A DNA stretch of 64,000 bases. It comes from Brucella rhizosphaerae (GTDB lineage: Bacteria; Pseudomonadota; Alphaproteobacteria; Rhizobiales; Rhizobiaceae). The stretch's first letter is position 1. Each line of letters opens with the position of its first letter. Position numbers and translations under genes: made by a program. The notes below the pieces were generated by a model that saw nothing but the letters and a program-made list of their open reading frames with translations, was not told the origin of the DNA and did no database searches. Positions 1 through 64,000 of the stretch are shown here, one piece after another. Where the stretch lies: positions 682,001 through 746,000 of the forward strand of contig NZ_NNRK01000034.1 of NCBI RefSeq assembly GCF_002252475.1, written 5' to 3'.

Positions 1-213
1 CATTCTGAAAGTCCTCCCCATGCGCTGCACTTTAAATGCAACTCTCTCGTTTTATGCCGATTTTCGTTCCGGGCAACCTAAAATAGCGTTGCTTAGCTGG
101 ATTCATATGTCGCATTGCCGCCTTCTGGCCGCATTATGTGCTAATTTTAGTTATGAACGAGAGCCTTCCCAGCCAAGATGGGAGCTGCTCCAGCGGGAAC
201 GAAAAGGCACTAT
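1..213. other. Upstream flank without a supported gene
   Basis: The first 213 bases carry only short open frames without ribosome-binding sites or recognisable products. The stretch probably contains the promoter of the peptidase gene that starts at 214, but I see no clear -35/-10 pair. Confidence 0.4.
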
Positions 214-1164
214 ATGACGCGCAATACGCTTTATCCGGAAATTCAGCCCTTCAAGGAAGAGATGCTGCAGGTTTCGACATTGCATCGCATCCATGTCGAG
301 CAGTGCGGCAATCCTGATGGTAAACCTGTTGTCATGATTCATGGTGGCCCGGGCGGCGGCATCACGCCAGCCATGCGACGCCTGCATGATCCCGAGAAAT
401 ATCGCATCATCCTTTTCGATCAGCGCGGCTGCGGACGCTCGACGCCACACGCAGAATTGCGCGAGAACACCACCTGGGATCTCGTGGCCGATATGGAGCA
501 CATTCGTGCACATCTCGGCATCGATAAATGGCAGGTTTTCGGTGGTTCATGGGGTTCGACGCTGGGGCTTGCCTATGCTGAAACCCATCCCGAACGGGTG
601 TCGGAAATCATTCTGCGCGGCATTTTCATGGTGCGCCGATTTGAAGTTGAATGGATGTATTCCAACGGGGCGAGCATTATTTTCCCCGATCACTTTGAGG
701 CCTATCAGGAGCATATCCCTGAGGAAGAACGCGGTGATATGATCGCGGCCTATTACAAGCGCCTGACAGACCGTAATCCGCAGGTTCAGCTTGCAGCTGC
801 TCGGCTGTGGGCGCGGTGGGAAGGCTCTGTGCTCTCGGTGCAGCCCGATCCCGCTCGCGTTGATGCCTTTGGCGAAGACCATCACGCCATCGCCTTTGCG
901 CGTATCGAATGCCACTACTTCCAGAACCGTGGTTTTCTTGAAAGCGACGACCAGCTTCTGCGGAATGTCGAACGCATCCGGCAGATTCCGGGCGTCATTG
1001 TCCACGGCCGTTATGATATCTGCACGCCGTTTATTAACGCATGGCAGCTCAAGAAGATGTGGCCGGAAGCTGATCTTAAAATCGTTGAAGACAGCGGTCA
1101 TGCGGTGACAGAACCTGGAATTACCCATGAATTGATCGAAGCAACCAAGCGGTTTGCTGCTTAA
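214..1164 (+). CDS. pip: Proline iminopeptidase
   Basis: This 316-residue cytoplasmic alpha/beta hydrolase (peptidase family S33) removes N-terminal proline from peptides. HGGPGGG near residue 43 forms the oxyanion-hole loop. The DQRGCGRS motif follows near residue 69, and the nucleophile elbow GGSWGS places the catalytic serine at about residue 112. The acid lies in GRYDICTP and the histidine in DSGHAV near the C-terminus. Length matches the family norm of about 315 residues. I chose the ATG at 214 because the family starts close to this point; the open frame runs upstream to 178, but those 12 residues are not family-like. The gene stands alone, and a GC-rich inverted repeat lies just after its stop (about 1175-1198). 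Confidence 0.93.
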   Translation: MTRNTLYPEIQPFKEEMLQVSTLHRIHVEQCGNPDGKPVVMIHGGPGGGITPAMRRLHDPEKYRIILFDQRGCGRSTPHAELRENTTWDLVADMEHIRAHLGIDKWQVFGGSWGSTLGLAYAETHPERVSEIILRGIFMVRRFEVEWMYSNGASIIFPDHFEAYQEHIPEEERGDMIAAYYKRLTDRNPQVQLAAARLWARWEGSVLSVQPDPARVDAFGEDHHAIAFARIECHYFQNRGFLESDDQLLRNVERIRQIPGVIVHGRYDICTPFINAWQLKKMWPEADLKIVEDSGHAVTEPGITHELIEATKRFAA

Positions 1165-1413
1165 GCTTGTTTCCGGAGGCGCATTTTTTGCGTCTCCATC
1201 ACTTAAACATTAGCAAAATCAAAAAAAGGCACATCTAAACGGTGCATTTTGTGTGCTTCATCTTTTCTTTGTGTATTTTCGCCTACAAACTAGGGAGTGA
1301 ACATTTGTGATCCTCCCCGATCCCATCAGTTCATCGTAAAGATTTCATCTGGCGAACCTTATCGCAGCAAAGACGGCCCGGTTTGAGTTCGTGTTCGAGA
1401 GGGATACAGGCTA

Positions 1414-1836
1414 ATGTTGAAAGAGTTCAAGGAATTTGCTCTCAAGGGCAATATGGTCGATCTGGCCATCGGTGTTATCATCGGCGGGGCCTTCGGTACC
1501 CTCGTCAATTCCATCGTCAACGACATCATCATGCCGGTCATCGGTTTGCTGACGGGTGGTATAGATTTCTCCAATATGTATATCCAGCTTGCTGGCGATC
1601 CTAAAGGCACACTGGCTGCGGCCCGTGAAGCCGGTGCGACCATTGCTTACGGCAACTTCGTTACCCTGCTCATCAACTTCCTGATTATTGCCTGGGTTCT
1701 GTTCCTTGTCGTTAAAGGCATGAACAGGCTTAAGAAGAAGGAAGAAGCCAAGCCTGAAGCCGCTGCGGAACTGCCACGCGATGAAGTGCTGCTGGCCGAA
1801 ATCCGCGATCTTCTTGTCAAGCAGAGCAAAGCCTGA
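1414..1836 (+). CDS. mscL: Large-conductance mechanosensitive channel MscL
   Basis: This 140-residue inner-membrane channel opens under extreme membrane tension to release solutes during osmotic downshock. The N-terminal amphipathic segment ([19 protein letters not shown]) runs into transmembrane helix 1 (about 15-45). A periplasmic loop contains the GGIDFSN stretch. Helix 2 (about 75-100, [17 protein letters not shown]) follows, then a charged C-terminal helix that forms the cytoplasmic bundle. All elements are in order and the length is normal. A purine-rich GAGGGATACAGG lies just upstream of the ATG. It is monocistronic, with a terminator at 1861. Confidence 0.96.
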
Positions 1837-1860
1837 TTGTTTCGGGAATATTCGACAGAG

Positions 1861-1889
1861 AACGGGGCCTTTATGGCTCCGTTTTTTAT
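1861..1889 (+). terminator. Rho-independent terminator of mscL
   Basis: AACGGGGCC pairs with GGCTCCGTT (one G-T pair) around a TTTAT loop, followed by a run of six T. It lies 24 bases after the mscL stop codon. Confidence 0.85.
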
Positions 1890-2012
1890 TGAACGTGTTT
1901 TGAAAAGCGGGAGCTGATTTGATCCATCAATGCAGTTGATCGGATCATCACAAAATGCCACGTGATTTCATGATTGCTCCTTGCTAAGCAGGTGTAATCA
2001 AAACCGAATTTT

Positions 2013-3191
2013 ATGTGGGAACAAATGACTCTTATCGCCAATCTTCGCCGTGAAGCAGCCCAGTCACCCGAAAGCGGCATTGTTGCCGTTGCCAATCACG
2101 GTCGTGGCAAAGAGGGCCTAATTCCGCTGTGGGTTGGTGAGGGTGATCTGTCCACGCCTGATTTTATCCGTGAGGCAGCCCAGAAGGGCATTGCCGATGG
2201 TGAGACATTCTATACCTGGCAAGCAGGTATTCCTGAACTGCGCGAGGCGCTTGCTCGTTATCATGCGCGCCATTTTCCGCAGACCTTCAAGCCGGAAAAC
2301 TTCTATGTCACAGGTTCGGGCATGCACGCCATCGAGATGGCGCTGAAGGCAACAACGGGTGCAGGCGAAGAGGCAATTTATCTTTCGCCAGCCTGGCCAA
2401 ATTTTGTGGGTGCTGCTGGTCTTGCCGGTGCGGTTCCGGTGCCTGTAGAGCTTGAATTCGGTGCCAATGGCTGGGTGCTTGATCCTGAAAAGATTGCGGC
2501 TGCGATCACCCCACGCACTCGCGCATTGTTCATCAATACGCCGTCCAATCCGACTGGCTGGACGGCAGATCGCGAGACACTGCGTTTTATTCTCGATTTG
2601 GCGCGTGAAAAGGGCATATGGATCATTGCCGACGAGATTTACACCCATTTCTATTATGGCGGTGCGCGCGCGCCGTCCTTCATGGATATTATGGAGCCAG
2701 ACGACCACATCATCTTCGTCAACTCCTTTTCCAAAAACTGGGCGATGACTGGCTGGCGCGTGGGCTGGATGACAGTGCATCCTTCGATCGGCCCTGTCGT
2801 TGAAAATATGATCCAGTATTCCAACTCAGGTGTCGCACAGTTCATGCAGCGCGGAGCGGTCGCAGCACTCGACCATGGCGATGACTTTATTGCCATGCAA
2901 GTCGAGCGCGCACGCACCACACGTGACCGCCTCTGCGCCACTTTGCAGAGCACTGGAAAGGTACGCCTGAGCCCACCACAAGGTGCATTCTATTTGTTCT
3001 TTGGCGTCGATGGTGTGACGAATTCGGTAAAGGCCGCAATCGACATGGTCGATAATGCCAATGTCGGCCTTGCTCCGGGCAGTGCATTCGGGCTTGGCGG
3101 TGAAGGCTACTTCCGCCTTTGTTTCTGCCGCGATCTGCAGCAGATGGATGAATCTGCAACGCGCTTGGTTCGCTGGATCAACAGTCTTTAA
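2013..3191 (+). CDS. PLP-dependent class I/II aminotransferase
   Basis: This 392-residue fold-type I aminotransferase has the usual order of motifs. There is a glycine-rich cofactor segment (VTGSGMHAIEMAL), the NTPSNPTGW substrate and PLP loop, the ADEIYTHFYY aspartate-tyrosine motif and the Schiff-base lysine in SFSKNWAMTGWRVGW. The conserved arginine that binds the substrate carboxylate lies in YFRLCF near the end. The motifs fit the aspartate/aromatic aminotransferase superfamily, but the substrate cannot be assigned from sequence. ATG codons at 2013 and 2025 are both possible starts; neither has a strong ribosome site. It is followed by a hairpin shared with hemA, which converges on it. 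Confidence 0.9.
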   Translation: MWEQMTLIANLRREAAQSPESGIVAVANHGRGKEGLIPLWVGEGDLSTPDFIREAAQKGIADGETFYTWQAGIPELREALARYHARHFPQTFKPENFYVTGSGMHAIEMALKATTGAGEEAIYLSPAWPNFVGAAGLAGAVPVPVELEFGANGWVLDPEKIAAAITPRTRALFINTPSNPTGWTADRETLRFILDLAREKGIWIIADEIYTHFYYGGARAPSFMDIMEPDDHIIFVNSFSKNWAMTGWRVGWMTVHPSIGPVVENMIQYSNSGVAQFMQRGAVAALDHGDDFIAMQVERARTTRDRLCATLQSTGKVRLSPPQGAFYLFFGVDGVTNSVKAAIDMVDNANVGLAPGSAFGLGGEGYFRLCFCRDLQQMDESATRLVRWINSL

Positions 3192-3220
3192 AAATGAAAA
3201 AGGCCGGTGAAAACCGGCCT
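3190..3220. terminator. Hairpin between aminotransferase and hemA
   Basis: AGGCCGGT pairs perfectly with ACCGGCCT around GAAA. The T-rich tract lies on the minus-strand side, so it terminates hemA best; it sits between two convergent stop codons and may serve both. Confidence 0.8.
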
Positions 3221-3247
3221 CTCTTCAATTCTGTTGAGCTGAGTTTA

Positions 3248-4525
3248 TCAGCCGCCAGCTTTTGATACCATCAGCGGAATAATGCGGTCAGAATTTGCGA
3301 CTTTCGGCGCATCCGGTTCAGCAAACGGAATGCCAAGCGTATTCCATACTTCCAAGAGCGCATCCTTGAGGCCGTCAATCAGCACATCGTCATGCAATGG
3401 CGATGGTGTGATGCGAAGACGCTCTGTGCCGCGCGGCACGGTCGGATAGTTGATCGGCTGGATATAGATGCCATGTACGTCGAGAAGACGGTCGCTGGCT
3501 TTCTTGCACAGTTCCGGATCACCAACCAGAATTGGTACGATGTGGGTTTCCGACGGCATGACCGGGAAACCGGCAGCCGACAGAACATCTTTGGCGCGCT
3601 GCGACTGGCGCTGCTGGCCATCGCGCTCGACCTGCGAAACCTTCAGGTGACGGATCGCAGCGGTAGCGGAAGCGGCAACTGCCGGCGGAAGTGATGTCGT
3701 GAAGATGAAGCCCGGTGCGTAGGAACGAACGGCATCAACGATGGCGCGTGAACCTGTGATATAACCGCCCAGCGCGCCGAATGCTTTTGCGAGCGTGCCT
3801 TCGATAATATCCATGCGGTGCGCAAGGCCATCGCGTTCAGTGATACCGCCGCCGCGCACGCCATACATGCCAACAGCATGAACTTCATCGATATAGGTCA
3901 TGGCGTTATATTTGTCGGCCAGATCAGCAATCTTCTCGATCGGCGCAATATCGCCATCCATCGAATAGACGGATTCAAATACAATCAGCTTGGCGCGGGA
4001 GTGATCCGCAGCCTTAAGAAGCTGCTCAAGATGCTCGACGTCATTGTGGCGGAAAATCTTCTTCTCTGCACCCGAACGACGCACACCTTCGATCATTGAG
4101 GCGTGGTTCAGCTCGTCAGAAAGGATCAGGCAGTTTGGAAGCAAACGTGCAATGGTCGAAATCGAAGCTTCGTTGGACACAAAACCGGACGTGAAGACGA
4201 GGCCAGCTTCCTTGCCATGCAGGTCAGCAAGTTCGGCTTCAAGTTCTACGAGGGGGTGGTTGTTGCCCGAAATATTGCGCGTTCCGCCTGCGCCGGAGCC
4301 AGTGCTGTTGGCCGTATCGCACATCGCCTGAATGACATCTGGATGGTGTCCCATGCCCAGATAGTCGTTCGAGCACCAGACGGTGATCTCACGTGCAATA
4401 CCATTGTTGCGCCAGGTAGCTCGGGGGAAACGTCCAACAATGCGTTCTAGATCAGCAAAAACGCGGTAACGCTTCTCGGCGTGCAGCTGGTCGATCGCTT
4501 CTTCAAAAAACCGGCGATAGTCCAT
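3248..4525 (-). CDS. hemA: 5-aminolevulinate synthase
   Basis: This 425-residue enzyme condenses glycine with succinyl-CoA to 5-aminolevulinate, the first step of haem synthesis by the Shemin (C4) pathway of alphaproteobacteria. It begins [14 protein letters not shown], as in the family. It carries the glycine-binding [12 protein letters not shown] region, the [10 protein letters not shown] segment with the PLP-pyridine aspartate, and the PLP lysine in [16 protein letters not shown] sits 8 bases ahead of the ATG. The upstream region contains a perfect FNR/FixK-type palindrome at 4619-4632, so expression probably rises under low oxygen, in step with the cbb3 oxidase genes later in the window. 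Confidence 0.97.
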
Positions 4526-4618
4526 TATACGCTCCTTGTTAATGCTCTAGTACCGCTTTTACTTATCTGCGTCCATGGCGCAATGACGGGCAATTTGCCA
4601 CGCTTTCGTGAAGCTGCA

Positions 4619-4632
4619 TTGATTAAAATCAA
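4619..4632. promoter_or_regulatory. FNR/FixK-type box upstream of hemA
   Basis: TTGATTAAAATCAA matches TTGAT-N4-ATCAA perfectly, the consensus of FNR/FnrN/FixK regulators. It is centred about 100 bases upstream of the hemA start codon. The same sequence type occurs ahead of ccoN at 56999. Confidence 0.8.
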
Positions 4633-4670
4633 CCCAATAGCCAGTTTCAGTATGTAAACAAAAACTTTGG

Positions 4671-5381
4671 CTAACGCGTCATAAGGCGGAAGATGAATTT
4701 TGGTGCCAGATCCCTGCGGCGCACATAAACGCGGGGCATGCCGAAAGGATCGTCGCCTGCACGCGCTCGTGCATGTACGGTGGTCGTTGCCGTTTCAAAG
4801 CCAGCATCGCGGCACATGTCACGATGAACTTGGTGATTCCCGCCATAGGGATAGGCGAAATTGGTCACGGCTGATCCAAGCATATCTTCAAGCATGGTCT
4901 TGGATTGTGCAATCTGCCGGCGAGCTTCCTCTTCCGAGGTCTTTTCCAGATTAACATGATCGAGCGTATGCGCGCCGACCTCATGACCAAGGGCCGCCCA
5001 TTCACGCATCTGCGTTATCGACATGCAGGGTGTTAACGGAACACCCATTGCCTGATCCCAGACATTGCTACCGCCGACCTGATTTGCGACGAAGTAATTG
5101 GTTGCGGTAAAGCCGAATTCCGAGAGAACCGGCAGGGCGTTCTCGTAATTGTTGAGAAACCCGTCATCGAAGGTGATAACGGCAACCTTTCCCGTCTTCT
5201 CGCCCTTGATATAAGGCATCGCGTCACGCAACGACAGGCCCTGATAGCCAAGTCGCTTCAGCCATGCCATCTGGCTGCGAAACTTGTCCGGATGAACCCA
5301 AAGACCGCGAAACGGAATCTTCTTGTGCGGCAGGGGCGCAATCTGATGATAAAGAAGAACAGGGATCGCCATTTGTCTCAC
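4671..5381 (-). CDS. Polysaccharide deacetylase (NodB-like, CE4)
   Basis: This 236-residue protein has the NodB/CE4 deacetylase fold. The catalytic aspartates lie in the TFDDGF motif near residue 70. The metal-binding histidine pair lies in GAHTLDH, and the FAYPYGG motif 3 follows. There is no obvious signal peptide, so it may act in the cytoplasm or at the inner membrane face on a lipid-linked sugar. The frame starts with GTG at 5381, which overlaps the stop of the preceding gene as GTGA, a typical translational-coupling junction; an ATG at 5372 is the alternative. Its neighbour is a GT25-like transferase, suggesting a role in lipopolysaccharide or surface-glycan decoration. Substrate unknown. 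Confidence 0.85.
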   Translation of the reverse strand: MRQMAIPVLLYHQIAPLPHKKIPFRGLWVHPDKFRSQMAWLKRLGYQGLSLRDAMPYIKGEKTGKVAVITFDDGFLNNYENALPVLSEFGFTATNYFVANQVGGSNVWDQAMGVPLTPCMSITQMREWAALGHEVGAHTLDHVNLEKTSEEEARRQIAQSKTMLEDMLGSAVTNFAYPYGGNHQVHRDMCRDAGFETATTTVHARARAGDDPFGMPRVYVRRRDLAPKFIFRLMTR

Positions 5382-6103
5382 TTCGATCTTGAGGAGAAAC
5401 TGCGCACCCGCATACGGTAGATTGGTCGCAGGATTTCCCGTTTAAGCTTGTCTGAAAAAGACTTCTTGTGCTGAATGGTCGTCCCTCCAAGCTGGGCTGA
5501 AATTTCTTTCACACCTCCGGGAATGACGGCGAGCGGCTGCAAGTCAGTTACCCACCGCATCTGAACCATTGTGTCGACCGGGCGGTCAAACTGTTCGGTC
5601 ATAGCAAGCAGCTTTTTTGCCGCGTCGAAGCTTACAAGCTGTGCGACCATGCCAAGCCCAATCGGATTGGGGATAATGATGCGCACCTGATTGTTGCGAA
5701 ACACTTCGCGGCCGATCTCGCGGTCATCGCGGAACGTAAAGCGCACGAAGCTGCCAGGCTCGAAATGATTGCTGACCGCATGAAATGCAGCGCTGAAAAC
5801 ATCGTTCAGTTCGATATCGTCTTCAATGACGAAGCCAGCTTCAAGCTGTTGGTCGACGATGGCCTGCCAGGCTTTGCGGTGAGACAAGAAACATGCAATC
5901 TCGTTCTTGCTCAGCTCAAACGGATAGCGTGGCGCATGGAGCTTGCGCCGGTACACGCGTTTGATGTCCGCGTCTGAAAGATTGCGGCTGTCAACAGCGT
6001 CGATTACTTCTGCTGTGACAGGCAATTCGTGAATGAGCTTTTCCACTTGCGGCTTGCGGTCAGCCGCGCGCGATAAATGTATGATGAAAGCCTTGATGTT
6101 CAT
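5378..6103 (-). CDS. Glycosyltransferase family 25-like protein
   Basis: This protein of about 241 residues starts with MNIKAFIIHLSRAADRKP, the N-terminal signature of family 25 (LPS biosynthesis / LgtB-LpsA type) glycosyltransferases. It also has the LSKNEIACFLSHRKAW motif and an acidic VIEDDIEL motif, typical of nucleotide-sugar and metal binding. GT25 enzymes usually add galactose to lipooligosaccharide, but the donor cannot be told from sequence. I placed the start at 6103, where family similarity begins; the frame is open to 6139. It is translationally coupled to the downstream deacetylase through a 4-base overlap. Its C-terminal tail is rich in arginine and lysine. Confidence 0.85.
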   Translation of the reverse strand: MNIKAFIIHLSRAADRKPQVEKLIHELPVTAEVIDAVDSRNLSDADIKRVYRRKLHAPRYPFELSKNEIACFLSHRKAWQAIVDQQLEAGFVIEDDIELNDVFSAAFHAVSNHFEPGSFVRFTFRDDREIGREVFRNNQVRIIIPNPIGLGMVAQLVSFDAAKKLLAMTEQFDRPVDTMVQMRWVTDLQPLAVIPGGVKEISAQLGGTTIQHKKSFSDKLKREILRPIYRMRVRSFSSRSK

Positions 6104-6188
6104 GTAAAACCTGAGCGCGCAAAAAGTAATTTCAGCCAATGCGGCGTTCTATATCTGCTATGCGTCTCATTTTCGCAAGTCACACTTA

Positions 6189-6803
6189 TTAGCTTACTTT
6201 ATGTAGAAGTCCTGCGGCGACTTTTTCTTCAATCCACTTTCGTTCGGCATCCCAGTCATGACGCTTCCAGCCTTCCCAGCTGAAACCACAAATTTTGATA
6301 TCCCAGTCGGGTAAGGAATATTTGCGCAAGACCAGCCAGATGCCGAAGAAGCCAGTGCTGGGGAACACCTTTTTCATCTGATCCGGGCCTATGCCAAGCT
6401 CGTCGCAAACCGCAAAATAATCCTGCGACGGCATGATGCGGATTTTTTTACCGGCCCGGCCGAAATAGTCGATTGCCTCATTGGTCCAGTCGGCGCGACG
6501 ACCCTTGAGCCTTGAGAGGAAATTCGGGTGATGGTGAAACCGTTTTATGATGCTGGGGTGGAAGGCAAACAGCACTTCCGGTGTATTGCGAACAATTTCC
6601 GAACTGATGAAGGTTGGTTCCTTGATCCACTGTTCCATCTGCTTGCTCGATGTGGCGAGCATCAGCATGTCGGTCTTTGTGCCACTCATGCCGGTAGAGA
6701 CACGTGGTTCGTTAAAACGCAGTACAAGATCGGCAGCGTCAATTTCAGCAGACAAGTCACGATCAAGGGGACCGTTCCCGACTATAAATATCGTTTTGTT
6801 CAT
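6189..6803 (-). CDS. Glycosyltransferase family 29 (sialyltransferase)-like protein
   Basis: This 204-residue protein opens with KTIFIVGNGPLDRDLS and continues with ADLVLRFNEP. A VGNGP loop followed by a VxRFN motif is the L-motif pattern of family 29 sialyltransferase-like proteins. A second motif, STGFFGIWLVLRK, corresponds to the S-motif that binds CMP-sugar. Some rhizobial relatives carry a legacy annotation as urease operon accessory proteins, which I do not think describes function. It lies upstream of, and in the same direction as, the GT25-deacetylase pair. About 85 bases separate it from the GT25 start, so co-transcription is possible. Donor and acceptor are unknown. Confidence 0.65.
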   Translation of the reverse strand: MNKTIFIVGNGPLDRDLSAEIDAADLVLRFNEPRVSTGMSGTKTDMLMLATSSKQMEQWIKEPTFISSEIVRNTPEVLFAFHPSIIKRFHHHPNFLSRLKGRRADWTNEAIDYFGRAGKKIRIMPSQDYFAVCDELGIGPDQMKKVFPSTGFFGIWLVLRKYSLPDWDIKICGFSWEGWKRHDWDAERKWIEEKVAAGLLHKVS

Positions 6804-7102
6804 AAGATGAGGAATCTTGTCCTGTTAAGCGAGATAAATAGATTTAATTAAAATGAGAACATTACAAGTTTCTAAACCGTTCCCGCTTGCTGTGAGGCAC
6901 GTTTTTACGATCACTTTTGTCGTGCAAGTTATCGAACTACGTTACCGATGGGTATCTCTCAAGCTAGCAGGTTTGGCATTGCAGCCATGCAGTTTATGCA
7001 CTTCTCAAAACGATTAAAAAGGCGGAAGCTCCATGTTGGGAGGAAGGTAAAGAAGCACAGCGCATCCTAAATGAGGTGCGCGGCAAATAAGGGGATACCA
7101 CC
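6804..7102. other. Intergenic stretch, no gene seen
   Basis: This 299-base gap separates the divergent GT29-like and DUF1127 genes and should contain both promoters. One open frame ends in TAA at 7090 but has no start codon or ribosome site. A purine-rich GGGAGGAAGG lies at about 7038 without a suitable start behind it. I see no RNA-like structure. Confidence 0.4.
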
Positions 7103-7252
7103 ATGAACCACCTTCGTACCCAGTTTTCCCGTTGGATGCAGTACCGCGAAAATCTGCGCGAACTCAGTGATTGCAGCGACCGCGAACTTTATGATCTCGG
7201 GCTGTCACGCGGTGATATTCATCGCGTTGCGCGCGAAGCAGCTTTCGCCTGA
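7103..7252 (+). CDS. DUF1127 mini-protein
   Basis: This 49-residue protein matches the DUF1127 (YjiS-like) pattern: an arginine-rich N-terminal helix (RTQFSRWMQYRENLREL), then LSDCSDRELYDLGLSRGDI and a short tail. GGGGAT lies about 8 bases before the ATG. DUF1127 proteins are small, basic and abundant in alphaproteobacteria. In Rhodobacter, CcaF1 of this family binds RNA and affects maturation of the CcsR small RNAs, while others in Agrobacterium affect phosphate and RNA metabolism. The αr14-like RNA at 9811 makes an RNA-related role worth testing here. A perfect hairpin overlaps the stop codon. Confidence 0.88.
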   Translation: MNHLRTQFSRWMQYRENLRELSDCSDRELYDLGLSRGDIHRVAREAAFA

Positions 7253-7266
7253 TTTCTCAGGCGAAA
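7243..7266 (+). terminator. Hairpin overlapping the DUF1127 stop codon
   Basis: TTTCGCCTGA pairs perfectly over 10 bases with TCAGGCGAAA around a TTTC loop; the TGA stop lies in the ascending arm. The following bases (TTCTTCC) are only weakly T-rich, so this could terminate transcription or protect the 3' end of a short mRNA. Confidence 0.55.
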
Positions 7267-7289
7267 TTCTTCCACGAAGTTTGCAGATT

Positions 7290-7475
7290 TCAAACCTCAC
7301 CTGGCCGTTTAAAGCGGATGTGGATGTTGTCATCTGCAAGATCAAAACCAGCATAGTTGCGCTGGAAGGCGATGAGGGCATCATTGACGCCCTTTGAATA
7401 ATCGTCTTCCTGCACTTCAACGTGATGCCGGTAAATGATCCTATCGTCTTTATAGAATATAACCTGACCTTCCAT
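7290..7475 (-). CDS. Small conserved-looking protein of unknown function
   Basis: This 61-residue acidic protein has no family I recognise. It reads like a compact soluble domain with a beta-hairpin start (GQVIFYKDDRIIYRHHVEV) and a helix (GVNDALIAFQRNYAGF). Support for it being real is a strong Shine-Dalgarno (GAGGAGG) placed about 6 bases before the ATG, and amino-acid composition typical of a protein rather than a shadow frame. It converges on the DUF1127 gene, with 37 bases between stops. Confidence 0.65.
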   Translation of the reverse strand: MEGQVIFYKDDRIIYRHHVEVQEDDYSKGVNDALIAFQRNYAGFDLADDNIHIRFKRPGEV

Positions 7476-7569
7476 GATGGCCTCCTCTTAAAGCCGTATG
7501 GGTGATGGGCGCTGTAGAGCTCCCTTTATGTCGGTGTATTCAATTGAGATAGGCGAGTGGTTGCTTGTT

Positions 7570-8460
7570 TCAAGCCTTGTCGCGGGTGTTTTCATGCTTG
7601 CACAGTGCGAGCCAGGCCCTTGCGGCGTGGGATAAAAAAGCACCTTTTCGCCAGATCAGCGCCATATCCCAGTTTACCTCCGCACCTTTGATTTTATGGA
7701 TGCGGACATCGGGATGCTTGCGCTGTTCGGCAATCATTTGCGGCAGAAAACCGACACCCATGCCAGCGGCTACCAGTTCGACGATAAAATCGATCTGGCT
7801 GGAACGCATGGCGATCTGTGGGGACAATCCGTGCTGATGACATGCATCGAGAATGATGTGATTGAGGGCAAAACCGCTTTCAAAGAGAATGAACGGCAAA
7901 CTGGCGATGTTGCGCAAAAGGATGCCGTCATCATCGGTGAAAGTATGGGTGGCGGGAAGCAGGGCCACGACCGGCTCACAACGAACCGCCTGCCACTCGA
8001 AACTGCTTTCATCGGAAAGAAGAGAAGCAGCCAGTTCGATATCACCTGCAAGAAGCAATTCTTCCAGTCGTTTGCTGCCATGTTCGACAAGCTGAATGTC
8101 GATCTCAGGGTAGAGCTTGGTGAAAGCAGCAAAAACCGGGGCGAACAGCACACTCGAACCGATGGGCGGCAATCCAAGGCGCAAAAGACCGCGCTTCAGG
8201 CCGCGCAGCTCGCCAAGCTCGGTGAGCATGTCGTCTTTTTCCGTCAGCATGCTCAATGCGCGCCGATAGACGATTTCACCTGCGCTGGTCAGACGGGGAG
8301 GGCTGGCTTCACGGTCAAGCAGAATGAGCTCGAGTTCGTCTTCGAGCTGCCGCACCGTCTTACTGACGGTGGATTGTGTGGCATTGATCGTGCGGGCTGC
8401 AGCCGAAAAGCCACCCTGTCGCACCACTTCCACGAAAGCCTGAAAGCTGCGTAAGTTCAT
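7570..8460 (-). CDS. LysR-family transcriptional regulator (CidR-like)
   Basis: This 296-residue LysR regulator has an N-terminal winged helix-turn-helix (residues 1-60; FSAAARTINATQSTVSKTVRQLE) and a C-terminal periplasmic-binding-like effector domain. It is divergent from lrgA-lrgB. In Gram-positive bacteria LysR-type CidR controls cid/lrg genes in response to acetate or overflow metabolism, so control of the adjacent pair is the natural inference. A perfect ATTC-N7-GAAT dyad, the LysR-box form of T-N11-A, lies 2 bases upstream of its ATG, consistent with autoregulation and control of lrgAB. Confidence 0.9.
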   Translation of the reverse strand: MNLRSFQAFVEVVRQGGFSAAARTINATQSTVSKTVRQLEDELELILLDREASPPRLTSAGEIVYRRALSMLTEKDDMLTELGELRGLKRGLLRLGLPPIGSSVLFAPVFAAFTKLYPEIDIQLVEHGSKRLEELLLAGDIELAASLLSDESSFEWQAVRCEPVVALLPATHTFTDDDGILLRNIASLPFILFESGFALNHIILDACHQHGLSPQIAMRSSQIDFIVELVAAGMGVGFLPQMIAEQRKHPDVRIHKIKGAEVNWDMALIWRKGAFLSHAARAWLALCKHENTRDKA

Positions 8461-8461
8461 A

Positions 8462-8484
8462 AGCTATTCTATTATGGAATAGCT
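8462..8484. promoter_or_regulatory. LysR-type operator between the regulator and lrgA
   Basis: AGCTATTC and GAATAGCT form a perfect 8-base inverted repeat around 7 bases, containing ATTC-N7-GAAT. A second, weaker dyad GGAAT-ATC-GATTCC lies at about 8507-8520. Both are in the 85-base gap between the divergent genes. Confidence 0.6.
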
Positions 8485-8557
8485 GCAATGAAATCAATTC
8501 ATTTCTGGAATATCGATTCCGCGCCTATATTGCTTTCACAAACACTTGCATTGGAAC

Positions 8558-8971
8558 ATGACCATGAATGCCCACAACCTGATGATCCGCTTTCGCTATG
8601 CGCTGCACAACAGCCGCTTGATGCAGATTGCGACGCTGGTCGGCTTCTGGTTGGCAGGTGAGGCATTTGTTCGTTTGAGCGGTCTGCCGCTGCCTGGTGG
8701 CATCGTCGGTATGGCGCTGGTTCTGGTGCTTCTTTTGAGCGGGCGTATCAGTCTTTTCAGCATGAAGCGCGGTGCCGAATGGTTCCTCGCAGAAATGCTG
8801 CTGTTTTTTGTGCCTGCAGTTCTTGCTGTTTTGGAACATCAGGAATTCCTCGGAATGCTGGGCCTGAAGATCATGGCCGTCATTCTGGTTGGCACACTGA
8901 CAGTTATGACTGTCACAGCCTTGACCGTGGACTTCTGTTATCGCCTGAGCGCTCGCTATGCCGCTAAGTAA
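8558..8971 (+). CDS. lrgA: CidA/LrgA family membrane protein
   Basis: This integral membrane protein of about 137 residues has four predicted hydrophobic segments. The family signature is GLPLPGGIVGMALVLVLLL near residues 45-63, the holin-like LrgA/CidA core. A second hydrophobic pair (EMLLFFVPAVLAVL and KIMAVILVGTLTVMTVTAL) follows. CidA/LrgA proteins were described as holin/antiholin-like and later linked to export of pyruvate or other overflow metabolites. Start choice is uncertain: ATG at 8558 or 8564, or an in-frame TTG at 8546. The 3' end overlaps lrgB by 14 bases, so the two are translationally coupled. Confidence 0.88.
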   Translation: MTMNAHNLMIRFRYALHNSRLMQIATLVGFWLAGEAFVRLSGLPLPGGIVGMALVLVLLLSGRISLFSMKRGAEWFLAEMLLFFVPAVLAVLEHQEFLGMLGLKIMAVILVGTLTVMTVTALTVDFCYRLSARYAAK

Positions 8972-9653
8972 CCCCTATGTGGCGACGCTATTCTGGTCTG
9001 TGGCCACGATCCTCTTCTATCTTGCTGCAAAGCGCGTTTATCGCCGCTTTCCCATGTGGTGGTTGACGCCGCTTGCGATCACTCCTTTGCTGCTGATGGG
9101 CTTGCTGATCGGGCTTAATGAAAATTATCGCAACTATTTCAGCGCAACCCACTGGCTGGTGGCGCTGCTAGGGCCGGCAACGGTAGCTTTCGCCATTCCG
9201 ATCTACCAGCAGCGCGCAACCATTCGTCGCTATTGGCCGGTTCTTATGGTTGGTGTTGTAATCGGTAGCTCGTCTGCGATGTTTTCGGCGTGGGGGCTTG
9301 CGCATCTTCTTGGTCTGAACGACGCGATTAGTCTCAGCCTGATGCCGCGTTCCATGAGTACGCCTTTCGCCATGACGGTTTCCGGCGATATTGGCGGTAC
9401 GCCCGACCTCACAGCCATTTTTGTGGTTATAACCGGCGTATTCGGCGCAGCTCTTGGCGAGGTGATGCTCAATTGGTTGCCGCTTCGCTCAGCTCTTGCG
9501 CGCGGTGCACTGTTTGGTATGGGCGCGCATGGCGCCGGTGTTGCTAAGGCCCATCAGATCGGCAGCGAGGAGGGCTCGATTGCTGGCCTCGTCATGGTTC
9601 TGGTCGGTTTGGTCAATGTTCTGGCTGCGCCGTTCATCGCCCAGCTTCTCTGA
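8958..9653 (+). CDS. lrgB: CidB/LrgB family membrane protein
   Basis: This 231-residue polytopic membrane protein is the usual partner of LrgA. It contains the LrgB core motifs LMPRSMSTPFAM and GDIGGTPDLTAIFVVITGVFGA. A C-terminal glycine-rich segment GMGAHGAGVAKAHQIG also matches. There are about seven hydrophobic helices and the length is normal for the family. The ATG lies inside the lrgA reading frame. The pair probably forms an inner-membrane complex controlled by the divergent LysR regulator. Confidence 0.92.
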   Translation: MPLSNPYVATLFWSVATILFYLAAKRVYRRFPMWWLTPLAITPLLLMGLLIGLNENYRNYFSATHWLVALLGPATVAFAIPIYQQRATIRRYWPVLMVGVVIGSSSAMFSAWGLAHLLGLNDAISLSLMPRSMSTPFAMTVSGDIGGTPDLTAIFVVITGVFGAALGEVMLNWLPLRSALARGALFGMGAHGAGVAKAHQIGSEEGSIAGLVMVLVGLVNVLAAPFIAQLL

Positions 9654-9685
9654 GCTGCTGATTTTTAAGCACATTTTACTCGATA

Positions 9686-9702
9686 TGCTTATAATATAAG
9701 CA
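9686..9702. promoter_or_regulatory. AT-rich dyad containing TATAAT
   Basis: TGCTTAT and ATAAGCA form a 7-base inverted repeat around AAT, and the sequence contains a perfect TATAAT. It could be a promoter -10 element or a binding site; it lies 33 bases after lrgB and about 110 bases before the small RNA. Confidence 0.3.
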
Positions 9703-9810
9703 GACTCAACACATCTGTGTTTCTGCAACAATCTTAAGCATCGGCGTATTTGCATAACTGATATGCGTTATTGACCGTTGTTGAATAATGAGGCTGCAGG
9801 TAATTATTAG

Positions 9811-9920
9811 TCATCGGGTTCACTCCTCCTCCCAGAACCCGATGCGGGATACGGCACTCCTCCTCCCAGCCGTATTCAAGATCAGGCCGCGCATCCTCCT
9901 CCCGCGCGGCCTTTTTCTTT
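9811..9920 (+). ncRNA. αr14-like trans-acting small RNA (cuckoo/CcsR type)
   Basis: Three consecutive hairpins each expose a CCTCCTCCC motif in the loop. Hairpin 1 has ATCGGGTT (9813-9820) paired with AACCCGAT (9836-9843). Hairpin 2 has ATACGGC (9849-9855) paired with GCCGTAT (9869-9875). Hairpin 3 has GGCCGCGC (9885-9892) paired with GCGCGGCC (9904-9911), followed directly by five T, so it is also the terminator. The repeated C-rich loops are complementary to Shine-Dalgarno sequences. This architecture is that of the αr14 family of Rhizobiales (NfeR1 in Sinorhizobium) and of CcsR1-4 in Rhodobacter, which act in stress responses and on many mRNAs. The 5' end is not fixed by a clear promoter. 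Confidence 0.85.
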
Positions 9921-10077
9921 TTCTACTCTTCCCAACATCCCGATCAGTTAACAGTGCGTCGCTACATCGCCCCATGGGCAAGTGTGACAATGTAAACTAT
10001 CTCTCGTGCAACTTCATATTTGCGGCGATTGTTTCTGTCTGAGAGACTTGCCGCAACGAAACGCGGGAGATTGCATC

Positions 10078-11628
10078 ATGACCAGTGGCATCCACCACCT
10101 CACGCTGATTACGCGCAAGGTTCAAGCCAATGTCGACTTCTATGCTGGCTTTCTGGGTCTGCGCCTTGTCAAACAGACGGGCGGTTTTGAAGATGCCGAA
10201 CAGTTGCACCTGTTTTATGGGGACCGTTCTGGCACGCCGGGATCGCTGATCACGTTTCTTGTCTGGGAAGATGGTGCAAAGGGGCGTGTCGGTCATGGAC
10301 AGGTAAGCGAAATCGCACTTGCTATTGACCGCACATCCGTCGGATTCTGGCTGGAGCGGGCATTGCGACATCACGTCCAGTCTGAAGGTCCGGTGCAGGA
10401 ATTTGGCGAACCCGTTCTGCGCCTGCGTGATCCGGATGGTGTTATCGTCAAGCTGGTAGGCAGCGATCTGGCGGCCAATGACGCATGGGCCTCAGGCGAT
10501 ATTCCTGCGGACCATGCGGTACGGCGGATACGCGGGGCAACCATTTTGTCCGAGGCGCCAGAGCAGACGGTTGGCTTCATCGAACGCTATTTCGGTTTCC
10601 GCGCTCAGGCAAAAGAAGGCACCATTGATCGTCTGGTTTCAGATTCAGGCGATGCGATTGACGTGCGCGATGCTAGTGGCTTTTGGCCAGGTATTCCCGG
10701 AACGGGCATTGCCGACCATGTGGCATTTCGTGCGGCTACAACGGATGATGTGACAACGCTGGAGAAGCAACTTTCAAAGCTCAATTCGAGTGAAGTCAAC
10801 GTGCATGATCGTAAATACTTCACGTCACTCTATGTTCGTGAGCCGGGTGGAACCTTGTTTGAATTTGCCACCGATGCCCCGGGATTCACCTTGGATGAGC
10901 CGGTGGACACACTGGGGCAGGTTCTGTTCGTACCGCCCGGTAATGAACAGCGGGCTGATGCGATCCGAGCTCGGATGCCGCAATTTGGTTTGCCGGGTGA
11001 GGAACGGGTGATCTATCGCGATCTGCCTTTTGTGCATCGAATCCATCAGCCGTCAGATCCGGATGGCAGTACACTGATCCTGTTGCACGGCACAGGTGGC
11101 AACGAAAACGATCTCATGCCGCTTGCTCGTCTGGCCGCACCACGGGCAACGCTTCTCGGAGTTCGTGGGCGCAGTACGGAAGAGGGTATTCAGCGCTGGT
11201 TTCGTCGCTTCGATTTGAAGCGGTTCGATCAGCAGGATATTCGGTTCGAGGCAGAGGCCTTTGCAGCTTTTATTGAAGGTGCAATTGCTGCCTACGGCAT
11301 CGATCCTGAGCGGACGGCATTTGTTGGTAATTCCAACGGCGCCAACCTGCTTGCGGCCTTCATGCGGCTTCATCCGCATATCGTGCGTAAAGCCGTATTG
11401 CTGCGGGCAACGGATGTTCTGGAAGAACAGCCAGTCGCTGACCTTTCAGATGCGGCGGTCCTGCTGCTCAATGGGATTGGCGATCCGTTCGGCGATGCAT
11501 CCGGCAAGCTGGAACAGGCTATTCGGGCCGATGGCGCGGATATTGATGTCCGCTCCGCTGAAGGTGGTCATGGTCTGACGGATGAAGACGTTCGCCTGAC
11601 CGGCGAATGGTTGCAGCAAAAGCTCTGA
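10078..11628 (+). CDS. Fused VOC dioxygenase and alpha/beta hydrolase (MhqO-MhqD-like)
   Basis: This 516-residue protein joins two enzymes. Residues 1 to about 310 form a two-module vicinal-oxygen-chelate dioxygenase. The metal-ligand candidates are the histidine in GIHHLTLIT, the histidine in ADHVAF and the glutamate in LFEFATD. Residues from about 325 form an alpha/beta hydrolase with LLHGTGGNENDL, nucleophile serine in GNSNGAN, aspartate in GDPFG and histidine in GGHGLT, like phospholipase/carboxylesterase-family proteins. In Bacillus subtilis, mhqO (dioxygenase) and mhqD (hydrolase) are separate genes of the quinone-stress operon, so this looks like their fusion. I start at ATG 10078, where the VOC domain begins; the frame is open from 10006. 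It converges on a second MhqO-like gene. Confidence 0.88.
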   Translation: MTSGIHHLTLITRKVQANVDFYAGFLGLRLVKQTGGFEDAEQLHLFYGDRSGTPGSLITFLVWEDGAKGRVGHGQVSEIALAIDRTSVGFWLERALRHHVQSEGPVQEFGEPVLRLRDPDGVIVKLVGSDLAANDAWASGDIPADHAVRRIRGATILSEAPEQTVGFIERYFGFRAQAKEGTIDRLVSDSGDAIDVRDASGFWPGIPGTGIADHVAFRAATTDDVTTLEKQLSKLNSSEVNVHDRKYFTSLYVREPGGTLFEFATDAPGFTLDEPVDTLGQVLFVPPGNEQRADAIRARMPQFGLPGEERVIYRDLPFVHRIHQPSDPDGSTLILLHGTGGNENDLMPLARLAAPRATLLGVRGRSTEEGIQRWFRRFDLKRFDQQDIRFEAEAFAAFIEGAIAAYGIDPERTAFVGNSNGANLLAAFMRLHPHIVRKAVLLRATDVLEEQPVADLSDAAVLLLNGIGDPFGDASGKLEQAIRADGADIDVRSAEGGHGLTDEDVRLTGEWLQQKL

Positions 11629-11646
11629 CCGTTGTGCACTGAACAA

Positions 11647-11682
11647 GAAAAGGCCGCCGGATTTCTCCGGCGGCCCTTTTTG
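11647..11682. terminator. Bidirectional terminator between two dioxygenase genes
   Basis: GGCCGCCGGA pairs perfectly with TCCGGCGGCC. T tracts lie on both strands (CTTTTTG forward, CTTTTC reverse), so it serves both convergent genes. Confidence 0.9.
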
Positions 11683-11687
11683 TAGGT

Positions 11688-12653
11688 TTAATCGAGTGGC
11701 TTTAAGCCCTTTTCAATCGCTTGACGTTTTCCTTCAAGGAAAGGTGGCAGCGATAAGCTTTCTCCGAGACTTTCCAGTGGTTCATCAACCGCAAAGCCCG
11801 GACCGTCTGTTGCGATTTCAAACAACACGCCATTCGGTTCACGGAAGTAGAGCGAGCGGAAGTAATAGCGCTCGACCTCACCGCTGGATGGGATGCGAAG
11901 CGCCCGCAGACGATCTACCCATTCCTGCATGGTTTCCTGATCCGGGGTGCGGAATGCAACGTGATGCACGGCACCTGCGCCCTGACCGGCAGGTGACAGG
12001 TTGGGTTGCACGGCGATATGCAGTTCTGCACCGGCACCACCAGCACCCATTTCAAACACGTGGACATGGCCTTCGCCATCGGGCGAAGCATAGTCTCCGG
12101 CTTCACGCATGTTCATTACCTTTTCCAGCACGATTTTCGTAGGCGCCAAATCAGGAACGCTCAGAGTGATGGGGCCAAGCCCGCGTATCTGCTGTGTAGC
12201 GGGAACGGGACTTTTCTCCCAACTATGTGCCGCACCGAGACCGCCATCGTCTGTCAAGCGAAGGCGCTGGCCTTCCGGGTCCTCGAAGTCGAGAACAGCA
12301 CGGCCGGCAATTTCAAAAATATCGCCGGTCTCAACACCCTTTTCATTGAGATGTTTGCGCCACCAGTCGAGGCTTTCAACACCATTCACGCGCAATCCTG
12401 TCCGTGAAACGCTGTGTGTGCCGCGTCGTTCGCGCTGTGCCGGCCAGTCAAAGAAGGTGATGTCGGTTCCGGGTGAGGCCAGCCCATCGGCGTAAAACAG
12501 ATGGTAGGCACTTGTATCATCCTGATTGACGGTTTTTTTGACCAGGCGAAGTCCGAGCGTGTCGGTGTAGAAGCGCCGGTTGCCAGGTGCATCTGCGGTG
12601 ATGGCTGTCAGATGGTGCAACCCTGTGAGTTGCGGGGTAAGGTCTGAAGTCAT
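11688..12653 (-). CDS. Ring-cleaving dioxygenase, MhqO-like VOC protein
   Basis: This 321-residue protein has two glyoxalase/VOC modules. Metal-ligand candidates are the first-module histidine in GLHHLTAIT, the second-module histidine in VHHVAFRT and the glutamate in [13 protein letters not shown]. It ends with the [12 protein letters not shown] segment typical of MhqO/LinE-like hydroquinone dioxygenases. It is a paralogue of the N-terminal half of the convergent fusion gene but has no hydrolase. Likely role: cleavage of hydroquinones or catechol-like electrophiles, in the cytoplasm and with Fe(II). The substrate is not known from sequence. Confidence 0.9.
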
Positions 12654-12900
12654 TTTATGTCCTCCTGCGCAAAAGCGGAGTTGCCCGCGCTGTTGGTTTC
12701 AATATTGGGCAGAGGAGCTGTGTGGAAAAGTGCCCGTTACGGAAACAGTGTGTAACCGAGAAGCCGCAGCAGCGCGATGTTTCCACAGGTCTCGACAATT
12801 AGGGCTTGGCTTATCGTCTCAGGTAAAGAATATATTAACCGCGCGCTTCGCCTTGAATCGGGCGTTTTTAGGGTTTGTGTCTTGTCGGGAGAGTTGGGTT

Positions 12901-14142
12901 TTGCGAAGCATCATTCGTCGTACTGCCCCGGCATTGCTTGTCTGCCTGACCCTTATCGTCGGCTGCGCCAGCCGTCCTGACGGCGTACTCATTCCTGTTG
13001 CAGAAAGTGTTCCCGGCGCATCAAAGGTCGATCTTCTCGTGGCGACCACCCGTGCACCATCCGGCAATCCCGGGACATTGTTCTCTGGTGAACGTGATCA
13101 ACAAGTCAGCCTGACGGAGATTATGGTCTCCATCCCGCCGGAAAAGAACCGCAAGGTGGGTGAAGTCCAGTGGCCCAAAAAGCTGCCAGCCAATCCGCTG
13201 AAGGATTTTACAACCGTCGAAGTCAAGGCGATCAACACCGAAACCGGTGCGCGCCAGTGGCTCAATCATAGCCTACCGAAATCCCGTCGAGTCATGGTTT
13301 TCGTCCATGGCTTCAACAATACTTATGAGGATTCGGTCTATCGTTTCGCGCAGATTGTGCATGATTCTGGTGCCGATGTTGCACCGGTCATCTTTACATG
13401 GCCGTCTCGCGGCAGCGTGTTCGATTATAATTATGACAAGGAAAGCACGAATTATTCGCGTGATGCGCTGGAAATGACTCTGCGCAAAATCGCCGATGAC
13501 CCACGTGTGAAAGATATTACTGTCATGGCCCATTCTATGGGCAGCTGGCTGACGGTTGAGGCGCTGCGCCAGATGGCGATCCGCGATAAGCGCGTTAATC
13601 CGAAGATTACTGATGTCATTCTCGCGTCGCCTGATCTCGACGTGGATGTTTTCAATCAGCAGTTCCGCGCCATGGGCAAAGACCATCCGCGTTTCACATT
13701 GTTCACCTCACGTGATGACCGCGCGCTCCGAGCGTCCCGCTTCATCTCCGGTAATGTTGATCGACTGGGCCAGATCGACCCTTCGGTCGAACCCTATCGT
13801 TCGCAGCTTGAAGAAGCAGGAATCACGGTCATCGACCTCACGCAGCTTAAAGCTGGCGATAGACTCAACCACGGCAAATTCGCTTCAAGTCCGGAAGTCG
13901 TTCAGCTGATCGGCAAACGTCTCGTCACGGGTCAGACCATCACCGATTCTGACATCGGTCTGGGCGAACGGTTGGGTGCAGTTGCGCTTGGTACAGCACA
14001 AGGCGTGGGTAGTGCGGCTTCTCTGGTGGTCAGTGCACCGATTGCAGTTTTTGACCCGAATACCCGCAGAACCTATAATGAGCAGATCGATCGGTTTGGC
14101 CGAACTGTCGGCAACACTGTGAGTGGCACTGTAGGGAACTGA
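12901..14142 (+). CDS. DUF900 alpha/beta hydrolase lipoprotein
   Basis: This protein of about 413 residues has a signal peptide ending in a lipobox (LLVCLTLIVGCAS), so it is probably lipid-anchored at a cell-envelope membrane. The rest is a DUF900-type alpha/beta hydrolase. VMVFVHGFNNTYEDSV forms the oxyanion loop, VMAHSMGSWLTVEAL holds the nucleophile serine, and a catalytic histidine probably lies in DRLNHGKF. The C-terminal 60 residues are glycine-, serine- and valine-rich. The start is a TTG at 12901, chosen because it is preceded by GGGAGAG and gives a proper signal peptide; the frame is open far upstream without family similarity. Substrate unknown. Confidence 0.82.
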   Translation: MRSIIRRTAPALLVCLTLIVGCASRPDGVLIPVAESVPGASKVDLLVATTRAPSGNPGTLFSGERDQQVSLTEIMVSIPPEKNRKVGEVQWPKKLPANPLKDFTTVEVKAINTETGARQWLNHSLPKSRRVMVFVHGFNNTYEDSVYRFAQIVHDSGADVAPVIFTWPSRGSVFDYNYDKESTNYSRDALEMTLRKIADDPRVKDITVMAHSMGSWLTVEALRQMAIRDKRVNPKITDVILASPDLDVDVFNQQFRAMGKDHPRFTLFTSRDDRALRASRFISGNVDRLGQIDPSVEPYRSQLEEAGITVIDLTQLKAGDRLNHGKFASSPEVVQLIGKRLVTGQTITDSDIGLGERLGAVALGTAQGVGSAASLVVSAPIAVFDPNTRRTYNEQIDRFGRTVGNTVSGTVGN

Positions 14143-14208
14143 TGCATCGCGCCTTCAGGTATTCATTAGCGAAAGCGCCGTTGTCATATGTGAGGGCGCG
14201 CTGTAGGA

Positions 14209-14375
14209 CTAGTGGATTGAATTTGACGTTTGAATCCCGACTGACACAGTTGCTGTTTCAAATGTCAAATTCGAAAAATCCATTAGATTCATAAACTTGC
14301 TAGTGGCCTTCAGAATTTCGACATTTGCTCAACGCTAGTAGTTGAGGGATGCAAATGTCGGACTAAGACCACTAG
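14209..14375. repeat. Composite inverted-repeat element upstream of panC
   Basis: The element is bounded by CTAGTGG (14209) and CCACTAG (14369), with another CTAGTGG at 14300. Its left part has GAATTTGACGTTTGAA pairing with TTCAAATGTCAAATTC (one G-T); a homologous copy lies in reverse orientation at 31049. The right part is a long hairpin: CGACATTTGC (14319-14328) pairs perfectly with GCAAATGTCG (14351-14360), with TCAAC/GTTGA stacked inside. It ends 34 bases before panC. Confidence 0.75.
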
Positions 14376-14408
14376 CGACCAAATCTGGTTGTTGGCAGGG
14401 AGACCCTC

Positions 14409-15278
14409 ATGCAGATCGTCCATACGATTGCAGAATTGCGCCATGCACTTGGAATTGCGCGCAAGAGTGGAAAGCACATCGGCCTCGTGCCGACGATGGG
14501 TTATCTTCACAAAGGGCATCTCGAACTTGTTCGCCGCTCTCGCGAAGAGAATGACGTGACTGTGGTGTCGATTTTCGTCAATCCGCTGCAGTTCGGTGCC
14601 AATGAAGATCTCGACAAATATCCACGCGATCTCGAACGCGATGCAAATCTGCTTCGCAATGCGCAGGTCGATTTCCTCTTTGCGCCCGCCGTGTCCGAGA
14701 TGTACCCACGCCCGATGCAGACGGTGGTCGACGTACCTGCGCTTGGCAACCAAATGGAAGGCGAGGCGCGTCCCGGTCACTTTGCAGGTGTCGCTACAGT
14801 GGTCAGCAAGCTGTTCAATATCGTTGGTTCCGACGCTGCCTATTTTGGCGAGAAGGATTTCCAGCAGCTTGTCATCATACGTCGGATGGTTGAGGACATG
14901 GCCATTCCGGTGCGTGTGGTCGGTGTTGAAACCGTGCGGGAAGATGATGGGCTCGCCTGTTCATCGCGGAATGTTTATCTGACGGCGGAACAGCGCGACG
15001 CTGCAATCATTGTGCCGAAGGCACTGGATGAAGCTGAGCGTCTTTATCGTTCAGGCATTGATGACCCGGAGGCGTTTGAAGCCGCGATTCGTGCTTTCAT
15101 CGAGACAGAATCTCTGGCCACACCCGAAGTGGTAGCACTTCGCGATCCCACAACACTGGAGCGTCTGGCCTCTGTGCAGGGGAAGCCTCTGCTCGTGGCT
15201 CTGTTTGTGCGGCTGGGCACAACGCGCCTTCTCGATAATCGGGTGATTGCGCATTTGGCGCAGGAAAAGGCAGCCTGA
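14409..15278 (+). CDS. panC: Pantothenate synthetase
   Basis: This 289-residue cytoplasmic enzyme ligates pantoate and beta-alanine using ATP. It has the nucleotidyltransferase signature [15 protein letters not shown], with the HKGH motif near residue 35. Other matches are the IFVNPLQFG segment, the [17 protein letters not shown] pantoate region, GEKDFQQL, and the KMSKS-equivalent SSRNVYL. Length is normal. The stop is one base before the panB start, so the two form an operon. The composite hairpin element ends just upstream. Confidence 0.97.
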
Positions 15279-15279
15279 A

Positions 15280-16104
15280 ATGAGCGCGACCGTTAAAAAG
15301 AAGCGCCTTTCGCCCAAGGCGATTGAAGCGATGAAGGGCGAGCGCCCGATTGTCAGCCTCACCGCCTACACGACACCCATCGCGCGGCTGCTCGATCCAC
15401 ATTGCGATCTGCTGCTGGTGGGCGATTCCCTTGGCATGGTTCTTTATGGGATGGATTCGACCCTTGGCGTTACGCTCGGCATGATGATTGCGCACGGGCA
15501 AGCGGTGATGCGTGGCGTTGATCATGCTTGCGTTATCGTTGATATGCCGTTCGGTTCTTATCAGGAATCGAAGGAACAGGCGTTCCGTAATGCCGCGCGC
15601 ATTATGCAGGAAACAGGCTGCGACGGTGTGAAGCTCGAGGGCGGCGAGGAGATGTCGGAAACGGTTGCATTCCTCGTCAAACGTGGCATCCCGGTCTTTG
15701 GTCATGTCGGACTGATGCCGCAGCAAGTGAATACGGTCGGTGGGTTTCGCTCGATGGGCCGTGGAGATGAAGAGGCCAATCAGATACGTCGCGATGCACT
15801 GGCGATTGCAGATGCAGGTGCTTTTGCTTTGGTTATCGAAGGCACATTCGAACCTTTGGCCCGCGAGATCACGGCGGCGCTGAAAATCCCAACAATTGGT
15901 ATTGGTGCGTCACCGGCCTGCGACGGACAGATCCTTGTTTCAGATGATATGCTGGGACTGTTTCAGGATTTCACGCCGCGTTTTGTCAAGCGCTTTGCTG
16001 AGCTTGCACCACAGGTTGAGGGCGCCGCAAAGGCATATGCGGAAGCAGTGCGTGCTCGGTCTTTTCCCGGCCCGGAACACGTATTCGGGATAAAGAAGCA
16101 ATAG
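15280..16104 (+). CDS. panB: 3-methyl-2-oxobutanoate hydroxymethyltransferase
   Basis: This 274-residue TIM-barrel enzyme makes ketopantoate from alpha-ketoisovalerate and methylene-tetrahydrofolate, the first committed step of pantothenate synthesis. Family motifs are [13 protein letters not shown], the metal-binding [18 protein letters not shown], and GGFRSMGR, with [11 protein letters not shown] carrying the catalytic glutamate. I start at ATG 15280, one base after panC; the open frame begins earlier at 15247 inside panC. Order panC-panB indicates coupled expression. Confidence 0.97.
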
Positions 16105-16114
16105 CCTTTGAGGC

Positions 16115-16711
16115 CTAGAACTTTACTGATTTGAGAAAAAGGTCCTGCACGCCGCGAACCATTTCGGCGCGCTCCACGATGTCTGATCGGATGATGAAGT
16201 CGTCAACTGCGCCATGCAGGGCGTGGAAGAGAAGTGTCGCCAATAGTCGTGAATTCTCAATCTTCCAGGCGCCCGCAGCTTTTCCTTCGCTCAGGAGTGT
16301 TTCAAGGCGAAGGATAGCCGGGTTTTCCTGCTTTACGTGCCGCATGGGCGGGTGAAAATCATAAAAAACCAGATCGTGCAGGCGATAATTGTCAAGATAG
16401 CCTGCGACCCCGGTCGCGGCCCAGGTCGCAAGACGTCCATTCCAGTCGCCGACAGGCACTGCATCCAGTTTTTTGTCGAGGGTCTCGCAATAAGAATTAA
16501 CAAACTGGTCACGCAGCGCGATCAGCATGTCATCCTTGCTGCGAAAATGCAGATAGAAGGTGCCTTTAGCTACGTCGGCTTTGCGTACAATTTCATCAAC
16601 GCTTGTAGCGGCAAAGCCTTTTTCCAGAAAGATTGTTTCAGCAGCCGCCATAAGCTCGCTACGGCGTATTTCAGCCGGTTTCGTGCGGGGCTTAGGCTTG
16701 GTTGCTGGCAA
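16115..16711 (-). CDS. TetR-family transcriptional regulator
   Basis: This 198-residue regulator has an N-terminal TetR helix-turn-helix (about residues 12-60; AAETIFLEKGFAATSVDEIVRKADVAKGTFYLHFRSKDDML). A helical ligand-binding domain follows. The start codon is TTG at 16711, preceded by GGAG at a spacing of 8, and it begins only two bases after the stop of the upstream unknown gene. The two genes therefore form an operon and are probably functionally linked. It converges on panB, with 10 bases between stops. Ligand and targets unknown. Confidence 0.9.
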   Translation of the reverse strand: MPATKPKPRTKPAEIRRSELMAAAETIFLEKGFAATSVDEIVRKADVAKGTFYLHFRSKDDMLIALRDQFVNSYCETLDKKLDAVPVGDWNGRLATWAATGVAGYLDNYRLHDLVFYDFHPPMRHVKQENPAILRLETLLSEGKAAGAWKIENSRLLATLLFHALHGAVDDFIIRSDIVERAEMVRGVQDLFLKSVKF

Positions 16712-16713
16712 AT

Positions 16714-17142
16714 CTATGTCTCCAGTTTCGCGCGGATGGCTGCTCTGTCAAAGGCCAGTTGATTGGGACGCACAACTCTTTCTTCGAGCCAATGCAGTGC
16801 CGCATCCACATTTGAGAATGTGCCTGCTGGTACGCGAAACAGCTTTTCCGCGTCCATACGACTTGCTTCCTCATACACGGATTCTGGCACGATGCTAACC
16901 ATCGCCATGACCTGATTACGGATGCGTTCCGCATTTTGCTGAAACCATTGCTTGATCTCACGCGGCGCGCCCTCTGGATGAAGGAGAGATGCCTCGTCAA
17001 GAAAGTAACGGATGGCAATGAAGGGCTTTCCATCATCCAGCCACCTATTCCAGCTATCAATAAATGCACGTACGTCTTCAATTGTTGACGGGCCTTTGGC
17101 AAAGGTGACTACGTAAGGCCATTGCTCGGTATCGTGGAACAT
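16714..17142 (-). CDS. Unknown protein with SpoIIAA/STAS-like features
   Basis: This 142-residue soluble protein has no firm family assignment. The pattern YVVTFAKGPSTIEDVRAFIDSW, then IAIRYFLDEAS, then FRVPAGTFSNVDAALHWLEERV resembles SpoIIAA-like (STAS) proteins, whose C-termini often read F-x-x-x-x-x-A-x-x-W-L. That is an inference from pattern only. It is the first gene of a two-gene unit with the downstream TetR regulator. No signal peptide or membrane helix is visible. Confidence 0.7.
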   Translation of the reverse strand: MFHDTEQWPYVVTFAKGPSTIEDVRAFIDSWNRWLDDGKPFIAIRYFLDEASLLHPEGAPREIKQWFQQNAERIRNQVMAMVSIVPESVYEEASRMDAEKLFRVPAGTFSNVDAALHWLEERVVRPNQLAFDRAAIRAKLET

Positions 17143-17171
17143 AGGATCTCGCTTCTGCCGCAGCAGTTTTG

Positions 17172-17310
17172 GTGCGCATCCCGAAAAGTGCGAAACGGTT
17201 TTCGGGCTGGATGCGCGTTAACTTGGATCGAGCGCATCCCGAAAAGCATGAAGCGGTCTTCGAGGTAGATGCGCGTTAGCAACAAACAATCAGATCGAAC
17301 CGCGCTCTAA
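17172..17310. repeat. Two RIME-like palindromes in tandem
   Basis: Two copies of GCGCATCCCGAAAAG...CGG..TTCG...GATGCGCGTTA lie head to tail. The second continues into ACAAACAATCAGATCGAACCGCGCTC, the second palindromic half of the element. Other copies lie at 42591 and 57022. Confidence 0.75.
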
Positions 17311-17500
17311 GCGAGCCAGAACACTGATGTTTTGTTCATTGTTGACGGTGGCAACCTGAAAGACCCGCACGCACACTTTAGCTGGCCTCTCAGATTGCTA
17401 CTTGTAACTGACTGATAGTCAGTCATTGATAAATGCCATGTAAATATGAATATTGCAATCATGTTTTTTGTTGTACGGAATATACGAGTTGGAGCTATGC

Positions 17501-17556
<56 letters not shown>

Positions 17557-17581
17557 GCTTCGACGCCGTATCGTGCTGATT

Positions 17582-17615
17582 GAAAAATGGCCTGCTCGCG
17601 ATTTGCGAACAGGCC
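17582..17615 (-). terminator. Terminator of catB
   Basis: On the minus strand GGCCTGTTCGC pairs with GCGAGCAGGCC (one mismatch, loop AAATC), followed by ATTTTTC. It lies 14 bases after the catB stop. Confidence 0.85.
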
Positions 17616-17628
17616 TTGGTGTTTCAAA

Positions 17629-18264
17629 TCACTTGTCGACTACAACGCTCTGCCAATAGCGATAAAGCGCTGCAATATCGCCATTTGTCAAAATAGCCAT
17701 AGCACCCTTCAACTGATCGTCAGACCAGCCCCACCACTGCATTTCAAGCAGCATAGTGACCGCCGCTTCATCAAAACGGGAGCGGATTGTACGGGCAGGA
17801 TTGCCACCGACAATCGTATAGGGTTCGACATCGCGTGTAACCAATGCACGTGTGCCGATAATTGCGCCATGACCGATCTTCACGCCGGGCATAATGATGG
17901 CTTCTGAACCAATCCACACATCATTGCCGATGACTGTATCACCTGAAGGGCTATAGCCATTCGCAGCGCCTGCAAACATGTCCACTTCGGACATGAAGAA
18001 GAAAGGGAAGGTGCTGATCCAGTCGTGTCGATGGCCCTGATTGCCTGCCATGATAAAGGCAGCACCTGATCCAATGGAGCAGAAGCTGCCGATGATGAGC
18101 TTGTCTGCTCCTTCATCGGGCAAGAGAAAACGAGCGCAATCATCGAAGCTATGGCCATGATAATAACCAGAATAATAGCTGTAGCGCCCAACAATAATAT
18201 TGGAGTTTGTGACCTGTTTGTCGAGCGTGATGCCCTTGAAGGGGCTTTCAAAGAAATTTTTCAT
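17629..18264 (-). CDS. catB: Type B chloramphenicol O-acetyltransferase
   Basis: This 211-residue hexapeptide-repeat (left-handed beta-helix) acetyltransferase begins [11 protein letters not shown], the usual CatB/xenobiotic acetyltransferase start. It has the catalytic-histidine segment [11 protein letters not shown] near residue 78, and the repeats [21 protein letters not shown] and [17 protein letters not shown], then the acetyl-CoA-binding IVGGNPAR. It O-acetylates chloramphenicol with acetyl-CoA as donor. The frame is open upstream to 18375, but family similarity and length support the ATG at 18264. No integron, transposon or cassette sequence is adjacent, so this is likely a chromosomal, species-intrinsic gene. 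Confidence 0.9.
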
Positions 18265-18534
18265 GAGAGTACTCACTGCATCCAGCATTTCCAGCAAAAC
18301 GATGTCGCGATCTTGCGTTTGGATAATGCGTGAAAAGCTGATGTGATCAGCATTTGTTCGGTCACACATGTGCAAACGAACGCTCCGCGAGCAACCAACG
18401 GGCCACTCACGTTCATGCTCCGAGTGTTCAAACTCTTGTTTAAATCACTGGAGCGCGATGCAGGGGATACTCGAACAGTTTATCATGAGAGGCAGTTTAA
18501 TGCTGACCCGGGGAAAAGCCAAGCAGGCAAAGAT

Positions 18535-19530
18535 CTAGTTTTTCTTTTCGAGGGCCTCACTGAAAAAAGCAGTGATTTCAGCGTTGATACGCGCATGAAG
18601 TGCCGTTCGATCTATTTCAGGGTCATCAGTGCAAAGCGCAGGAGCCGCTTGCGTAAGCGCATCTGAACAAGGAGCGAGGAAGGTGAAGTGAGCTGCTTTT
18701 TCAATTATCTGCAAGCGCACTTGGGGTAATGCGCGAGTGAGTGCCATGGCATTGTCGTCCGGGGACAATTCTTCATCATGATCACCGACATAAACCAGCG
18801 CAGGCGCTCTCACCGACTTCAGGCTATCGGGCGAAAACACGACGCTTAGCGGTGCCAGGAAGACATAAGTGCTGATACGCGCGTCGGCTTGTGGTTGGAG
18901 GTCAGGACGATCAACTCTGATCTTGCCTTTAGCCTCACAAACACTGTGATCTTCTGGTCGTTTGGCGCAATAGTCTTCAAGGCGCGAAAGATCTGGCTTG
19001 GCGCCCGCGAGAATAAGACCGGTTGTTCCACCCGCCGAGAAGCCGACAAATGCGATACGGTTTTTGTCGATGTGAGGGCCAAGGACAGGGTCTTCGAGTG
19101 CTGTCGTGATTGCCGCTGAAATCTGCATGGGGCGGCCATAAATTGAACTGACCGCACCGACCCGGCTCGAATCCTGAAAGTTATCACCGGCATGGGTTAC
19201 GCTGATAACGACATAACCATTAAGAGCAAGGAAGGCGGCAAGATCGTGATGCCCCCACATGCTACCCATTGTGCCATGGGATAGCACGATCAATGGATGA
19301 CGGCCTTCTCCGATCGGTGCTTTATTTGATGTTTGGACCCTATAAGGTCCGATCTTAATGCCATCTGTTGCCACTGTGCTCGGATAGAATGTCACGGCTT
19401 CCATCGGACGGTTGTCGATTGGATCAATAACGGTGAGTTTTCTGATGCCGCTGCCATTGAAGGTGCTTGCGCTTGCGAGCGGTGCGAAGAAAAGCAAAGC
19501 GGTGAAGAGGGCGAATAATCTCAGCAACAT
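18535..19530 (-). CDS. Periplasmic alpha/beta hydrolase (dienelactone/PAF-hydrolase-like)
   Basis: This 331-residue protein has a signal peptide (LLRLFALFTALLFFAPLASAS), so it is probably periplasmic. The mature part is an alpha/beta hydrolase: LIVLSHGTMGSMWGHH forms the oxyanion region, VGFSAGGTTGLIL carries the nucleophile serine, YVGDHDEELSPDDN the acid, and EKAAHFTFLAPC the histidine. The overall pattern resembles the dienelactone hydrolase / platelet-activating-factor acetylhydrolase group. Two cysteine pairs in the C-terminal half (DYCAKRPEDHSVC, PCSDALTQAAPALC) suggest disulfides, which fits an exported protein. Substrate unknown. It is a single minus-strand gene. Confidence 0.85.
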   Translation of the reverse strand: MLLRLFALFTALLFFAPLASASTFNGSGIRKLTVIDPIDNRPMEAVTFYPSTVATDGIKIGPYRVQTSNKAPIGEGRHPLIVLSHGTMGSMWGHHDLAAFLALNGYVVISVTHAGDNFQDSSRVGAVSSIYGRPMQISAAITTALEDPVLGPHIDKNRIAFVGFSAGGTTGLILAGAKPDLSRLEDYCAKRPEDHSVCEAKGKIRVDRPDLQPQADARISTYVFLAPLSVVFSPDSLKSVRAPALVYVGDHDEELSPDDNAMALTRALPQVRLQIIEKAAHFTFLAPCSDALTQAAPALCTDDPEIDRTALHARINAEITAFFSEALEKKN

Positions 19531-19583
19531 TTTGGAGTACTCAAAGAGGCAAATGAGCTGCAGACAGTAATTTGTTTTCCCAA

Positions 19584-19616
19584 TAAAAAAAGGGAGGCGT
19601 AAGGCCTCCCTTTTTG
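19584..19616. terminator. Bidirectional terminator downstream of fpr
   Basis: GGGAGGC pairs with GCCTCCC around GTAAG, with an A run before and a T run after. It lies 18 bases past the stop of the minus-strand reductase gene. Confidence 0.85.
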
Positions 19617-19633
19617 TTCCGGTATTCGGTCGC

Positions 19634-20410
19634 TTATTTCTCGACGAAAGCCTTTTCGATCACAAAGTGACCTGCTTCGCTCTGGCTACCTTCTTCTAGG
19701 CCCAGACCTTCGAGAATCTGACGCATGTCGGCAAGCATTTCCGGGCTGCCACAGAGCATCATGCGGTCGTCTTGCTCAGAGAATTTCGGCAGACCAAGAT
19801 CCTCAAAAATCTTGCCCGAGCTGATCAGGTCGGTGAGGCGGCCCTTGTTGCGGAAGTCTTCACGCGTCACAGTTGGATAGTAAATGAGCTTTTCGCGCAC
19901 CATCTCGCCGAGGAATTCATCTTCCGGCAATTGCTTGGTGATGAGATCGGCATAGGCAAGCTCATTCACTTCGCGCACGCCATGAACCAGAATGATTTTC
20001 TTGTAGCGCTCGTAGGCTTCCAGATCGCGGATGATCGAAAGGAACGGCGCAAGACCTGTGCCTGTCGAAAGCAGCCACAGATTGTCGCCTGGAATAAGAT
20101 TATCATAGAGCAAAGTCCCAACCGGCTTTTTACCGACGAGAATCTTGTCGCCCTCTTTCAGGTGCTGCAGACGGGAAGTCAGTGGACCTTCCTGCACCTT
20201 GATCGAGAAAAATTCGAGCTGTTCATCGTAGACGCTGGAAGCAATCGAATAGGCGCGCAACAGCGGTTTACCGTTCACTTCAAGGCCGATCATGATGAAC
20301 TGGCCGCTCTGGAAGCGGAAACCCTGGTCACGCGTGGTGCGGAAGGAAAACAGCCTGTCGGTCCAGTGGTGAACGTCAAGAACGGTTTCCTGATTAAAAT
20401 TGCTGCTCAT
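19634..20410 (-). CDS. fpr: Ferredoxin-NADP reductase
   Basis: This flavoprotein of about 258 residues transfers electrons between NADPH and ferredoxin or flavodoxin. The FAD-binding motif is RAYSIASS and an FQSGQFIMIGL strand precedes it. The NADP-binding loop is LLSTGTGLAPFLSIIRD and the pyridine-nucleotide motif MMLCGSPEM lies near the end. It ends with VEKAFVEK, the C-terminal type of the bacterial Fpr subclass. I start at ATG 20410 (MSSNFNQETV), which gives the family length; the frame is open to 20497. In proteobacteria fpr is often oxidative-stress inducible, but I see no operator here. Confidence 0.92.
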   Translation of the reverse strand: MSSNFNQETVLDVHHWTDRLFSFRTTRDQGFRFQSGQFIMIGLEVNGKPLLRAYSIASSVYDEQLEFFSIKVQEGPLTSRLQHLKEGDKILVGKKPVGTLLYDNLIPGDNLWLLSTGTGLAPFLSIIRDLEAYERYKKIILVHGVREVNELAYADLITKQLPEDEFLGEMVREKLIYYPTVTREDFRNKGRLTDLISSGKIFEDLGLPKFSEQDDRMMLCGSPEMLADMRQILEGLGLEEGSQSEAGHFVIEKAFVEK

Positions 20411-20846
20411 CTTCGGAACTGTCTCTATTTCGCTTTTCACGGTGCTCACTTCCAAAGAAGCGAACGACTTCTGTCGCAATCTGGGCATAGCAATCATGGG
20501 GGATCGCGTCAGGCTGCCTTGCGTGCTTCGCTCATCTGCTCAATCCGTCGAACAGCATGAGCGCTGGGTGGCTTCCGCGACTTCGTGATTGGCTGGGCTG
20601 TTGGTGAAAATTCACTGCAAGTCCGGCCGACGATTACGGAAATCGGAATAATGCTTATGCGTCCCGACATCAAGGGTTAAAGCATGTCTCCTAAAAGTCG
20701 AAACGGGTTTTGGGAGACATGCGTTAGAATAATGAGGCAGCACTCGTCGCGCAATTAAATCGAATTCAAACGCAGCCTCAAGGAATTGCGTTCTAATCGC
20801 TGCGGCTTCCGGAGTATGTTGTGCCTCCGGCAGCAGCTTTTGTGTG
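20411..20846. other. Intergenic stretch with one RIME-like palindrome
   Basis: This gap separates two minus-strand genes. It contains a palindrome at 20681-20728 and a 53-codon minus-strand frame (20509-20670) without a ribosome site, which I do not accept as a gene. The fpr promoter should lie in its left part. Confidence 0.4.
20681..20728. repeat. Intergenic palindrome
   Basis: AGCATGTCTCC and GGGAGACATGCG flank AAAAGTCGAAACGGGTTTT, the same architecture (GAAACGG...TTTT core) as the RIME-like elements, with different outer arms. A partial copy of the same arms (GGGAGACATGCTTTAAAGC) lies at about 42799. Confidence 0.6.
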
Positions 20847-22304
20847 TCAGCGTGAGCTGCGAACAAGCGCTATGGCTGAAAGCAGTGCGATGCCTGACAG
20901 AACGGAGAAGCCGATGAACAACCAAAGCGCTGCGTTTGCTGTTCCGGCAACGCCGCCGGGATTGCTCAGCCCAGCAAGATTGGCCACCATGCCCGCAAGT
21001 GCTGCGCCCATTGCGGTCGTGAAAAGCTGAACGGTTGTAAGCGATGCCGACGCCAGATTCTGGTCCGCCGCATCTGCGCGCTTGAAGATACGTGTAAGCA
21101 GATGTGGCCACGTCATACCGACACCAAAGCCGATAACAGCCATTGCAATGCAGATCGGCAGTAGATTGTACCAATGGCCTTCACTGCCCGGAGGGACGAG
21201 AACTGCAAGCGTTACCATGCCAACAATGCCCATAACCGGAGCTGCCAGTATAACGCGGTTCACGCGGGCACCGGATACACCGGATGAGCCGATAGAGCCC
21301 AATGTCCAGCTTCCGCCCATAAGCGCCGCAAGATAGCCTGCCACCAGCGGCGACTGGTTGTGCAACACCTGAAAAAACAGCGGTACGAAGACTTCAGAAC
21401 TCGTAACTGATGCGCCGAGAAAACCCATTGTCAGATAAAGCGCGCCAAGACGGCTGATGCTGAATGTGCCTTTGGGCAAAATGCGTTTGGTTGCTTTCTT
21501 TTCTACAACGACCAGCAAAAGCAGTACAGCAAATGCGATTGCAACACCGGCAACATTCCAGAATGTGCTTGCGGAAATACTCGCAGCCGAAACGATCAGC
21601 ACGGCAGCCGTCAGCAAAATAAGCTGGGGCCATGCAAGCCTGTCTTTCGTTTCATCATCGCCTGTGCGTTTTGGCAGGATGAGTGTTGCCATCACAGCAA
21701 AGATGCCGATCACAGGCACAAGCGACCAGAAGGCTGCACGCCAAACACCAAGTTCAGCGAAAATGCCACCAACAGCAGGACCAACGAGCGTTGCGACGCC
21801 CCACATACCAGAGACGAGCGCGATAGCACGCGGCCAGAGCGATTCGTTAAAGACGATGCGGATCATGGCGTATGAGAGTGCGAGCATCATGCCGCCGCCG
21901 AGCCCTTGCACGACGCGGCCTGCAAGCATGGCAGGCATGGATGGTGCCAAGCCACAGGCGAGTGTTCCGGCAGCAAAAATGATCGCGGCCACGAGATAGG
22001 CATTGCGCGGACCGGCTTGCGAAAGGAGTTTCGGTACGAGTGCCGAGCCGAGAATCGATGCCGTTACAAACAGCGCCGTGTTCCAGGCATAATAATCCAT
22101 GCCGCCGATATCGGCGACGACGGTTGGTAATATGGTTGTTGCAATGAAAACATTGATGGCGTGGAGTGCTACGCCGCCCACGAGCGTCAGCGAACGGATC
22201 GCATTTTTGCCCGCGAACAATTCTCCCCAGCCTGCGGTAGCCCCTGCTGCTGCAGTGGCGGCTGGATTATCGGTCTGCATTTCTTCCCTGGTCCTATCTC
22301 GCAT
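20847..22304 (-). CDS. MFS transporter (DHA2-like drug efflux type)
   Basis: This 485-residue membrane protein has about 14 hydrophobic segments, the number of the DHA2 drug:proton antiporter group. Motif A-like and motif C-like segments are visible: RNAYLVAAIIFAAGTLACGLAPS, then VVQGLGGGMMLALSYAMI and GMWGVATLVGPAVGGIFAE. Substrate unknown; multidrug or solvent export is typical. ATG at 22304 gives a 485-residue product; an internal ATG at 22280 has a better purine-rich sequence before it. It stands alone. Confidence 0.87.
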   Translation of the reverse strand: MRDRTREEMQTDNPAATAAAGATAGWGELFAGKNAIRSLTLVGGVALHAINVFIATTILPTVVADIGGMDYYAWNTALFVTASILGSALVPKLLSQAGPRNAYLVAAIIFAAGTLACGLAPSMPAMLAGRVVQGLGGGMMLALSYAMIRIVFNESLWPRAIALVSGMWGVATLVGPAVGGIFAELGVWRAAFWSLVPVIGIFAVMATLILPKRTGDDETKDRLAWPQLILLTAAVLIVSAASISASTFWNVAGVAIAFAVLLLLVVVEKKATKRILPKGTFSISRLGALYLTMGFLGASVTSSEVFVPLFFQVLHNQSPLVAGYLAALMGGSWTLGSIGSSGVSGARVNRVILAAPVMGIVGMVTLAVLVPPGSEGHWYNLLPICIAMAVIGFGVGMTWPHLLTRIFKRADAADQNLASASLTTVQLFTTAMGAALAGMVANLAGLSNPGGVAGTANAALWLFIGFSVLSGIALLSAIALVRSSR

Positions 22305-22681
22305 TTCAGTGGCGGGTTGATGCCCGCCGACCGCACGCGTTGACCGACCTTATAAAATGCTTTTTTGATCTTCGGAATGGGGGATGAAGTAAAACGGCTT
22401 CACTAAAAGTTCAAAGGGGTTCAAATCTCGCGGAAAAACTCTATATGAAGCTGAGAATTACAGAATCCGCTGCCGCGTCGGAGATTTTTTCTCTAAACGT
22501 CTGTGGCGGATTTGTGTTTCTGTCACAAGCTTCCTATAAGCCTGTACGAATAACGGCCTTTAGAGTGTATTCCGAAAAGTGCGAAGCGGTTTTCGGGTTA
22601 AATACGCGTCCAGACCCAAACAACGTGCCCGCCAGCCTAGCTGGACAGGCCATATTTCCCCAATGACGACCCGGAACGCTC
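22305..22681. other. Intergenic stretch between MFS and nspC genes
   Basis: This 377-base gap between divergent genes contains a RIME-like palindrome at 22563 and should hold both promoters. I see no small gene with a ribosome site. Confidence 0.4.
22563..22612. repeat. RIME-like palindrome
   Basis: GTGTATTCCGAAAAGTGCGAAGCGGTTTTCGG continues into AAATACGCG; the core GAAAAGTGCGAAGCGGTTTTC matches the elements at 42591 and 57022. Confidence 0.7.
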
Positions 22682-23779
22682 ATGATCCAGACGCCATACT
22701 ACCTGATCGACAAGACCAAGCTGAAGCGCAACATGGAAAAAGTTGCCTATGTGCGCGAGAAATCGGGCGCGAAGGCTCTGCTTGCGCTGAAATGCTTTGC
22801 CACATGGTCGGTGTTTGATTTGATGAGCGAATATATGGACGGCACGACGTCTTCTTCGCTGAACGAAGTGCGCCTTGGTCATGAGAGATTCGGCGGCGAA
22901 ACCCATGCTTACAGCGTGGCCTATGCCGATCACGAGATTGATGAAGTCATCAGCCACGCCGACAAGATCATCTTCAATTCGATTGGTCAGTTCGAACGTT
23001 TTGCTGACAAGGCAGCGCATATCAAGCGCGGCCTGCGGCTGAACCCGGGCATTTCCTCGTCGAGCTTTGATCTTGCTGACCCGGCGCGTCCGTTCAGCCG
23101 TCTTGGCGAATGGGATGTTGCGAAGGTTGAAAAGGTCATGGACCGCGTCACCGGCTTCATGATCCATAACAATTGTGAAAATTCCGATTTCGGTCTTTTC
23201 GACAAGATGCTGACCGATATTGAAGAGAAGTTCGGCTCGCTTCTGCACCGTGTTGAATGGGTCAGCCTTGGCGGCGGCATCCACTTCACCGGAGACGATT
23301 ATCCGGTCGATGAATTTTGCGCGCGCCTGAAGGCATTCTCGGAAAAATTTAGCGTGCAGGTTTATCTGGAGCCGGGCGAAGCATCAATCACCAGGACCAC
23401 GACGCTGGAAGTGACGGTTCTCGATACACTTTATAACGGCAAGAACCTCGCGATCGTCGATAGCTCGATTGAAGCGCATATGCTTGACCTGCTGATCTAT
23501 CGCGAAAAGGCGAAGATGGCGCCCAACGATGGCGAGCACAGCTATATGATCTGCGGCAAGTCCTGCCTTGCAGGTGATATTTTCGGTGAGTTCAATTTCG
23601 ACAAGCCGCTGGCCATTGGCGACCGCCTCTCATTCGAAGATGCGGCTGGTTATACGATGGTCAAGAAAAACTGGTTTAATGGCGTGAAAATGCCTGCCAT
23701 TGCCGTGCGTGAACTCGACGGCACGGTCAAACTTGTCCGCGAATTCGATTATGCGGATTTCGAGGGTTCGCTCTCCTGA
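22682..23779 (+). CDS. nspC: Carboxynorspermidine/carboxyspermidine decarboxylase
   Basis: This 365-residue PLP enzyme belongs to the alanine-racemase-fold decarboxylases. The PLP lysine is in ALLALKCFATWSVF near residue 38. Family motifs are GTTSSSLNEVRLG, RLNPGISSSSFDLADPARPFSRLG, the HNNCENSDF loop and YLEPGEA. It decarboxylates carboxyspermidine or carboxynorspermidine to the polyamine. The next gene encodes the matching dehydrogenase, so together they form the aspartate-semialdehyde-dependent spermidine route that replaces SpeD/SpeE in many alphaproteobacteria. The genes are in the same orientation, 178 bases apart. Confidence 0.95.
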   Translation: MIQTPYYLIDKTKLKRNMEKVAYVREKSGAKALLALKCFATWSVFDLMSEYMDGTTSSSLNEVRLGHERFGGETHAYSVAYADHEIDEVISHADKIIFNSIGQFERFADKAAHIKRGLRLNPGISSSSFDLADPARPFSRLGEWDVAKVEKVMDRVTGFMIHNNCENSDFGLFDKMLTDIEEKFGSLLHRVEWVSLGGGIHFTGDDYPVDEFCARLKAFSEKFSVQVYLEPGEASITRTTTLEVTVLDTLYNGKNLAIVDSSIEAHMLDLLIYREKAKMAPNDGEHSYMICGKSCLAGDIFGEFNFDKPLAIGDRLSFEDAAGYTMVKKNWFNGVKMPAIAVRELDGTVKLVREFDYADFEGSLS

Positions 23780-23810
23780 ACCCTGCGTCGCAGCATTCAT
23801 CAGCGACGTG

Positions 23811-23880
23811 AAGCAGAAGCATTTCCTGCAAAACTGCGAAGAGGTTTTGTCAGGGATGATGCGGATAGCAAAGATTTAAA
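23811..23880. repeat. Degenerate RIME-like element
   Basis: AGCAGAAGCATTTCCTGCAAAACTGCGAAGAGGTTTTG followed by GATGATGCGG resembles the first half of the elements at 38766 and 53408 (AGCATTTCCAGCAAAAGTGCG), with several changes. It lies between two genes of the polyamine pathway. Confidence 0.55.
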
Positions 23881-23957
23881 CGGTTTCGCGGCTGAGAGCA
23901 CCGGGGAACGAGAAACAGATGGCGGGTGACCGCTGGAAGAGGAAGCATCGACAGAAA

Positions 23958-25199
23958 ATGAAGAAGAACGTTCTCATTATCGGCGCCGGGGGCGTGGCAC
24001 AGGTTGTTGCACATAAGTGTGCACAAAACTCTGACATATTGGGCGATATCCATATTGCGTCCCGCACGGTTGAGAAATGCCGCAAGATTATCGATAGCGT
24101 GCATGAAAAGAAGAGCCTCAAGACTGAGGTGAAACTGGAAGCGCATGCGCTGGACGCTCTGGATGTGGAAGCCACAAAGGCACTGATCCAGAAAACAGGC
24201 GTTCAGATCGTCATCAATGTCGGCTCGGCCTTCCTCAATATGTCGGTCCTTCGCGCCTGTATCGATACGGGCGTGGCTTATATGGATACCGCGATCCACG
24301 AAGACCCGAAGAAGATCTGCGAAACCCCGCCGTGGTATGGCAACTACGAATGGAAGCATCTCAAAGAATGCGAAGAGAAGGGCATCACCGCCATTCTCGG
24401 CATTGGGTTTGATCCGGGCGTAGTCAATGCCTATGCACGTCTGGCTGCTGACGATTATCTTGATGAAGTCAAATCCATCGATATCGTTGATATCAATGCT
24501 GGTTCGCATGGCCGCTGGTTCTCGACCAATTTCGACCCGGAAATCAATTTCCGCGAATTTACCGGCACGGTTTATTCCTGGCAGGGTGGTGATTGGCAGT
24601 CGAACAAGATGTTCGAAGTCGGCCACACCTTCGATCTGCCTGTCGTTGGCCCGAACAAGGCCTATATGACCGGCCATGATGAAGTGCATTCGCTGGCGAA
24701 GAACTATCCGAACGCCGATGTGCGTTTCTGGATGGGCTTTGGCGATCACTACATCAACGTCTTTACGGTGCTGAACAATCTCGGCCTCCTGTCCGAACAG
24801 CCGGTCAAGACCGCTGAAGGTCTGGAAGTTGTGCCGCTCAAGGTGGTCAAGGCTGTTCTGCCTGATCCCTCGTCACTTGCACCAGATTACACCGGCAAAA
24901 CCTGCATTGGCGATTTCGTCAAGGGTTTGAAGGACGGCAAGGAGAAGGAAGTCTTCATCTACAACGTTGCCGATCACAAGGATGCTTACAACGAAGTGGG
25001 TTCGCAGGGCATTTCCTATACTGCGGGCGTTCCTCCGGTTGCAGCGGCGATCCTGATCGCTTCGGGCGAATGGGATGTGAAGAAGATGGTCAATGTGGAA
25101 GAGCTTAATCCGAAGCCTTTCCTCAACATCCTCAACCATATCGGCCTGCCATCGCGCATCAAGGACGAAGACGGTGACCGCGCTCTCGATTTTGCGTAA
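23958..25199 (+). CDS. Carboxynorspermidine synthase (saccharopine dehydrogenase family)
   Basis: This 413-residue enzyme starts KKNVLIIGAGGVAQVVAHKCA, an NADPH-binding Rossmann loop. It has the saccharopine-dehydrogenase-like segments NVGSAFLNMSVLRACIDTGVAYMDTA and GIGFDPGVVNAYARLA. It reductively condenses aspartate semialdehyde with putrescine or diaminopropane to the carboxylated polyamine, which NspC decarboxylates. I prefer ATG 23958, where the family starts; an in-frame ATG at 23919 would add 13 residues. A strong terminator follows at 25221. Confidence 0.94.
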   Translation: MKKNVLIIGAGGVAQVVAHKCAQNSDILGDIHIASRTVEKCRKIIDSVHEKKSLKTEVKLEAHALDALDVEATKALIQKTGVQIVINVGSAFLNMSVLRACIDTGVAYMDTAIHEDPKKICETPPWYGNYEWKHLKECEEKGITAILGIGFDPGVVNAYARLAADDYLDEVKSIDIVDINAGSHGRWFSTNFDPEINFREFTGTVYSWQGGDWQSNKMFEVGHTFDLPVVGPNKAYMTGHDEVHSLAKNYPNADVRFWMGFGDHYINVFTVLNNLGLLSEQPVKTAEGLEVVPLKVVKAVLPDPSSLAPDYTGKTCIGDFVKGLKDGKEKEVFIYNVADHKDAYNEVGSQGISYTAGVPPVAAAILIASGEWDVKKMVNVEELNPKPFLNILNHIGLPSRIKDEDGDRALDFA

Positions 25200-25220
25200 T
25201 CGTGATTTGAATGAATAAAG

Positions 25221-25246
25221 AAAACCCCGCTCAGGCGGGGTTTTTT
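25221..25246 (+). terminator. Terminator of the polyamine genes
   Basis: AAAACCCCGC pairs with GCGGGGTTTT around TCAG, followed by further T residues. It lies 21 bases after the stop codon. Confidence 0.92.
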
Positions 25247-25275
25247 GTTGTGTGCCTTGTTCTGCCTCCCCTCCA

Positions 25276-25323
25276 ACCTCATCCAGAGGAGGCCCGCAGG
25301 GCCGTCTCGAAGGGCTGAGGTTG
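25276..25323. repeat. GC-rich dispersed repeat of alphaproteobacterial type
   Basis: The sequence CAACCTCATCCAGAGGAGGC, CCGCAGGGCCGTCTCGAAGG, GCTGAGGTTGG has outer arms CAACCTCA and TGAGGTTG and resembles a dispersed repeat familiar in many Rhizobiales genomes (CCTTCGAGACGGCCC...GGATGAGG). It lies at the end of the racemase-family gene. Confidence 0.6.
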
Positions 25324-25329
25324 GTGGCA

Positions 25330-26361
25330 CTATTCCGGCATATTCGGCCAGGTGTCTGACAGACGATACCCACCCGGAAACGGGTCGCTTGGATCGAGCA
25401 TGAGTTGCGATGTGCCTGTCACCCATGCACGACCAGAAATGATCGGGCTGATGGCGGGTTTACCGCCAAGCTCAAGAACTTTATCCAGCCTGCAGTGAAA
25501 TTCCGTGCCAAGTACGGATTTGCCGATAAATCGTTCCCCGACCTTCATCTGGCCTTTTGCGTGCAGCACGGCCATACGCGCCGAACAGCCGGTGCCGGTT
25601 GGTGAGCGATCAAGCTTGGCCGGACGAATGGCAACGGTGTTTACGCCGGTCAGTAAATCGCCCTCGCGTTTTACCGGCTCGGTGATCTGGCAAAAGGAAA
25701 TGTGGTTCCAATCTTTTTCCGGATGGCGGAAACCGAGCTGTTCATTGGCCGCTTTTGTGATTTTTACACCAATCTCGGCCAGTTCCCGCGCCTGGCCGGG
25801 GTCGATCTTCATGCCAATCTGAGCCGCATCCACAATAACAAAACTATCGCCGCCATAGGCTGTATCGACAGTTATGGTGCCAAGTCCTGCGACTTCCAAT
25901 GAAGCATCCAGCCGATCTGCAAAGGATGGCACGTTGCGCACGCTAATGCGCTCGGCCTTGCCGTTGCGACATTCGGCTTCCACCTCAATAATACCGCCCG
26001 GCGCTTCCAGAACCATGCGCGTTATTGGCTCCTGCATCGGGATGATGCCGCTATCAAGCAGGACAGTGGAGACACAGATCGAATTTGAGCCTGACATGGG
26101 TGGCGTATCGGCCGGCTCCATGATGATGAAACCCATCTGCGCACGCGGGTCTTTCGGGGGCACCAGCAAATTGACGTGGCGAAACACGCCGCCGCGCGGC
26201 TCGTTTAAAACGAAATTACGCAAGGTCTCGTCACCGGCGATGAAACGCGACTGTTCCCACACAGTTTCACCCGGAGGAGGGGCCACGCCACCGACGATAA
26301 CATCACCGACTTCACCTTCCGCGTGACAGCCGACGATATGGATGACCTTGGTGCTTCGCAT
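25330..26361 (-). CDS. Proline racemase family enzyme, probably trans-3-hydroxy-L-proline dehydratase
   Basis: This 343-residue protein has the two-domain proline racemase / hydroxyproline epimerase fold. Racemases and 4-hydroxyproline epimerases use two catalytic cysteines, in MCGH and DRSPCGTG. Here the first position is serine ([11 protein letters not shown], Ser90) and the second is threonine ([13 protein letters not shown], Thr255), with a cysteine four residues later at 259. Loss of one cysteine is known in trans-3-hydroxyproline dehydratases (human L3HYPDH keeps Cys and has Thr at the second site), and Ser variants occur in bacterial members such as LhpH. A dehydratase is therefore more likely than a racemase, but this is inference. 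No proline-catabolic neighbours are present. Confidence 0.75.
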
Positions 26362-26831
26362 GATTTCCCTCGCAAAATTGCATCCCCATCATTCCTAGAT
26401 ACTCAGATGTTATGGTCAACTGTTCTGCGGACAGGAAAGTGCATTTTTGCGACACGGCAGAAAATTGATTTCTCTGCATGTCAGGAGGAGAGAATTTACT
26501 TTCCGACACGTGTTGCTTCTTTAAGCAAGTCTGATATCCATTATGCTCTTATTTTGTGCAAATCGATGCGCAGCCCGCTTGGCTCCGGATCAGTTTCTGG
26601 AACATACACAACGTTCCCAATAGAAATTGAGAAACCCGAAAAGTTGGGGCGTGGTCGCTTCTGAAGCGACGACAGCTCTTAGCCGGCATGGGACGATCGA
26701 TGATCGTATCACGATGCTAAATTCCTCAGATTGACATGGTCTCTGACGTCATGGCGCGTGTTTTAGCTATGGATTGTCCGGCTGGTTGACGGCCGCGGAT
26801 AATTTGGGGGAGTGACCCCGGGAGTAGGTTT
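26362..26831. other. Intergenic stretch, no gene seen
   Basis: This 470-base gap lies between the divergent racemase-family and MATE genes. Open frames on both strands lack ribosome sites and recognisable content. GAGTGACCCCGGGAGTAGG directly before 26832 contains the MATE gene's likely ribosome site. Confidence 0.4.
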
Positions 26832-28244
26832 GTGACCAATACATTTGATGCGGGCTTTCGCGAGCCCCAGCTAAGCAGCGTTCGGCGCTGGACCCGGGAA
26901 ATGGCAACAGCTCTCAAACTGGGCTGGCCGCTGATTTTGACCAATCTTTCTCAGGCAGCACTCACGGCCACCGATGTGATCTTCATTGGCCGTCTTGGCA
27001 AGGACACGCTGGCTTCAGCGCTGCTGACCACTAGTTTCTATCATACGCTGATGATCTTCTCGATGGGGCTGGTGTCGGCGGTAATGCCGATGATTGCCAT
27101 TGCACTAGGCCGGAACCGCCATTCGGTGCGCGATGTCCGCCGCACCGTACGTCAGGGCATGTGGTCGGCCATCATCATCTCGATTCCGATCTGGGTCGTG
27201 CTCTGGTATTGCGAGGAAATATTCCTGTTCCTTGGCCAGCAACCGGATATCGCCGCGCGCTCAACCGATTTCATGCATACGCTGCAATGGGCGCTGTTGC
27301 CATATCTGTTCTATATCGTGTTGCGCTCCTTTTTCGCAGCGATGGAAAGGCCGATGTGGACGCTGATCGTTGCAGCAATCGCTATCGGGTTCAACGCGCT
27401 GGCGGGCTGGACGCTGATTTTCGGCCATTTCGGCTTTCCGCGTATGGAGCTCCATGGCGCGGGCATCGCAACTACCCTGTCGAGCACGATGATGTTTCTG
27501 GGCATGGCTTTCATTACCATGCGTCATCGCCGTTTCCGGCGTTATCGCCTGTTTGGACGCTTCTGGCGCCCTGACTGGCCGCGCTTCATTGAGCTATGGC
27601 GCATTGGTTTTCCGATGGCGCTGACCTTTGTGTTCGAGACATCGATCTTTTATGCGGCCGTTGTCATGATGGGCTATATCGGCTCCACGGCCATGGCGGC
27701 CCATGCGGTTGCGATACAGGTTGCATCGCTTAGCTTCATGGTGCCGCTTGGTTTCGGGCAGGTTGCCACGGTACGGGTGGGGCGCGCCTATGGACGCGGT
27801 GACATTCAGGCTGTGGCCTATGCGGGATGGAGCGCGTATGCACTTGGCGTTGGTTTCATGGCGATCATGGGATTGCTGATGATTCTGATCCCGCGCCTGT
27901 TTATCGGTGTATTTCTTGATCTCAAGGACCCTGAGAACTTTGCGGTTATAGAGCTGGCCGTAACATTCCTTGCGCTCGCGGCACTGTTTCAGATTGTCGA
28001 CGGAGCACAAGCCGTTGCTGCAGGTATGCTGCGCGGCCTCAGAGATACCCGCATACCCATGTATTTGGCATTGGTTGGCTATTGGGGTGTAGGATTGCCG
28101 TTCGGCGCTTTGCTGGCATTCCAGTTTGGTTTTGGTGGTGCAGGGGTCTGGTTAGGTCTGGCAGCTGGGCTGGCGATGGTCTCGGTATTGATGACTATGC
28201 GCTGGCGGCGTTCGCTGATGCGCATCAGCACAGTGCCACGCTAA
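26832..28244 (+). CDS. MATE family efflux transporter (NorM-like)
   Basis: This 470-residue membrane protein has about 12 hydrophobic segments in two homologous halves. The MATE signature is near the start (LGWPLILTNLSQAALTATDVIFIGRLG), and the corresponding second-half motif is GFPMALTFVFETSIFYAAVVMMGYIG. It probably exports cationic drugs or dyes by Na+ or H+ antiport. Translation starts at GTG 26832, preceded by GGGAGTAGG. Single gene; no local regulator. Confidence 0.92.
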   Translation: MTNTFDAGFREPQLSSVRRWTREMATALKLGWPLILTNLSQAALTATDVIFIGRLGKDTLASALLTTSFYHTLMIFSMGLVSAVMPMIAIALGRNRHSVRDVRRTVRQGMWSAIIISIPIWVVLWYCEEIFLFLGQQPDIAARSTDFMHTLQWALLPYLFYIVLRSFFAAMERPMWTLIVAAIAIGFNALAGWTLIFGHFGFPRMELHGAGIATTLSSTMMFLGMAFITMRHRRFRRYRLFGRFWRPDWPRFIELWRIGFPMALTFVFETSIFYAAVVMMGYIGSTAMAAHAVAIQVASLSFMVPLGFGQVATVRVGRAYGRGDIQAVAYAGWSAYALGVGFMAIMGLLMILIPRLFIGVFLDLKDPENFAVIELAVTFLALAALFQIVDGAQAVAAGMLRGLRDTRIPMYLALVGYWGVGLPFGALLAFQFGFGGAGVWLGLAAGLAMVSVLMTMRWRRSLMRISTVPR

Positions 28245-28339
28245 CTGATGTGGATGGGCAGTTCTCACGCAGATAGGCGCGATCTGATTGAAACGGATTG
28301 GTGCTCTTGTGCTGACGCTGCAATCCCTTCGGATTGTCA

Positions 28340-28373
28340 TAAAAAATGCCGTACGGTGAAAACCGTACGGCAT
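28340..28373 (-). terminator. Terminator of ialB
   Basis: ATGCCGTACGGT pairs perfectly over 12 bases with ACCGTACGGCAT around GAAA. The T tract lies on the minus-strand side, 56 bases past the ialB stop. Confidence 0.88.
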
Positions 28374-28428
28374 GATCTGCGATGCTGCGGATATCGTTAT
28401 GTATCCGCTAAAATCAAATGCCCCCAAA

Positions 28429-28950
28429 TTATTTCGTGAGTGCAATAATACGGTCCAGCGCTGCACCGTAGCCTTTCAGTGAAATTTTGAAAGCCACGGC
28501 CTGACTTGGGCTGAGTGCAGTCGCATTGACATTCAAATTGGTACCAGCTTTCAAAGCGGCCACCTGCTTGGCATCAAAACTCACTGGTGCCAGACAGCCT
28601 TGTGGTAAACAGGTCGAGAAGGTCAGGTGGGGGCCGTCGGCATCATCGATCTTCAGCTCAGTGCCTTTAGCGAGATCAAGACCGAATGGCATCAGAATGA
28701 CACCTTCAACCTTGCCGCCAGCCATATTGCGCAACTCAGCGGTCAGGACGCGCTGACCGGTCTGTGTGCTGCTTTGATCCTGTCGCACAGCGCAGACCGT
28801 TGTTTCCTTTTCTGACTGACAGGAGACAGTCCAGTCCTGATAGGTTTCCTGCAGTGTGCTCGCTCCGCCCGGAAGAGGAGCTGCAAAAGCTGGAAGACCC
28901 GAAATTACAGCAAATCCAATTGCAAGGCCGGTCAGTCTATAGTTTTTCAT
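28429..28950 (-). CDS. ialB: Invasion-associated locus B family protein
   Basis: This 173-residue protein has a cleavable signal peptide ([21 protein letters not shown]) and is probably periplasmic. The mature part contains the IalB-family pattern: [10 protein letters not shown], then [10 protein letters not shown], and a [12 protein letters not shown] pair of cysteines likely to form disulfides. IalB was first described in Bartonella invasion of erythrocytes; in free-living alphaproteobacteria its role is unknown. I start at ATG 28950 because it gives the signal peptide; the frame is open to 28995. Confidence 0.9.
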
Positions 28951-29577
28951 AAATGTATTCTCTTTTAAGCGGTAATGAGTGATGCGATGATACAAATCAC
29001 GAGACCTTGGATATTAATAACCACAAAGTTAAATGAGATACAATAGGCAATATATTTAACGTAATTGACAATATAAATGAACTCTAAAATGAAAATTCAC
29101 TAATTTAAACATTATAACGCGTTGCCTGGCTGTGTATTGCATTCAAATAATGCGCCTAACTCAGTTGGGAAGCGCGAGTTCGGATTCCTGGAGCTCATCC
29201 TGGAAAGTGTGAGCCGGGTCTCGAATGAGATGTGCGTAGAGGCAAACAATTGGACGGTTCCGCCGACCCGAACGCAACGGCAGCATTTTCGTGTTTTAGC
29301 AACAGAAAATTGGCTATCGGAAATGTAAGTAAATATAGAATTAATTACATATAAAATTACAGGCAATTAATTGCTAAATAAATATAATGAAGTAATAAAA
29401 ACTCGCATTTATGTTATATATTTGTTGGGCGAATAAAATAAACTGTTAAATAGTGCCGAATTTACCACACGGTTATTGATAATACCAATTTTGAATAAGT
29501 TGTAATTGAGATTTTAACTGGATTCATTCTATCAGTTGCCAGTGTTAATTATTCAGATTTGCTGGAGGCATATCAAA
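28951..29577. other. Long AT-rich region upstream of the porin gene
   Basis: This 627-base gap lies between divergent ialB and the porin gene. From about 29320 to 29560 it is strongly AT-rich with many short A and T tracts, typical of an UP-element-rich or nucleoid-protein-bound promoter. A segment at 29153-29200 reads like a fragment of a tRNA D-loop but lacks an anticodon stem and acceptor. No coding frame has a ribosome site. Confidence 0.5.
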
Positions 29578-30732
29578 ATGACTATTAAGGGTTTTCTTCT
29601 GGGTTCAGCAGCCGTTGTCGCGGCAGGAACTGGCGCTGCTCATGCTGCTGACGCGATTGTTGCGCCAGAGCCAGAGGCCGTTGAATACGTACGTGTTTGC
29701 GATGCATATGGTGCGGGTTATTTCTACATCCCGGGAACCGAAACCTGCCTGCGCATCTCCGGTTATGTTCGCTATGATGTAACTGGTGGCAATGACGTAT
29801 ATGGCCGCGGATTTACTGATCGCGACGGCGCTGCTCTTGCAAGCGATGGATACAAGCGCAAGACATGGGACAACAAGGCTCGCTTCACACTCCGTTTCAA
29901 CACCGCTTCGGAAACCGAACTTGGCACTCTCAAGACCTATGCTGAAACCCGTTTTGACTGGGGCAATGGCGAAGCCGGTACTTCAGGCGAATTGCGCTTC
30001 GGCTACATTCAGTTGGGTGGCCTGCGCGTCGGTCTCGACGAATCGGCTTTCGTAACGTTCCCTGGTTATCTTGGCAACGTCATCAACGATGACGTGATCC
30101 TTGCAGGCGGATATCGCACCGGCCTTATCAGCTATACCTTCAATGGTGACAACGGCCTGTCGGCAGTTCTGTCGCTTGAGCAGGGCAACAACGTCGATAC
30201 CGATAGCAAGTACGGCTATGACGGCGTCATCAAGGATTACACCCCTCACGTCGTTGGTGGAGTGAAGTACGAACAGGGCTGGGGCAAGATTGCAGCTGTT
30301 GCAGCTTATGACGCGCGTAACAAGGAATGGGCAGGCAAGCTGCGTGGTGATCTGAACATTACCGATCAGCTGTCGATCTGGGCCATGGGTGGTTACAAGT
30401 CGAACAAGGACCAGTACATGAACGTGACCGATGGTTCGGGCAACGTTATGGGCCAGGTCCGTGCGATCAGCAGCTTCTACGGCACATGGGGTGGCGACTG
30501 GGCCGTTTGGGGCGGTGCCGCATTCAAGGCAACCGAACAGGCGACCTTCAATGTACAGGCTGCTTATGATGGTAGCAGCACCTTCGCAGCAACCGCTAAC
30601 GTTGCCTATGAAATGGTTCCTGGCTTCACCGTTACTCCAGAAGTTTCCTACACCAAGTGGCAGGACGACAAGTCCTATCTCAAGGGTAAGGATGCTTGGC
30701 AGGGTATGGTCCGCTTCCAGCGTTCGTTCTAA
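29578..30732 (+). CDS. Outer-membrane porin, Omp2 family
   Basis: This 384-residue protein has a signal peptide ([24 protein letters not shown]), and the mature N-terminus [28 protein letters not shown] is the alphaproteobacterial Porin_2 signature with its two cysteines. The rest alternates beta strands rich in aromatics and glycine, and it ends MVRFQRSF, with the C-terminal phenylalanine expected for BAM-dependent assembly. It forms general diffusion pores. I start at ATG 29578, preceded by GGAGG; the frame is open to 29536. Only one porin copy lies here, unlike the omp2a/omp2b pair of classical Brucella. Confidence 0.95.
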
Positions 30733-30937
30733 TCAGTATATTGGCCGTTACGTTTCGTGGCGGCCAATGTAAAATGAACATATTGTATAAATTTAGAATT
30801 TTATAAAATTAATACAATTATTATCTATATATATTGCTATTATGTTATTCGAAAAATCTAGATATACTTGAATTCCATTCGACAAAGTAGAAGGACTGCT
30901 TTGTTAATTAAATCTGATCTCCAGTCAGAAGAATGGT

Positions 30938-30967
30938 GACGGCGGGCTTCGGTCCGCCGTTTTTATT
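30938..30967 (+). terminator. Rho-independent terminator about 200 bases after the porin
   Basis: ACGGCGG pairs with CCGCCGT around a GCTTCGGT loop, followed by TTTTTATTT. It is the first terminator downstream of the porin stop. Confidence 0.8.
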
Positions 30968-30983
30968 TGCGAGACCATTGAGA

Positions 30984-31048
30984 ACACATACCGAAGAGCG
31001 GGAACCGCTTTTCGGAAAAAGATGTGCGTGAAAACAGAAAGACAGAGC
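30984..31048. repeat. RIME-like palindrome
   Basis: CACATACCGAAGAGCGGGAACCGCTTTTCGG followed by GATGTGCGTGAAAACAGAAAGACAGAGC matches the 42591 element with diverged arms. Confidence 0.65.
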
Positions 31049-31116
31049 ATTTCAAATTTGACGTTTGAAACAGCATTTGTGTCGGTCGGGATTTAAACGT
31101 CAAATTCAATCCACCA
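31049..31116. repeat. Second copy of the panC-upstream repeat
   Basis: Read on the minus strand, CTGGTGGATTGAATTTGACG, TTTAAATCCCGACCGACACA, then TGCTGTTTCAAACGTCAAAT is nearly identical to 14209-14275. It directly joins the RIME-like element on its left, suggesting modular mosaic repeats. Confidence 0.75.
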
Positions 31117-31131
31117 GATCGTCGCTCTAAA

Positions 31132-31158
31132 GAAAAGGCCGGATCAAGTCCGGCCTTT
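31132..31158 (-). terminator. Terminator of the allE-puuE operon
   Basis: GGCCGGA pairs with TCCGGCC around TCAAG; the minus-strand side carries TTTTCTTT. It lies 27 bases after the ureidoglycine aminohydrolase stop. Confidence 0.85.
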
Positions 31159-31184
31159 GTGTCTGTGAGAATGATGCTTAGCAC

Positions 31185-32006
31185 CTATCGCGACAACTTC
31201 ATGTGGCGGTTTACATCCTTGTAGAGCAGATAACGGAACTTGCCCGGTCCACCTGCATAACAAGCCTGCGGACAGAAGGCGCGTAGCCACATGAAATCGC
31301 CGGCCTCTACTTCCACCCAGTCCTGATTGAGCCGATAGACGGCCTTGCCTTCAAGCACGTAAAGTCCGTGTTCCATCACATGTGTTTCTGCAAATGGAAT
31401 TACACCGCCTGGCTCGAATGTCACAACGGTCACATGCATGTCGTGGCGCAGGTCGTTCGGATCGACAAAGCGCGTCGTGGCCCATGCACCGTCGGTGTCG
31501 GGCATTGGTGTCGGCGCAATGTTCTTCTCGTTGAGGAAGAGCGGCTCTGGCACATCAATGCCGTCTACATATTCATAAGCCTTGCGTACCCAATGGAAAC
31601 GGGTAACGGCATTGCTGTGGTTGCGAAGTCGCCAGCCGCTTTTCGGCGGCAGATAGGCATAGCCACCTTCGGTGAGCACATGGTCTTTGCCCGCGAGCGT
31701 GACAGTGACTTCACCTTCGACAACAAACAGAACACCCTGTGCGCCATCGTCCAGCTCTGCGCGGTCGCTGCCGCCGCCCGGCTGAACTTCCATGATATAT
31801 TGCGAGAATGTCTCGGCAAAACCCGACAGTGGGCGAGCGATGATCCACAGCCGCGTCTTGTCCCAAAAGGGCAGGAAGCTGGTAACGATATCGCTGAATG
31901 TGCCTTTTGGAATGACCGCATAGGCTTCGGTGAACATCGCGCGATCAGTCAGCAGCTGCGTTTGTGGCGGCAAGCCACCCGTTGGTGCATAATAATTTCG
32001 GCTCAT
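31185..32006 (-). CDS. allE: (S)-ureidoglycine aminohydrolase
   Basis: This 273-residue bicupin enzyme converts (S)-ureidoglycine to (S)-ureidoglycolate and ammonia, after allantoate hydrolysis. It starts MSRNYYAPTGGLPPQTQLLTDRA, typical of the YlbA/UGHY family. The N-terminal cupin has VVEGEVTVTLAG; the C-terminal cupin carries the Mn-binding pattern in HDMHVTVVTFEPGGVIPFAETHVMEHGLYVLEG, with glutamate and histidines in the right order. It follows puuE by 14 bases on the minus strand, so the two are one operon. Confidence 0.93.
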   Translation of the reverse strand: MSRNYYAPTGGLPPQTQLLTDRAMFTEAYAVIPKGTFSDIVTSFLPFWDKTRLWIIARPLSGFAETFSQYIMEVQPGGGSDRAELDDGAQGVLFVVEGEVTVTLAGKDHVLTEGGYAYLPPKSGWRLRNHSNAVTRFHWVRKAYEYVDGIDVPEPLFLNEKNIAPTPMPDTDGAWATTRFVDPNDLRHDMHVTVVTFEPGGVIPFAETHVMEHGLYVLEGKAVYRLNQDWVEVEAGDFMWLRAFCPQACYAGGPGKFRYLLYKDVNRHMKLSR

Positions 32007-32020
32007 CGGTCTTTTCCTAA

Positions 32021-33448
32021 TCAGTAAAGTGTCTCTGGAAGAATGTCTTTGAGCCGAAGCAGCGCAATGCGCTCGACCTGCTCGGACGCGGTTTCCAGTT
32101 CAGCAGCTTGCGTATTCTCGACACGTCGTTTGAAAGCGTCGAGAATTTCCTTTTTATTGCGGCCCTTGACCGCAATGATGAAAGGAAAGCCGAATTTCTG
32201 CGTGTAAGTGTCGTTGAGCCCGGTGAATGTCTTCCGCTCGTCGTCCGTCAATGCATCAAGACCGGCAGAAGCCTGCTCAGCAGTGGATTCAGGCGTCAGG
32301 CGTTTGGCTGCCGCAAGCTTACCCGCAAGATCGGGATGCGCGCGCAACACGCCGAGCTTTTCATCGCCGGATGCAGCGCGGAAAGCGCGGACCAATACTG
32401 TGTGAAGACCGGAGGCTGAATCGGCAAGCTCAGTCAGGCCGGCATCATATGCGCGCTCGGCAATCCACGGAGAGTGCTCAAAGATGCCGCCGAAACGCGC
32501 GACAAAATCCGCTTTGCTGGCTGTCGATGGCACAATATCATTGGTTTTTGGCTTGTGATGCTCATGCCAGTGGCGGGCAATATCAACGCGTTTGGCAATC
32601 CAGACCTTGTCATGGCTCTGGACGTAATCGAGGAAACGCTCCAGCGCCGCCGCGCGGCCAGGCCGTCCAACAAGACGGCAATGCAGGCCAATCGACATCA
32701 TCTTCGGCGCACCTTCTGCCCCTTCGCGATAAAGCACATCGAAGGTGTCTTTCAGATAGCTGTAGAACTGATCGCCGGAATTAAACCCCTGCGGCGTTGC
32801 AAAACGCATGTCATTGGCGTCAAGCGTATAAGGCACGATGAGATGCGGTCCCTTGGGACCCTTCACCCAATAAGGCAGTTCATCGGCATAAGAATCGGCG
32901 GAGTAGAGAAACCCGCCTTCCTCCATGACAAGCTTCAGCGTGTTGTCAGACGGCTTGCCCTGATAAATACCCAGGGGACGCGAACCGGTAACTTCGGTGT
33001 GCAGGCGCACTGCTTCGCGAATATGCTCGCGTTCAACGTCTTCGGGAACGTCCTTATATTCCCACCAGCGCAAGCCATGGCTGGCGATTTCCCAATCGGC
33101 TTCCTTCATGGCTGAAATGGCTTCAGGGTTGCGCTCCATGGCGAGCGTCACGCCATAGACTGTGACCGGCATGTTGCGTCGCGTGAAAGCGCGCCACAAA
33201 CGCCAGAAGCCGGAACGCGACCCATATTCATAGATGGATTCCATATTGAGATTGCGCTGGGCTTTCCATGCCGGCGCACCCACAATCTCGGAAAGCAGGC
33301 ATTCGGAAGCCGGATCGCCATCGAGAATGCAGCTCTCGCCGCCTTCTTCGTAGTTGACGACGAACTGCACAGCAATGTTGGCCCCACCCGGCCAGCGTGG
33401 GTCTGGTGTGTTGCGGCCATAGCCAACCAGATTGCGCGGATAACTCAT
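32021..33448 (-). CDS. puuE: Fused allantoinase (PuuE) and OHCU decarboxylase (UraD)
   Basis: This 475-residue protein joins two steps of urate breakdown. Residues 1 to about 300 are a metal-independent allantoinase of the polysaccharide-deacetylase fold, starting MSYPRNLVGYGRNTPDPRWP, with EVTGSRPLGIYQGKPSDNT and SIGLHCRLVGRPGRAAALERFLDYV. Residues from about 310 are 2-oxo-4-hydroxy-4-carboxy-5-ureidoimidazoline decarboxylase: FVARFGGIFEHSPWIAERAY, LRAHPDLAGKLA with the catalytic histidine, and FPFIIAVKGRNKKEIL. The N-terminal enzyme thus acts on the product of the C-terminal one. GAGGGA precedes the ATG. It is divergent from uraH. Confidence 0.94.
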   Translation of the reverse strand: MSYPRNLVGYGRNTPDPRWPGGANIAVQFVVNYEEGGESCILDGDPASECLLSEIVGAPAWKAQRNLNMESIYEYGSRSGFWRLWRAFTRRNMPVTVYGVTLAMERNPEAISAMKEADWEIASHGLRWWEYKDVPEDVEREHIREAVRLHTEVTGSRPLGIYQGKPSDNTLKLVMEEGGFLYSADSYADELPYWVKGPKGPHLIVPYTLDANDMRFATPQGFNSGDQFYSYLKDTFDVLYREGAEGAPKMMSIGLHCRLVGRPGRAAALERFLDYVQSHDKVWIAKRVDIARHWHEHHKPKTNDIVPSTASKADFVARFGGIFEHSPWIAERAYDAGLTELADSASGLHTVLVRAFRAASGDEKLGVLRAHPDLAGKLAAAKRLTPESTAEQASAGLDALTDDERKTFTGLNDTYTQKFGFPFIIAVKGRNKKEILDAFKRRVENTQAAELETASEQVERIALLRLKDILPETLY

Positions 33449-33473
33449 ATGGAATTCCCTCGATTTTCATCTG

Positions 33474-33553
33474 TTTTGCGCATGATAATAAAGATTTACG
33501 CGGATCATTCCCCCTCAAAATTTTGAAAGACATCCAACGATTATCATCTTTCG
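33474..33553. promoter_or_regulatory. Nested palindromes between puuE and uraH
   Basis: TTTTGCG-CATGATAAT (33474-33489) is inverted at ATTATCAT-CTTT-CGCAA (33540-33556). Between them lies the perfect 12-base palindrome TCAAAATTTTGA (33515-33526). The layout, in the shared promoter region of two purine operons, suggests a pathway regulator's site. Confidence 0.4.
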
Positions 33554-33703
33554 CAAGACATGAGATCGGTAAATACTCAAAATCGGGAACAAGTGTGATT
33601 TGCAAACCCCTATGGTTTGGCCAGAATAAGACACACTAAATCAATAGCTTGCAACGATTCCAACGGTAGGGTCGAGAGAATCGGACAGGCGGCAGGAGTA
33701 TAA

Positions 33704-34069
33704 ATGGGTCAGGAAATGAGCGGTCAGGGCCGGTTGACGACGCATGTCCTCGATACGGCGAGTGGCAAGCCAGCAGCAAATCTCCGCATCGAATTGCGCC
33801 GTGTTGGGAATCAGCAGCCCGAAACGCTTCGTGAAATCCGCACCAATGCGGATGGTCGTTGCAACGAGCCGCTGCTTGCCGGTGATGCGTTGCATACTGG
33901 TTCATATGAGCTGCTTTTCCATGTTGGCGAATATTTTGGAAAGAGCGATGACGTCGTGCCATTTCTGGATGTGGTGCCGCTGCGCTTTGGCATTTCGGAT
34001 GAAAAGGCGCATTATCATGTGCCGCTTCTGGTTTCGCCATTTTCCTATTCAACCTATCGCGGGAGTTGA
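33704..34069 (+). CDS. uraH: 5-hydroxyisourate hydrolase
   Basis: This 121-residue transthyretin-like enzyme opens 5-hydroxyisourate to OHCU, the product of urate oxidation. Family motifs are [17 protein letters not shown] at the start and the C-terminal active-site signature [23 protein letters not shown] lies 8 bases before the ATG at 33704; an in-frame ATG at 33716 is also present. It heads the plus-strand xdh operon, and its stop overlaps the start region of xdhA. Confidence 0.96.
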
Positions 34070-34074
34070 GCGAT

Positions 34075-35553
34075 ATGGGTCAAGCAGTCAGACATAGTAT
34101 CCGCTTCCTGTTGAATGGCGAGACGGTCGAACTCGATCGCGTATCGTCAACGGAAACCTTGCTCGATTACCTGCGTCTGGCCTGCAAGTTACGCGGCAGC
34201 AAGGAAGGTTGCGGTGAAGGAGATTGCGGTGCCTGCACGGTGCTGGTCGGCAAGATTGTGGATGGCGAACTGATCTACGAGAGCGTGAATGCCTGCATTC
34301 GCTTCGTTGGATCGCTTGATAGCTGCCATGTCGTAACGATTGAACATTTGCGTGGGTCGGATGGCGGTCTGCATCCTGTGCAGAAAGCAATGATCGACTT
34401 TCACGGTTCGCAGTGCGGCTTCTGCACGCCGGGCTTTGTCATGTCGCTTTATGGTCTCTGGATGCGCAATCCAAAGCCTCAGGACGCACAGATCGAAAAG
34501 GCGCTGCAAGGCAATCTTTGCCGCTGTACCGGCTATGAAGCCATCATGCGCGCAGCCCGTGCAATTTCCGATTACGGCACGGTTATGGAAGATCCGCTTG
34601 CCGGCGAACGGGCACATGTCATTGCGCAACTGACTGCAATGCGGGATGGTGCGCGGGTCGAAGTCGGTACCGACAAGGATCGACTGGTCGTGCCTGCCAA
34701 TCTTGATGATTTTGCTGCCATTTTTGTAAACGAGCCAAAAGCCACAATCGTCGCCGGTTCTACCGACGTGGGGCTGTGGGTTACAAAAATGATGCGAGAT
34801 ATTTCGCCCGTTGTCTTTATTGGCCATCTCACAGAGCTGCGCGCAATCAGTGAAGAAAAGGGCGTCATCACCATTGGTGCGGGCGTAACCTACACGGAAG
34901 CTTTTACGTTTCTCGCAAAGCGTATTCCTGCTTTGGGAAGCCTCATTAATCGTATTGGCGGCGAGCAGGTACGCAATATGGGTACTATTGGCGGCAATAT
35001 TGCCAATGGTTCGCCGATTGGCGACACGCCACCGCCATTGATTGCGCTGAACGCGAAACTCACTCTGCGCAAGGGTGCGGAACGCCGAACGATTCCTCTG
35101 GAAGAGTTTTTCATCGCCTATGGCAAGCAGGACCGTCAGCCGGGTGAGTTTGTGGAGGCCGTGCATGTGCCGGTGCCGGACGAAGGCAACCAGTTCGCCA
35201 TTCACAAAATTTCCAAGCGCTATGAGGAAGATATCACTGCCACGCTCGGTGCTTTCCATCTGACGCTTGATACGGGCGGCAATGTCGCATCCATTCGCAT
35301 CGCCTATGGCGGCATGGCAGCAACACCCAAGCGGGCCTTTGCCGTTGAAGCGGCACTGACCGGAAAACCATGGAGTGAGGCGACAGTTGAGGCAGCACTC
35401 GATGCTTATGCCAGCGATTATCAGCCTCTGAGCGACATGCGTGCAACTGCTGACTATCGTCTGCTGGTGGCCAAAAATCTGCTGCGCCGCTTCTATGCTG
35501 AGACACAAGGGCAAGCCGAACCTTTACGCACCCCAAGCGTTAAAGCCGCATAA
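34075..35553 (+). CDS. xdhA: Xanthine dehydrogenase small subunit (FeS/FAD)
   Basis: This protein of about 492 residues carries the electron-transfer centres. An N-terminal 2Fe-2S ferredoxin domain holds GCGEGDCGACTVLVG. A second 2Fe-2S domain holds SQCGFCTPGFVMSLYG and LCRCTGYEAIMRA. A central FAD domain contains IVAGSTDVGLWV and IGGNIANGSPIGDTPPPLIAL, and a CO-dehydrogenase-flavoprotein C-terminal domain follows. ATG at 34075 has GGGAG 9 bases upstream, while a TTG at 34066 in the same frame overlaps the uraH stop. It is followed by xdhB. Confidence 0.96.
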   Translation: MGQAVRHSIRFLLNGETVELDRVSSTETLLDYLRLACKLRGSKEGCGEGDCGACTVLVGKIVDGELIYESVNACIRFVGSLDSCHVVTIEHLRGSDGGLHPVQKAMIDFHGSQCGFCTPGFVMSLYGLWMRNPKPQDAQIEKALQGNLCRCTGYEAIMRAARAISDYGTVMEDPLAGERAHVIAQLTAMRDGARVEVGTDKDRLVVPANLDDFAAIFVNEPKATIVAGSTDVGLWVTKMMRDISPVVFIGHLTELRAISEEKGVITIGAGVTYTEAFTFLAKRIPALGSLINRIGGEQVRNMGTIGGNIANGSPIGDTPPPLIALNAKLTLRKGAERRTIPLEEFFIAYGKQDRQPGEFVEAVHVPVPDEGNQFAIHKISKRYEEDITATLGAFHLTLDTGGNVASIRIAYGGMAATPKRAFAVEAALTGKPWSEATVEAALDAYASDYQPLSDMRATADYRLLVAKNLLRRFYAETQGQAEPLRTPSVKAA

Positions 35554-35563
35554 GGAGGATGGC

Positions 35564-37918
35564 ATGAACAAACATCCTGCAAACGCCATCAAAGCTGCCC
35601 GGATCAAGGGTGGTGTCGCTACCGATCAGCGACATGATTCCGCGCATAAGCATGTGACGGGCGAAGCCGTTTATATTGACGACATTCCAGAACCCGAAGG
35701 CACGCTGCATATCGGCGTCGGCTTTTCGACGGTGGCGCATGCCAGGATCAGCACGGTTGATCTGTCCGCAGTGCGTGCTGCTCCCGGCGTGGTCGATGTG
35801 CTGACCTATAAGGATGTGCCGGGCGAGAATGATGTCTCGCCATCGGGTATGCATGACGATCCGATCTTCGCGGTTGATACTGTACAGTTTCACGGTCAGC
35901 CGATTTTTGCGGTTGTAGCGCGTACTCGCGATCAGGCCCGCCGCGCGGCACGTCTCGCCAAGGTCGAATATGAAGAAATGCCTGGTCTGTTTTCGATTGC
36001 AGGTCTCGATGGTTACAAGGACCGTCTGGTTTTCACACCGCTGACGCTTAATCGCGGTGATGCCCGCAAGGCCATTGACGACGCGCCGCGCAAGGTCAAA
36101 GCGCAGATGCTTGTCGGTGGACAAGATCACTTCTATCTGGAAGGTCAGGCTTCACTCGCTATCCCCGGTGAGGATGAAGACGTCACCATCTATTGCTCCA
36201 CGCAGGGGCCGAGCGAAACGCAGCATCTGGTTGCACATGCGCTTGGCGTGCCGAGCCATTCAGTCACGGTTGAAGTGCGCCGCATGGGTGGCGGTTTTGG
36301 CGGTAAGGAAACGCAGGCCAATCAGTGGGCGGCGATTGCAGCCATTGCGGCCAAGAAGCATAAGCGCGCCATGAAAATCCGGCTCGACCGTGACGAGGAT
36401 ATGACCTCAACCGGCAAGCGCCATGATTTCATGATCGATTACGAAGTCGGGTTTGATGAAGAGGGTAATATTCTCGGCGTCGATTATATGTTCGCCCTGA
36501 ATGCCGGTTTTTCTGCCGATCTGTCAGGGCCGGTCGGCGACCGTGCGCTGTTCCACTGCGATAATACCTATTTCTTCCCCGCTGTTCATGCACAATCTGC
36601 ACCGCTTTACACCAATACGGTATCCAACACAGCGTTTCGCGGTTTTGGCGGTCCACAAGGCATGGTGGGTGCTGAGCGCGTCATCGAGGAAGTGGCTTTT
36701 GCTGTCGGCAAAGACCCACTCGAAATCCGCAAGCTCAATTTCTACGATCAGATGGGCGCAGAAGGTACGCGCAATGTGACGCCGTATCACCAGAAGGTCG
36801 AAGATTGCATCATTCAGCGCATCGTTGCGGAGCTTGAGGAAAGCGCTGATTACGCCAAGCGCCGTGAAGCAATCCGCGAATTCAATGCAACAAGCCGCTA
36901 TGTTAAACGCGGCATGTCGCTGACGCCGGTGAAGTTCGGTATCTCTTTCACCAAAACGGAATCCAATCAGGCTGGCGCACTGGTGCATGTCTATAATGAT
37001 GGTTCGGTGCATATGAACCACGGCGGCACGGAGATGGGGCAGGGGCTTCATCTTAAAGTGGCGCAGGTGGTGGCCGAAGAATTCCAGATTGACCTTGATC
37101 GTGTAAAGATCACTGCAACGACCACTGCCAAAGTTCCGAATACGGCACCGACGGCAGCATCATCAGGCGCTGACCTCAACGGTATGGCCGCACAGGATGC
37201 GGCGCGTCAGATTAAGAAGCGCCTCATTCATTTTGCAGCGCAACAATATCAGGTGCCGGAAGATCAGGTTGTCTTCCTGCCGAACCGTATCCGCGTGGGC
37301 AATCAGGAAGTCAGTTTCAACGATCTGGTGAAGCAGGCCTATATCGGGCGTGTTCAGCTGTCTGCGTCGGGCCACTACAAGACGCCAAAAATTCATTGGG
37401 ACCGTGCCAAAGGCAGAGGCCACGCCTTCTATTATTATGCTTATGGTGCGGCCTGTTCGGAAGTGTCTGTTGATACACTGACCGGCGAATATGTGGTTGA
37501 ACGCACCGATATTCTGCATGATACCGGTCGGTCACTCAATCGTGCCATCGACATTGGTCAGGTGGAAGGTGGCTTCGTTCAGGGTATGGGCTGGCTGACA
37601 ACAGAAGAGCTGGTCTGGGACAATAAAGGGCGGTTGCGTACGCACGCGCCGTCGACTTACAAGATCCCATTGGCATCTGACCGACCGAAGATTTTCAATG
37701 TGGCGCTGACAGACTGGTCGGAGGCTTACGAGCCGACGATCCACCGTTCCAAGGCGGTTGGCGAGCCACCGCTGCCGCACGGTATGTCGGTGCTCTATGC
37801 ACTGTCAGATGCGGTTGCCAGTGTTGCCGATCACAAGATCAGTCCGCGTCTCGATGCGCCCGCCACGCCGGAGCGCGTGTTGATGGCCATCGAACGGTTA
37901 CGCAGTCAGAAGGGCTAA
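35564..37918 (+). CDS. xdhB: Xanthine dehydrogenase molybdopterin-binding subunit
   Basis: This 784-residue subunit holds the molybdenum cofactor and hydroxylates hypoxanthine to xanthine and urate. Motifs include the GQPIFAVVA and FYLEGQASLAIPGED region, STQGPSETQHLVAHALG, MGGGFGGKETQANQWA, NTAFRGFGGPQGM with the substrate-site arginine, and the catalytic glutamate in SKAVGEPPLPHGMS. GGAGG precedes the ATG at 35564, 10 bases after xdhA; the open frame reaches back into xdhA but is not family-like there. Confidence 0.97.
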   Translation: MNKHPANAIKAARIKGGVATDQRHDSAHKHVTGEAVYIDDIPEPEGTLHIGVGFSTVAHARISTVDLSAVRAAPGVVDVLTYKDVPGENDVSPSGMHDDPIFAVDTVQFHGQPIFAVVARTRDQARRAARLAKVEYEEMPGLFSIAGLDGYKDRLVFTPLTLNRGDARKAIDDAPRKVKAQMLVGGQDHFYLEGQASLAIPGEDEDVTIYCSTQGPSETQHLVAHALGVPSHSVTVEVRRMGGGFGGKETQANQWAAIAAIAAKKHKRAMKIRLDRDEDMTSTGKRHDFMIDYEVGFDEEGNILGVDYMFALNAGFSADLSGPVGDRALFHCDNTYFFPAVHAQSAPLYTNTVSNTAFRGFGGPQGMVGAERVIEEVAFAVGKDPLEIRKLNFYDQMGAEGTRNVTPYHQKVEDCIIQRIVAELEESADYAKRREAIREFNATSRYVKRGMSLTPVKFGISFTKTESNQAGALVHVYNDGSVHMNHGGTEMGQGLHLKVAQVVAEEFQIDLDRVKITATTTAKVPNTAPTAASSGADLNGMAAQDAARQIKKRLIHFAAQQYQVPEDQVVFLPNRIRVGNQEVSFNDLVKQAYIGRVQLSASGHYKTPKIHWDRAKGRGHAFYYYAYGAACSEVSVDTLTGEYVVERTDILHDTGRSLNRAIDIGQVEGGFVQGMGWLTTEELVWDNKGRLRTHAPSTYKIPLASDRPKIFNVALTDWSEAYEPTIHRSKAVGEPPLPHGMSVLYALSDAVASVADHKISPRLDAPATPERVLMAIERLRSQKG

Positions 37919-37922
37919 TGGG

Positions 37923-38765
37923 ATGCCGGGCGCGAGGGATGACATAAGAGCGTTTCTCAACAAGCGATCCGACAGCGTGTTGATCGAAGTGACAGACGTC
38001 AGAGGATCGGCACCGCGTAACGCAGGTGCATGGATGCTTGTCGCTCGTGACATGATCTTCCGTACGATTGGCGGTGGGCAACTCGAATTTATGGCGATTG
38101 ACCACGCCCGCAAGATCCTCCTCGGAGGCAAAGATTCCTCGTTGGATGTGTCGCCCATGGACGTAGCATTGGGCCCCGAAATTGGCCAATGCTGCGGTGG
38201 CCGCGTGGCTTTAAGCTTCCGGCGCGTCAATCGCGGATTAGCAGAGGAACTCATCGCGAAGGTCGATGCTGAAATCTCTACCCGTCCGCATGTCTATGTC
38301 TTTGGCGCAGGCCATGTGGGTGACGCCTTGGCTTACTCATTATCGCTGACGCCTGTGCGGGTCATTCTGGTTGATACGCGCGAAGCAGAACTCATGGCTG
38401 TCGACGCACCCGGAGTTGAGACTTGTCTCGCAGCCTTGCCAGAGCAGGTTGTGCGGTCAGCACCGCCCGGCAGTGCTTTTATCGTGCTGACCCACGACCA
38501 TGCGCTTGATTTCCTGATCGTGGCCGAGGCTTTGCAGCGTGGTGATGCTGTTTATGTCGGGATGATCGGTTCCAAGACGAAGAAAGCCACTTTCAAAAAT
38601 TGGTTGAAACGTGAAATCGGCAGCGATGGTCTATTTGAGAATCTTGTTTGTCCGGTCGGTGGATCGGTTGTGAAAGACAAGCGACCGGAAGTCATTGCCG
38701 CACTAGCGGCGGCTGAGGTTTTAACCGCGGTACTGGTTTCCAGCAAAGTCTTGCAGCCCGCCTAA
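37923..38765 (+). CDS. xdhC: Xanthine dehydrogenase accessory protein XdhC
   Basis: This 280-residue chaperone binds molybdenum cofactor, promotes its sulfuration and inserts it into XdhB. The N-terminal XdhC/CoxI domain has SVLIEVTDVRGSAPRNAGAWMLV and IGQCCGGRVALSF with the vicinal cysteines that bind molybdopterin. The C-terminal Rossmann-like domain has VYVFGAGHVGDALA. Start at ATG 37923, 4 bases after the xdhB stop. A RIME-like element begins directly after its stop codon. Confidence 0.96.
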   Translation: MPGARDDIRAFLNKRSDSVLIEVTDVRGSAPRNAGAWMLVARDMIFRTIGGGQLEFMAIDHARKILLGGKDSSLDVSPMDVALGPEIGQCCGGRVALSFRRVNRGLAEELIAKVDAEISTRPHVYVFGAGHVGDALAYSLSLTPVRVILVDTREAELMAVDAPGVETCLAALPEQVVRSAPPGSAFIVLTHDHALDFLIVAEALQRGDAVYVGMIGSKTKKATFKNWLKREIGSDGLFENLVCPVGGSVVKDKRPEVIAALAAAEVLTAVLVSSKVLQPA

Positions 38766-38865
38766 AAGCATTTCCAGAAAAAGTGCGAGGCGCTTTTGCG
38801 TAGGATAATGCGCAAAAACAAATAGTTACAGCGGTTCCAACGATCCAGACTTAACTGGAACCGCA
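38766..38865. repeat. RIME1-like intergenic element
   Basis: AAGCATTTCCAGAAAAAGTGCGAGGCGCTTTTGCG leads into TAATGCGCAAAAACAAATAG and ends AGCGGTTCCA...TGGAACCGC. The element at 53408 is nearly the reverse complement. It begins at the xdhC stop and has two palindromes, as RIME1 in Rhizobium. Confidence 0.78.
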
Positions 38866-38900
38866 TGTAAAGACATGCATTTAATATGACGGGCTTCTTT

Positions 38901-39815
38901 TTATGCCAATGCCTCACGGATGAGACGCTGGCACCGCTCACTCATGAAATCGATGATCAGACGGACTTTCGGGTCCTGAAAACGTTTATGCGGATAGATC
39001 GCAGCAAGCTGGATCGATGCCGGTGGTGTGCTTGAGAGAATAGGAATCAATCGTCCGTCGCGGATATATTCCTTCACTTCAAACAGTGGCTTGTTGATAA
39101 TTCCACGTCCACCCAAGGCCCATTGCGTCAATACGTCGCCGTCATCGGAGTCATAAGGTCCAGTTACTTCAAACTTGCGAAGCCCTTCCGGTGTTTGCAG
39201 TGACCAGTAATACTCTTTCGAGCCGGGAAAGCGGAGCAAAAGGCAGTCATATTTATCGCCTAAAAGCTCTTCAGGCGACTGAGGCGTTCCGTGCTTTTCG
39301 AGATATTCCGGGGCTGCGCAAATCACACGTTCGCAATTCAGAATACCGCGCATGCGCAGGTTCGAATTTTCCAAAACGCCCAATTTGAAAGCAACATCAA
39401 CACTTTCGCTCATGATGTCGATCTCGTGGTCAGATAGTCGCAGGCGCACTTCAATGTCGGGATACTTGTCGTGAAACTCCGGAATCCCTGATGCAATGAG
39501 CCTTCGGCCGAGCCCTAACGGCGCGGTAATTCGAATCGATCCCTTCGGATTCTTAGCCAGTTCAGCGACTGCCGCTTCGGCTTCATCCACGGCTTCGAGG
39601 ATTTTCAGTGCGCCGTCATAAAATACACGGCCATGCTCGGTTGGCGTCAGCTTGCGCGTGGTCCGGTTAAAGAGCCGCACACCAAGATGTTTCTCCAACT
39701 CTTTGATTCGATTACTTGCAACGGCTGGCGAAGCGCGCTGGTCGCGTCCTGCTGCCGACAAATTTCCCAATTCGACAACGCGCACAAAAACGCGCAGATT
39801 ATCAAGATATGACAT
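38901..39815 (-). CDS. LysR-family transcriptional regulator
   Basis: This 304-residue regulator has an N-terminal helix-turn-helix (YLDNLRVFVRVVELGNLSAAGRDQRASPAVASNRIKELE) and a LysR substrate-binding domain with GLGRRLIASGIPEFHDKYPDIEVRLRL. It lies within the purine cluster, divergent from puuD-guaD, so control of purine breakdown is likely. The ligand cannot be told. A candidate dyad lies at 39934-39957. Confidence 0.88.
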   Translation of the reverse strand: MSYLDNLRVFVRVVELGNLSAAGRDQRASPAVASNRIKELEKHLGVRLFNRTTRKLTPTEHGRVFYDGALKILEAVDEAEAAVAELAKNPKGSIRITAPLGLGRRLIASGIPEFHDKYPDIEVRLRLSDHEIDIMSESVDVAFKLGVLENSNLRMRGILNCERVICAAPEYLEKHGTPQSPEELLGDKYDCLLLRFPGSKEYYWSLQTPEGLRKFEVTGPYDSDDGDVLTQWALGGRGIINKPLFEVKEYIRDGRLIPILSSTPPASIQLAAIYPHKRFQDPKVRLIIDFMSERCQRLIREALA

Positions 39816-39933
39816 GCGTCCCCTCCACGATTGTCTATATTTTTTTGAAAGTGATGGTCGTGATGTGACGTTCCCTCAGGCGCAAAGCTTTGGCACATAA
39901 TAAATTAACGAACAATGGGGTCAGCGCATCGGC

Positions 39934-39957
39934 CCAAAAATCGAAATCGAATTTTGG
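39934..39957. promoter_or_regulatory. Candidate operator between LysR regulator and puuD
   Basis: CCAAAAATCGAAATCGAATTTTGG (24 bases; arms CCAAAA and TTTTGG, inner TCGA and TCGA) is nearly palindromic. It is 88 bases upstream of puuD and about 120 from the regulator's start. Confidence 0.4.
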
Positions 39958-40044
39958 AAAGCACGATGCGTCAACGAAACGAGACAGAGAGTCCTTGTGT
40001 AGCGTCCCTTAGGACACACGACGCTCTGAGAATGGGAGTGCCTG

Positions 40045-41280
40045 ATGTATGATCTTGCCGTGGCCTGGGACTGGCTGGGCTTCGCAGTGCGATGGCTGCA
40101 CGTCATCACTGCGATTGCGTGGATCGGCTCGTCTTTCTATTTTATCGCACTGGACCTTGGCTTGCGCCAGCGTCCGGGCTTGCCTGTCGGCGCTTATGGC
40201 GAAGAATGGCAGGTCCATGGGGGCGGTTTCTATCACATCCAGAAATATCTGGTTGCGCCTGCCGAAATGCCTGAGCATCTGACCTGGTTCAAATGGGAAT
40301 CCTACGCCACGTGGCTGTCGGGCTTCACTTTGCTTTGCATCGTTTATTATGCGGGTGCCGATCTTTATCTGGTCGATCCGAATGTGCTTGATGTATCGGC
40401 ACCGGTTGCGATTGCCATTTCGATTGCCTCACTGGCGTTCGGCTGGATCGCCTATAACACCATCTGCAAGCTGATGCTCGGCAAGAGCGATACACTCCTG
40501 ATGGTCATTCTCTACTGCATTCTGGTGGTGATGGCATGGGGCTATACGCATCTGTTTACAGGGCGCGCAGCCTTCCTGCATCTGGGTGCTTTCACCGCAA
40601 CGATCATGTCGGCCAACGTGTTCATGGTCATCATTCCGAACCAGAAAATTGTGGTTGCGGATTTGATCGCCGGTCGTAAGCCAGATCCGAAATATGGCAA
40701 GATCGCCAAGCAGCGTTCGACGCATAATAACTATCTGACGCTGCCGGTTCTGTTCCTGATGCTATCGAACCACTATCCGCTGGCGTTCGGGACCGAGTTC
40801 AACTGGATCATCGCATCGCTGGTGTTCCTGATGGGCGTTACGATCCGCCACTGGTTCAACACGCAACACGCCCGTAAGGGTAGCCCGACCTGGACATGGC
40901 TGGTGACGGTTATCCTGTTCATCATCATCATGTGGCTGTCGACTGTCCCGAAAATTCTGACCGGTGAACCGGCGGAGCAGAAGGTTTCATCGTTGCAGCA
41001 AACTTTCATCTCGGACCCGCACTTTGAAAAAGTGCGGGATACCGTTCTGGGGCGTTGTGCGATGTGTCATGCCAAGGAACCAGGCTGGGAAGGCATGATC
41101 GTGCCACCAAAAGGCGTGGTTCTTGAAACAGACAGGGATATAGCAGCCCACGCCCGCGAAATCTATTTGCAGGCTGGCCGATCCCATGCCATGCCGCCTG
41201 CCAATGTTACCGGCGTGAGCAATGAGGAGCGCAAGCTGCTCGCTTCCTGGTATGAATCCGCTACTGCTGGAGCAAAGTAA
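40045..41280 (+). CDS. puuD: Urate oxidase PuuD, membrane-bound with C-terminal cytochrome c
   Basis: This 411-residue protein has an N-terminal membrane part of about eight helices (MYDLAVAWDWLGFAVRWLHVITAIAWIGSSFYF; HLTWFKWESYATWLSGFTLL) matching the DUF989 urate oxidase family. A C-terminal cytochrome c domain binds haem at RCAMCHAKEPGW near residue 342. It oxidises urate to 5-hydroxyisourate and passes electrons to the respiratory chain rather than to oxygen directly, so no hydrogen peroxide is made. GGGAGTG precedes the ATG. guaD starts 2 bases after its stop. Confidence 0.94.
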   Translation: MYDLAVAWDWLGFAVRWLHVITAIAWIGSSFYFIALDLGLRQRPGLPVGAYGEEWQVHGGGFYHIQKYLVAPAEMPEHLTWFKWESYATWLSGFTLLCIVYYAGADLYLVDPNVLDVSAPVAIAISIASLAFGWIAYNTICKLMLGKSDTLLMVILYCILVVMAWGYTHLFTGRAAFLHLGAFTATIMSANVFMVIIPNQKIVVADLIAGRKPDPKYGKIAKQRSTHNNYLTLPVLFLMLSNHYPLAFGTEFNWIIASLVFLMGVTIRHWFNTQHARKGSPTWTWLVTVILFIIIMWLSTVPKILTGEPAEQKVSSLQQTFISDPHFEKVRDTVLGRCAMCHAKEPGWEGMIVPPKGVVLETDRDIAAHAREIYLQAGRSHAMPPANVTGVSNEERKLLASWYESATAGAK

Positions 41281-41282
41281 TA

Positions 41283-42587
41283 ATGACCAAACTTCTCATC
41301 CGTGGCCGCGTGCTGACCTTTCGTGATGAACCGCAAAGTCTGGATGACAGTCAATCCTATCGCTATATCGATGATGGTGCCGTGCTTGTTGAAAATGGCC
41401 GCATCGCGCGCCTCGGAGACTATGCCGAGATAAGCGCTGAAGCAGGCAGCGGCGTGAAGGTTGCCGATCATCGCCCACATCTCATCCTGCCCGGTTTCAT
41501 CGATACGCATATCCATTATCCGCAGACGCAGGTTATTGCGTCCTATGCCGCCAATCTTCTCGAATGGCTTAACACCTATACATTTGTGGCAGAGCAGAAG
41601 TTTGCCGATGAGCAGCACGCTGAATTTATCGCTGAGCGCTTTCTGGACGAACTGATACGCCATGGAACCACGACTGCTGTCGCTTATTGCTCAGTGCATC
41701 CGCAGAGCGTCGATGCCTATTTCCGTGCGTCGCAGCATCGCAATATGCGTATGCTCGGCGGCAAGGTGATGATGGATCGCAACGCACCGCCAGCGCTCTG
41801 CGATACAGCACAATCGGGTTATGATGACAGCAAGCAGTTGATCGAACGCTGGCATGGCAAGGATCGGCTTGATTATGTGATCACACCACGTTTCGCGATC
41901 ACTTCTACACCAGAACAGCTCGAAGCCAGTCAGGCGCTGGCACGCGAACATCCTGAATGCTTTATCCAGACGCATTTGTCGGAAAACCACGATGAGATTG
42001 CGTTTACGAAATCGCTTTATCCGGATGCGCCGGATTATCTGGGCATTTACGAGCATTACGGTCTGTTGGGCCAAAAGACATTGCTTGGCCATTCCATCCA
42101 TCTTGAAGAACGCGAAGTAGAGGTAATGGCAGAAACCGGTTCGGTCGCTGTTTTCTGCCCAACCTCAAACCTGTTCCTTGGTTCCGGTCTGTTCGACCGT
42201 GATCGCCTGAAGGCGTCCGGCGTGCGCATCGCTGTCGCAACCGATGTCGGTGGCGGCACCAGCTTCTCAATGCTTCGGACCATGGATGAAGGTTATAAGA
42301 TTCTGCAGTTGCGCGAGCAGCGCCTCAATCCATTCCAGTCATTTTATATGATGACGCTGGGCAATGCCCGGGCGCTCTCGATGGAAGACAAGATCGGTAC
42401 TCTCGACGAGGGTACAGAAGCTGATATCGTGGTGCTCAATTCAGCCGCCACGTCGTCAATGCGTCTTCGCATGGCGGCAGGTGCTTCGCTCGAACAGGAG
42501 CTGTTTTTGTTGCAGACAGTTGGTGATGACCGCGCGATTGTTGAAACCTATGTGGCGGGTAAGCCACTGAAGGCTGAACTCGCATAA
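41283..42587 (+). CDS. guaD: Guanine deaminase
   Basis: This 434-residue amidohydrolase converts guanine to xanthine and ammonia. The metal-binding HxH is in GFIDTHIHYPQTQVIA. HGTTTAVAYCSVHP, FIQTHLSENHDEI with a metal histidine, LLGHSIHLEEREVEVMA and ATDVGGGTSFSMLRTMDEG supply the remaining zinc ligands and catalytic aspartate. It is coupled to puuD. A RIME-like element begins 3 bases after its stop, and a possible terminator (ACCCGTAGC/GCTGCGGGT) lies at about 42729. Confidence 0.96.
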   Translation: MTKLLIRGRVLTFRDEPQSLDDSQSYRYIDDGAVLVENGRIARLGDYAEISAEAGSGVKVADHRPHLILPGFIDTHIHYPQTQVIASYAANLLEWLNTYTFVAEQKFADEQHAEFIAERFLDELIRHGTTTAVAYCSVHPQSVDAYFRASQHRNMRMLGGKVMMDRNAPPALCDTAQSGYDDSKQLIERWHGKDRLDYVITPRFAITSTPEQLEASQALAREHPECFIQTHLSENHDEIAFTKSLYPDAPDYLGIYEHYGLLGQKTLLGHSIHLEEREVEVMAETGSVAVFCPTSNLFLGSGLFDRDRLKASGVRIAVATDVGGGTSFSMLRTMDEGYKILQLREQRLNPFQSFYMMTLGNARALSMEDKIGTLDEGTEADIVVLNSAATSSMRLRMAAGASLEQELFLLQTVGDDRAIVETYVAGKPLKAELA

Positions 42588-42590
42588 TTG

Positions 42591-42691
42591 GAGCGCATCC
42601 TGAAAAGTGTGAAACGGTTTTCGGAAAAGATGCGCTTGAAAACAGATAATCAGAGCGCTGATCTGATTCAATCAGATTGAAACGCGCTCTT
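42591..42691. repeat. RIME-like two-palindrome element
   Basis: GAGCGCATCCTGAAAAGTGTGAAACGGTTTTCGG, AAGATGCGC, and then a second palindrome GAGCGCTGATCTGATTCAATCAGATTGAAACGCGCTC. This is the best-preserved full copy in the window. Confidence 0.8.
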
Positions 42692-42723
42692 AAGAATCTC
42701 TGGAGGAGGGAGAGGGAGGACCC

Positions 42724-42760
42724 GTAGCGGAGAGATCTGCTGCGGGTTCTTCTGTTTACC
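42724..42760 (+). terminator. Possible terminator downstream of guaD
   Basis: ACCCGTAGC can pair with GCTGCGGGT (one G-T) around GGAGAGATCT, followed by TCTTCTGTTT. The T tract is weak. Confidence 0.4.
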
Positions 42761-42809
42761 AGAGTATTTTTTTGATCATAAACCGGTTCCCACTTGTGGG
42801 AGACATGCT

Positions 42810-43628
42810 TTAAAGCTCTTCCGGTCGCTTGCCGCCCATGGTGCGGGTCAGTTCATCGGCTGTCGAGCGGATGAGCGGCCCAAGTTCTTCCAGCTTTTTC
42901 TTAGGCAAACGCACGGCAGGTCCAGAAACGGAAATGCCTGCAATTGCTTCGCCATATTCATTGAAAATAGGAGCCGCGATGCAGCACATGCCCAGCGTGT
43001 GTTCCTCATCATCAATCGACCAGCCGCGCGTGCGGGTTGCCTGAATATCCTTCAACAGAGCGGGCATTGTGTCGAGCGTCCGCTGTGTGAAATGCTCCAG
43101 CGTCCTGCCCGAAAGTGTGCGCGCAATCTCCGTATCCGACCATGTGGAAAGAACAGCCTTGCCAATGCCAGACGCATGAATCGGTCCGCGCCGCCCCGGG
43201 CGGAAGAAAGCGCGCATCGGTGCATGGCTTTCGATCTGCGAGATAAACACCACGTCGCCATCGTCTTCGACGCCGACATTTGCGGTTTCCCCGCTCGCCT
43301 CCATCAGTTGCTTGAGATAAGGCCGCGCCAATGTGCCAAGCTTGCGGAAGCGGCGAAAGGCATTGCCGATTTCAAATGCCTTGACGCCAATGGTCCAGTC
43401 GCCGCTTTCCGCATCATGCGAAACCATACCGTGATTTGAGAGCGAAGAGAGAAGCCGGTGTACAGTTGAAGGCGCCATGCCACTCGCATCGGCCAGGTCG
43501 GTCAATGTCGAGCCGTCATTCTCCGCAATCAGTGCCAGCAGCTTGAGACTGCGATCCAGAACCTGAACGGATGACGGTGCTGCGTTTTCCGCCGCCTTGC
43601 GACCCCGCTTCGGTTTTGCCTGTTCCAT
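42810..43628 (-). CDS. IclR-family transcriptional regulator
   Basis: This 272-residue regulator has an N-terminal winged helix (VLDRSLKLLALIAENDGSTLTDLADASGMAPSTVHRLLSSLSNHGMV) and the C-terminal IclR effector domain (GIGKAVLS, EEHTLGMCCIAAPIFNEYGEAIAGISVSGPAVRL). It is divergent from gcl. In Escherichia coli the IclR-type AllR represses gcl-hyi-glxR and responds to glyoxylate and allantoin, so an AllR-like role is likely by position, though sequence alone does not prove it. Confidence 0.88.
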   Translation of the reverse strand: MEQAKPKRGRKAAENAAPSSVQVLDRSLKLLALIAENDGSTLTDLADASGMAPSTVHRLLSSLSNHGMVSHDAESGDWTIGVKAFEIGNAFRRFRKLGTLARPYLKQLMEASGETANVGVEDDGDVVFISQIESHAPMRAFFRPGRRGPIHASGIGKAVLSTWSDTEIARTLSGRTLEHFTQRTLDTMPALLKDIQATRTRGWSIDDEEHTLGMCCIAAPIFNEYGEAIAGISVSGPAVRLPKKKLEELGPLIRSTADELTRTMGGKRPEEL

Positions 43629-43722
43629 GAGCCGCCTCCGATTCCCTGTTCGTGCATCACTACCTTATCCCTGTAAACTGGGAAAGTGTGCGGCGATTAT
43701 CTCCATTCCGTTGAAAATCTTT

Positions 43723-43779
43723 ATTTCCATATAATGGTATGAATTTCCATTTTTTAATAATAGCATCTGTAAATGGATA
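43723..43779. promoter_or_regulatory. Repeated ATTTCCAT sites in the gcl promoter region
   Basis: ATTTCCAT occurs at 43723-43730 and 43743-43750, exactly 20 bases (two helical turns) apart. AAATGGAT at 43771 is a related inverted form. The sites lie within the 175-base gap between iclR and gcl and fit a multimeric IclR-type operator. Confidence 0.45.
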
Positions 43780-43803
43780 TGTTTTCCGTAGGAGGAAGCC
43801 GTC

Positions 43804-45588
43804 ATGGCCAGAATGCGTGCAGTCGATGCAGCCATACTTGTGCTGGAGAAGGAAGGAATCAATTGCGCTTTTGGAGTGCCAGGCGCGGCTATCAATCCAT
43901 TTTACTCTGCCATGAAAGCACGAGGGTCCATCCGTCACATTCTGGCGCGCCATGTTGAGGGCGCATCGCATATGGCTGAAGGCTATACCCGTGCGAAACA
44001 TGGCAATATCGGTTTGTGCATCGGCACGTCCGGCCCTGCTGGAACGGATATGATCACCGGCCTTTACTCGGCATCTGCCGATTCAATTCCAATCCTCTGC
44101 GTTACAGGCCAGGCCCCCCGCGCGCGCCTCGACAAAGAGGACTTTCAGGCAGTCGACATTGCCAAGATCGCAGCCTCCGTTACCAAATGGGCGGTTACGG
44201 TTATGGAGCCAGCACTGGTGCCTTTTGTTTTCCAGAAGGCATTTCATATCATGAAGTCGGGTCGTCCCGGCCCGGTGCTGATCGACCTGCCGATCGATGT
44301 CCAGCTCGCGGAAATCGAGTTTGACATCGATACTTATCAGCCGATGGAGGCTTACAAGCCAGCAGCAACGCGGGCTCAGGCTGAGAAGGCGATTGCCATG
44401 CTGAACGAGGCGGAACACCCGCTCATCGTCGCAGGCGGTGGCATCATCAATGCCGATGCATCCGATCTTCTCGTCGAATTTGCAGAAATCACGGGTATTC
44501 CGGTCATTCCAACCCTGATGGGCTGGGGTGTTATTCCTGACGATCATCGTCTCATGGCTGGCATGTGTGGTCTTCAGACCTCGCACCGCTATGGCAATGC
44601 GAGCCTGCTCGCGTCAGATTTTGTCATCGGGATTGGCAACCGTTGGGCAAACCGTCACACCGGCAATGTCGAGACCTATAAGAAAGACCGCAAGTTCATC
44701 CATATTGATATCGAGCCAACGCAGATCGGTCGTGTTTTCGCACCGGATTTTGGTATCGTGTCGGATGCAGGCAAAGCCTTAAAGCTGTTGCTGGATGTCG
44801 CCACCGAATGGAAGACGGCAGGCAAGCTGCGTGACTGGTCAGGCTGGGCGCAGGAATGCGGTGAGCGCAAAAAAACCATGCTGCGCAAGACGCATTTTGA
44901 TCAGACACCGCTCAAGCCGCAGCGCGTTTATGAGGAGATGAACAAGGCATTTGGTCGCGACACCTGCTATGTCACGACAATTGGTCTCAGTCAGATTGCG
45001 GGCGCACAATTCCTGCACGTTTATCGCCCACGCAACTGGATCAATTGCGGTCAGGCCGGCCCATTGGGATGGACATTGCCCGCCGCGCTTGGCGTTCGCG
45101 CAGCAGACCCCGATCGCCCGATTGTTGCGTTATCGGGTGACTATGATTTCCAGTTCATGATTGAAGAACTGGCGGTCGGTGCCCAGCACAAGCTGCCCTA
45201 CATTCATGTGGTTGTGAACAATTCCTATCTCGGCCTCATCCGTCAGGCACAGCGCGGCTTCAATATGGACTTTGAAGTCAGTCTTGCCTTCGACAATATC
45301 AACGCATCGGGTGACGCCGAAAAGGGTTACGGCGTTGATCATGTGGCCGTTGCCGAAGGCCTTGGCTGCAAGGCTATCCGGGTGCGCAGCCCCAACCAGT
45401 TCGCCGAAAGTTTTGAACAGGCAAAGGCGTTGATGGAAGAACATCAGGTGCCGGTGGTTCTGGAGTTCATCCTTGAACGCGTCACCAATATTTCCATGGG
45501 TGCGGATATCGATCAGGTCGTTGAGTTCGAAGAGCTTGCCGAACGTGGCGAAGATGCGCCAACCGCGATTGCAGCTTTATTGGATTAA
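43804..45588 (+). CDS. gcl: Glyoxylate carboligase (tartronate-semialdehyde synthase)
   Basis: This 594-residue ThDP enzyme joins two glyoxylate molecules to tartronate semialdehyde and CO2. It has the three acetolactate-synthase-like domains: an N-terminal PYR domain ([20 protein letters not shown]), a central FAD-binding domain, and a C-terminal ThDP domain with [14 protein letters not shown] and [15 protein letters not shown]. At the position where other ThDP enzymes have the catalytic glutamate (about residue 51), Gcl has valine: [13 protein letters not shown] fits that subfamily. GGAGGAAG precedes the ATG. First gene of gcl-hyi-glxR. Confidence 0.97.
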
Positions 45589-45635
45589 GAGCAATTCCAG
45601 GAACTGCGTAAAAAAGAAACTTAGAGGAGGCGAAA

Positions 45636-46430
45636 ATGCCAAGATTTGCAGCCAATCTCACCATGCTTTTTACCGAAGTGCCGTTCATGGATCGGTTCGC
45701 GCTGGCCGCAAAGGCTGGCTTCACAGGGGTTGAATATCTCTTCCCCTATGATTTCAATCGTCATGAACTGAAAGCCGCACTCACCAAGCACAATCTGGCG
45801 CAGGTGTTGCACAATTTGCCAGCTGGCAACTGGGGCGGTGGCGAACGTGGTATCGCGGTTCTGCCTGATCGTATCGATGAGTTTCGGCGTGGTGTCGCCG
45901 ACGCAATTGACTATGCCACAGCGCTCAACTGTTCGCAGGTAAATTGCCTCGCGGGTATTGCGCCGCAAGGCGCCGATCCTGATGTGCTGCGTGCGACCTT
46001 CGTCAGCAATCTGCGGCTTGCATCGAAGGAACTTGGCAAACACGGCATCCGCCTGCTGATCGAGCCGATCAATCACTATGATATTCCGGGCTTCTACCTC
46101 AACACGGTCGAACAGGCAGTTTCGATTATCGATGAGGTCGGCAGTAACAACCTGTTCATCCAGTATGACCTCTATCACCAGCAGCGCACACGCGGCGAAC
46201 TGATCGCCACTTATGAGCGCTACAAGCCACTGATCGCGCATGTTCAGCTTGCCGATAATCCGGGTCGTAACGAGCCGGGCACGGGCGAAATCAACTATCC
46301 ATACGTGTTCGAAGCACTGAAAGCCGCTGGTTACAAGGGCTGGATCGGCTGCGAATACAAGCCAAAGACCACCACCGAAGACGGTCTTGGCTGGTTTAAA
46401 CAATATGAAGCCGAACGGCTTAGTGCATAG
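45636..46430 (+). CDS. hyi: Hydroxypyruvate isomerase
   Basis: This 264-residue TIM-barrel protein interconverts hydroxypyruvate and tartronate semialdehyde. It matches the Hyi family: PRFAANLTMLFTEVPFMDRFALAAKAGFTGVEYLFPYDF, the metal-binding EPINHYDIPGFYLN, YDLYHQQRTRGEL, HVQLADNPGRNEPGTGEINYP. AGAGGAGGCG gives a strong ribosome site before the ATG. It lies between gcl and glxR; a short RIME remnant (GAGCAATTCCAGG) sits after the gcl stop. Confidence 0.96.
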   Translation: MPRFAANLTMLFTEVPFMDRFALAAKAGFTGVEYLFPYDFNRHELKAALTKHNLAQVLHNLPAGNWGGGERGIAVLPDRIDEFRRGVADAIDYATALNCSQVNCLAGIAPQGADPDVLRATFVSNLRLASKELGKHGIRLLIEPINHYDIPGFYLNTVEQAVSIIDEVGSNNLFIQYDLYHQQRTRGELIATYERYKPLIAHVQLADNPGRNEPGTGEINYPYVFEALKAAGYKGWIGCEYKPKTTTEDGLGWFKQYEAERLSA

Positions 46431-46441
46431 GGAGATTTGTC

Positions 46442-47326
46442 ATGGCCAAGATCGGCTTCATCGGACTGGGGATCATGGGCAAGCCAATGGCGCAGCATTT
46501 GCAAAATGCGGGCCACCAGCTTTTCACCTCAAAGCACACACAGCCACCGCACAAGGATTTGCTGGATGCAGGACTGACTGTCCTCGATACGCCAAAGGCA
46601 GTGGCTGCTGAATGTGAAACAATCATCCTCATGCTGCCGGATACGCCTCAGGTCGCAGAAGTTCTTTTCAACGAGAATGGCGTCGCTGAAGGTCTCGGCA
46701 AAGGCAAAACGCTTATCGATATGAGCTCGATTTCGCCTATCGAGACCAAGGAATTTGCAAAGAAAGTCCGGGCAACGGGTGCGGAATACATCGATGCGCC
46801 AGTGTCAGGCGGCGAAGTCGGCGCGAAGAACGCCAGCCTTTCGATCATGGCAGGCGGCGCGCAGGCAACATTCGATGCAGCACTACCCTTGCTGAAGCTC
46901 ATGGGCAAAAACATCACGCTGGTCGGGGATTGCGGTGATGGTCAGACGACCAAAGTAGCCAATCAGATCATCGTAGCACTCAATATTGAGGCTGTTGCCG
47001 AAGCACTGGTTTTTGCCTCCAAGGCGGGTGCCGATCCGGCAAAGGTGCGTGAAGCGCTGATGGGTGGCTTTGCTGCATCGCGCATTCTGGAAGTCCACGG
47101 TGAACGCATGATCAAGCGTACATTCGATCCAGGGTTCCGCATTTCACTGCACCAGAAGGATTTGAACCTGGCGCTTCAGGGAGCGAAAGCTCTCGGTGTA
47201 TCGCTGCCGAACACGGCAACAGCACAGGAATTGTTCAACTCCTGTGCAGCCCATGGCGACGATGGTCTGGATCACTCCGGACTGGTACGGGCGCTGGAAC
47301 GTATGGCAAATCACGACGTTGCTTAG
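46442..47326 (+). CDS. glxR: 2-hydroxy-3-oxopropionate (tartronate semialdehyde) reductase
   Basis: This 294-residue beta-hydroxyacid dehydrogenase reduces tartronate semialdehyde to D-glycerate. It has the NAD(P)-binding loop KIGFIGLGIMGKPMAQHL, the substrate motif DAPVSGGEVGAKNASLSIM, the catalytic lysine in GDGQTTKVANQIIVALNI and the C-terminal FDPGFRISLHQKDLNLAL. It starts 11 bases after hyi, in one operon with gcl and hyi. Confidence 0.96.
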   Translation: MAKIGFIGLGIMGKPMAQHLQNAGHQLFTSKHTQPPHKDLLDAGLTVLDTPKAVAAECETIILMLPDTPQVAEVLFNENGVAEGLGKGKTLIDMSSISPIETKEFAKKVRATGAEYIDAPVSGGEVGAKNASLSIMAGGAQATFDAALPLLKLMGKNITLVGDCGDGQTTKVANQIIVALNIEAVAEALVFASKAGADPAKVREALMGGFAASRILEVHGERMIKRTFDPGFRISLHQKDLNLALQGAKALGVSLPNTATAQELFNSCAAHGDDGLDHSGLVRALERMANHDVA

Positions 47327-47455
47327 CTCAAGAGGTTGATTTCTCTGGAGGGGAGAAGATGGAGCTGGCTTTCTGGAGGAGAAGGCCGGCTCCATTGCTT
47401 TTATAAGCGCGGCACGGAATAGTGTTGCCAAACAATAATCAAGACCGGGAATCTC

Positions 47456-48751
47456 ATGACTGCCATCACCGATCCGAAGAAGTTTCTGACCAGTCTTTTC
47501 GATGCGGCCGTTGCTGCGGCTGACCCTGAGCTGGTGATCCGCGCCAATCTGCCGGCAAAGCCCAAAGGCCGGACGATTGTGATTGGTGCTGGCAAGGGTT
47601 CGGCGCAGATGGCGGCTGCTTTCGAGCGAGCATGGGCCGAGCGACATGAGCATGAGGATGCACCGCTCGAAGGTGTTGTTGTCACGCGCTATGGCTATGG
47701 AGCGCCTTGCAAAACCATTGAGATCATCGAGGCGTCGCATCCGGTTCCTGATGATGCAGGACTGACAGCCTCGAAACGATTGTTTGATGTGGTGTCCAAT
47801 CTCACCGAAGATGACCTTGTCGTGGCGCTCATTTCCGGTGGCGGTTCGGCACTTCTGCCATCACCGCCCGAGGGGCTCACGCTCGAGGATGAAATTGCGG
47901 TCAATAAAGTACTGCTGGCATCCGGTGCACCGATTTCAGCGATGAATGCCGTTAGAAAGCATCTTTCCACCATCAAGGGTGGACGGCTCGCGGCCGCTGC
48001 TCACCCCGCCAAAGTCTTTTCGCTGGTGGTTTCCGATATTCCCGGCGACAACCCGGCTTTCGTTGCATCTGGGCCGACCGTGCCGGATGAAACCAATCGC
48101 GATGAGGCGTTGAAGATCATCGAACGCTATGGCCTGGAATTACCCGACGCTGTGCTTGCTCATATCAAGAGTGAAAAGGCCCACGCGCCAAAGCCTGACG
48201 ACAAGATTTTTGCCCAGAATGAAGTGCGCGTAATTGCTTCAGCAGCTGTTTCGCTTGAAGCCGCTGTTAAGGAAGCTGAACGACACGGTGTTGAGGCCGT
48301 CATTCTATCTGATGCGATGGAGGGTGAGGCACGTGAGGTAGCTCATGTTCATGCGGCAATTGCCCGCGAAGTGGCAGACCGCGATCGTCCGTTCAAGAAG
48401 CCAATAGTTATCCTCTCAGGCGGTGAAACCACTGTGACCATTCGGGGAAAAGGTGGCAAGGGCGGGCGCAACAGCGAGTTTCTGCTGTCCTTCGCGCTGG
48501 ATATCGATGGCTATAAAAATATTCACGCGCTGGCAGCCGATACCGATGGCATCGACGGTTCGGAAGATAATGCCGGAGCTTTTGCCGATGGTACAACAGT
48601 TTCGCGACTGCAGAAGGCGGGTGAGGACGGTGCTGCGCGGCTGAATGCCAATGATGCATGGACTGCATTTGACGCCATCGATGATCTGTTTACGCCCGGT
48701 CCTACTGGCACAAACGTCAATGATCTGAGAGCTATTTTGATAGTGGCTTAG
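47456..48751 (+). CDS. Glycerate 2-kinase
   Basis: This 431-residue MOFRL-family kinase (TtuD/GckA type) phosphorylates D-glycerate to 2-phosphoglycerate. An N-terminal domain contains VIGAGKGSAQMAAAFERAW and LISGGGSALLPSPPEGLTLEDE, with the MNAVRKHLSTIKGGRLA motif. The C-terminal MOFRL domain includes LSGGETTVTIRGKGGKGGRNSEFLL and AADTDGIDGSEDNAGAF. It completes the route from glyoxylate into glycolysis. It is 129 bases after glxR. Its last 20 bases overlap the end of ccoS on the opposite strand. Confidence 0.94.
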   Translation: MTAITDPKKFLTSLFDAAVAAADPELVIRANLPAKPKGRTIVIGAGKGSAQMAAAFERAWAERHEHEDAPLEGVVVTRYGYGAPCKTIEIIEASHPVPDDAGLTASKRLFDVVSNLTEDDLVVALISGGGSALLPSPPEGLTLEDEIAVNKVLLASGAPISAMNAVRKHLSTIKGGRLAAAAHPAKVFSLVVSDIPGDNPAFVASGPTVPDETNRDEALKIIERYGLELPDAVLAHIKSEKAHAPKPDDKIFAQNEVRVIASAAVSLEAAVKEAERHGVEAVILSDAMEGEAREVAHVHAAIAREVADRDRPFKKPIVILSGGETTVTIRGKGGKGGRNSEFLLSFALDIDGYKNIHALAADTDGIDGSEDNAGAFADGTTVSRLQKAGEDGAARLNANDAWTAFDAIDDLFTPGPTGTNVNDLRAILIVA

Positions 48752-48890
48752 TTTCGTCGTCGATAAGTATCCGGGTGGCGGCTCCGTCTAAGTCTTCATA
48801 CTGGCCATTTTTCAGGGACCACAAAAACCCGACGAGTCCCAGCGCGCCCAAAAACAGCGCGATGGGAATGAGAAAAAGAAGTCCGCTCAT
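48732..48890 (-). CDS. ccoS: cbb3 oxidase maturation protein CcoS
   Basis: This 52-residue single-helix membrane protein reads MSGLLFLIPIALFLGALGLV, then GFLWSLKNGQYEDLDGAATR and a short acidic tail ILIDDETKPLSK. The W-S-x-x-x-G-Q-Y-x-D-L-D-G-x-x-x-R-I-L pattern is the CcoS signature. CcoS helps insert haem and copper into CcoN. Its ATG overlaps the ccoI stop as ATGA. It runs 20 bases into the 3' end of the convergent glycerate kinase gene. Confidence 0.95.
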   Translation of the reverse strand: MSGLLFLIPIALFLGALGLVGFLWSLKNGQYEDLDGAATRILIDDETKPLSK

Positions 48891-51145
48891 TTGTGCGCTT
48901 CCTTCATGATGACAGTGGTTGCAACGGCCGTTTGCACCTGCTGCTTTTGTTTTCCGGCGCGCAATCGCATGGCATTGCTGACAACCACGATAGACGATAG
49001 CGACATAGAAAGAGCGGCCACCAGTGGCGTCACATAGCCGAAAATCGCGATGGGTACCGCGATGATATTGTAACCAATGGAAAGCGCAAAGTTCTGCTGA
49101 ACAAGTCTGCCTGCTTCTTTCGAGACCGCAAAAGCAAGCGGCACGGCAGAAAGGCTTTCGCGCAGGAAGACGAAATCCGCAGCATTGCGGCCAATATCGG
49201 CAGCCGTTGCAGGAGCCATGGAGACATGAGCGGCAACGAGGGCCGGAGCATCGTTCAGCCCATCACCCACCATCAGCACTTTGCGACCGTCAGCGGCCAG
49301 ATCTCGTACAAGCGCTGCCTTATCAGCAGGCAAAACTTCGCCGCGATAGCTGTCGACGCCGAGATAGAGTGCCAGTTTGCGCACGGCAGACAGCTTGTCA
49401 CCGGAAATGATCTCGAGCGTCAACCCACAGCGTTTGAGTTTGTCGATTGCAGCGAGCGCATCTTCGCGCGGCTGATCTTCAAAGCGAAAAGTTGCAACCA
49501 GCTTCCCGTTGATGGAAAGACAGGTCTCCGGGCCGTCAGAATGCGAAAGACTGGTATTGCTATCCGCCCATTCGCGCTTGCCAAGCCGATAAATGGTACC
49601 ATTCAGCTCTGCTTCAATACCAGAACCCGCCACCTCCTCAATGCGCGTGAAAGCGGTCATCGGTTTAGCGCCTGATAGCAGTGCCAGCGCACGTGACAAT
49701 GGATGGCGCGAATAGAGTGACAGTTCGGTGGCAATTTCGAGATTGTCCGGGTCAATCTCACCATGATCAATCAATTGCGGCTGACCAAGTGTCAGCGTGC
49801 CGGTCTTATCGAAGATGGCAGTGTCGATCTCGGCCATCCGCTCCATGGCGGAACCGTCCTTGATCATGATGCCGTTTTCAAACAGGCGACGCGCTGCAAC
49901 TACCTGAACGATTGGCACGGCAAGCGCCAACGCACAGGGGCAGGTGATGATAAGCGTGCAGATCGCAATATAAATGGATCGATACCAGTCACCGCCCGTG
50001 TAAATCATCCAGCCGACAAATGCCGCAAAAGCTATCGTATGGACCATCGGCACATAAAGCTCGGACGCACGGTCGGCGAGGCGGCGATAATAGGCGCGGC
50101 CACCTTCGGCTATATCCATCAAGCGCACCATTTCGGCAAGGAAGGAATCCTTGGCTTCCGCTGTGGCGCGAATGACGAGCGGTGCGGAAAGGTTCATGGT
50201 GCCCGCACGAATATCGGAACCGGGGCCAACTGGTACGGCGTCACTTTCGCCCGATGCGATGGCGCAGTCGAGTTCGGAACGACCATCTTCCACCCTGGCG
50301 TCGACCGGTACACGTTCGCCTGCTGCAAGGATGATCCGCATTCCTGGTCGAATTTCATTGACCGGCAGATAGTTGCGCTCATCATTTTCGCCGATCACCA
50401 CTGCACCACGAGGGCTGAGCTGTGCCAAACCGCGAACAGCCGAACGCGCGCGTGCACGCATGAGATAATCGAGTGTGCGACCGACCAGCAGGAAGAAAAG
50501 CAGCGATACCGAGGCATCGAAATAGGCGTGTTGGCCATGGTTCAGCGTCTCATAAACGCTCATGCCGAAGGCGAGTGAAATAGCGAGCGCAATCGGTACA
50601 TCCATATTCACACGCCGGGCGCGCAAGGCATTCCACGCGGAAACATAGAAAATCCGACCTGAATAGATCAGTGTCGGCAGAGCAATAAGACCGGAAATCC
50701 AGTGAAACATATCGCGGGTGGCTGCGTCTGCACCGGACCAGACCGCAACAGACAATAACATCACATTGCTGGAGGCAAAGGCCGCAACACCAAGTGCGAT
50801 CAGGAGCCGCGTGAAGGTGGGGTCCTTATCCTGCACCATGTCAAAGATGTGTGCTTCATAACCAAGACTGCGCAGTGGATCAACGACATCGGGCGGTGTT
50901 TCTCCATCCGTCCAGCGGATGGTGACGCGGCGTGCGGTCAGGTTGACGCGAACATAGTTGACACCCTTGAGTTTGCCGAGCGCATCTTCAATGGTCTTGA
51001 TGCAGAGACCGCAATGAACACCGGGAACCGAGAGATCAAGTTGCCGCAGCCCATCGCCAAGTGCGCGGCTTGCTATCTGCATTTCCTCTGGCGAGACGGC
51101 CTGAATGACGGTGGCTATCTGAGCATTTTCAACGCAACAACTCAT
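48887..51145 (-). CDS. ccoI: Copper-exporting-type P-type ATPase CcoI/FixI
   Basis: This 752-residue P1B ATPase supplies copper for assembly of the cbb3 oxidase. The N-terminus has cysteines (MSCCVEN) and a heavy-metal-associated domain with GVHCGLCIKTIEDAL near residue 43. Eight membrane helices follow, including ITCPCALALAVPIVQ with the CPC metal site. The phosphorylation motif is FDKTGTLTLGQP and the hinge is MVGDGLNDAPAL. ATGA overlaps link it to ccoH before and ccoS after. Confidence 0.96.
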   Translation of the reverse strand: MSCCVENAQIATVIQAVSPEEMQIASRALGDGLRQLDLSVPGVHCGLCIKTIEDALGKLKGVNYVRVNLTARRVTIRWTDGETPPDVVDPLRSLGYEAHIFDMVQDKDPTFTRLLIALGVAAFASSNVMLLSVAVWSGADAATRDMFHWISGLIALPTLIYSGRIFYVSAWNALRARRVNMDVPIALAISLAFGMSVYETLNHGQHAYFDASVSLLFFLLVGRTLDYLMRARARSAVRGLAQLSPRGAVVIGENDERNYLPVNEIRPGMRIILAAGERVPVDARVEDGRSELDCAIASGESDAVPVGPGSDIRAGTMNLSAPLVIRATAEAKDSFLAEMVRLMDIAEGGRAYYRRLADRASELYVPMVHTIAFAAFVGWMIYTGGDWYRSIYIAICTLIITCPCALALAVPIVQVVAARRLFENGIMIKDGSAMERMAEIDTAIFDKTGTLTLGQPQLIDHGEIDPDNLEIATELSLYSRHPLSRALALLSGAKPMTAFTRIEEVAGSGIEAELNGTIYRLGKREWADSNTSLSHSDGPETCLSINGKLVATFRFEDQPREDALAAIDKLKRCGLTLEIISGDKLSAVRKLALYLGVDSYRGEVLPADKAALVRDLAADGRKVLMVGDGLNDAPALVAAHVSMAPATAADIGRNAADFVFLRESLSAVPLAFAVSKEAGRLVQQNFALSIGYNIIAVPIAIFGYVTPLVAALSMSLSSIVVVSNAMRLRAGKQKQQVQTAVATTVIMKEAHK

Positions 51146-51654
51146 AAGATCCTCCCGTCCTTCACAAGAACGCGGATGATGTGGCGATATGGGTCTTCAA
51201 GACCAGCATCTGCCCCGATATCGGCATTGACTTCCATGATCCAGGCGCCTTCGCCAAGTTCGAGCGGCGCGGTCAGCACACCCGCTTCAGAGGTGATAAG
51301 AGTTATTTTGGTGTCGTGGACATCACCGACCGGGCGCTTGAATTCAGCAGTCCCCCCCGTCACGGCAACAGCATTACCGTCATGATCTACGAGCTTCCAA
51401 ATGAATACACCTTCCGCATAGAACGGCTGTGACTGCCACCCGAGTGCGGCCTGGACTTTGCCGGTCTCGGCTTTGTCGTTGAACTCCTGGCTTGCGACAT
51501 AGGTGTTTTTCACCACAAGTCCGCTCCAGCTGCTGACCGCCTTGTAAGCCATTGTCATGTTGACAGCGATGATCACACCAAAGAAGGCAACCATGATGCC
51601 CAGCATGTGCCAGCCAGTGAACGTGCCTGGGCTTTTTGATTTCGCTGACATCAT
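51142..51654 (-). CDS. ccoH: FixH-family protein CcoH
   Basis: This 170-residue protein has one N-terminal membrane helix (GWHMLGIMVAFFGVIIAVNMTMAYKAVSSWSG), then a periplasmic domain with the FixH pattern VKNTYVASQEFNDKAETGKVQAALGWQ and LVDHDGNAV. It is required for stability or assembly of the cbb3 oxidase. It overlaps ccoG and ccoI by 4 bases each, giving tight coupling of the assembly genes. Confidence 0.94.
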   Translation of the reverse strand: MMSAKSKSPGTFTGWHMLGIMVAFFGVIIAVNMTMAYKAVSSWSGLVVKNTYVASQEFNDKAETGKVQAALGWQSQPFYAEGVFIWKLVDHDGNAVAVTGGTAEFKRPVGDVHDTKITLITSEAGVLTAPLELGEGAWIMEVNADIGADAGLEDPYRHIIRVLVKDGRIL

Positions 51655-53216
51655 CTCTTCTCCGGGGCCATGAAGGTTGCTTTGTATCGGGCGCTTTCGG
51701 AGCCGTCCGCATCGCGCACTTCGATTTCATAGTCGGAGCGTGGCTCCGTGATTGCATCATGCGGCAGGGTTACGAAAACGCGCAGTGTCTTCAGCCGGTC
51801 GGGTTCAACCGGCACGTCGTAATGGCCATCCGCATCGATGTTTTCGTCCTGAACTGTCAGTGTAGCGCCCGACAGGCCTTCTATGGACAGACGGAAAGTG
51901 CGCGGAACCGGGATCATATTGAGCAATTTGACTGTGTAGCCATTGCGGATGGAGCCATCCGACAGCAGCACATATTGCGGGGTACGATCATGCAGCACAT
52001 TGATGCCGATACGCTGACGCATGGAAAGCGAGATGACCAGTGTGAGGCCGATCAGCGCCCAGACGATGAAATAAAACAGGATGCGCGGACGCAGAACTTT
52101 CTTGAGAGACAGGTGTTCGACCGCACTGGAAAACTTGTTCGGTGCTTCATAGACGCGTGTCGGATTGATAGGGGCCGTACCGTTAATCGTGGCAAGGTCC
52201 ATGTTTGAATTATAATCAGCAAGTGTTGCATAGGAGATAAGCCCGCGTTCTTTGCCGACCTTATCCATGACGGAGTTACAGGCATCAATGCAAAGCGCGC
52301 AGGTGATACATTCAAGCTGCTGCCCGTCGCGAATGTCGATACCCATCGGGCAGGCGGCAACGCAAGCATTACAATCGACGCAATCGCCAACGGTTTCACC
52401 TGCGGCAACTGCCTTTTTTGCGTGACGTGACCGCGGTTCGCCGCGCCAGTCATTATAGGTGACGGTGAGCGAATTTTCGTCGAGCATGGCGGCCTGAATG
52501 CGTGGCCAGGGGCACATATAGGTGCAGACCTGCTCACGCATCAAACCACCAAAAACATAAGTCGTGGCGGTGAGAATAGCGACGGTGAAATAGGCGACGG
52601 GTGCTGCCTGAGCCGTGACGAAATCCAAGAGCAGGGTGGGCGCGTCGGCAAAATAGAAGATCCATGCGCCACCCGTCAGGATGCCGATCAATATCCAGAC
52701 ACCATGCTTGCTCACTCGCTTCCAGACCTTGTCAAAGGTCCATGGTGCCTTGTCGAGTTTCATTCGGGCGTTGCGGTCGCCCTCGATGGCGCGCTCGACA
52801 ACAAGATAGAGATCGACCCAGACGGTCTGGGGGCAAGTGTAGCCACACCACGCGCGACCAGCAGCAGCTGTCACCAGAAACAGACCGAGGCCCGCCATGA
52901 TGAGCAGGCCCGCAACATAATAGAATTCCTGCGGCCAGATTTCGATGAAGAAGAAATAGAAACGGCGATTGGCAAGATCAATCAACACCGCCTGATCGGG
53001 CGCATAGGGGCCGCGATCCCAGCGCAGCCACGGCGTCAGGTAATAGATCCCCAATGTGATGAACATGATGATCCATTTGAAGCGGCGGAACTCACCCTGC
53101 ACACGCTTCGGAAAAATCTTCACCCGCGCCGCATAAAGCGACTTCCCACTTTTAGGGAGACGGGTCTTGGGGGAGTTGACTGCCTGAACGTCTATGCGTT
53201 CGACATCGTCTGACAT
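51651..53216 (-). CDS. ccoG: cbb3 oxidase accessory protein CcoG (polyferredoxin)
   Basis: This 521-residue membrane protein (FixG/RdxA) has five membrane helices. Two ferredoxin-type 4Fe-4S motifs lie in CVDCNACVAACPMGIDIRDG and ECITCALCIDACNSVMDK, and an immunoglobulin-like C-terminal domain follows. AAGRAWCGYTCPQTVW is the characteristic NosR/CcoG-type membrane motif. It is thought to reduce copper for CcoN. I start at ATG 53216 (MSDDVERID); the frame is open to 53321 without family similarity. First gene of ccoG-H-I-S. Confidence 0.95.
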   Translation of the reverse strand: MSDDVERIDVQAVNSPKTRLPKSGKSLYAARVKIFPKRVQGEFRRFKWIIMFITLGIYYLTPWLRWDRGPYAPDQAVLIDLANRRFYFFFIEIWPQEFYYVAGLLIMAGLGLFLVTAAAGRAWCGYTCPQTVWVDLYLVVERAIEGDRNARMKLDKAPWTFDKVWKRVSKHGVWILIGILTGGAWIFYFADAPTLLLDFVTAQAAPVAYFTVAILTATTYVFGGLMREQVCTYMCPWPRIQAAMLDENSLTVTYNDWRGEPRSRHAKKAVAAGETVGDCVDCNACVAACPMGIDIRDGQQLECITCALCIDACNSVMDKVGKERGLISYATLADYNSNMDLATINGTAPINPTRVYEAPNKFSSAVEHLSLKKVLRPRILFYFIVWALIGLTLVISLSMRQRIGINVLHDRTPQYVLLSDGSIRNGYTVKLLNMIPVPRTFRLSIEGLSGATLTVQDENIDADGHYDVPVEPDRLKTLRVFVTLPHDAITEPRSDYEIEVRDADGSESARYKATFMAPEKR

Positions 53217-53509
53217 TTGCCTTGCTCCTGAAGCGCGATGCCGGACAGACAGAAGCTGGCTTGCCGGTAGATCGCACTTGCAACAATTGAGAGCGGGGTG
53301 GTTATTCGCCGTCCGTTCCAATGCAGTGATATGAGAGCAGCCCCGATTTGCCGTTCAACTGAAGCTGCCCTTGTTGTCACTGGCCCCGTTACGGGGCCAA
53401 TGGTCGTTAGAGCGGGTCCAGTTAAGACTGAATTGTTGAAACCGCTCTAACTATTTGTTTTTACGCTTTATCCTACGCAAAGACGCTGCGCACTTTTGCT
53501 GGAAATGCT
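53217..53509. other. Gap between ccoP and ccoG
   Basis: This 293-base gap separates the two cbb3 operons on the minus strand. It holds the RIME1-like element (53408-53512) and presumably the ccoG promoter. I find no clear FNR box here. Confidence 0.45.
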
Positions 53510-53512
53510 CTA
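53408..53512. repeat. RIME1-like element abutting the ccoP stop
   Basis: On the minus strand it reads TAGAGCATTTCCAGCAAAAG, TGCGCAGCGTCTTTGCGTAG, GATAAAGCGTAAAAACAAAT and ends in GAGCGG...CCGCTC. It matches 38766-38865 closely. The first three bases are the ccoP stop codon. Confidence 0.78.
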
Positions 53513-54373
53513 TTCACCACCACCGAGCGAGTGGACGAAAATTGCGAGCTGCTTGACGGTGGCATCGCCGAGGCGTGTTTCCCAGGCAGGCATAACGCCG
53601 TGTTTTGGCCGCGCGACCTGACGCGCAATGGCGTCTTCGCCGGAGCCGTAGAACCAGATGGCGTCGGTGAGATTTGGGGCTCCAAATTCGCGCAAGCCCT
53701 TTGCATCCCCGCCATGACAAACCGCGCAGTTTTCAGCAAAGACCGTCTGGCCTTCAGGAACCATGGCCGGATCGTGTGGAGTACCCGAGAGGCTGACCAC
53801 ATAGGCTGCGACATCACGTATTTGCGCTGGTTCAAGAACATCCGCAAAGCCGGGCATTTCCGAAATGCGGGTTTCACTATCGTCAGGCGAGCGCACGCCA
53901 TGACGAATGGTCGTCAGGATGTCGTCGACCGAACCGCCCCAGAGCCAGTCATCGTCATTAAGGTTCGGGTAGCCGGGCGCACCTTGTGCGCCAGAGCCGT
54001 GGCACTGCACGCAATTGACGCGGAAAGCAGCCGCACCACCCGCAATCGCATATTGGCGCAGGTTTTCATCGGCCAGAATCTCATGCACATCCTTGGCTTT
54101 GATCTGGTCGACAATGCCCTGACGGCCAGCCGCAATCTCTGCGTTTTCTTTCCAGAAATCTCCACGGCTCGACCAGCCGATCATGCCTGAGGTTGAATTG
54201 GAAATCAGCGGCCATGCGGGATAGGCGATAACATAAGCAAGCGCCCAGACAATCGTTGCGTAGAAGGTCCAGAGCCACCAGCGTGGCATAGGGTTATCGA
54301 GTTCCCGAATGCCATCCCATTCGTGGCCTGTGGTCTCTACGCCACTGACTTCATCTATTTCTTTGTCAGTCAT
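53510..54373 (-). CDS. ccoP: cbb3 cytochrome oxidase subunit III (dihaem cytochrome c)
   Basis: This 287-residue subunit has an N-terminal cytoplasmic tail (MTDKEIDEVSGVETTGHEWDGIRELDNPMPRWWLW), membrane helices, and two cytochrome c domains with haem motifs NCVQCHGSGA and NCAVCHGGDAKG. It receives electrons from the bc1 complex through soluble cytochromes. The ATG overlaps the ccoQ stop as ATGACTGA. The longer frame to 54499 reads across ccoQ in another frame and is not a real extension. Confidence 0.96.
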   Translation of the reverse strand: MTDKEIDEVSGVETTGHEWDGIRELDNPMPRWWLWTFYATIVWALAYVIAYPAWPLISNSTSGMIGWSSRGDFWKENAEIAAGRQGIVDQIKAKDVHEILADENLRQYAIAGGAAAFRVNCVQCHGSGAQGAPGYPNLNDDDWLWGGSVDDILTTIRHGVRSPDDSETRISEMPGFADVLEPAQIRDVAAYVVSLSGTPHDPAMVPEGQTVFAENCAVCHGGDAKGLREFGAPNLTDAIWFYGSGEDAIARQVARPKHGVMPAWETRLGDATVKQLAIFVHSLGGGE

Positions 54374-54524
54374 TTTTGTCGTCCTTGAATGGAATTTCCT
54401 TCGCTTCATCGGCCTTCTTCTTGCTTCCCGGACGGAAGGCAAAGAAAATGACAAAGACGAAGAACAGCGCCATGGCGAGCAGGCCCCAGCTATCGGCAAA
54501 AGTGCGTAGGGTATTGTAATCCAT
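54366..54524 (-). CDS. ccoQ: cbb3 oxidase subunit IV CcoQ
   Basis: This 52-residue single-helix protein reads MDYNTLRTFADSWGLLAMAL, FFVFVIFFAFRPGSKKKADE, AKEIPFKDDKND. The FRPGSKK motif after the helix is the CcoQ/FixQ signature. It stabilises the CcoNO-CcoP complex. It lies between ccoO and ccoP and overlaps ccoP by 8 bases. A GGAG precedes the ATG. Confidence 0.95.
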   Translation of the reverse strand: MDYNTLRTFADSWGLLAMALFFVFVIFFAFRPGSKKKADEAKEIPFKDDKND

Positions 54525-54539
54525 CGCTAAATCTCCGCT

Positions 54540-55271
54540 TTATCGCGCTTTGGGGGACTGATCGTAGGTCGAGAAATCAACGAGCGTGCCGAGCATCTGG
54601 AGATAGGCAATCAGCGCATCCATTTCGGAAATAACCTGCGGATTGCCATCGAAATCACCTACACGTGCCTTGGGATAGCGCCCTTCGACACCGGAGGTAT
54701 CGGCATTGGGGTCGGCCTGAGCATTAAGATCAGCAAGTGCACGATCGACCATCTCCTGGCTGTACGGCACACCGACTGCCGCATTTGCCTTGAGGTTTGC
54801 TGCGATGTTGTTGGCATCAAGCGGACGATCTTTGAGGAAGGCATAGCTTGGCATGACCGATTCAGGCACCACGTCGCGTGGACGGATCAAATGTTGCACA
54901 TGCCATTCGTTGGAGTAACGACCACCGATACGTGCAAGGTCTGGACCTGTACGCTTGGAACCCCACTGGAATGAATGGTCATACATGGATTCAGCCGCCA
55001 GACTGTAATGTCCGTAGCGTTCCACTTCGTCACGGAACGGACGGATCATCTGGCTGTGGCAAAGATAGCAGCCCTCACGCACATAGATGTCACGGCCCGC
55101 AAGTTCCAGCGGCGAATAGGGACGCATCCCCTCCACCTTCTCGATGGTGTTTTCGAGATAAAACAGTGGCGCGATTTCAACGATGCCACCGACTGTTACC
55201 ACCGCGAGCGAGGCAATCAGCAGCAAGGTTGCGTTTCTCTCCAGCTTGGAGTGTTTTTTCAGGATAGACAT
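54540..55271 (-). CDS. ccoO: cbb3 cytochrome oxidase subunit II (monohaem cytochrome c)
   Basis: This 243-residue subunit has an N-terminal membrane anchor ([24 protein letters not shown]) and a periplasmic cytochrome c domain. Haem binds at [17 protein letters not shown]; the axial methionine is probably in [14 protein letters not shown] stands before the ATG, 12 bases after ccoN. Second gene of ccoNOQP. Confidence 0.97.
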
Positions 55272-55283
55272 AGATCACACTCC

Positions 55284-56909
55284 TTATTCGGCTGGCTGCA
55301 TTGTGGCGCCGACTGCAGGTCGGATGCCGCCCATAGGGGCTTCTTTGCGCAGATTGCCTCGAATGGTCTGGTAAACGTTCCATGCCATCACCAGTCCACC
55401 GGCGAGGTAAAGCAGACCACCTGCGGTACGGATGACGTAGTAAGGGAACATTGCGAGCACGGTTTCAGCGAAGGAATAGACGAGGAAACCCTGATCGTCG
55501 TATTCGCGCCACATCAGACCTTGCTGGATACCGGCAACCCACATGGCGGCGGCGTAGAGCACGATGCCGAGTGTTGCGAGCCAGAAGTGCCAGTTGACCA
55601 TGCGGATCGAGTAGAGGCGTTCACGGTCCCACAGCTTTGGCGTAAGGTAATAGACCGCAGCGAATGTGATCATACCGTTCCAGCCAAGTGCGCCCGCATG
55701 AACGTGACCAATGGTCCAGTCGGTGTAGTGCGACAGCGAATTGACTGCCTTGATCGACAGCATCGGACCTTCAAAGGTTGCCATGCCGTAGAAGGCAATG
55801 GCTGCAACCATCAGACGGATGATCGGATCGGTACGAACCTTGTCCCATGCACCCGAAAGCGTCATCAGACCGTTGATCATACCGCCCCACGAAGGCATCC
55901 AAAGCATGATCGAGAACACCATGCCGAGCGTCTGCGCCCAATCGGGAACAGCTGTGTAATGCAGATGGTGAGGGCCAGCCCAGATATAGAGGAAGATGAT
56001 CGACCAGAAGTGAACGATCGACAGGCGATAGGAATAGACCGGACGGTTCGCCTGCTTGGGTACGAAGTAGTACATCATGGCGAGGAATGGCACGGTCAGG
56101 AAGAACGCAACTGCGTTATGGCCATACCACCACTGTGTGACCGCATCCTGCACGCCTGCAAAAGCGGAATAGCTTTTCACGCCGAGGAACGATACCGGGA
56201 TCGCCAGATTGTTGATGATGTGCAACATGGCGATTGTGATGATGAAGGACAGATAGAACCAGTTCGCCACATAGATATGTGGTTCTTTACGCTTCAACAC
56301 CGTGCCGAGGAACACAACGAGATAGGCGACCCAGACAATAGTGAGCCAGATATCGACGTACCATTCCGGTTCTGCATATTCGCGGCTCTGTGTGATGCCG
56401 AGCAAATAGCCGGTTGCGGCCATTATGATGAAGAGCTGATAACCCCAGAAAACGAACCATGCCAGATCGCCGCCAATGAGGCGTGCGCGACAGGTGCGCT
56501 GCACGACATAGAAGGACGAGGCGATCAGGATGTTGCCGCCAAATGCAAAAACAACTGCTGAGGTATGCAGCGGGCGCAACCGGCCAAAGTTCAGATAGGG
56601 TTCCAGATTGAGATCAGGAAAAGCGAGCTGGGCTGCGATAAGCACACCAACCAGAAAGCCAACAACGCCCCAGAATACTGTTGCGATGACACCATAGCGG
56701 ATTGGCCCATCCATATAGGTGGACTGATCTACCTTCTTCGGCGTCAGGCCGTAATCGGCATTGCGCATCAGCAGAATGGTGAAAATGGCAAGTGTAGCGA
56801 ACAGAATCCACATATGGGTTCTGAACAACTCATCATGAGAAAATCCGGCCAGAAGCACGGCAAAAAGTGCTCCCAGACCAGAAAGGACTGTTCCAGCGGC
56901 GTAGTTCAT
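55284..56909 (-). CDS. ccoN: cbb3 cytochrome oxidase subunit I
   Basis: This 541-residue haem-copper oxidase subunit with about 12 helices reduces oxygen to water with high affinity and pumps protons. Haem and copper ligands are seen in [13 protein letters not shown] (low-spin haem), [13 protein letters not shown] (copper histidine), [13 protein letters not shown] (copper histidine pair) and [20 protein letters not shown] (haem histidines). GAGGGG precedes the ATG. An FNR/FixK-type palindrome lies at 56999-57012, about 96 bases upstream, so the operon is probably induced when oxygen is low. Confidence 0.97.
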
Positions 56910-56998
56910 CTAATCCCCTCGCAGCGCAAGTCAGAAGCTGTCGGAGTGAAGACAGCTATAGCGATAGTTCCCTATCGGCTCTCTACGAGAAGGTGTCA

Positions 56999-57012
56999 TT
57001 GATCTAAATCAA
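56999..57012. promoter_or_regulatory. FNR/FixK-type box upstream of ccoN
   Basis: TTGATCTAAATCAA matches TTGAT-N4-ATCAA perfectly, centred about 96 bases before the ccoN start codon. It is the same consensus as the hemA box at 4619. Confidence 0.85.
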
Positions 57013-57021
57013 CGAGCGTTT

Positions 57022-57090
57022 GAGCGCATCCCGAAAAGTGTGAAACGGTTTTCGGACAAGATGCGCGCCAAAACAAAAGATCAGAGCGCC
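57022..57090. repeat. RIME-like palindrome upstream of ccoN
   Basis: GAGCGCATCCCGAAAAGTGTGAAACGGTTTTCGG, AAGATGCGCGCC, AAAACAAAAGATCAGAGCGC. It lies between the FNR box and irr and is nearly identical to the first half of the 42591 element. Confidence 0.78.
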
Positions 57091-57117
57091 CGCGAAGAAT
57101 TGGGAGTTTGTGGGAAA

Positions 57118-57606
57118 TCAGTTGCCGTCTGTGATGGGCGTCAGATGGATGACGATATCAACTTTACTGACCTTGTAGCCCGCAGGGGGTGAGGGCAGGG
57201 GGCCGACACTCACATCATTGGATGCAATGTCGATGATCTTGTCTTCGTCATGAATGTAGAAATGTGTATGGTCGCCGGTATCCGTATCGAAATAAGTCCG
57301 CTCACTGTGCAGGCTGATCTTGCGGATGAGACCCGCGTCGGCGAACTGATTGAGCGCGTTGTAAACGGTTGCGACGGAAAGTTTTTCACCGAGCAGTAAG
57401 GCTTCCTCATTCAACATATCCGGGGTTACATGCCTATGCTTGTCAGTAAACAGCAAACAACCAAGGGCAATGCGCTGCCGGGTGGGGCGAAGTCCGGCTC
57501 GCCTTAAAATTGCTTTGACGAGTAAAGCTTGCTGCTTTCCAGAACGAGAAGCGGCTTTTGACACGAGCAGTGACGCTTTAGGCCCTGAATTAGGATTGAA
57601 CAGCAT
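57118..57606 (-). CDS. irr: Iron response regulator Irr (Fur family)
   Basis: This 162-residue Fur-family protein has a winged helix (AILRRAGLRPTRQRIALGCLLF; LSVATVYNALNQFADAGLIRKI) and a dimerisation domain with GDHTHFYIHDEDKIIDI. The HTH histidines at about 113-115 match the haem/metal site of Irr rather than Fur, and the C-terminal CxxC of Fur is absent. In Rhizobiales Irr acts under iron limitation, represses haem synthesis and iron-using genes, and is degraded when haem is plentiful. It lies next to the cbb3 genes and in the same window as hemA, a typical Irr-related gene. Confidence 0.9.
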   Translation of the reverse strand: MLFNPNSGPKASLLVSKAASRSGKQQALLVKAILRRAGLRPTRQRIALGCLLFTDKHRHVTPDMLNEEALLLGEKLSVATVYNALNQFADAGLIRKISLHSERTYFDTDTGDHTHFYIHDEDKIIDIASNDVSVGPLPSPPAGYKVSKVDIVIHLTPITDGN

Positions 57607-57735
57607 GAATAGTCTCGGCTTGTTGGCTCAAAAGCTACGTCTGAAATTCCGAAGAATGCACGGTTACAGTTGCAAATGGTTTGCAATTGCATAATACAGA
57701 ATGAAGCGAACCGGTCAATCTCAATAGGCGGAAAT

Positions 57736-59097
57736 TTATGTCGCAGCTTGTGCAGGAATGACGAGCAGCGCACGCAGGCCACCTTCAGGCCGATTGTGCA
57801 ACTGCACTTCGCCGCCCATGCGTGTTGCTGCCATCTGGACAATTGGAAGGCCAAGGCCGCTGCCGTTCTCGCTTCTGTTCGCGCCGCGATAGAAGCGCTC
57901 AGTCACGTGCATCATTTCATTGGGCGGTATGCCCGGGCCGTCGTCCTCAACAGTGAAGATGAGGCGTTCGCCCGCCTGATGAAGACTGCATCGGACTGAA
58001 CCGCCTTCCGGTGAGTGGTTGACGGCGTTCTCGATCAGATTGCGCATGGCAAGGGTAAAGAGGTGGGGATATTGCATCCTGACCAGTGGCAGATTGTCTG
58101 GCAGCTCAATTTCGACGCCACGATGTGCTGCAAGCATCCGCATATCTGTTGAGATCGACACGAGCAGCTGACATGCGGGTTCTGGTGCGGGCGGCTCCAT
58201 TTCGTCGCCTGTTTCAAGGGCTGCCAGATCGAGCAACTGGTTGACAAGTCGACTGGTGCGATCCACGCCAGCCGCAATCTGACGAACGGCATTGAGACGC
58301 ATGGCGTCGTCTTTTGCACCTTCGGCAATCTGTGCCTGCGTTTTAAGTCCAGCAAGCGGGGTCTTCAACTCATGTGCGGCAAAGATTGCGAAATTGCGCT
58401 CGCGTTCACGCGCTTCTTCCACGCGATGGAAAAGCCCGTTGAGCGCTGAAACGGCAGGGGCAATTTCGGATGGCAGTTTCTCTTCACGCAGCGGGCGCAA
58501 GTCCCGTGCATCCCGTGTGGATAACACCGCAGCAAGACTGCTCAACGGATTAAGACCACGCCGCACGCATAGCCAGATCATGCCGGCAAGGATTGGTAGC
58601 AGCAGCAGCGCTGGCAACACGACACCTGTAACGACACTTTGCACAAGCCGCTCACGCACGGACAGGCTGTCGCCCACCATCACGCGAAGGCCGAGTTGCG
58701 TATTCTCGACCGCAAAAACACGCCAGCGGTCGCCCGCGACAACTGTATCGGAAAAGCCATTGGCCACGTCGGTCAGTCGCTCGCCGGGTGCGCTTTCAGA
58801 TCGCCCTACGAGTTTGCCATTGAGCGCCCATATCTGACAAAATAGCTGGCGGTCATACATGGGAAAATCGGGCATCGGTTTCAGCGAAAGCTGTCCGCCA
58901 TCTCCATCTGGGCCGACTTCGACGCGGTGCTCGGTCAATAGCGAGTTGACCATGCGAGCAGCTTCCATCAGGCGTGCATCAAGCACTTTTTCCAGTCGCG
59001 ATTGTGTGCTGACATGAATCCAGATCACTGCAAACAACCAGACAAGACAAGTGATGCCGATCAGGATGCCGGTGAGGCGACTGCGAATGGAGTTCAT
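57736..59097 (-). CDS. Sensor histidine kinase (QseC/PmrB/TctE-like)
   Basis: This 453-residue inner-membrane kinase has helix 1 (about 10-28), a periplasmic sensor region (30-156), helix 2 (157-178), and a HAMP-like linker. The phosphoacceptor histidine is in FAAHELKTPLAG (about residue 242). The ATP-binding domain has the N box (LIENAVNHSP), the G1 box (VEDDGPGIPP) and the G2 box (GSGLGLPIVQ). The ATGA overlap with the response-regulator gene makes them one unit. The signal is unknown; related kinases sense Fe(III), catecholamines or carboxylates. Confidence 0.9.
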   Translation of the reverse strand: MNSIRSRLTGILIGITCLVWLFAVIWIHVSTQSRLEKVLDARLMEAARMVNSLLTEHRVEVGPDGDGGQLSLKPMPDFPMYDRQLFCQIWALNGKLVGRSESAPGERLTDVANGFSDTVVAGDRWRVFAVENTQLGLRVMVGDSLSVRERLVQSVVTGVVLPALLLLPILAGMIWLCVRRGLNPLSSLAAVLSTRDARDLRPLREEKLPSEIAPAVSALNGLFHRVEEARERERNFAIFAAHELKTPLAGLKTQAQIAEGAKDDAMRLNAVRQIAAGVDRTSRLVNQLLDLAALETGDEMEPPAPEPACQLLVSISTDMRMLAAHRGVEIELPDNLPLVRMQYPHLFTLAMRNLIENAVNHSPEGGSVRCSLHQAGERLIFTVEDDGPGIPPNEMMHVTERFYRGANRSENGSGLGLPIVQMAATRMGGEVQLHNRPEGGLRALLVIPAQAAT

Positions 59098-59759
59098 GCC
59101 GGGGCTCCCGCAAGCCTGTAGCCGACGCCGCGCACAGTCTCGATAAAGCTTGAGCCAAGCTTGGAGCGTAAGTGATGGATATGCACTTCCACCGCATTGC
59201 TTTCCACTTCCTCCTGCCAGCCATAAAGAGCTTCTTCGAGCGAGGACTTGGAAATGGTCGCCGTAGGGCGTTCCATCAGGGTGCGCAATATTGAAAATTC
59301 ACGCCGCGTCAGGCGCAAAGGTTCCCCTTTGAATTGCACCGACATTTCAGCGGGATCAAGCTCTACGCCCTGCCATTCAAGCGTAGCACTGGCGCGGCCT
59401 GAGCCACGCCGTGCGATGGCGCGAACACGCGCCGCAAGTTCATGAAGATCGAAGGGCTTACCGACATAATCGTCTGCACCAGCATCAAGACCTGCAATGC
59501 GTTCGGGTACCTGATCGCGCGCAGTCAGCAACAGGACGGGTGTTTCGTCGCGGGCCTGTCGCATCGACTTCAATATGTCGAGGCCGGAACCGTCAGGCAG
59601 CATCAGGTCGAGCACAACCGCATTATAATTCTGGACCGCAAGAGCTGCTTCTGCGTCGCCACAGCTTGCCACAGCATCCACGGTAAAGCCGGCCAAGCCC
59701 AGACCCACGGAAAGCCCGTCGAGCAGGATTGCATCGTCTTCAACCACCAGAATGCGCAT
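59094..59759 (-). CDS. OmpR-family response regulator (QseB/PmrA-like)
   Basis: This 221-residue regulator has an N-terminal receiver with the phosphoacceptor aspartate at about 51 (VVLDLMLPDGSGLDIL), the switch threonine in LLLTARD and the lysine in DYVGKPFDLHELAARVRA. A C-terminal OmpR winged helix follows (LRLTRREFSILRTLMERPTATISKSSLEEALYGW; SNAVEVHIHHLRSKL). The receiver and DNA-binding wording is closest to the QseB/PmrA group. The CTTAAG-N5-CTTAAG box in its own promoter region supports that group. Confidence 0.92.
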   Translation of the reverse strand: MRILVVEDDAILLDGLSVGLGLAGFTVDAVASCGDAEAALAVQNYNAVVLDLMLPDGSGLDILKSMRQARDETPVLLLTARDQVPERIAGLDAGADDYVGKPFDLHELAARVRAIARRGSGRASATLEWQGVELDPAEMSVQFKGEPLRLTRREFSILRTLMERPTATISKSSLEEALYGWQEEVESNAVEVHIHHLRSKLGSSFIETVRGVGYRLAGAPA

Positions 59760-59813
59760 GTAACTTCCCGTTTCCGCCTTGTTTGATCTGTAAGCGGCTT
59801 CTCGCTTTGCCAG

Positions 59814-59830
59814 CTTAAGGCTGCCTTAAG
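59814..59830. promoter_or_regulatory. PmrA/QseB-type box between response regulator and dsbD
   Basis: CTTAAG-GCTGC-CTTAAG is a perfect direct repeat with an 11-base period, the published PmrA-box form (CTTAAG-N5-CTTAAG). It lies 55 bases upstream of the response-regulator start and 70 bases upstream of the dsbD start, so it could control both divergent genes. Confidence 0.65.
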
Positions 59831-59899
59831 GTGACGGCAGCATTTGCTTTTTACAACCTAAACTATTTTGTACGAATCAAATTACCCGGAATAACCCGA

Positions 59900-61687
59900 A
59901 TGCGCTTTTTTGCGATACTAACCACTTTTCTTATGGTCGTTCTTTCGTCGGCACTGGCTGCAAGCCCGCTGCCGGTCGATGACGCGTTTCGTCTGAGTGT
60001 GTCGAAGGATGGTGATAACCGACTGGTCCTCAACTGGCAGATTTCAGAAGGCTATTATCTCTATCGCGATCATATTGAAGCAAAAGATGTAAAAGGTGAG
60101 GCGGTTGCCGTCGACACACAGCCGGGTGTAGCCAAGGATGATCCGAATTTCGGGCGCCTTGAAGTCTATTATACCCGCACAAGCGCTAGTGTGCCGGTCG
60201 GTAACGAACCCATTCAGCTGACCTATCAGGGCTGCCAGGAAGACGGCATCTGCTATCGACCTGAAACCCGTACCATCGATCCGGTAACGCTCGCAGTCAG
60301 CAGTCAGATGGGCAAAGCATTCACGCAAGGTTCTGCGTTTACGGCTGCTGTTCCTGCTCCTGCCGACCAGGGTAAAGCGTTCGCACTCGCTCCTGAAAAA
60401 GGCATGATTGAAAGCCTGCTCGATCAAGGTGGTTCAGCGCTGGTGATCGCGGCTTTTCTGGCTTTTGGTGTGCTGCTGGCCTTCACGCCTTGCGTATTCC
60501 CGATCTATCCCATTGTTGCGGGAACCCTGGCACGAGAAGGTGAAAAGCTCACGGCGCGGCGCGGCTTCGTGCTCTCCAGCACCTATGTCGTCAGTCTCGC
60601 GCTTGGTTTTGCGGTCATAGGTGCGATTGCAGGCTGGTCAGGTCAAAACCTGCAAATGGTTCTGCAATCCAAGTGGATGGCGCTGGCACTTGCGGGAATA
60701 TTCACGCTGCTTGCCCTCTCGATGTTCGGCCTGTTCCAGCTTCAGCTGCCATCATCGTGGGTAAGTGCAATTTCGGCCAAGACTGGTCAGCGCACAGGCT
60801 CCAAACGCTCAGCCGCAATTCTTGGCTTTTCATCAGTGCTGATCGTCGGCCCTTGTGTAACGGCGCCGCTGGCTGGTGCACTGCTTTATATCGCGCAGAC
60901 CGCCAATGTCGCACTCGGAGCCAGCGCCCTGTTCGCACTTGGCATTGGTAAGGGCTTGCCTCTGATCGCTTTTGCTACGCTTGGCGCAGGCACACTTCCA
61001 CGTGCCGGTGCATGGATGGAAATGTTCAAGCAGGTCTTTGGCTTTGGCTTTCTGGCAACCGCTATCTTCATGGCTGCACCTTTGCTGCCATCGGGCGTGG
61101 ATATGGTGCTCTGGGCCTTGCTGCTGTTTGGCGTTGCGAGCTTTGCCTTTCTTAAAATACCGGGGCGCAGTGTTGTTGCCCGCACCATCGGCACGACGGC
61201 CTTTGTCTATGGTGTTATTTTGATGCTTGGCGTGGCGTCGGGGGGGCGTGATCCATTGCAACCGCTGGCGGCATTGGTTAACCGTGACGTTAACCATAAT
61301 TTGGCCGAGCTGCGATTCGCGCCGGTCGATACGGTTTCTGCCCTTCAGGAAAAGCTGGATGCGGCGCGCGGCGATAAGCCGACGCTGGTCTATTTCACGG
61401 CAGATTGGTGCGTAAGCTGTTCCACTGTGGAGCGGCGCGTCCTGCCCGATGCAGGCGTGAAGAAAGCGCTTGGCGGATATCAGCTTATCAAGGCGGATGT
61501 CTCGGATCTCAATTCGGGCAATGCCGACCTTATGGCAAAGCTTAAAGTGGCCGGTCCGCCAACCATGGTTTTCTTCAACAATGCCAGCAAAGAGCCTGAG
61601 GGAACAAGATTGGTCGGCGATGTTTCGTCGGCAACTATTGAACGTTCTGTCGGGCTTCTAAAGAGCGGACAGAAACAAGGCTTATAG
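59900..61687 (+). CDS. dsbD: Thiol:disulfide interchange protein DsbD
   Basis: This 595-residue inner-membrane protein carries electrons from cytoplasmic thioredoxin to the periplasm. It has a signal peptide (FFAILTTFLMVVLSSALAAS) and an N-terminal immunoglobulin-like domain with the cysteine pair in YQGCQEDGICYRP. A transmembrane domain of eight helices has its redox cysteines in FTPCVFPIYPIVAG and VGPCVTAPLAGALL. A C-terminal thioredoxin domain has FTADWCVSCSTVERRV. I start at ATG 59900, which gives the signal peptide; the frame is open to 59831. Downstream are an L,D-transpeptidase and a DsbA-like protein. Confidence 0.95.
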   Translation: MRFFAILTTFLMVVLSSALAASPLPVDDAFRLSVSKDGDNRLVLNWQISEGYYLYRDHIEAKDVKGEAVAVDTQPGVAKDDPNFGRLEVYYTRTSASVPVGNEPIQLTYQGCQEDGICYRPETRTIDPVTLAVSSQMGKAFTQGSAFTAAVPAPADQGKAFALAPEKGMIESLLDQGGSALVIAAFLAFGVLLAFTPCVFPIYPIVAGTLAREGEKLTARRGFVLSSTYVVSLALGFAVIGAIAGWSGQNLQMVLQSKWMALALAGIFTLLALSMFGLFQLQLPSSWVSAISAKTGQRTGSKRSAAILGFSSVLIVGPCVTAPLAGALLYIAQTANVALGASALFALGIGKGLPLIAFATLGAGTLPRAGAWMEMFKQVFGFGFLATAIFMAAPLLPSGVDMVLWALLLFGVASFAFLKIPGRSVVARTIGTTAFVYGVILMLGVASGGRDPLQPLAALVNRDVNHNLAELRFAPVDTVSALQEKLDAARGDKPTLVYFTADWCVSCSTVERRVLPDAGVKKALGGYQLIKADVSDLNSGNADLMAKLKVAGPPTMVFFNNASKEPEGTRLVGDVSSATIERSVGLLKSGQKQGL

Positions 61688-61744
61688 AATTGAACATGGC
61701 TCGGGGACATTCGTATTGAGCCATCTGTATCAGGGACAGGGAAA

Positions 61745-62560
61745 TTGGGGTTTGAGAAATTGACCACTCATAATCAAACGGGACGCTCAGGCGTGTCGCT
61801 CGCGCGGGTGATATTGATCAGCCTGTTGCCGCTGGCGGTTGCGGCTTGTACCACCACAGCGTCAGACAGACCGATAGCTGTAAACATGCCAGAGCCACTT
61901 GCTCCAGCACCGCAGCAAGTGGCCACAGCCCCTGTTGTGGAGCCTCTGTCAGCGCCGGAAGTGAAAACGGCAAAGAGTGAATATGAAGTGATGTATGGTG
62001 CGGTCAGCGATGGCGGCAATCAGATTGCAGCACTCGATCTCAGCAAAATCGCCGAGCGTAATCTGCGCAAACAGGTCAACTACACCACCAGCCATCCGGT
62101 CGGAACCATCATTGTCGATCCTTATGCGCGCTATCTTTATCTCGTGCAGCCCGGCGGCAAGGCCATGCGCTACTCCGTTGGTGTCGGTCGTGCTGGCCTG
62201 ACTTTCAGCGGTGAGGCCAAGGTTGCCTATAAGGCACAGTGGCCGCGTTGGACGCCGACGCAGAACATGATCAAGCGCAATCCGGATCATTACGCGAAAT
62301 ATGCCAAGGGTCTGGAAGGCGGCATCCGCAATCCACTCGGCGCGCGAGCCCTCTATCTCTATCGCGATGGCAAAGATACGCTCTATCGCATCCACGGTAC
62401 CAATGAGCCATGGTCAGTCGGAAAGGCCGCATCTTCAGGCTGTATCCGTCTTTTCAATCAGGACATTCTCGACCTTCATAAGCGTGTTTCCAGTGGAAGC
62501 CGTGTCGTCGTTCTGGACAAGTCTCAATCAAGAGCCCAATCTTCTGAAGGAGAAAACTAA
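61745..62560 (+). CDS. L,D-transpeptidase (YkuD family) lipoprotein
   Basis: This 271-residue protein has an N-terminal hydrophobic segment ending in a lipobox (LLPLAVAACTT) and a YkuD catalytic domain: TIIVDPYARYLYLVQPGGKAMRYSVGVGRAGL, the histidine in RIHGTNEPWSVG and the catalytic cysteine in ASSGCIRLFNQD. It forms 3-3 peptidoglycan cross-links or attaches outer-membrane proteins to the wall. The start is uncertain: TTG at 61745 or 61760, both with purine-rich sequences upstream; no ATG gives a full signal. Its stop overlaps the next ATG as TAATG. Confidence 0.88.
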   Translation: MGFEKLTTHNQTGRSGVSLARVILISLLPLAVAACTTTASDRPIAVNMPEPLAPAPQQVATAPVVEPLSAPEVKTAKSEYEVMYGAVSDGGNQIAALDLSKIAERNLRKQVNYTTSHPVGTIIVDPYARYLYLVQPGGKAMRYSVGVGRAGLTFSGEAKVAYKAQWPRWTPTQNMIKRNPDHYAKYAKGLEGGIRNPLGARALYLYRDGKDTLYRIHGTNEPWSVGKAASSGCIRLFNQDILDLHKRVSSGSRVVVLDKSQSRAQSSEGEN

Positions 62561-63174
62561 TGATCAATCGTCGTCAGATGCTGGCAGCTACTGCAGCTGG
62601 TGCCGCAACAATTGCCATTTCTGGCGGCGACAGCTTCGCCCAGCGTGTGCCGACCGTTGCCGATGTCCTTTATGACAAGGAAATCCCGGTTCTCGGCAAT
62701 CCAAATGGCGATGTCACCATCGTTGAATATTTCGACTATCAGTGCCCTTACTGCAAAAAGGGCCATGCTGAACTGATGCGGGTTGTCGAGAAAGACGGCA
62801 AGGTGCGGCTGGTGTTGAAGGACTGGATCATTTTTGGTGACAACTCTGCCTATCCGGCGCGGCTGGTGCTGGCAGCTGAAAAGTCTGGCGAGTATGTCAA
62901 GGCGATGGAAGCCATGATGGTAACACCGGGCCGTCTGACCAAAGACCAGACAGATGCAGCACTTAAGAAAGCTGGTCTTGATCCGAAAAAGCTTGAAGCG
63001 GCTTACAAAGCTGACGCTGCACGGATCAACAGCATTCTTGAGCGCAATATGGATCAGGGTGAAGCCTTCAATTTTGGTGGCACACCGTCCTTCGTGATAG
63101 GCACCAGACTTTATGGCGGCGTGATGAAAGAGCAGGACCTGATCGAAGCGATCAAGGAAGCGCGCAAGGCTTAG
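62560..63174 (+). CDS. DsbA-family periplasmic thiol oxidoreductase
   Basis: This 204-residue protein begins INRRQMLAATAAGAATIAIS, a signal peptide with RR-Q-M, possibly Tat-type. The mature part is a DsbA/BdbD-like thioredoxin domain with the active site FDYQCPYCKKGH, and the cis-proline loop is in GGTPSFVIGTRLYGG. It resembles the DsbA-like proteins that accompany YkuD enzymes. It is translationally coupled to the L,D-transpeptidase (TAATG) and lies downstream of dsbD, suggesting a periplasmic redox unit. A RIME-like element begins at its stop. Confidence 0.9.
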   Translation: MINRRQMLAATAAGAATIAISGGDSFAQRVPTVADVLYDKEIPVLGNPNGDVTIVEYFDYQCPYCKKGHAELMRVVEKDGKVRLVLKDWIIFGDNSAYPARLVLAAEKSGEYVKAMEAMMVTPGRLTKDQTDAALKKAGLDPKKLEAAYKADAARINSILERNMDQGEAFNFGGTPSFVIGTRLYGGVMKEQDLIEAIKEARKA

Positions 63175-63274
63175 AGCATAATCCGACCGGAGTGAAACGA
63201 GGGTCGATAAGATTATGCTTCAAAAAAAAGGATTTAGAGCGCCGATCCGATTCAATCAGATCAAAACGCGCTCT
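63175..63274. repeat. RIME-like element abutting the DsbA-like gene
   Basis: AGCATAATCCGACCGGAGTGAAACGAGGGTCG...GATTATGCTTC forms the first palindrome, and GAGCGCCGATCCGATTCAATCAGATCAAAACGCGCTC the second. It starts immediately after the stop codon TAG. Confidence 0.72.
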
Positions 63275-63365
63275 GAACCGCTGTTGAAAATTTGAAAGCA
63301 AGCAGCGGAGTGTTGTCAGTCTTGTCTGGGGTTAGATTTCCTTCATAGTAAGAAGGACAACGGAC

Positions 63366-64000
63366 ATGAACCTGATGACACTCACTCCAATGAGCAGCAA
63401 TGACACTGATGAATGCCGCTGGCAGAAAGTGCTGGCGCGCGACAAGGCATCAGATGGCGAATTCGTTTACGCTGTACGCACGACAGGCGTCTATTGCCGC
63501 CCGTCATGCCCGTCGCGTCGCGGCAAGCGCGAAAACGTGCAGTTTTTTGTTGCTTGCGAAGATGCCGAACATGCAGGCTTTCGCCCTTGCATGCGGTGCA
63601 AGCCGCATGTCGATGCGACGCTCGATGCGCAGAATAATGCACGTTATGCCGATATGGTTTCTACGGCCTGCCGCTTCATCGAAAGCGCCGACGAAGTTCC
63701 GGCTCTGGAAGATATTGCAAAGGCTGCAGGTGCCAGCCCTGCACACTTCCATCGCATCTTTAAAAGCTTTACTGGCCTGACGCCAAAAGCTTATGCCGAT
63801 GCCCATCGCGCAGAAAGAATGCGCGCTGCACTCAAAGCCAGCAACGCCCGCGTAACAGATGCGATCTACGAGGCAGGCTATAATTCCTCAAGCCGCTTTT
63901 ATGAGGCTTCGGATAAGATTCTTGGCATGAAGCCCAGGACTTATAAGTCTGGCGGTGAAAATGAGACCATCCGATTTGCCATTGGACAATCGGTACTCGG
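63366..64000 (+). CDS. ada: Ada regulator/O6-methylguanine methyltransferase, 3' end outside the window
   Basis: The frame starts MNLMTLTPMSSNDTDECRWQ and is open to the window edge. The N-terminal Ada domain has the zinc cysteines in RTTGVYCRPSCPSRRG (Cys44, Cys48) and GFRPCMRCKPH (Cys75, Cys78). Cys44 corresponds to Escherichia coli Cys38, which accepts methyl from phosphotriesters. It continues with an AraC-type helix-turn-helix (LEDIAKAAGASPAHFHRIFKSFTGLTPKAYADAHRAERMRAAL; VTDAIYEAGYNSSSRFYEASDKILGM). It then enters the linker (ENETIRFAIGQSVLG) before the methyltransferase domain. GAAGGACAACGG precedes the ATG. Confidence 0.93.
   Translation, partial: MNLMTLTPMSSNDTDECRWQKVLARDKASDGEFVYAVRTTGVYCRPSCPSRRGKRENVQFFVACEDAEHAGFRPCMRCKPHVDATLDAQNNARYADMVSTACRFIESADEVPALEDIAKAAGASPAHFHRIFKSFTGLTPKAYADAHRAERMRAALKASNARVTDAIYEAGYNSSSRFYEASDKILGMKPRTYKSGGENETIRFAIGQSVL

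What the first reader, a model, noticed from the sequence alone, without database searches (positions are those of the whole stretch)
9811..9920. Small RNA with three anti-Shine-Dalgarno loops
Seen: three adjacent hairpins, each loop containing CCTCCTCCC, the last ending in a T run. This matches αr14 (NfeR1) RNAs of Rhizobiales and CcsR/cuckoo RNAs. The loops can pair with GGAGG ribosome sites, and this window has many strong ones (hyi AGAGGAGG, gcl GGAGGAAG, xdhB GGAGG, porin GGAGG, the 61-residue ORF GAGGAGG). Inference: it could down-regulate transport and catabolic mRNAs locally and globally. A DUF1127 gene, a family tied to CcsR maturation in Rhodobacter, lies 2.6 kb away.
Basis: partly seen in the sequence, partly recalled or inferred. 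Interest (0 to 1): 0.75.

Follow-up and report, generated by a model that had tools for sequence, protein, structure and literature searches.

The report
NfeR1-type small RNA in Brucella kin
The three-hairpin RNA is a clear member of a known bacterial small-RNA family thought to block ribosome-binding sites; its likely switch, and an unannotated RNA-like partner next to sister copies, are the less expected parts.

Summary
Window 9806-9917 (+) scores 85.2 bits against Rfam ar14 (cut-off 58.8) and folds into three stable hairpins with CCTCCTCCC in each loop. The same cluster follows lrgB in 23 of 48 lrgB loci fetched, 20 of 21 named Brucella/Ochrobactrum among them. It is NfeR1-type, not CcsR1 (29.5 bits against 65.3).

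The genome has five ar14 copies over the cut-off: three standalone, two directly behind DUF1127 genes. The published VtlR/LsrB box GCAT-N3-TG-N3-T is at the copy's own promoter in 41 of 45 copies checked, including the window's, and also precedes the window's DUF1127 gene. Likely mechanism: a VtlR/LsrB-activated sRNA whose loops occlude Shine-Dalgarno sites. Specific action on genes of this window is not supported; an NtrC-like motif upstream is conserved and open.

Most novel lead: standalone copies not behind lrgB are preceded by an unannotated element, GGAGGAGG-like plus terminator hairpin (57 strong hits in 31 of 35 genus genomes), complementary to the loops; perhaps a sponge. No transcript data were available.

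The parts
9806..9917 (+). ar14 / NfeR1-type sRNA (start approximate, about 9806-9811)
   Evidence: Rfam RF02344, 85.2 bits, model 1-123 of 123; fold z = -8.2
9812..9844 (+). hairpin 1; loop anti-SD motif CCTCCTCCC at 9825-9833
   Evidence: one pair changes G-C to A-U in orthologs
9847..9877 (+). hairpin 2; loop anti-SD motif at 9859-9867
   Evidence: one pair varies on one side only
9884..9922 (+). hairpin 3 (9884-9912) and T run = probable intrinsic terminator; loop anti-SD motif at 9895-9903
   Evidence: invariant in 15 distinct rows; the generic terminator scan (loops of 3-8) does not list it
9752..9766 (+). VtlR/LsrB-type box GCATAACTGATATGC; matches published GCAT-N3-TG-N3-T at 9752-9764
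   Evidence: consensus from PMC7486931 (passages)
9724..9740 (+). TGC-N11-GCA, NtrC-like motif or a further LysR half-site, 28 nt upstream of the box
   Evidence: exact in the window and 15 of 23 orthologs; TGC-N11-GCR in 22 of 24 rows; 0 of 18 sister standalone copies
9776..9805 (+). putative -35/-10 (CGTTGTT, 17 nt, GTAATT), by position relative to CTTAGAC-N17-CTATAT of PMC10746234
   Evidence: inference from the sequence; a generic sigma-70 scan found nothing here
9686..9702 (+). a second TGC-N11-GCA dyad, in the alignment at the place of the lrgB terminator-like hairpin of other species
   Evidence: kept in 5 of 23 orthologs; alignment
8958..9653 (+). lrgB, conserved upstream neighbour
   Evidence: Pfam LrgB 246 bits; synteny
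7103..7252 (+). small DUF1127 protein gene, probably in the same VtlR/LsrB regulon
   Evidence: Pfam 54.8 bits
6976..6990 (+). VtlR/LsrB-type box GCATTGCAGCCATGC upstream of the DUF1127 gene
   Evidence: box present in 19 of 19 loci in which my pattern found the ORF, of 26 tried

Best explanation
This is an NfeR1-type (ar14) trans-acting small RNA of an Ochrobactrum-type Brucella. It is probably transcribed from its own promoter, activated by the LysR-type regulator VtlR (= LsrB) bound at 9752-9766, and ends at its third hairpin. Each of the three loops shows CCUCCUCCC, so one RNA can pair with GGAGG-type ribosome sites of many mRNAs and stop translation initiation. In this genome it is one of five such RNAs sharing the box, together with DUF1127 small-protein genes and one AbcR RNA. 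Shown here: family membership, predicted structure, conservation, synteny, the box and its conservation. Inferred: expression, VtlR binding at this site, targets and the repression mechanism (the last by analogy with S. meliloti NfeR1).
For: ar14 85.2 bits; fold z -8.2. Among the five own paralogs the loops are nearly constant (one C-to-T change in L003; loop 3 of L005 degenerate) while stems differ (L003 and L004 are near twins). A three-motif cluster sits behind lrgB in 23 of 48 lrgB loci. In the ortholog alignment (24 rows, 15 distinct) 97.9% of cells pair against 27-38% when slid; 7 cells change on both sides. ar14 over the cut-off in 35 of 35 genus genomes. VtlR box at the own promoter in 41 of 45 ar14 copies: 23 of 27 standalone at -51 to -58 from the model start, 18 of 18 DUF1127-linked 92-116 nt before the DUF1127 start; background 115 in 496,208 bases. 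A LysR gene directly behind trxB, the published vtlR context, is present. In S. meliloti, LsrB activates NfeR1 and the three aSD loops act redundantly on targets (PMC10746234, sections).
Against: No expression data. The -35/-10 match is weak and a generic scan found none. Helix 3 never varies and helix 2 varies on one side only, and the number of pairs changed on both sides (2) is reached by 230 of 500 shuffles, so covariation among orthologs is modest. Four of 45 copies lack the exact box. The ntrB interaction known from S. meliloti is not predicted here (-2.2 to -3.1 kcal/mol). The B. melitensis VtlR study reports AbcR2 and three DUF1127 genes as main targets and, in the passages I saw, does not mention ar14 RNAs. 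vtlR was identified by gene context and LysR domains alone.
Confidence: 0.8

Rival explanations
1. Same sRNA, but its decisive control is repression by NtrC at TGC-N11-GCA (9724-9740) beside the VtlR/LsrB box, so that it answers to nitrogen as NfeR1 does in S. meliloti. This is compatible with VtlR activation and would add to it.
For: The motif given for NtrC in PMC10746234 is exact in the window and 15 of 23 orthologs, and TGC-N11-GCR in 22 of 24 rows, always 28 nt before the box.
Against: In S. meliloti the two sites are about 44 nt apart, start to start (from positions); 0 of 18 sister standalone copies have it; the stretch may be a second LysR half-site; the ntrB start region shows no pairing; [quoted passage not shown]
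Confidence: 0.2
2. It is a CcsR/cuckoo-type RNA processed from a DUF1127 mRNA, matured with help of the DUF1127 protein.
For: Same CCUCCUCCC loops; weak RF02791 match, 29.5 bits; two other ar14 copies of this genome do lie directly behind DUF1127 genes.
Against: RF02791 cut-off is 65.3 bits; the DUF1127 gene is 2.6 kb away with lysR, lrgA and lrgB between; the sRNA has its own conserved upstream box.
Confidence: 0.04
3. It is the 3' UTR of lrgB, released by processing, and tied to lrgAB expression.
For: It follows lrgB on the same strand in 23 of 48 lrgB loci; in the window no GC-rich terminator is left in the gap, only a weak candidate at the lrgB end (9642-9657).
Against: A strict rule finds a perfect GC-rich stem of 5-9 pairs in the gap in 18 of 23 orthologs, several followed by a T run; the box region is the best conserved part of the gap; sister standalone copies L003 and L004 with the same box have other neighbours.
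Confidence: 0.08
4. It mainly regulates genes of this window (hyi, gcl, xdhB, porin).
Against: Of 58 ORFs scored, best of several starts each, the median was -8.4 and the strongest -17.4; these do not stand out and none of the 58 starts has an 8-nt match. Strong SD sites in general would pair.
Confidence: 0.06

Closest known systems
ar14 / NfeR1 (Rfam RF02344; founding member in Sinorhizobium meliloti)
   Same: Three hairpins with CCUCCUCCC loops, differing stems, full-length model match, LsrB/VtlR-type box in the promoter.
   Different: Five copies in this genome; NtrC-like motif at another spacing and unproven; ntrB pairing site not seen; behind lrgB (neighbourhood of nfeR1 not compared).
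CcsR RNAs (RF02791) and DUF1127-linked cuckoo/CIN1 loci of Rhodobacter and other alphaproteobacteria
   Same: CCUCCUCCC loops; two sister copies in this genome follow DUF1127 genes.
   Different: Window copy stands alone, scores below the CcsR1 cut-off and has its own box.
AbcR1/AbcR2 (ar15, RF02345)
   Same: Anti-SD sRNAs; one AbcR copy of this genome has the same box and lies about 6.5 kb from trxB, beside which the likely vtlR sits.
   Different: Different family; the ar14 model gives that locus 23.7 bits only, ar15 76.2.
CrfA sponge and SisA-D (ar8) of Caulobacter (PMC12559287, abstract and passages)
   Same: Works-like comparison for the upstream GGAGGAGG element: a G/A-rich RNA that titrates sRNAs with an anti-SD signature.
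   Different: Different families; no transcript, Hfq or sponge evidence for the element here.

Membership tests
ar14 (RF02344) | covariance model score above gathering cut-off | tested here: met
   85.2 against 58.8 bits, model 1-123
ar14 (RF02344) | three hairpins each with a CCUCCUCCC loop | tested here: met
ar14 (RF02344) | stems divergent, loops conserved between members | tested here: met
   five paralogs, with one C-to-T loop change in L003, a degenerate third loop in L005, and L003/L004 nearly alike
NfeR1 (functional) | LsrB/VtlR site upstream of a separate promoter | tested here: inconclusive
   Published box present and conserved; S. meliloti places it at -72 to -57, here about -54 from the model start; binding not testable
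NfeR1 (functional) | NtrC site in the promoter | tested here: inconclusive
   TGC-N11-GCA at 9724-9740, exact in 16 of 24 rows, but at another spacing; binding not testable
NfeR1 (functional) | ntrB start region as pairing target | tested here: not met
   -2.2 and -3.1 kcal/mol for two possible starts of the gene before ntrC
NfeR1 (functional) | about 115-123 nt transcript induced by N or salt stress | not testable with these tools
   no RNA data
CcsR1 (RF02791) | covariance model score above gathering cut-off | tested here: not met
   29.5 against 65.3 bits
CcsR / CIN1 locus | co-transcribed directly behind a DUF1127 gene | tested here: not met
   By position: DUF1127 gene 2.6 kb upstream, three genes between; sister copies L002 and L005 lie directly behind one

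The most novel reading that the evidence does not exclude
In Ochrobactrum-type Brucella, the standalone sister copies of this sRNA that are not behind lrgB are preceded by a separate, so far unannotated short RNA. It would carry a Shine-Dalgarno look-alike (GGAGGAGG or similar) directly before its own terminator and act as a ribosome-site decoy that soaks up the anti-SD loops of the whole VtlR-controlled ar14 set, including the window's copy, so that activator, sRNAs and sponge form one circuit.
Probability: 0.3. Interest if true: 0.7.

Novelty: new member of a known kind. Interest (0 to 1): 0.42.

Why it matters
The sRNA itself is a textbook ar14 RNA. What it adds is a testable regulon: the published VtlR box precedes 41 of 45 ar14 copies examined in nine genus genomes, in both architectures (standalone and behind DUF1127). 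In B. melitensis, overexpressing the reported VtlR targets (AbcR2 and three DUF1127 genes) did not restore the mutant's virulence (PMC12595884, passages), so ar14 RNAs are candidates for members of that regulon not yet annotated. The GGAGGAGG element, if transcribed, would be a sponge for anti-SD sRNAs so far seen in this genus only.

Tried and rejected
CcsR1 membership: below cut-off. Local targets: no outlier among 58 ORFs. ntrB as target: no pairing. NtrC is therefore an open rival, raised from 0.04 to 0.2, and the main confidence went from 0.82 to 0.80. Further weak ar14 hits of the own genome: L006 is AbcR (ar15, 76.2 bits); L007 (22.9 bits, under the cut-off) was not pursued. A genome-wide box-like pattern (up to 1 mismatch) gave 13 hits against 4 for the reversed pattern, too unspecific to define a regulon. 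A first pattern for the GGAGG element found nothing in the own genome, being too narrow; the covariance model then found both copies, which were in its training set. The purine stretch as an ordinary terminator A-tract: 25-nt flanks of 28 non-redundant terminators found by my strict rule reached at best -5.1 kcal/mol against the loop, the 18 element copies -14.3 to -23.2; the control set is small and pairing of the purines with the T run remains possible. At E <= 1 no Rfam match overlaps the element in the nine loci scanned. Paper searches: in the listings (titles, starts of abstracts, at most 25 rows each) and the passages I opened I saw nothing on ar14 control by VtlR in Brucella or on this element. 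Only openly licensed PMC papers are held; the cuckoo-family paper, the CcaF1 paper and a DOI tried for the Agrobacterium LsrB-sRNA paper were not held. The 2017 NfeR1 paper was not read.

Full report
OBSERVATION. Reading the strand gives CCTCCTCCC at 9825-9833, 9859-9867 and 9895-9903, each in the loop of a hairpin (stems 9812-9821/9835-9844, 9847-9855/9869-9877, 9884-9892/9904-9912), the third followed by a T run. The fold is far stronger than 200 shuffles (z = -8.2, none as low). Rfam's ar14 model covers 9806-9917 end to end at 85.2 bits, cut-off 58.8, the only match at the gathering threshold in the window.

GENOME AND NEIGHBOURHOOD. lrgB of the window is 97% identical to Brucella grignonensis and B. 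pituitosa, so the genome is an Ochrobactrum-type Brucella (inference from one gene). Near the sRNA lie a DUF1127 gene (7103-7252), a LysR gene (7570-8460, minus), lrgA, lrgB and a glyoxalase-domain gene. Of 48 lrgB loci fetched, 23 have a cluster of three anti-SD motifs about 110-180 nt behind lrgB: 20 of the 21 titled Brucella or Ochrobactrum (B. endophytica, 74% lrgB identity, lacks it) and three titled Rhizobiales bacterium. The other 25 do not; one of them has a two-motif cluster elsewhere (L070).

FAMILY SIZE. The own genome has five ar14 copies over the cut-off plus two weak hits, of which one is an AbcR RNA. Of 151 family genomes, 137 have a copy over the cut-off; of 35 genus genomes, 35 do, with 3 to 8 matches each at E <= 0.001.

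TWO ARCHITECTURES. L002 and L005 of the own genome lie directly behind DUF1127 genes, as in the DUF1127-CcsR loci described for alphaproteobacteria (PMC10253847, passages); L002 has a further anti-SD hairpin before the ar14 match (read by eye). The window copy (L001), L003 and L004 stand alone.

PROMOTER. In the alignment of the window with 23 orthologs, TTTGCATAACTGATATGC and the following TTATTG are the best conserved part of the lrgB-sRNA gap. The core GCATAACTGATAT (9752-9764) fits GCAT-N3-TG-N3-T, the VtlR box described as confirmed in B. abortus and hypothesised in A. tumefaciens (PMC7486931, passages). I tested this published pattern unchanged on the five own copies and on 40 copies from eight unnamed genus genomes, taken from those whose copies were all listed (two more of that sort, G173 and G177, were not used). 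It is at the copy's own promoter in 41 of 45: 23 of 27 standalone copies at -51 to -58 from the model start, and 18 of 18 DUF1127-linked copies (linkage by a rough ORF pattern) 92-116 nt before the DUF1127 start. The misses are L145, L149, L160 and L166; L149 has a match only at the place of its divergent partner; by eye all four show related sequences there. Background density is 115 in 496,208 bases of the 48 lrgB loci and 18 in the 64-kb window, true sites included. The window's DUF1127 gene has GCATTGCAGCCATGC upstream (6976-6990); its overlap with the CAATGCAGCCATGCA motif reported for VtlR (PMC12595884, passages) differs by one base. The box is present in 19 of 19 loci in which my pattern found that ORF, of 26 tried; it was not found in four of the 23 loci with the sRNA and in three without. 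In the own genome the DUF1127 genes before L002 and L005 and one AbcR also have the box; one further strong and three weaker DUF1127 hits and the second AbcR do not (300 nt searched). This resembles the published B. melitensis regulon of AbcR2 and three DUF1127 genes, with a fourth lacking the motif. A LysR-family gene directly behind trxB (L207:544-1449, minus) is the likely vtlR; the boxed AbcR lies about 6.5 kb from trxB on the same strand. In S. meliloti LsrB activates NfeR1 (PMC10746234; sections 3, 5, 8 and part 1 of 11 read). That paper says that an earlier alignment including Brucella showed a conserved 29-nt promoter stretch, so part of this was seen before.

NTRC-LIKE MOTIF. TGC-N11-GCA, the motif that PMC10746234 gives for NtrC, occurs twice. 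At 9686-9702 it is kept in 5 of 23 orthologs and lies at the place of a terminator-like hairpin. At 9724-9740 it is exact in the window and 15 of 23 orthologs and TGC-N11-GCR in 22 of 24 rows, always 28 nt before the box; none of 18 sister standalone copies has it between -125 and -45. The paper found no evident NtrC signature with Brucella promoters, and a LysR half-site is an alternative, so I leave this open.

STRUCTURE CONSERVATION. In the ortholog alignment (24 rows, 15 distinct), 97.9% of cells pair against 27-38% when partners are slid; seven cells change on both sides, all in hairpin 1. The number of pairs changed on both sides (2) is reached by 230 of 500 shuffles, so this test alone is modest; helix 3 never varies. 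The paralogs add more: stems differ while loops stay, apart from one C-to-T change in L003 and a degenerate third loop in L005; L003 and L004 are near twins.

MECHANISM. By analogy with NfeR1, whose three motifs act redundantly on reporter mRNAs (PMC10746234), the RNA most likely occludes GGAGG-type sites. In the window, GGGAGGAGG does not occur outside the complement of the sRNA; GGAGGAGG occurs twice on the plus strand, not at a start that I scored; 7-nt GAGGAGG lies before the ORF at 45636 and the 61-residue ORF at 7475, and at other places. Of 58 ORFs of 90 or more residues, the best start of each pairs with the loop at a median of -8.4 and at best -17.4 kcal/mol. The start region of the gene before ntrC (taken as ntrB) pairs at only -2.2 to -3.1 kcal/mol, so the S. 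meliloti ntrB loop is not expected here.

THE UPSTREAM ELEMENT OF SISTER COPIES. Of the 27 standalone copies, nine are behind lrgB (the window's and eight fetched). In each of the other 18 a hairpin CGCC...GGCG with T run, preceded by a purine-rich stretch such as CTTGGAGGAGGGAGT, lies just upstream of the box. A covariance model built from these 18 gives 57 matches of 48 bits or more, the 18 included, in 31 of 35 genus genomes; three of 35 have none at E <= 0.1 and one has only 31.7 bits. None lies by the window copy. Of the 57, 51 lie 54-207 nt upstream of a listed ar14 on the same strand; for six no ar14 row was in the truncated list. In a sample of 111 family genomes nothing outside the genus exceeds 31.0 bits, under stricter filters. 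The 18 purine stretches pair with the anti-SD loop at -14.3 to -23.2 kcal/mol, 14 of 18 better than 95% of 300 shuffles of their own letters; 28 non-redundant terminator flanks reach at best -5.1. No Rfam match at E <= 1 overlaps it in nine loci scanned. It may be a ribosome-site decoy or sponge, comparable in kind with Caulobacter CrfA acting on SisA-D (PMC12559287). Against this: no transcript is known, the purines can also pair with the T run, four copies do not beat their shuffles at 5%, and the stretch drew my eye by its GGAGG before it was tested.

VERDICT. A sound new member of a known family, with a better-defined probable regulator than the finding stated, weak support for local targets, an open NtrC question, and one untested lead outside the window.

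Noticed in passing
L003:1362-1441 (+), L004:1361-1440 (-): Unannotated GGGAGGA/GGAGGAGG stretch plus terminator hairpin just upstream of two sister ar14 copies; 57 strong matches in 31 of 35 genus genomes; complementary to the anti-SD loops.
   Followed up: partly
L002 (C18), upstream of the ar14 match: A further anti-SD hairpin between the DUF1127 gene and the three-hairpin ar14 match, so this DUF1127 locus seems to have four such loops.
   Followed up: no
L009, L010, L012, L015, L017, L019, L020, L023, L024, L026, L027, L035: In other genera of the family, anti-SD clusters come in tandem within about 200-550 nt; several such or similar loci (for example L015, L024, L027, L033) carry TTGCACTGCACA upstream.
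   Followed up: no
L149/L151, L155/L156, L179/L181: Divergent pairs of ar14 copies about 0.6 kb apart in three genus genomes, each copy with its own upstream element.
   Followed up: no
window 9686-9702: TGCTTATAATATAAGCA, a dyad at the place of the lrgB terminator-like hairpin of other species; no GC-rich terminator is left in this gap, so read-through from lrgB into the sRNA is possible.
   Followed up: partly
G159, G165, G180: Three genus genomes of 3.3-3.8 Mb have ar14 copies but no match to the upstream GGAGG element.
   Followed up: no
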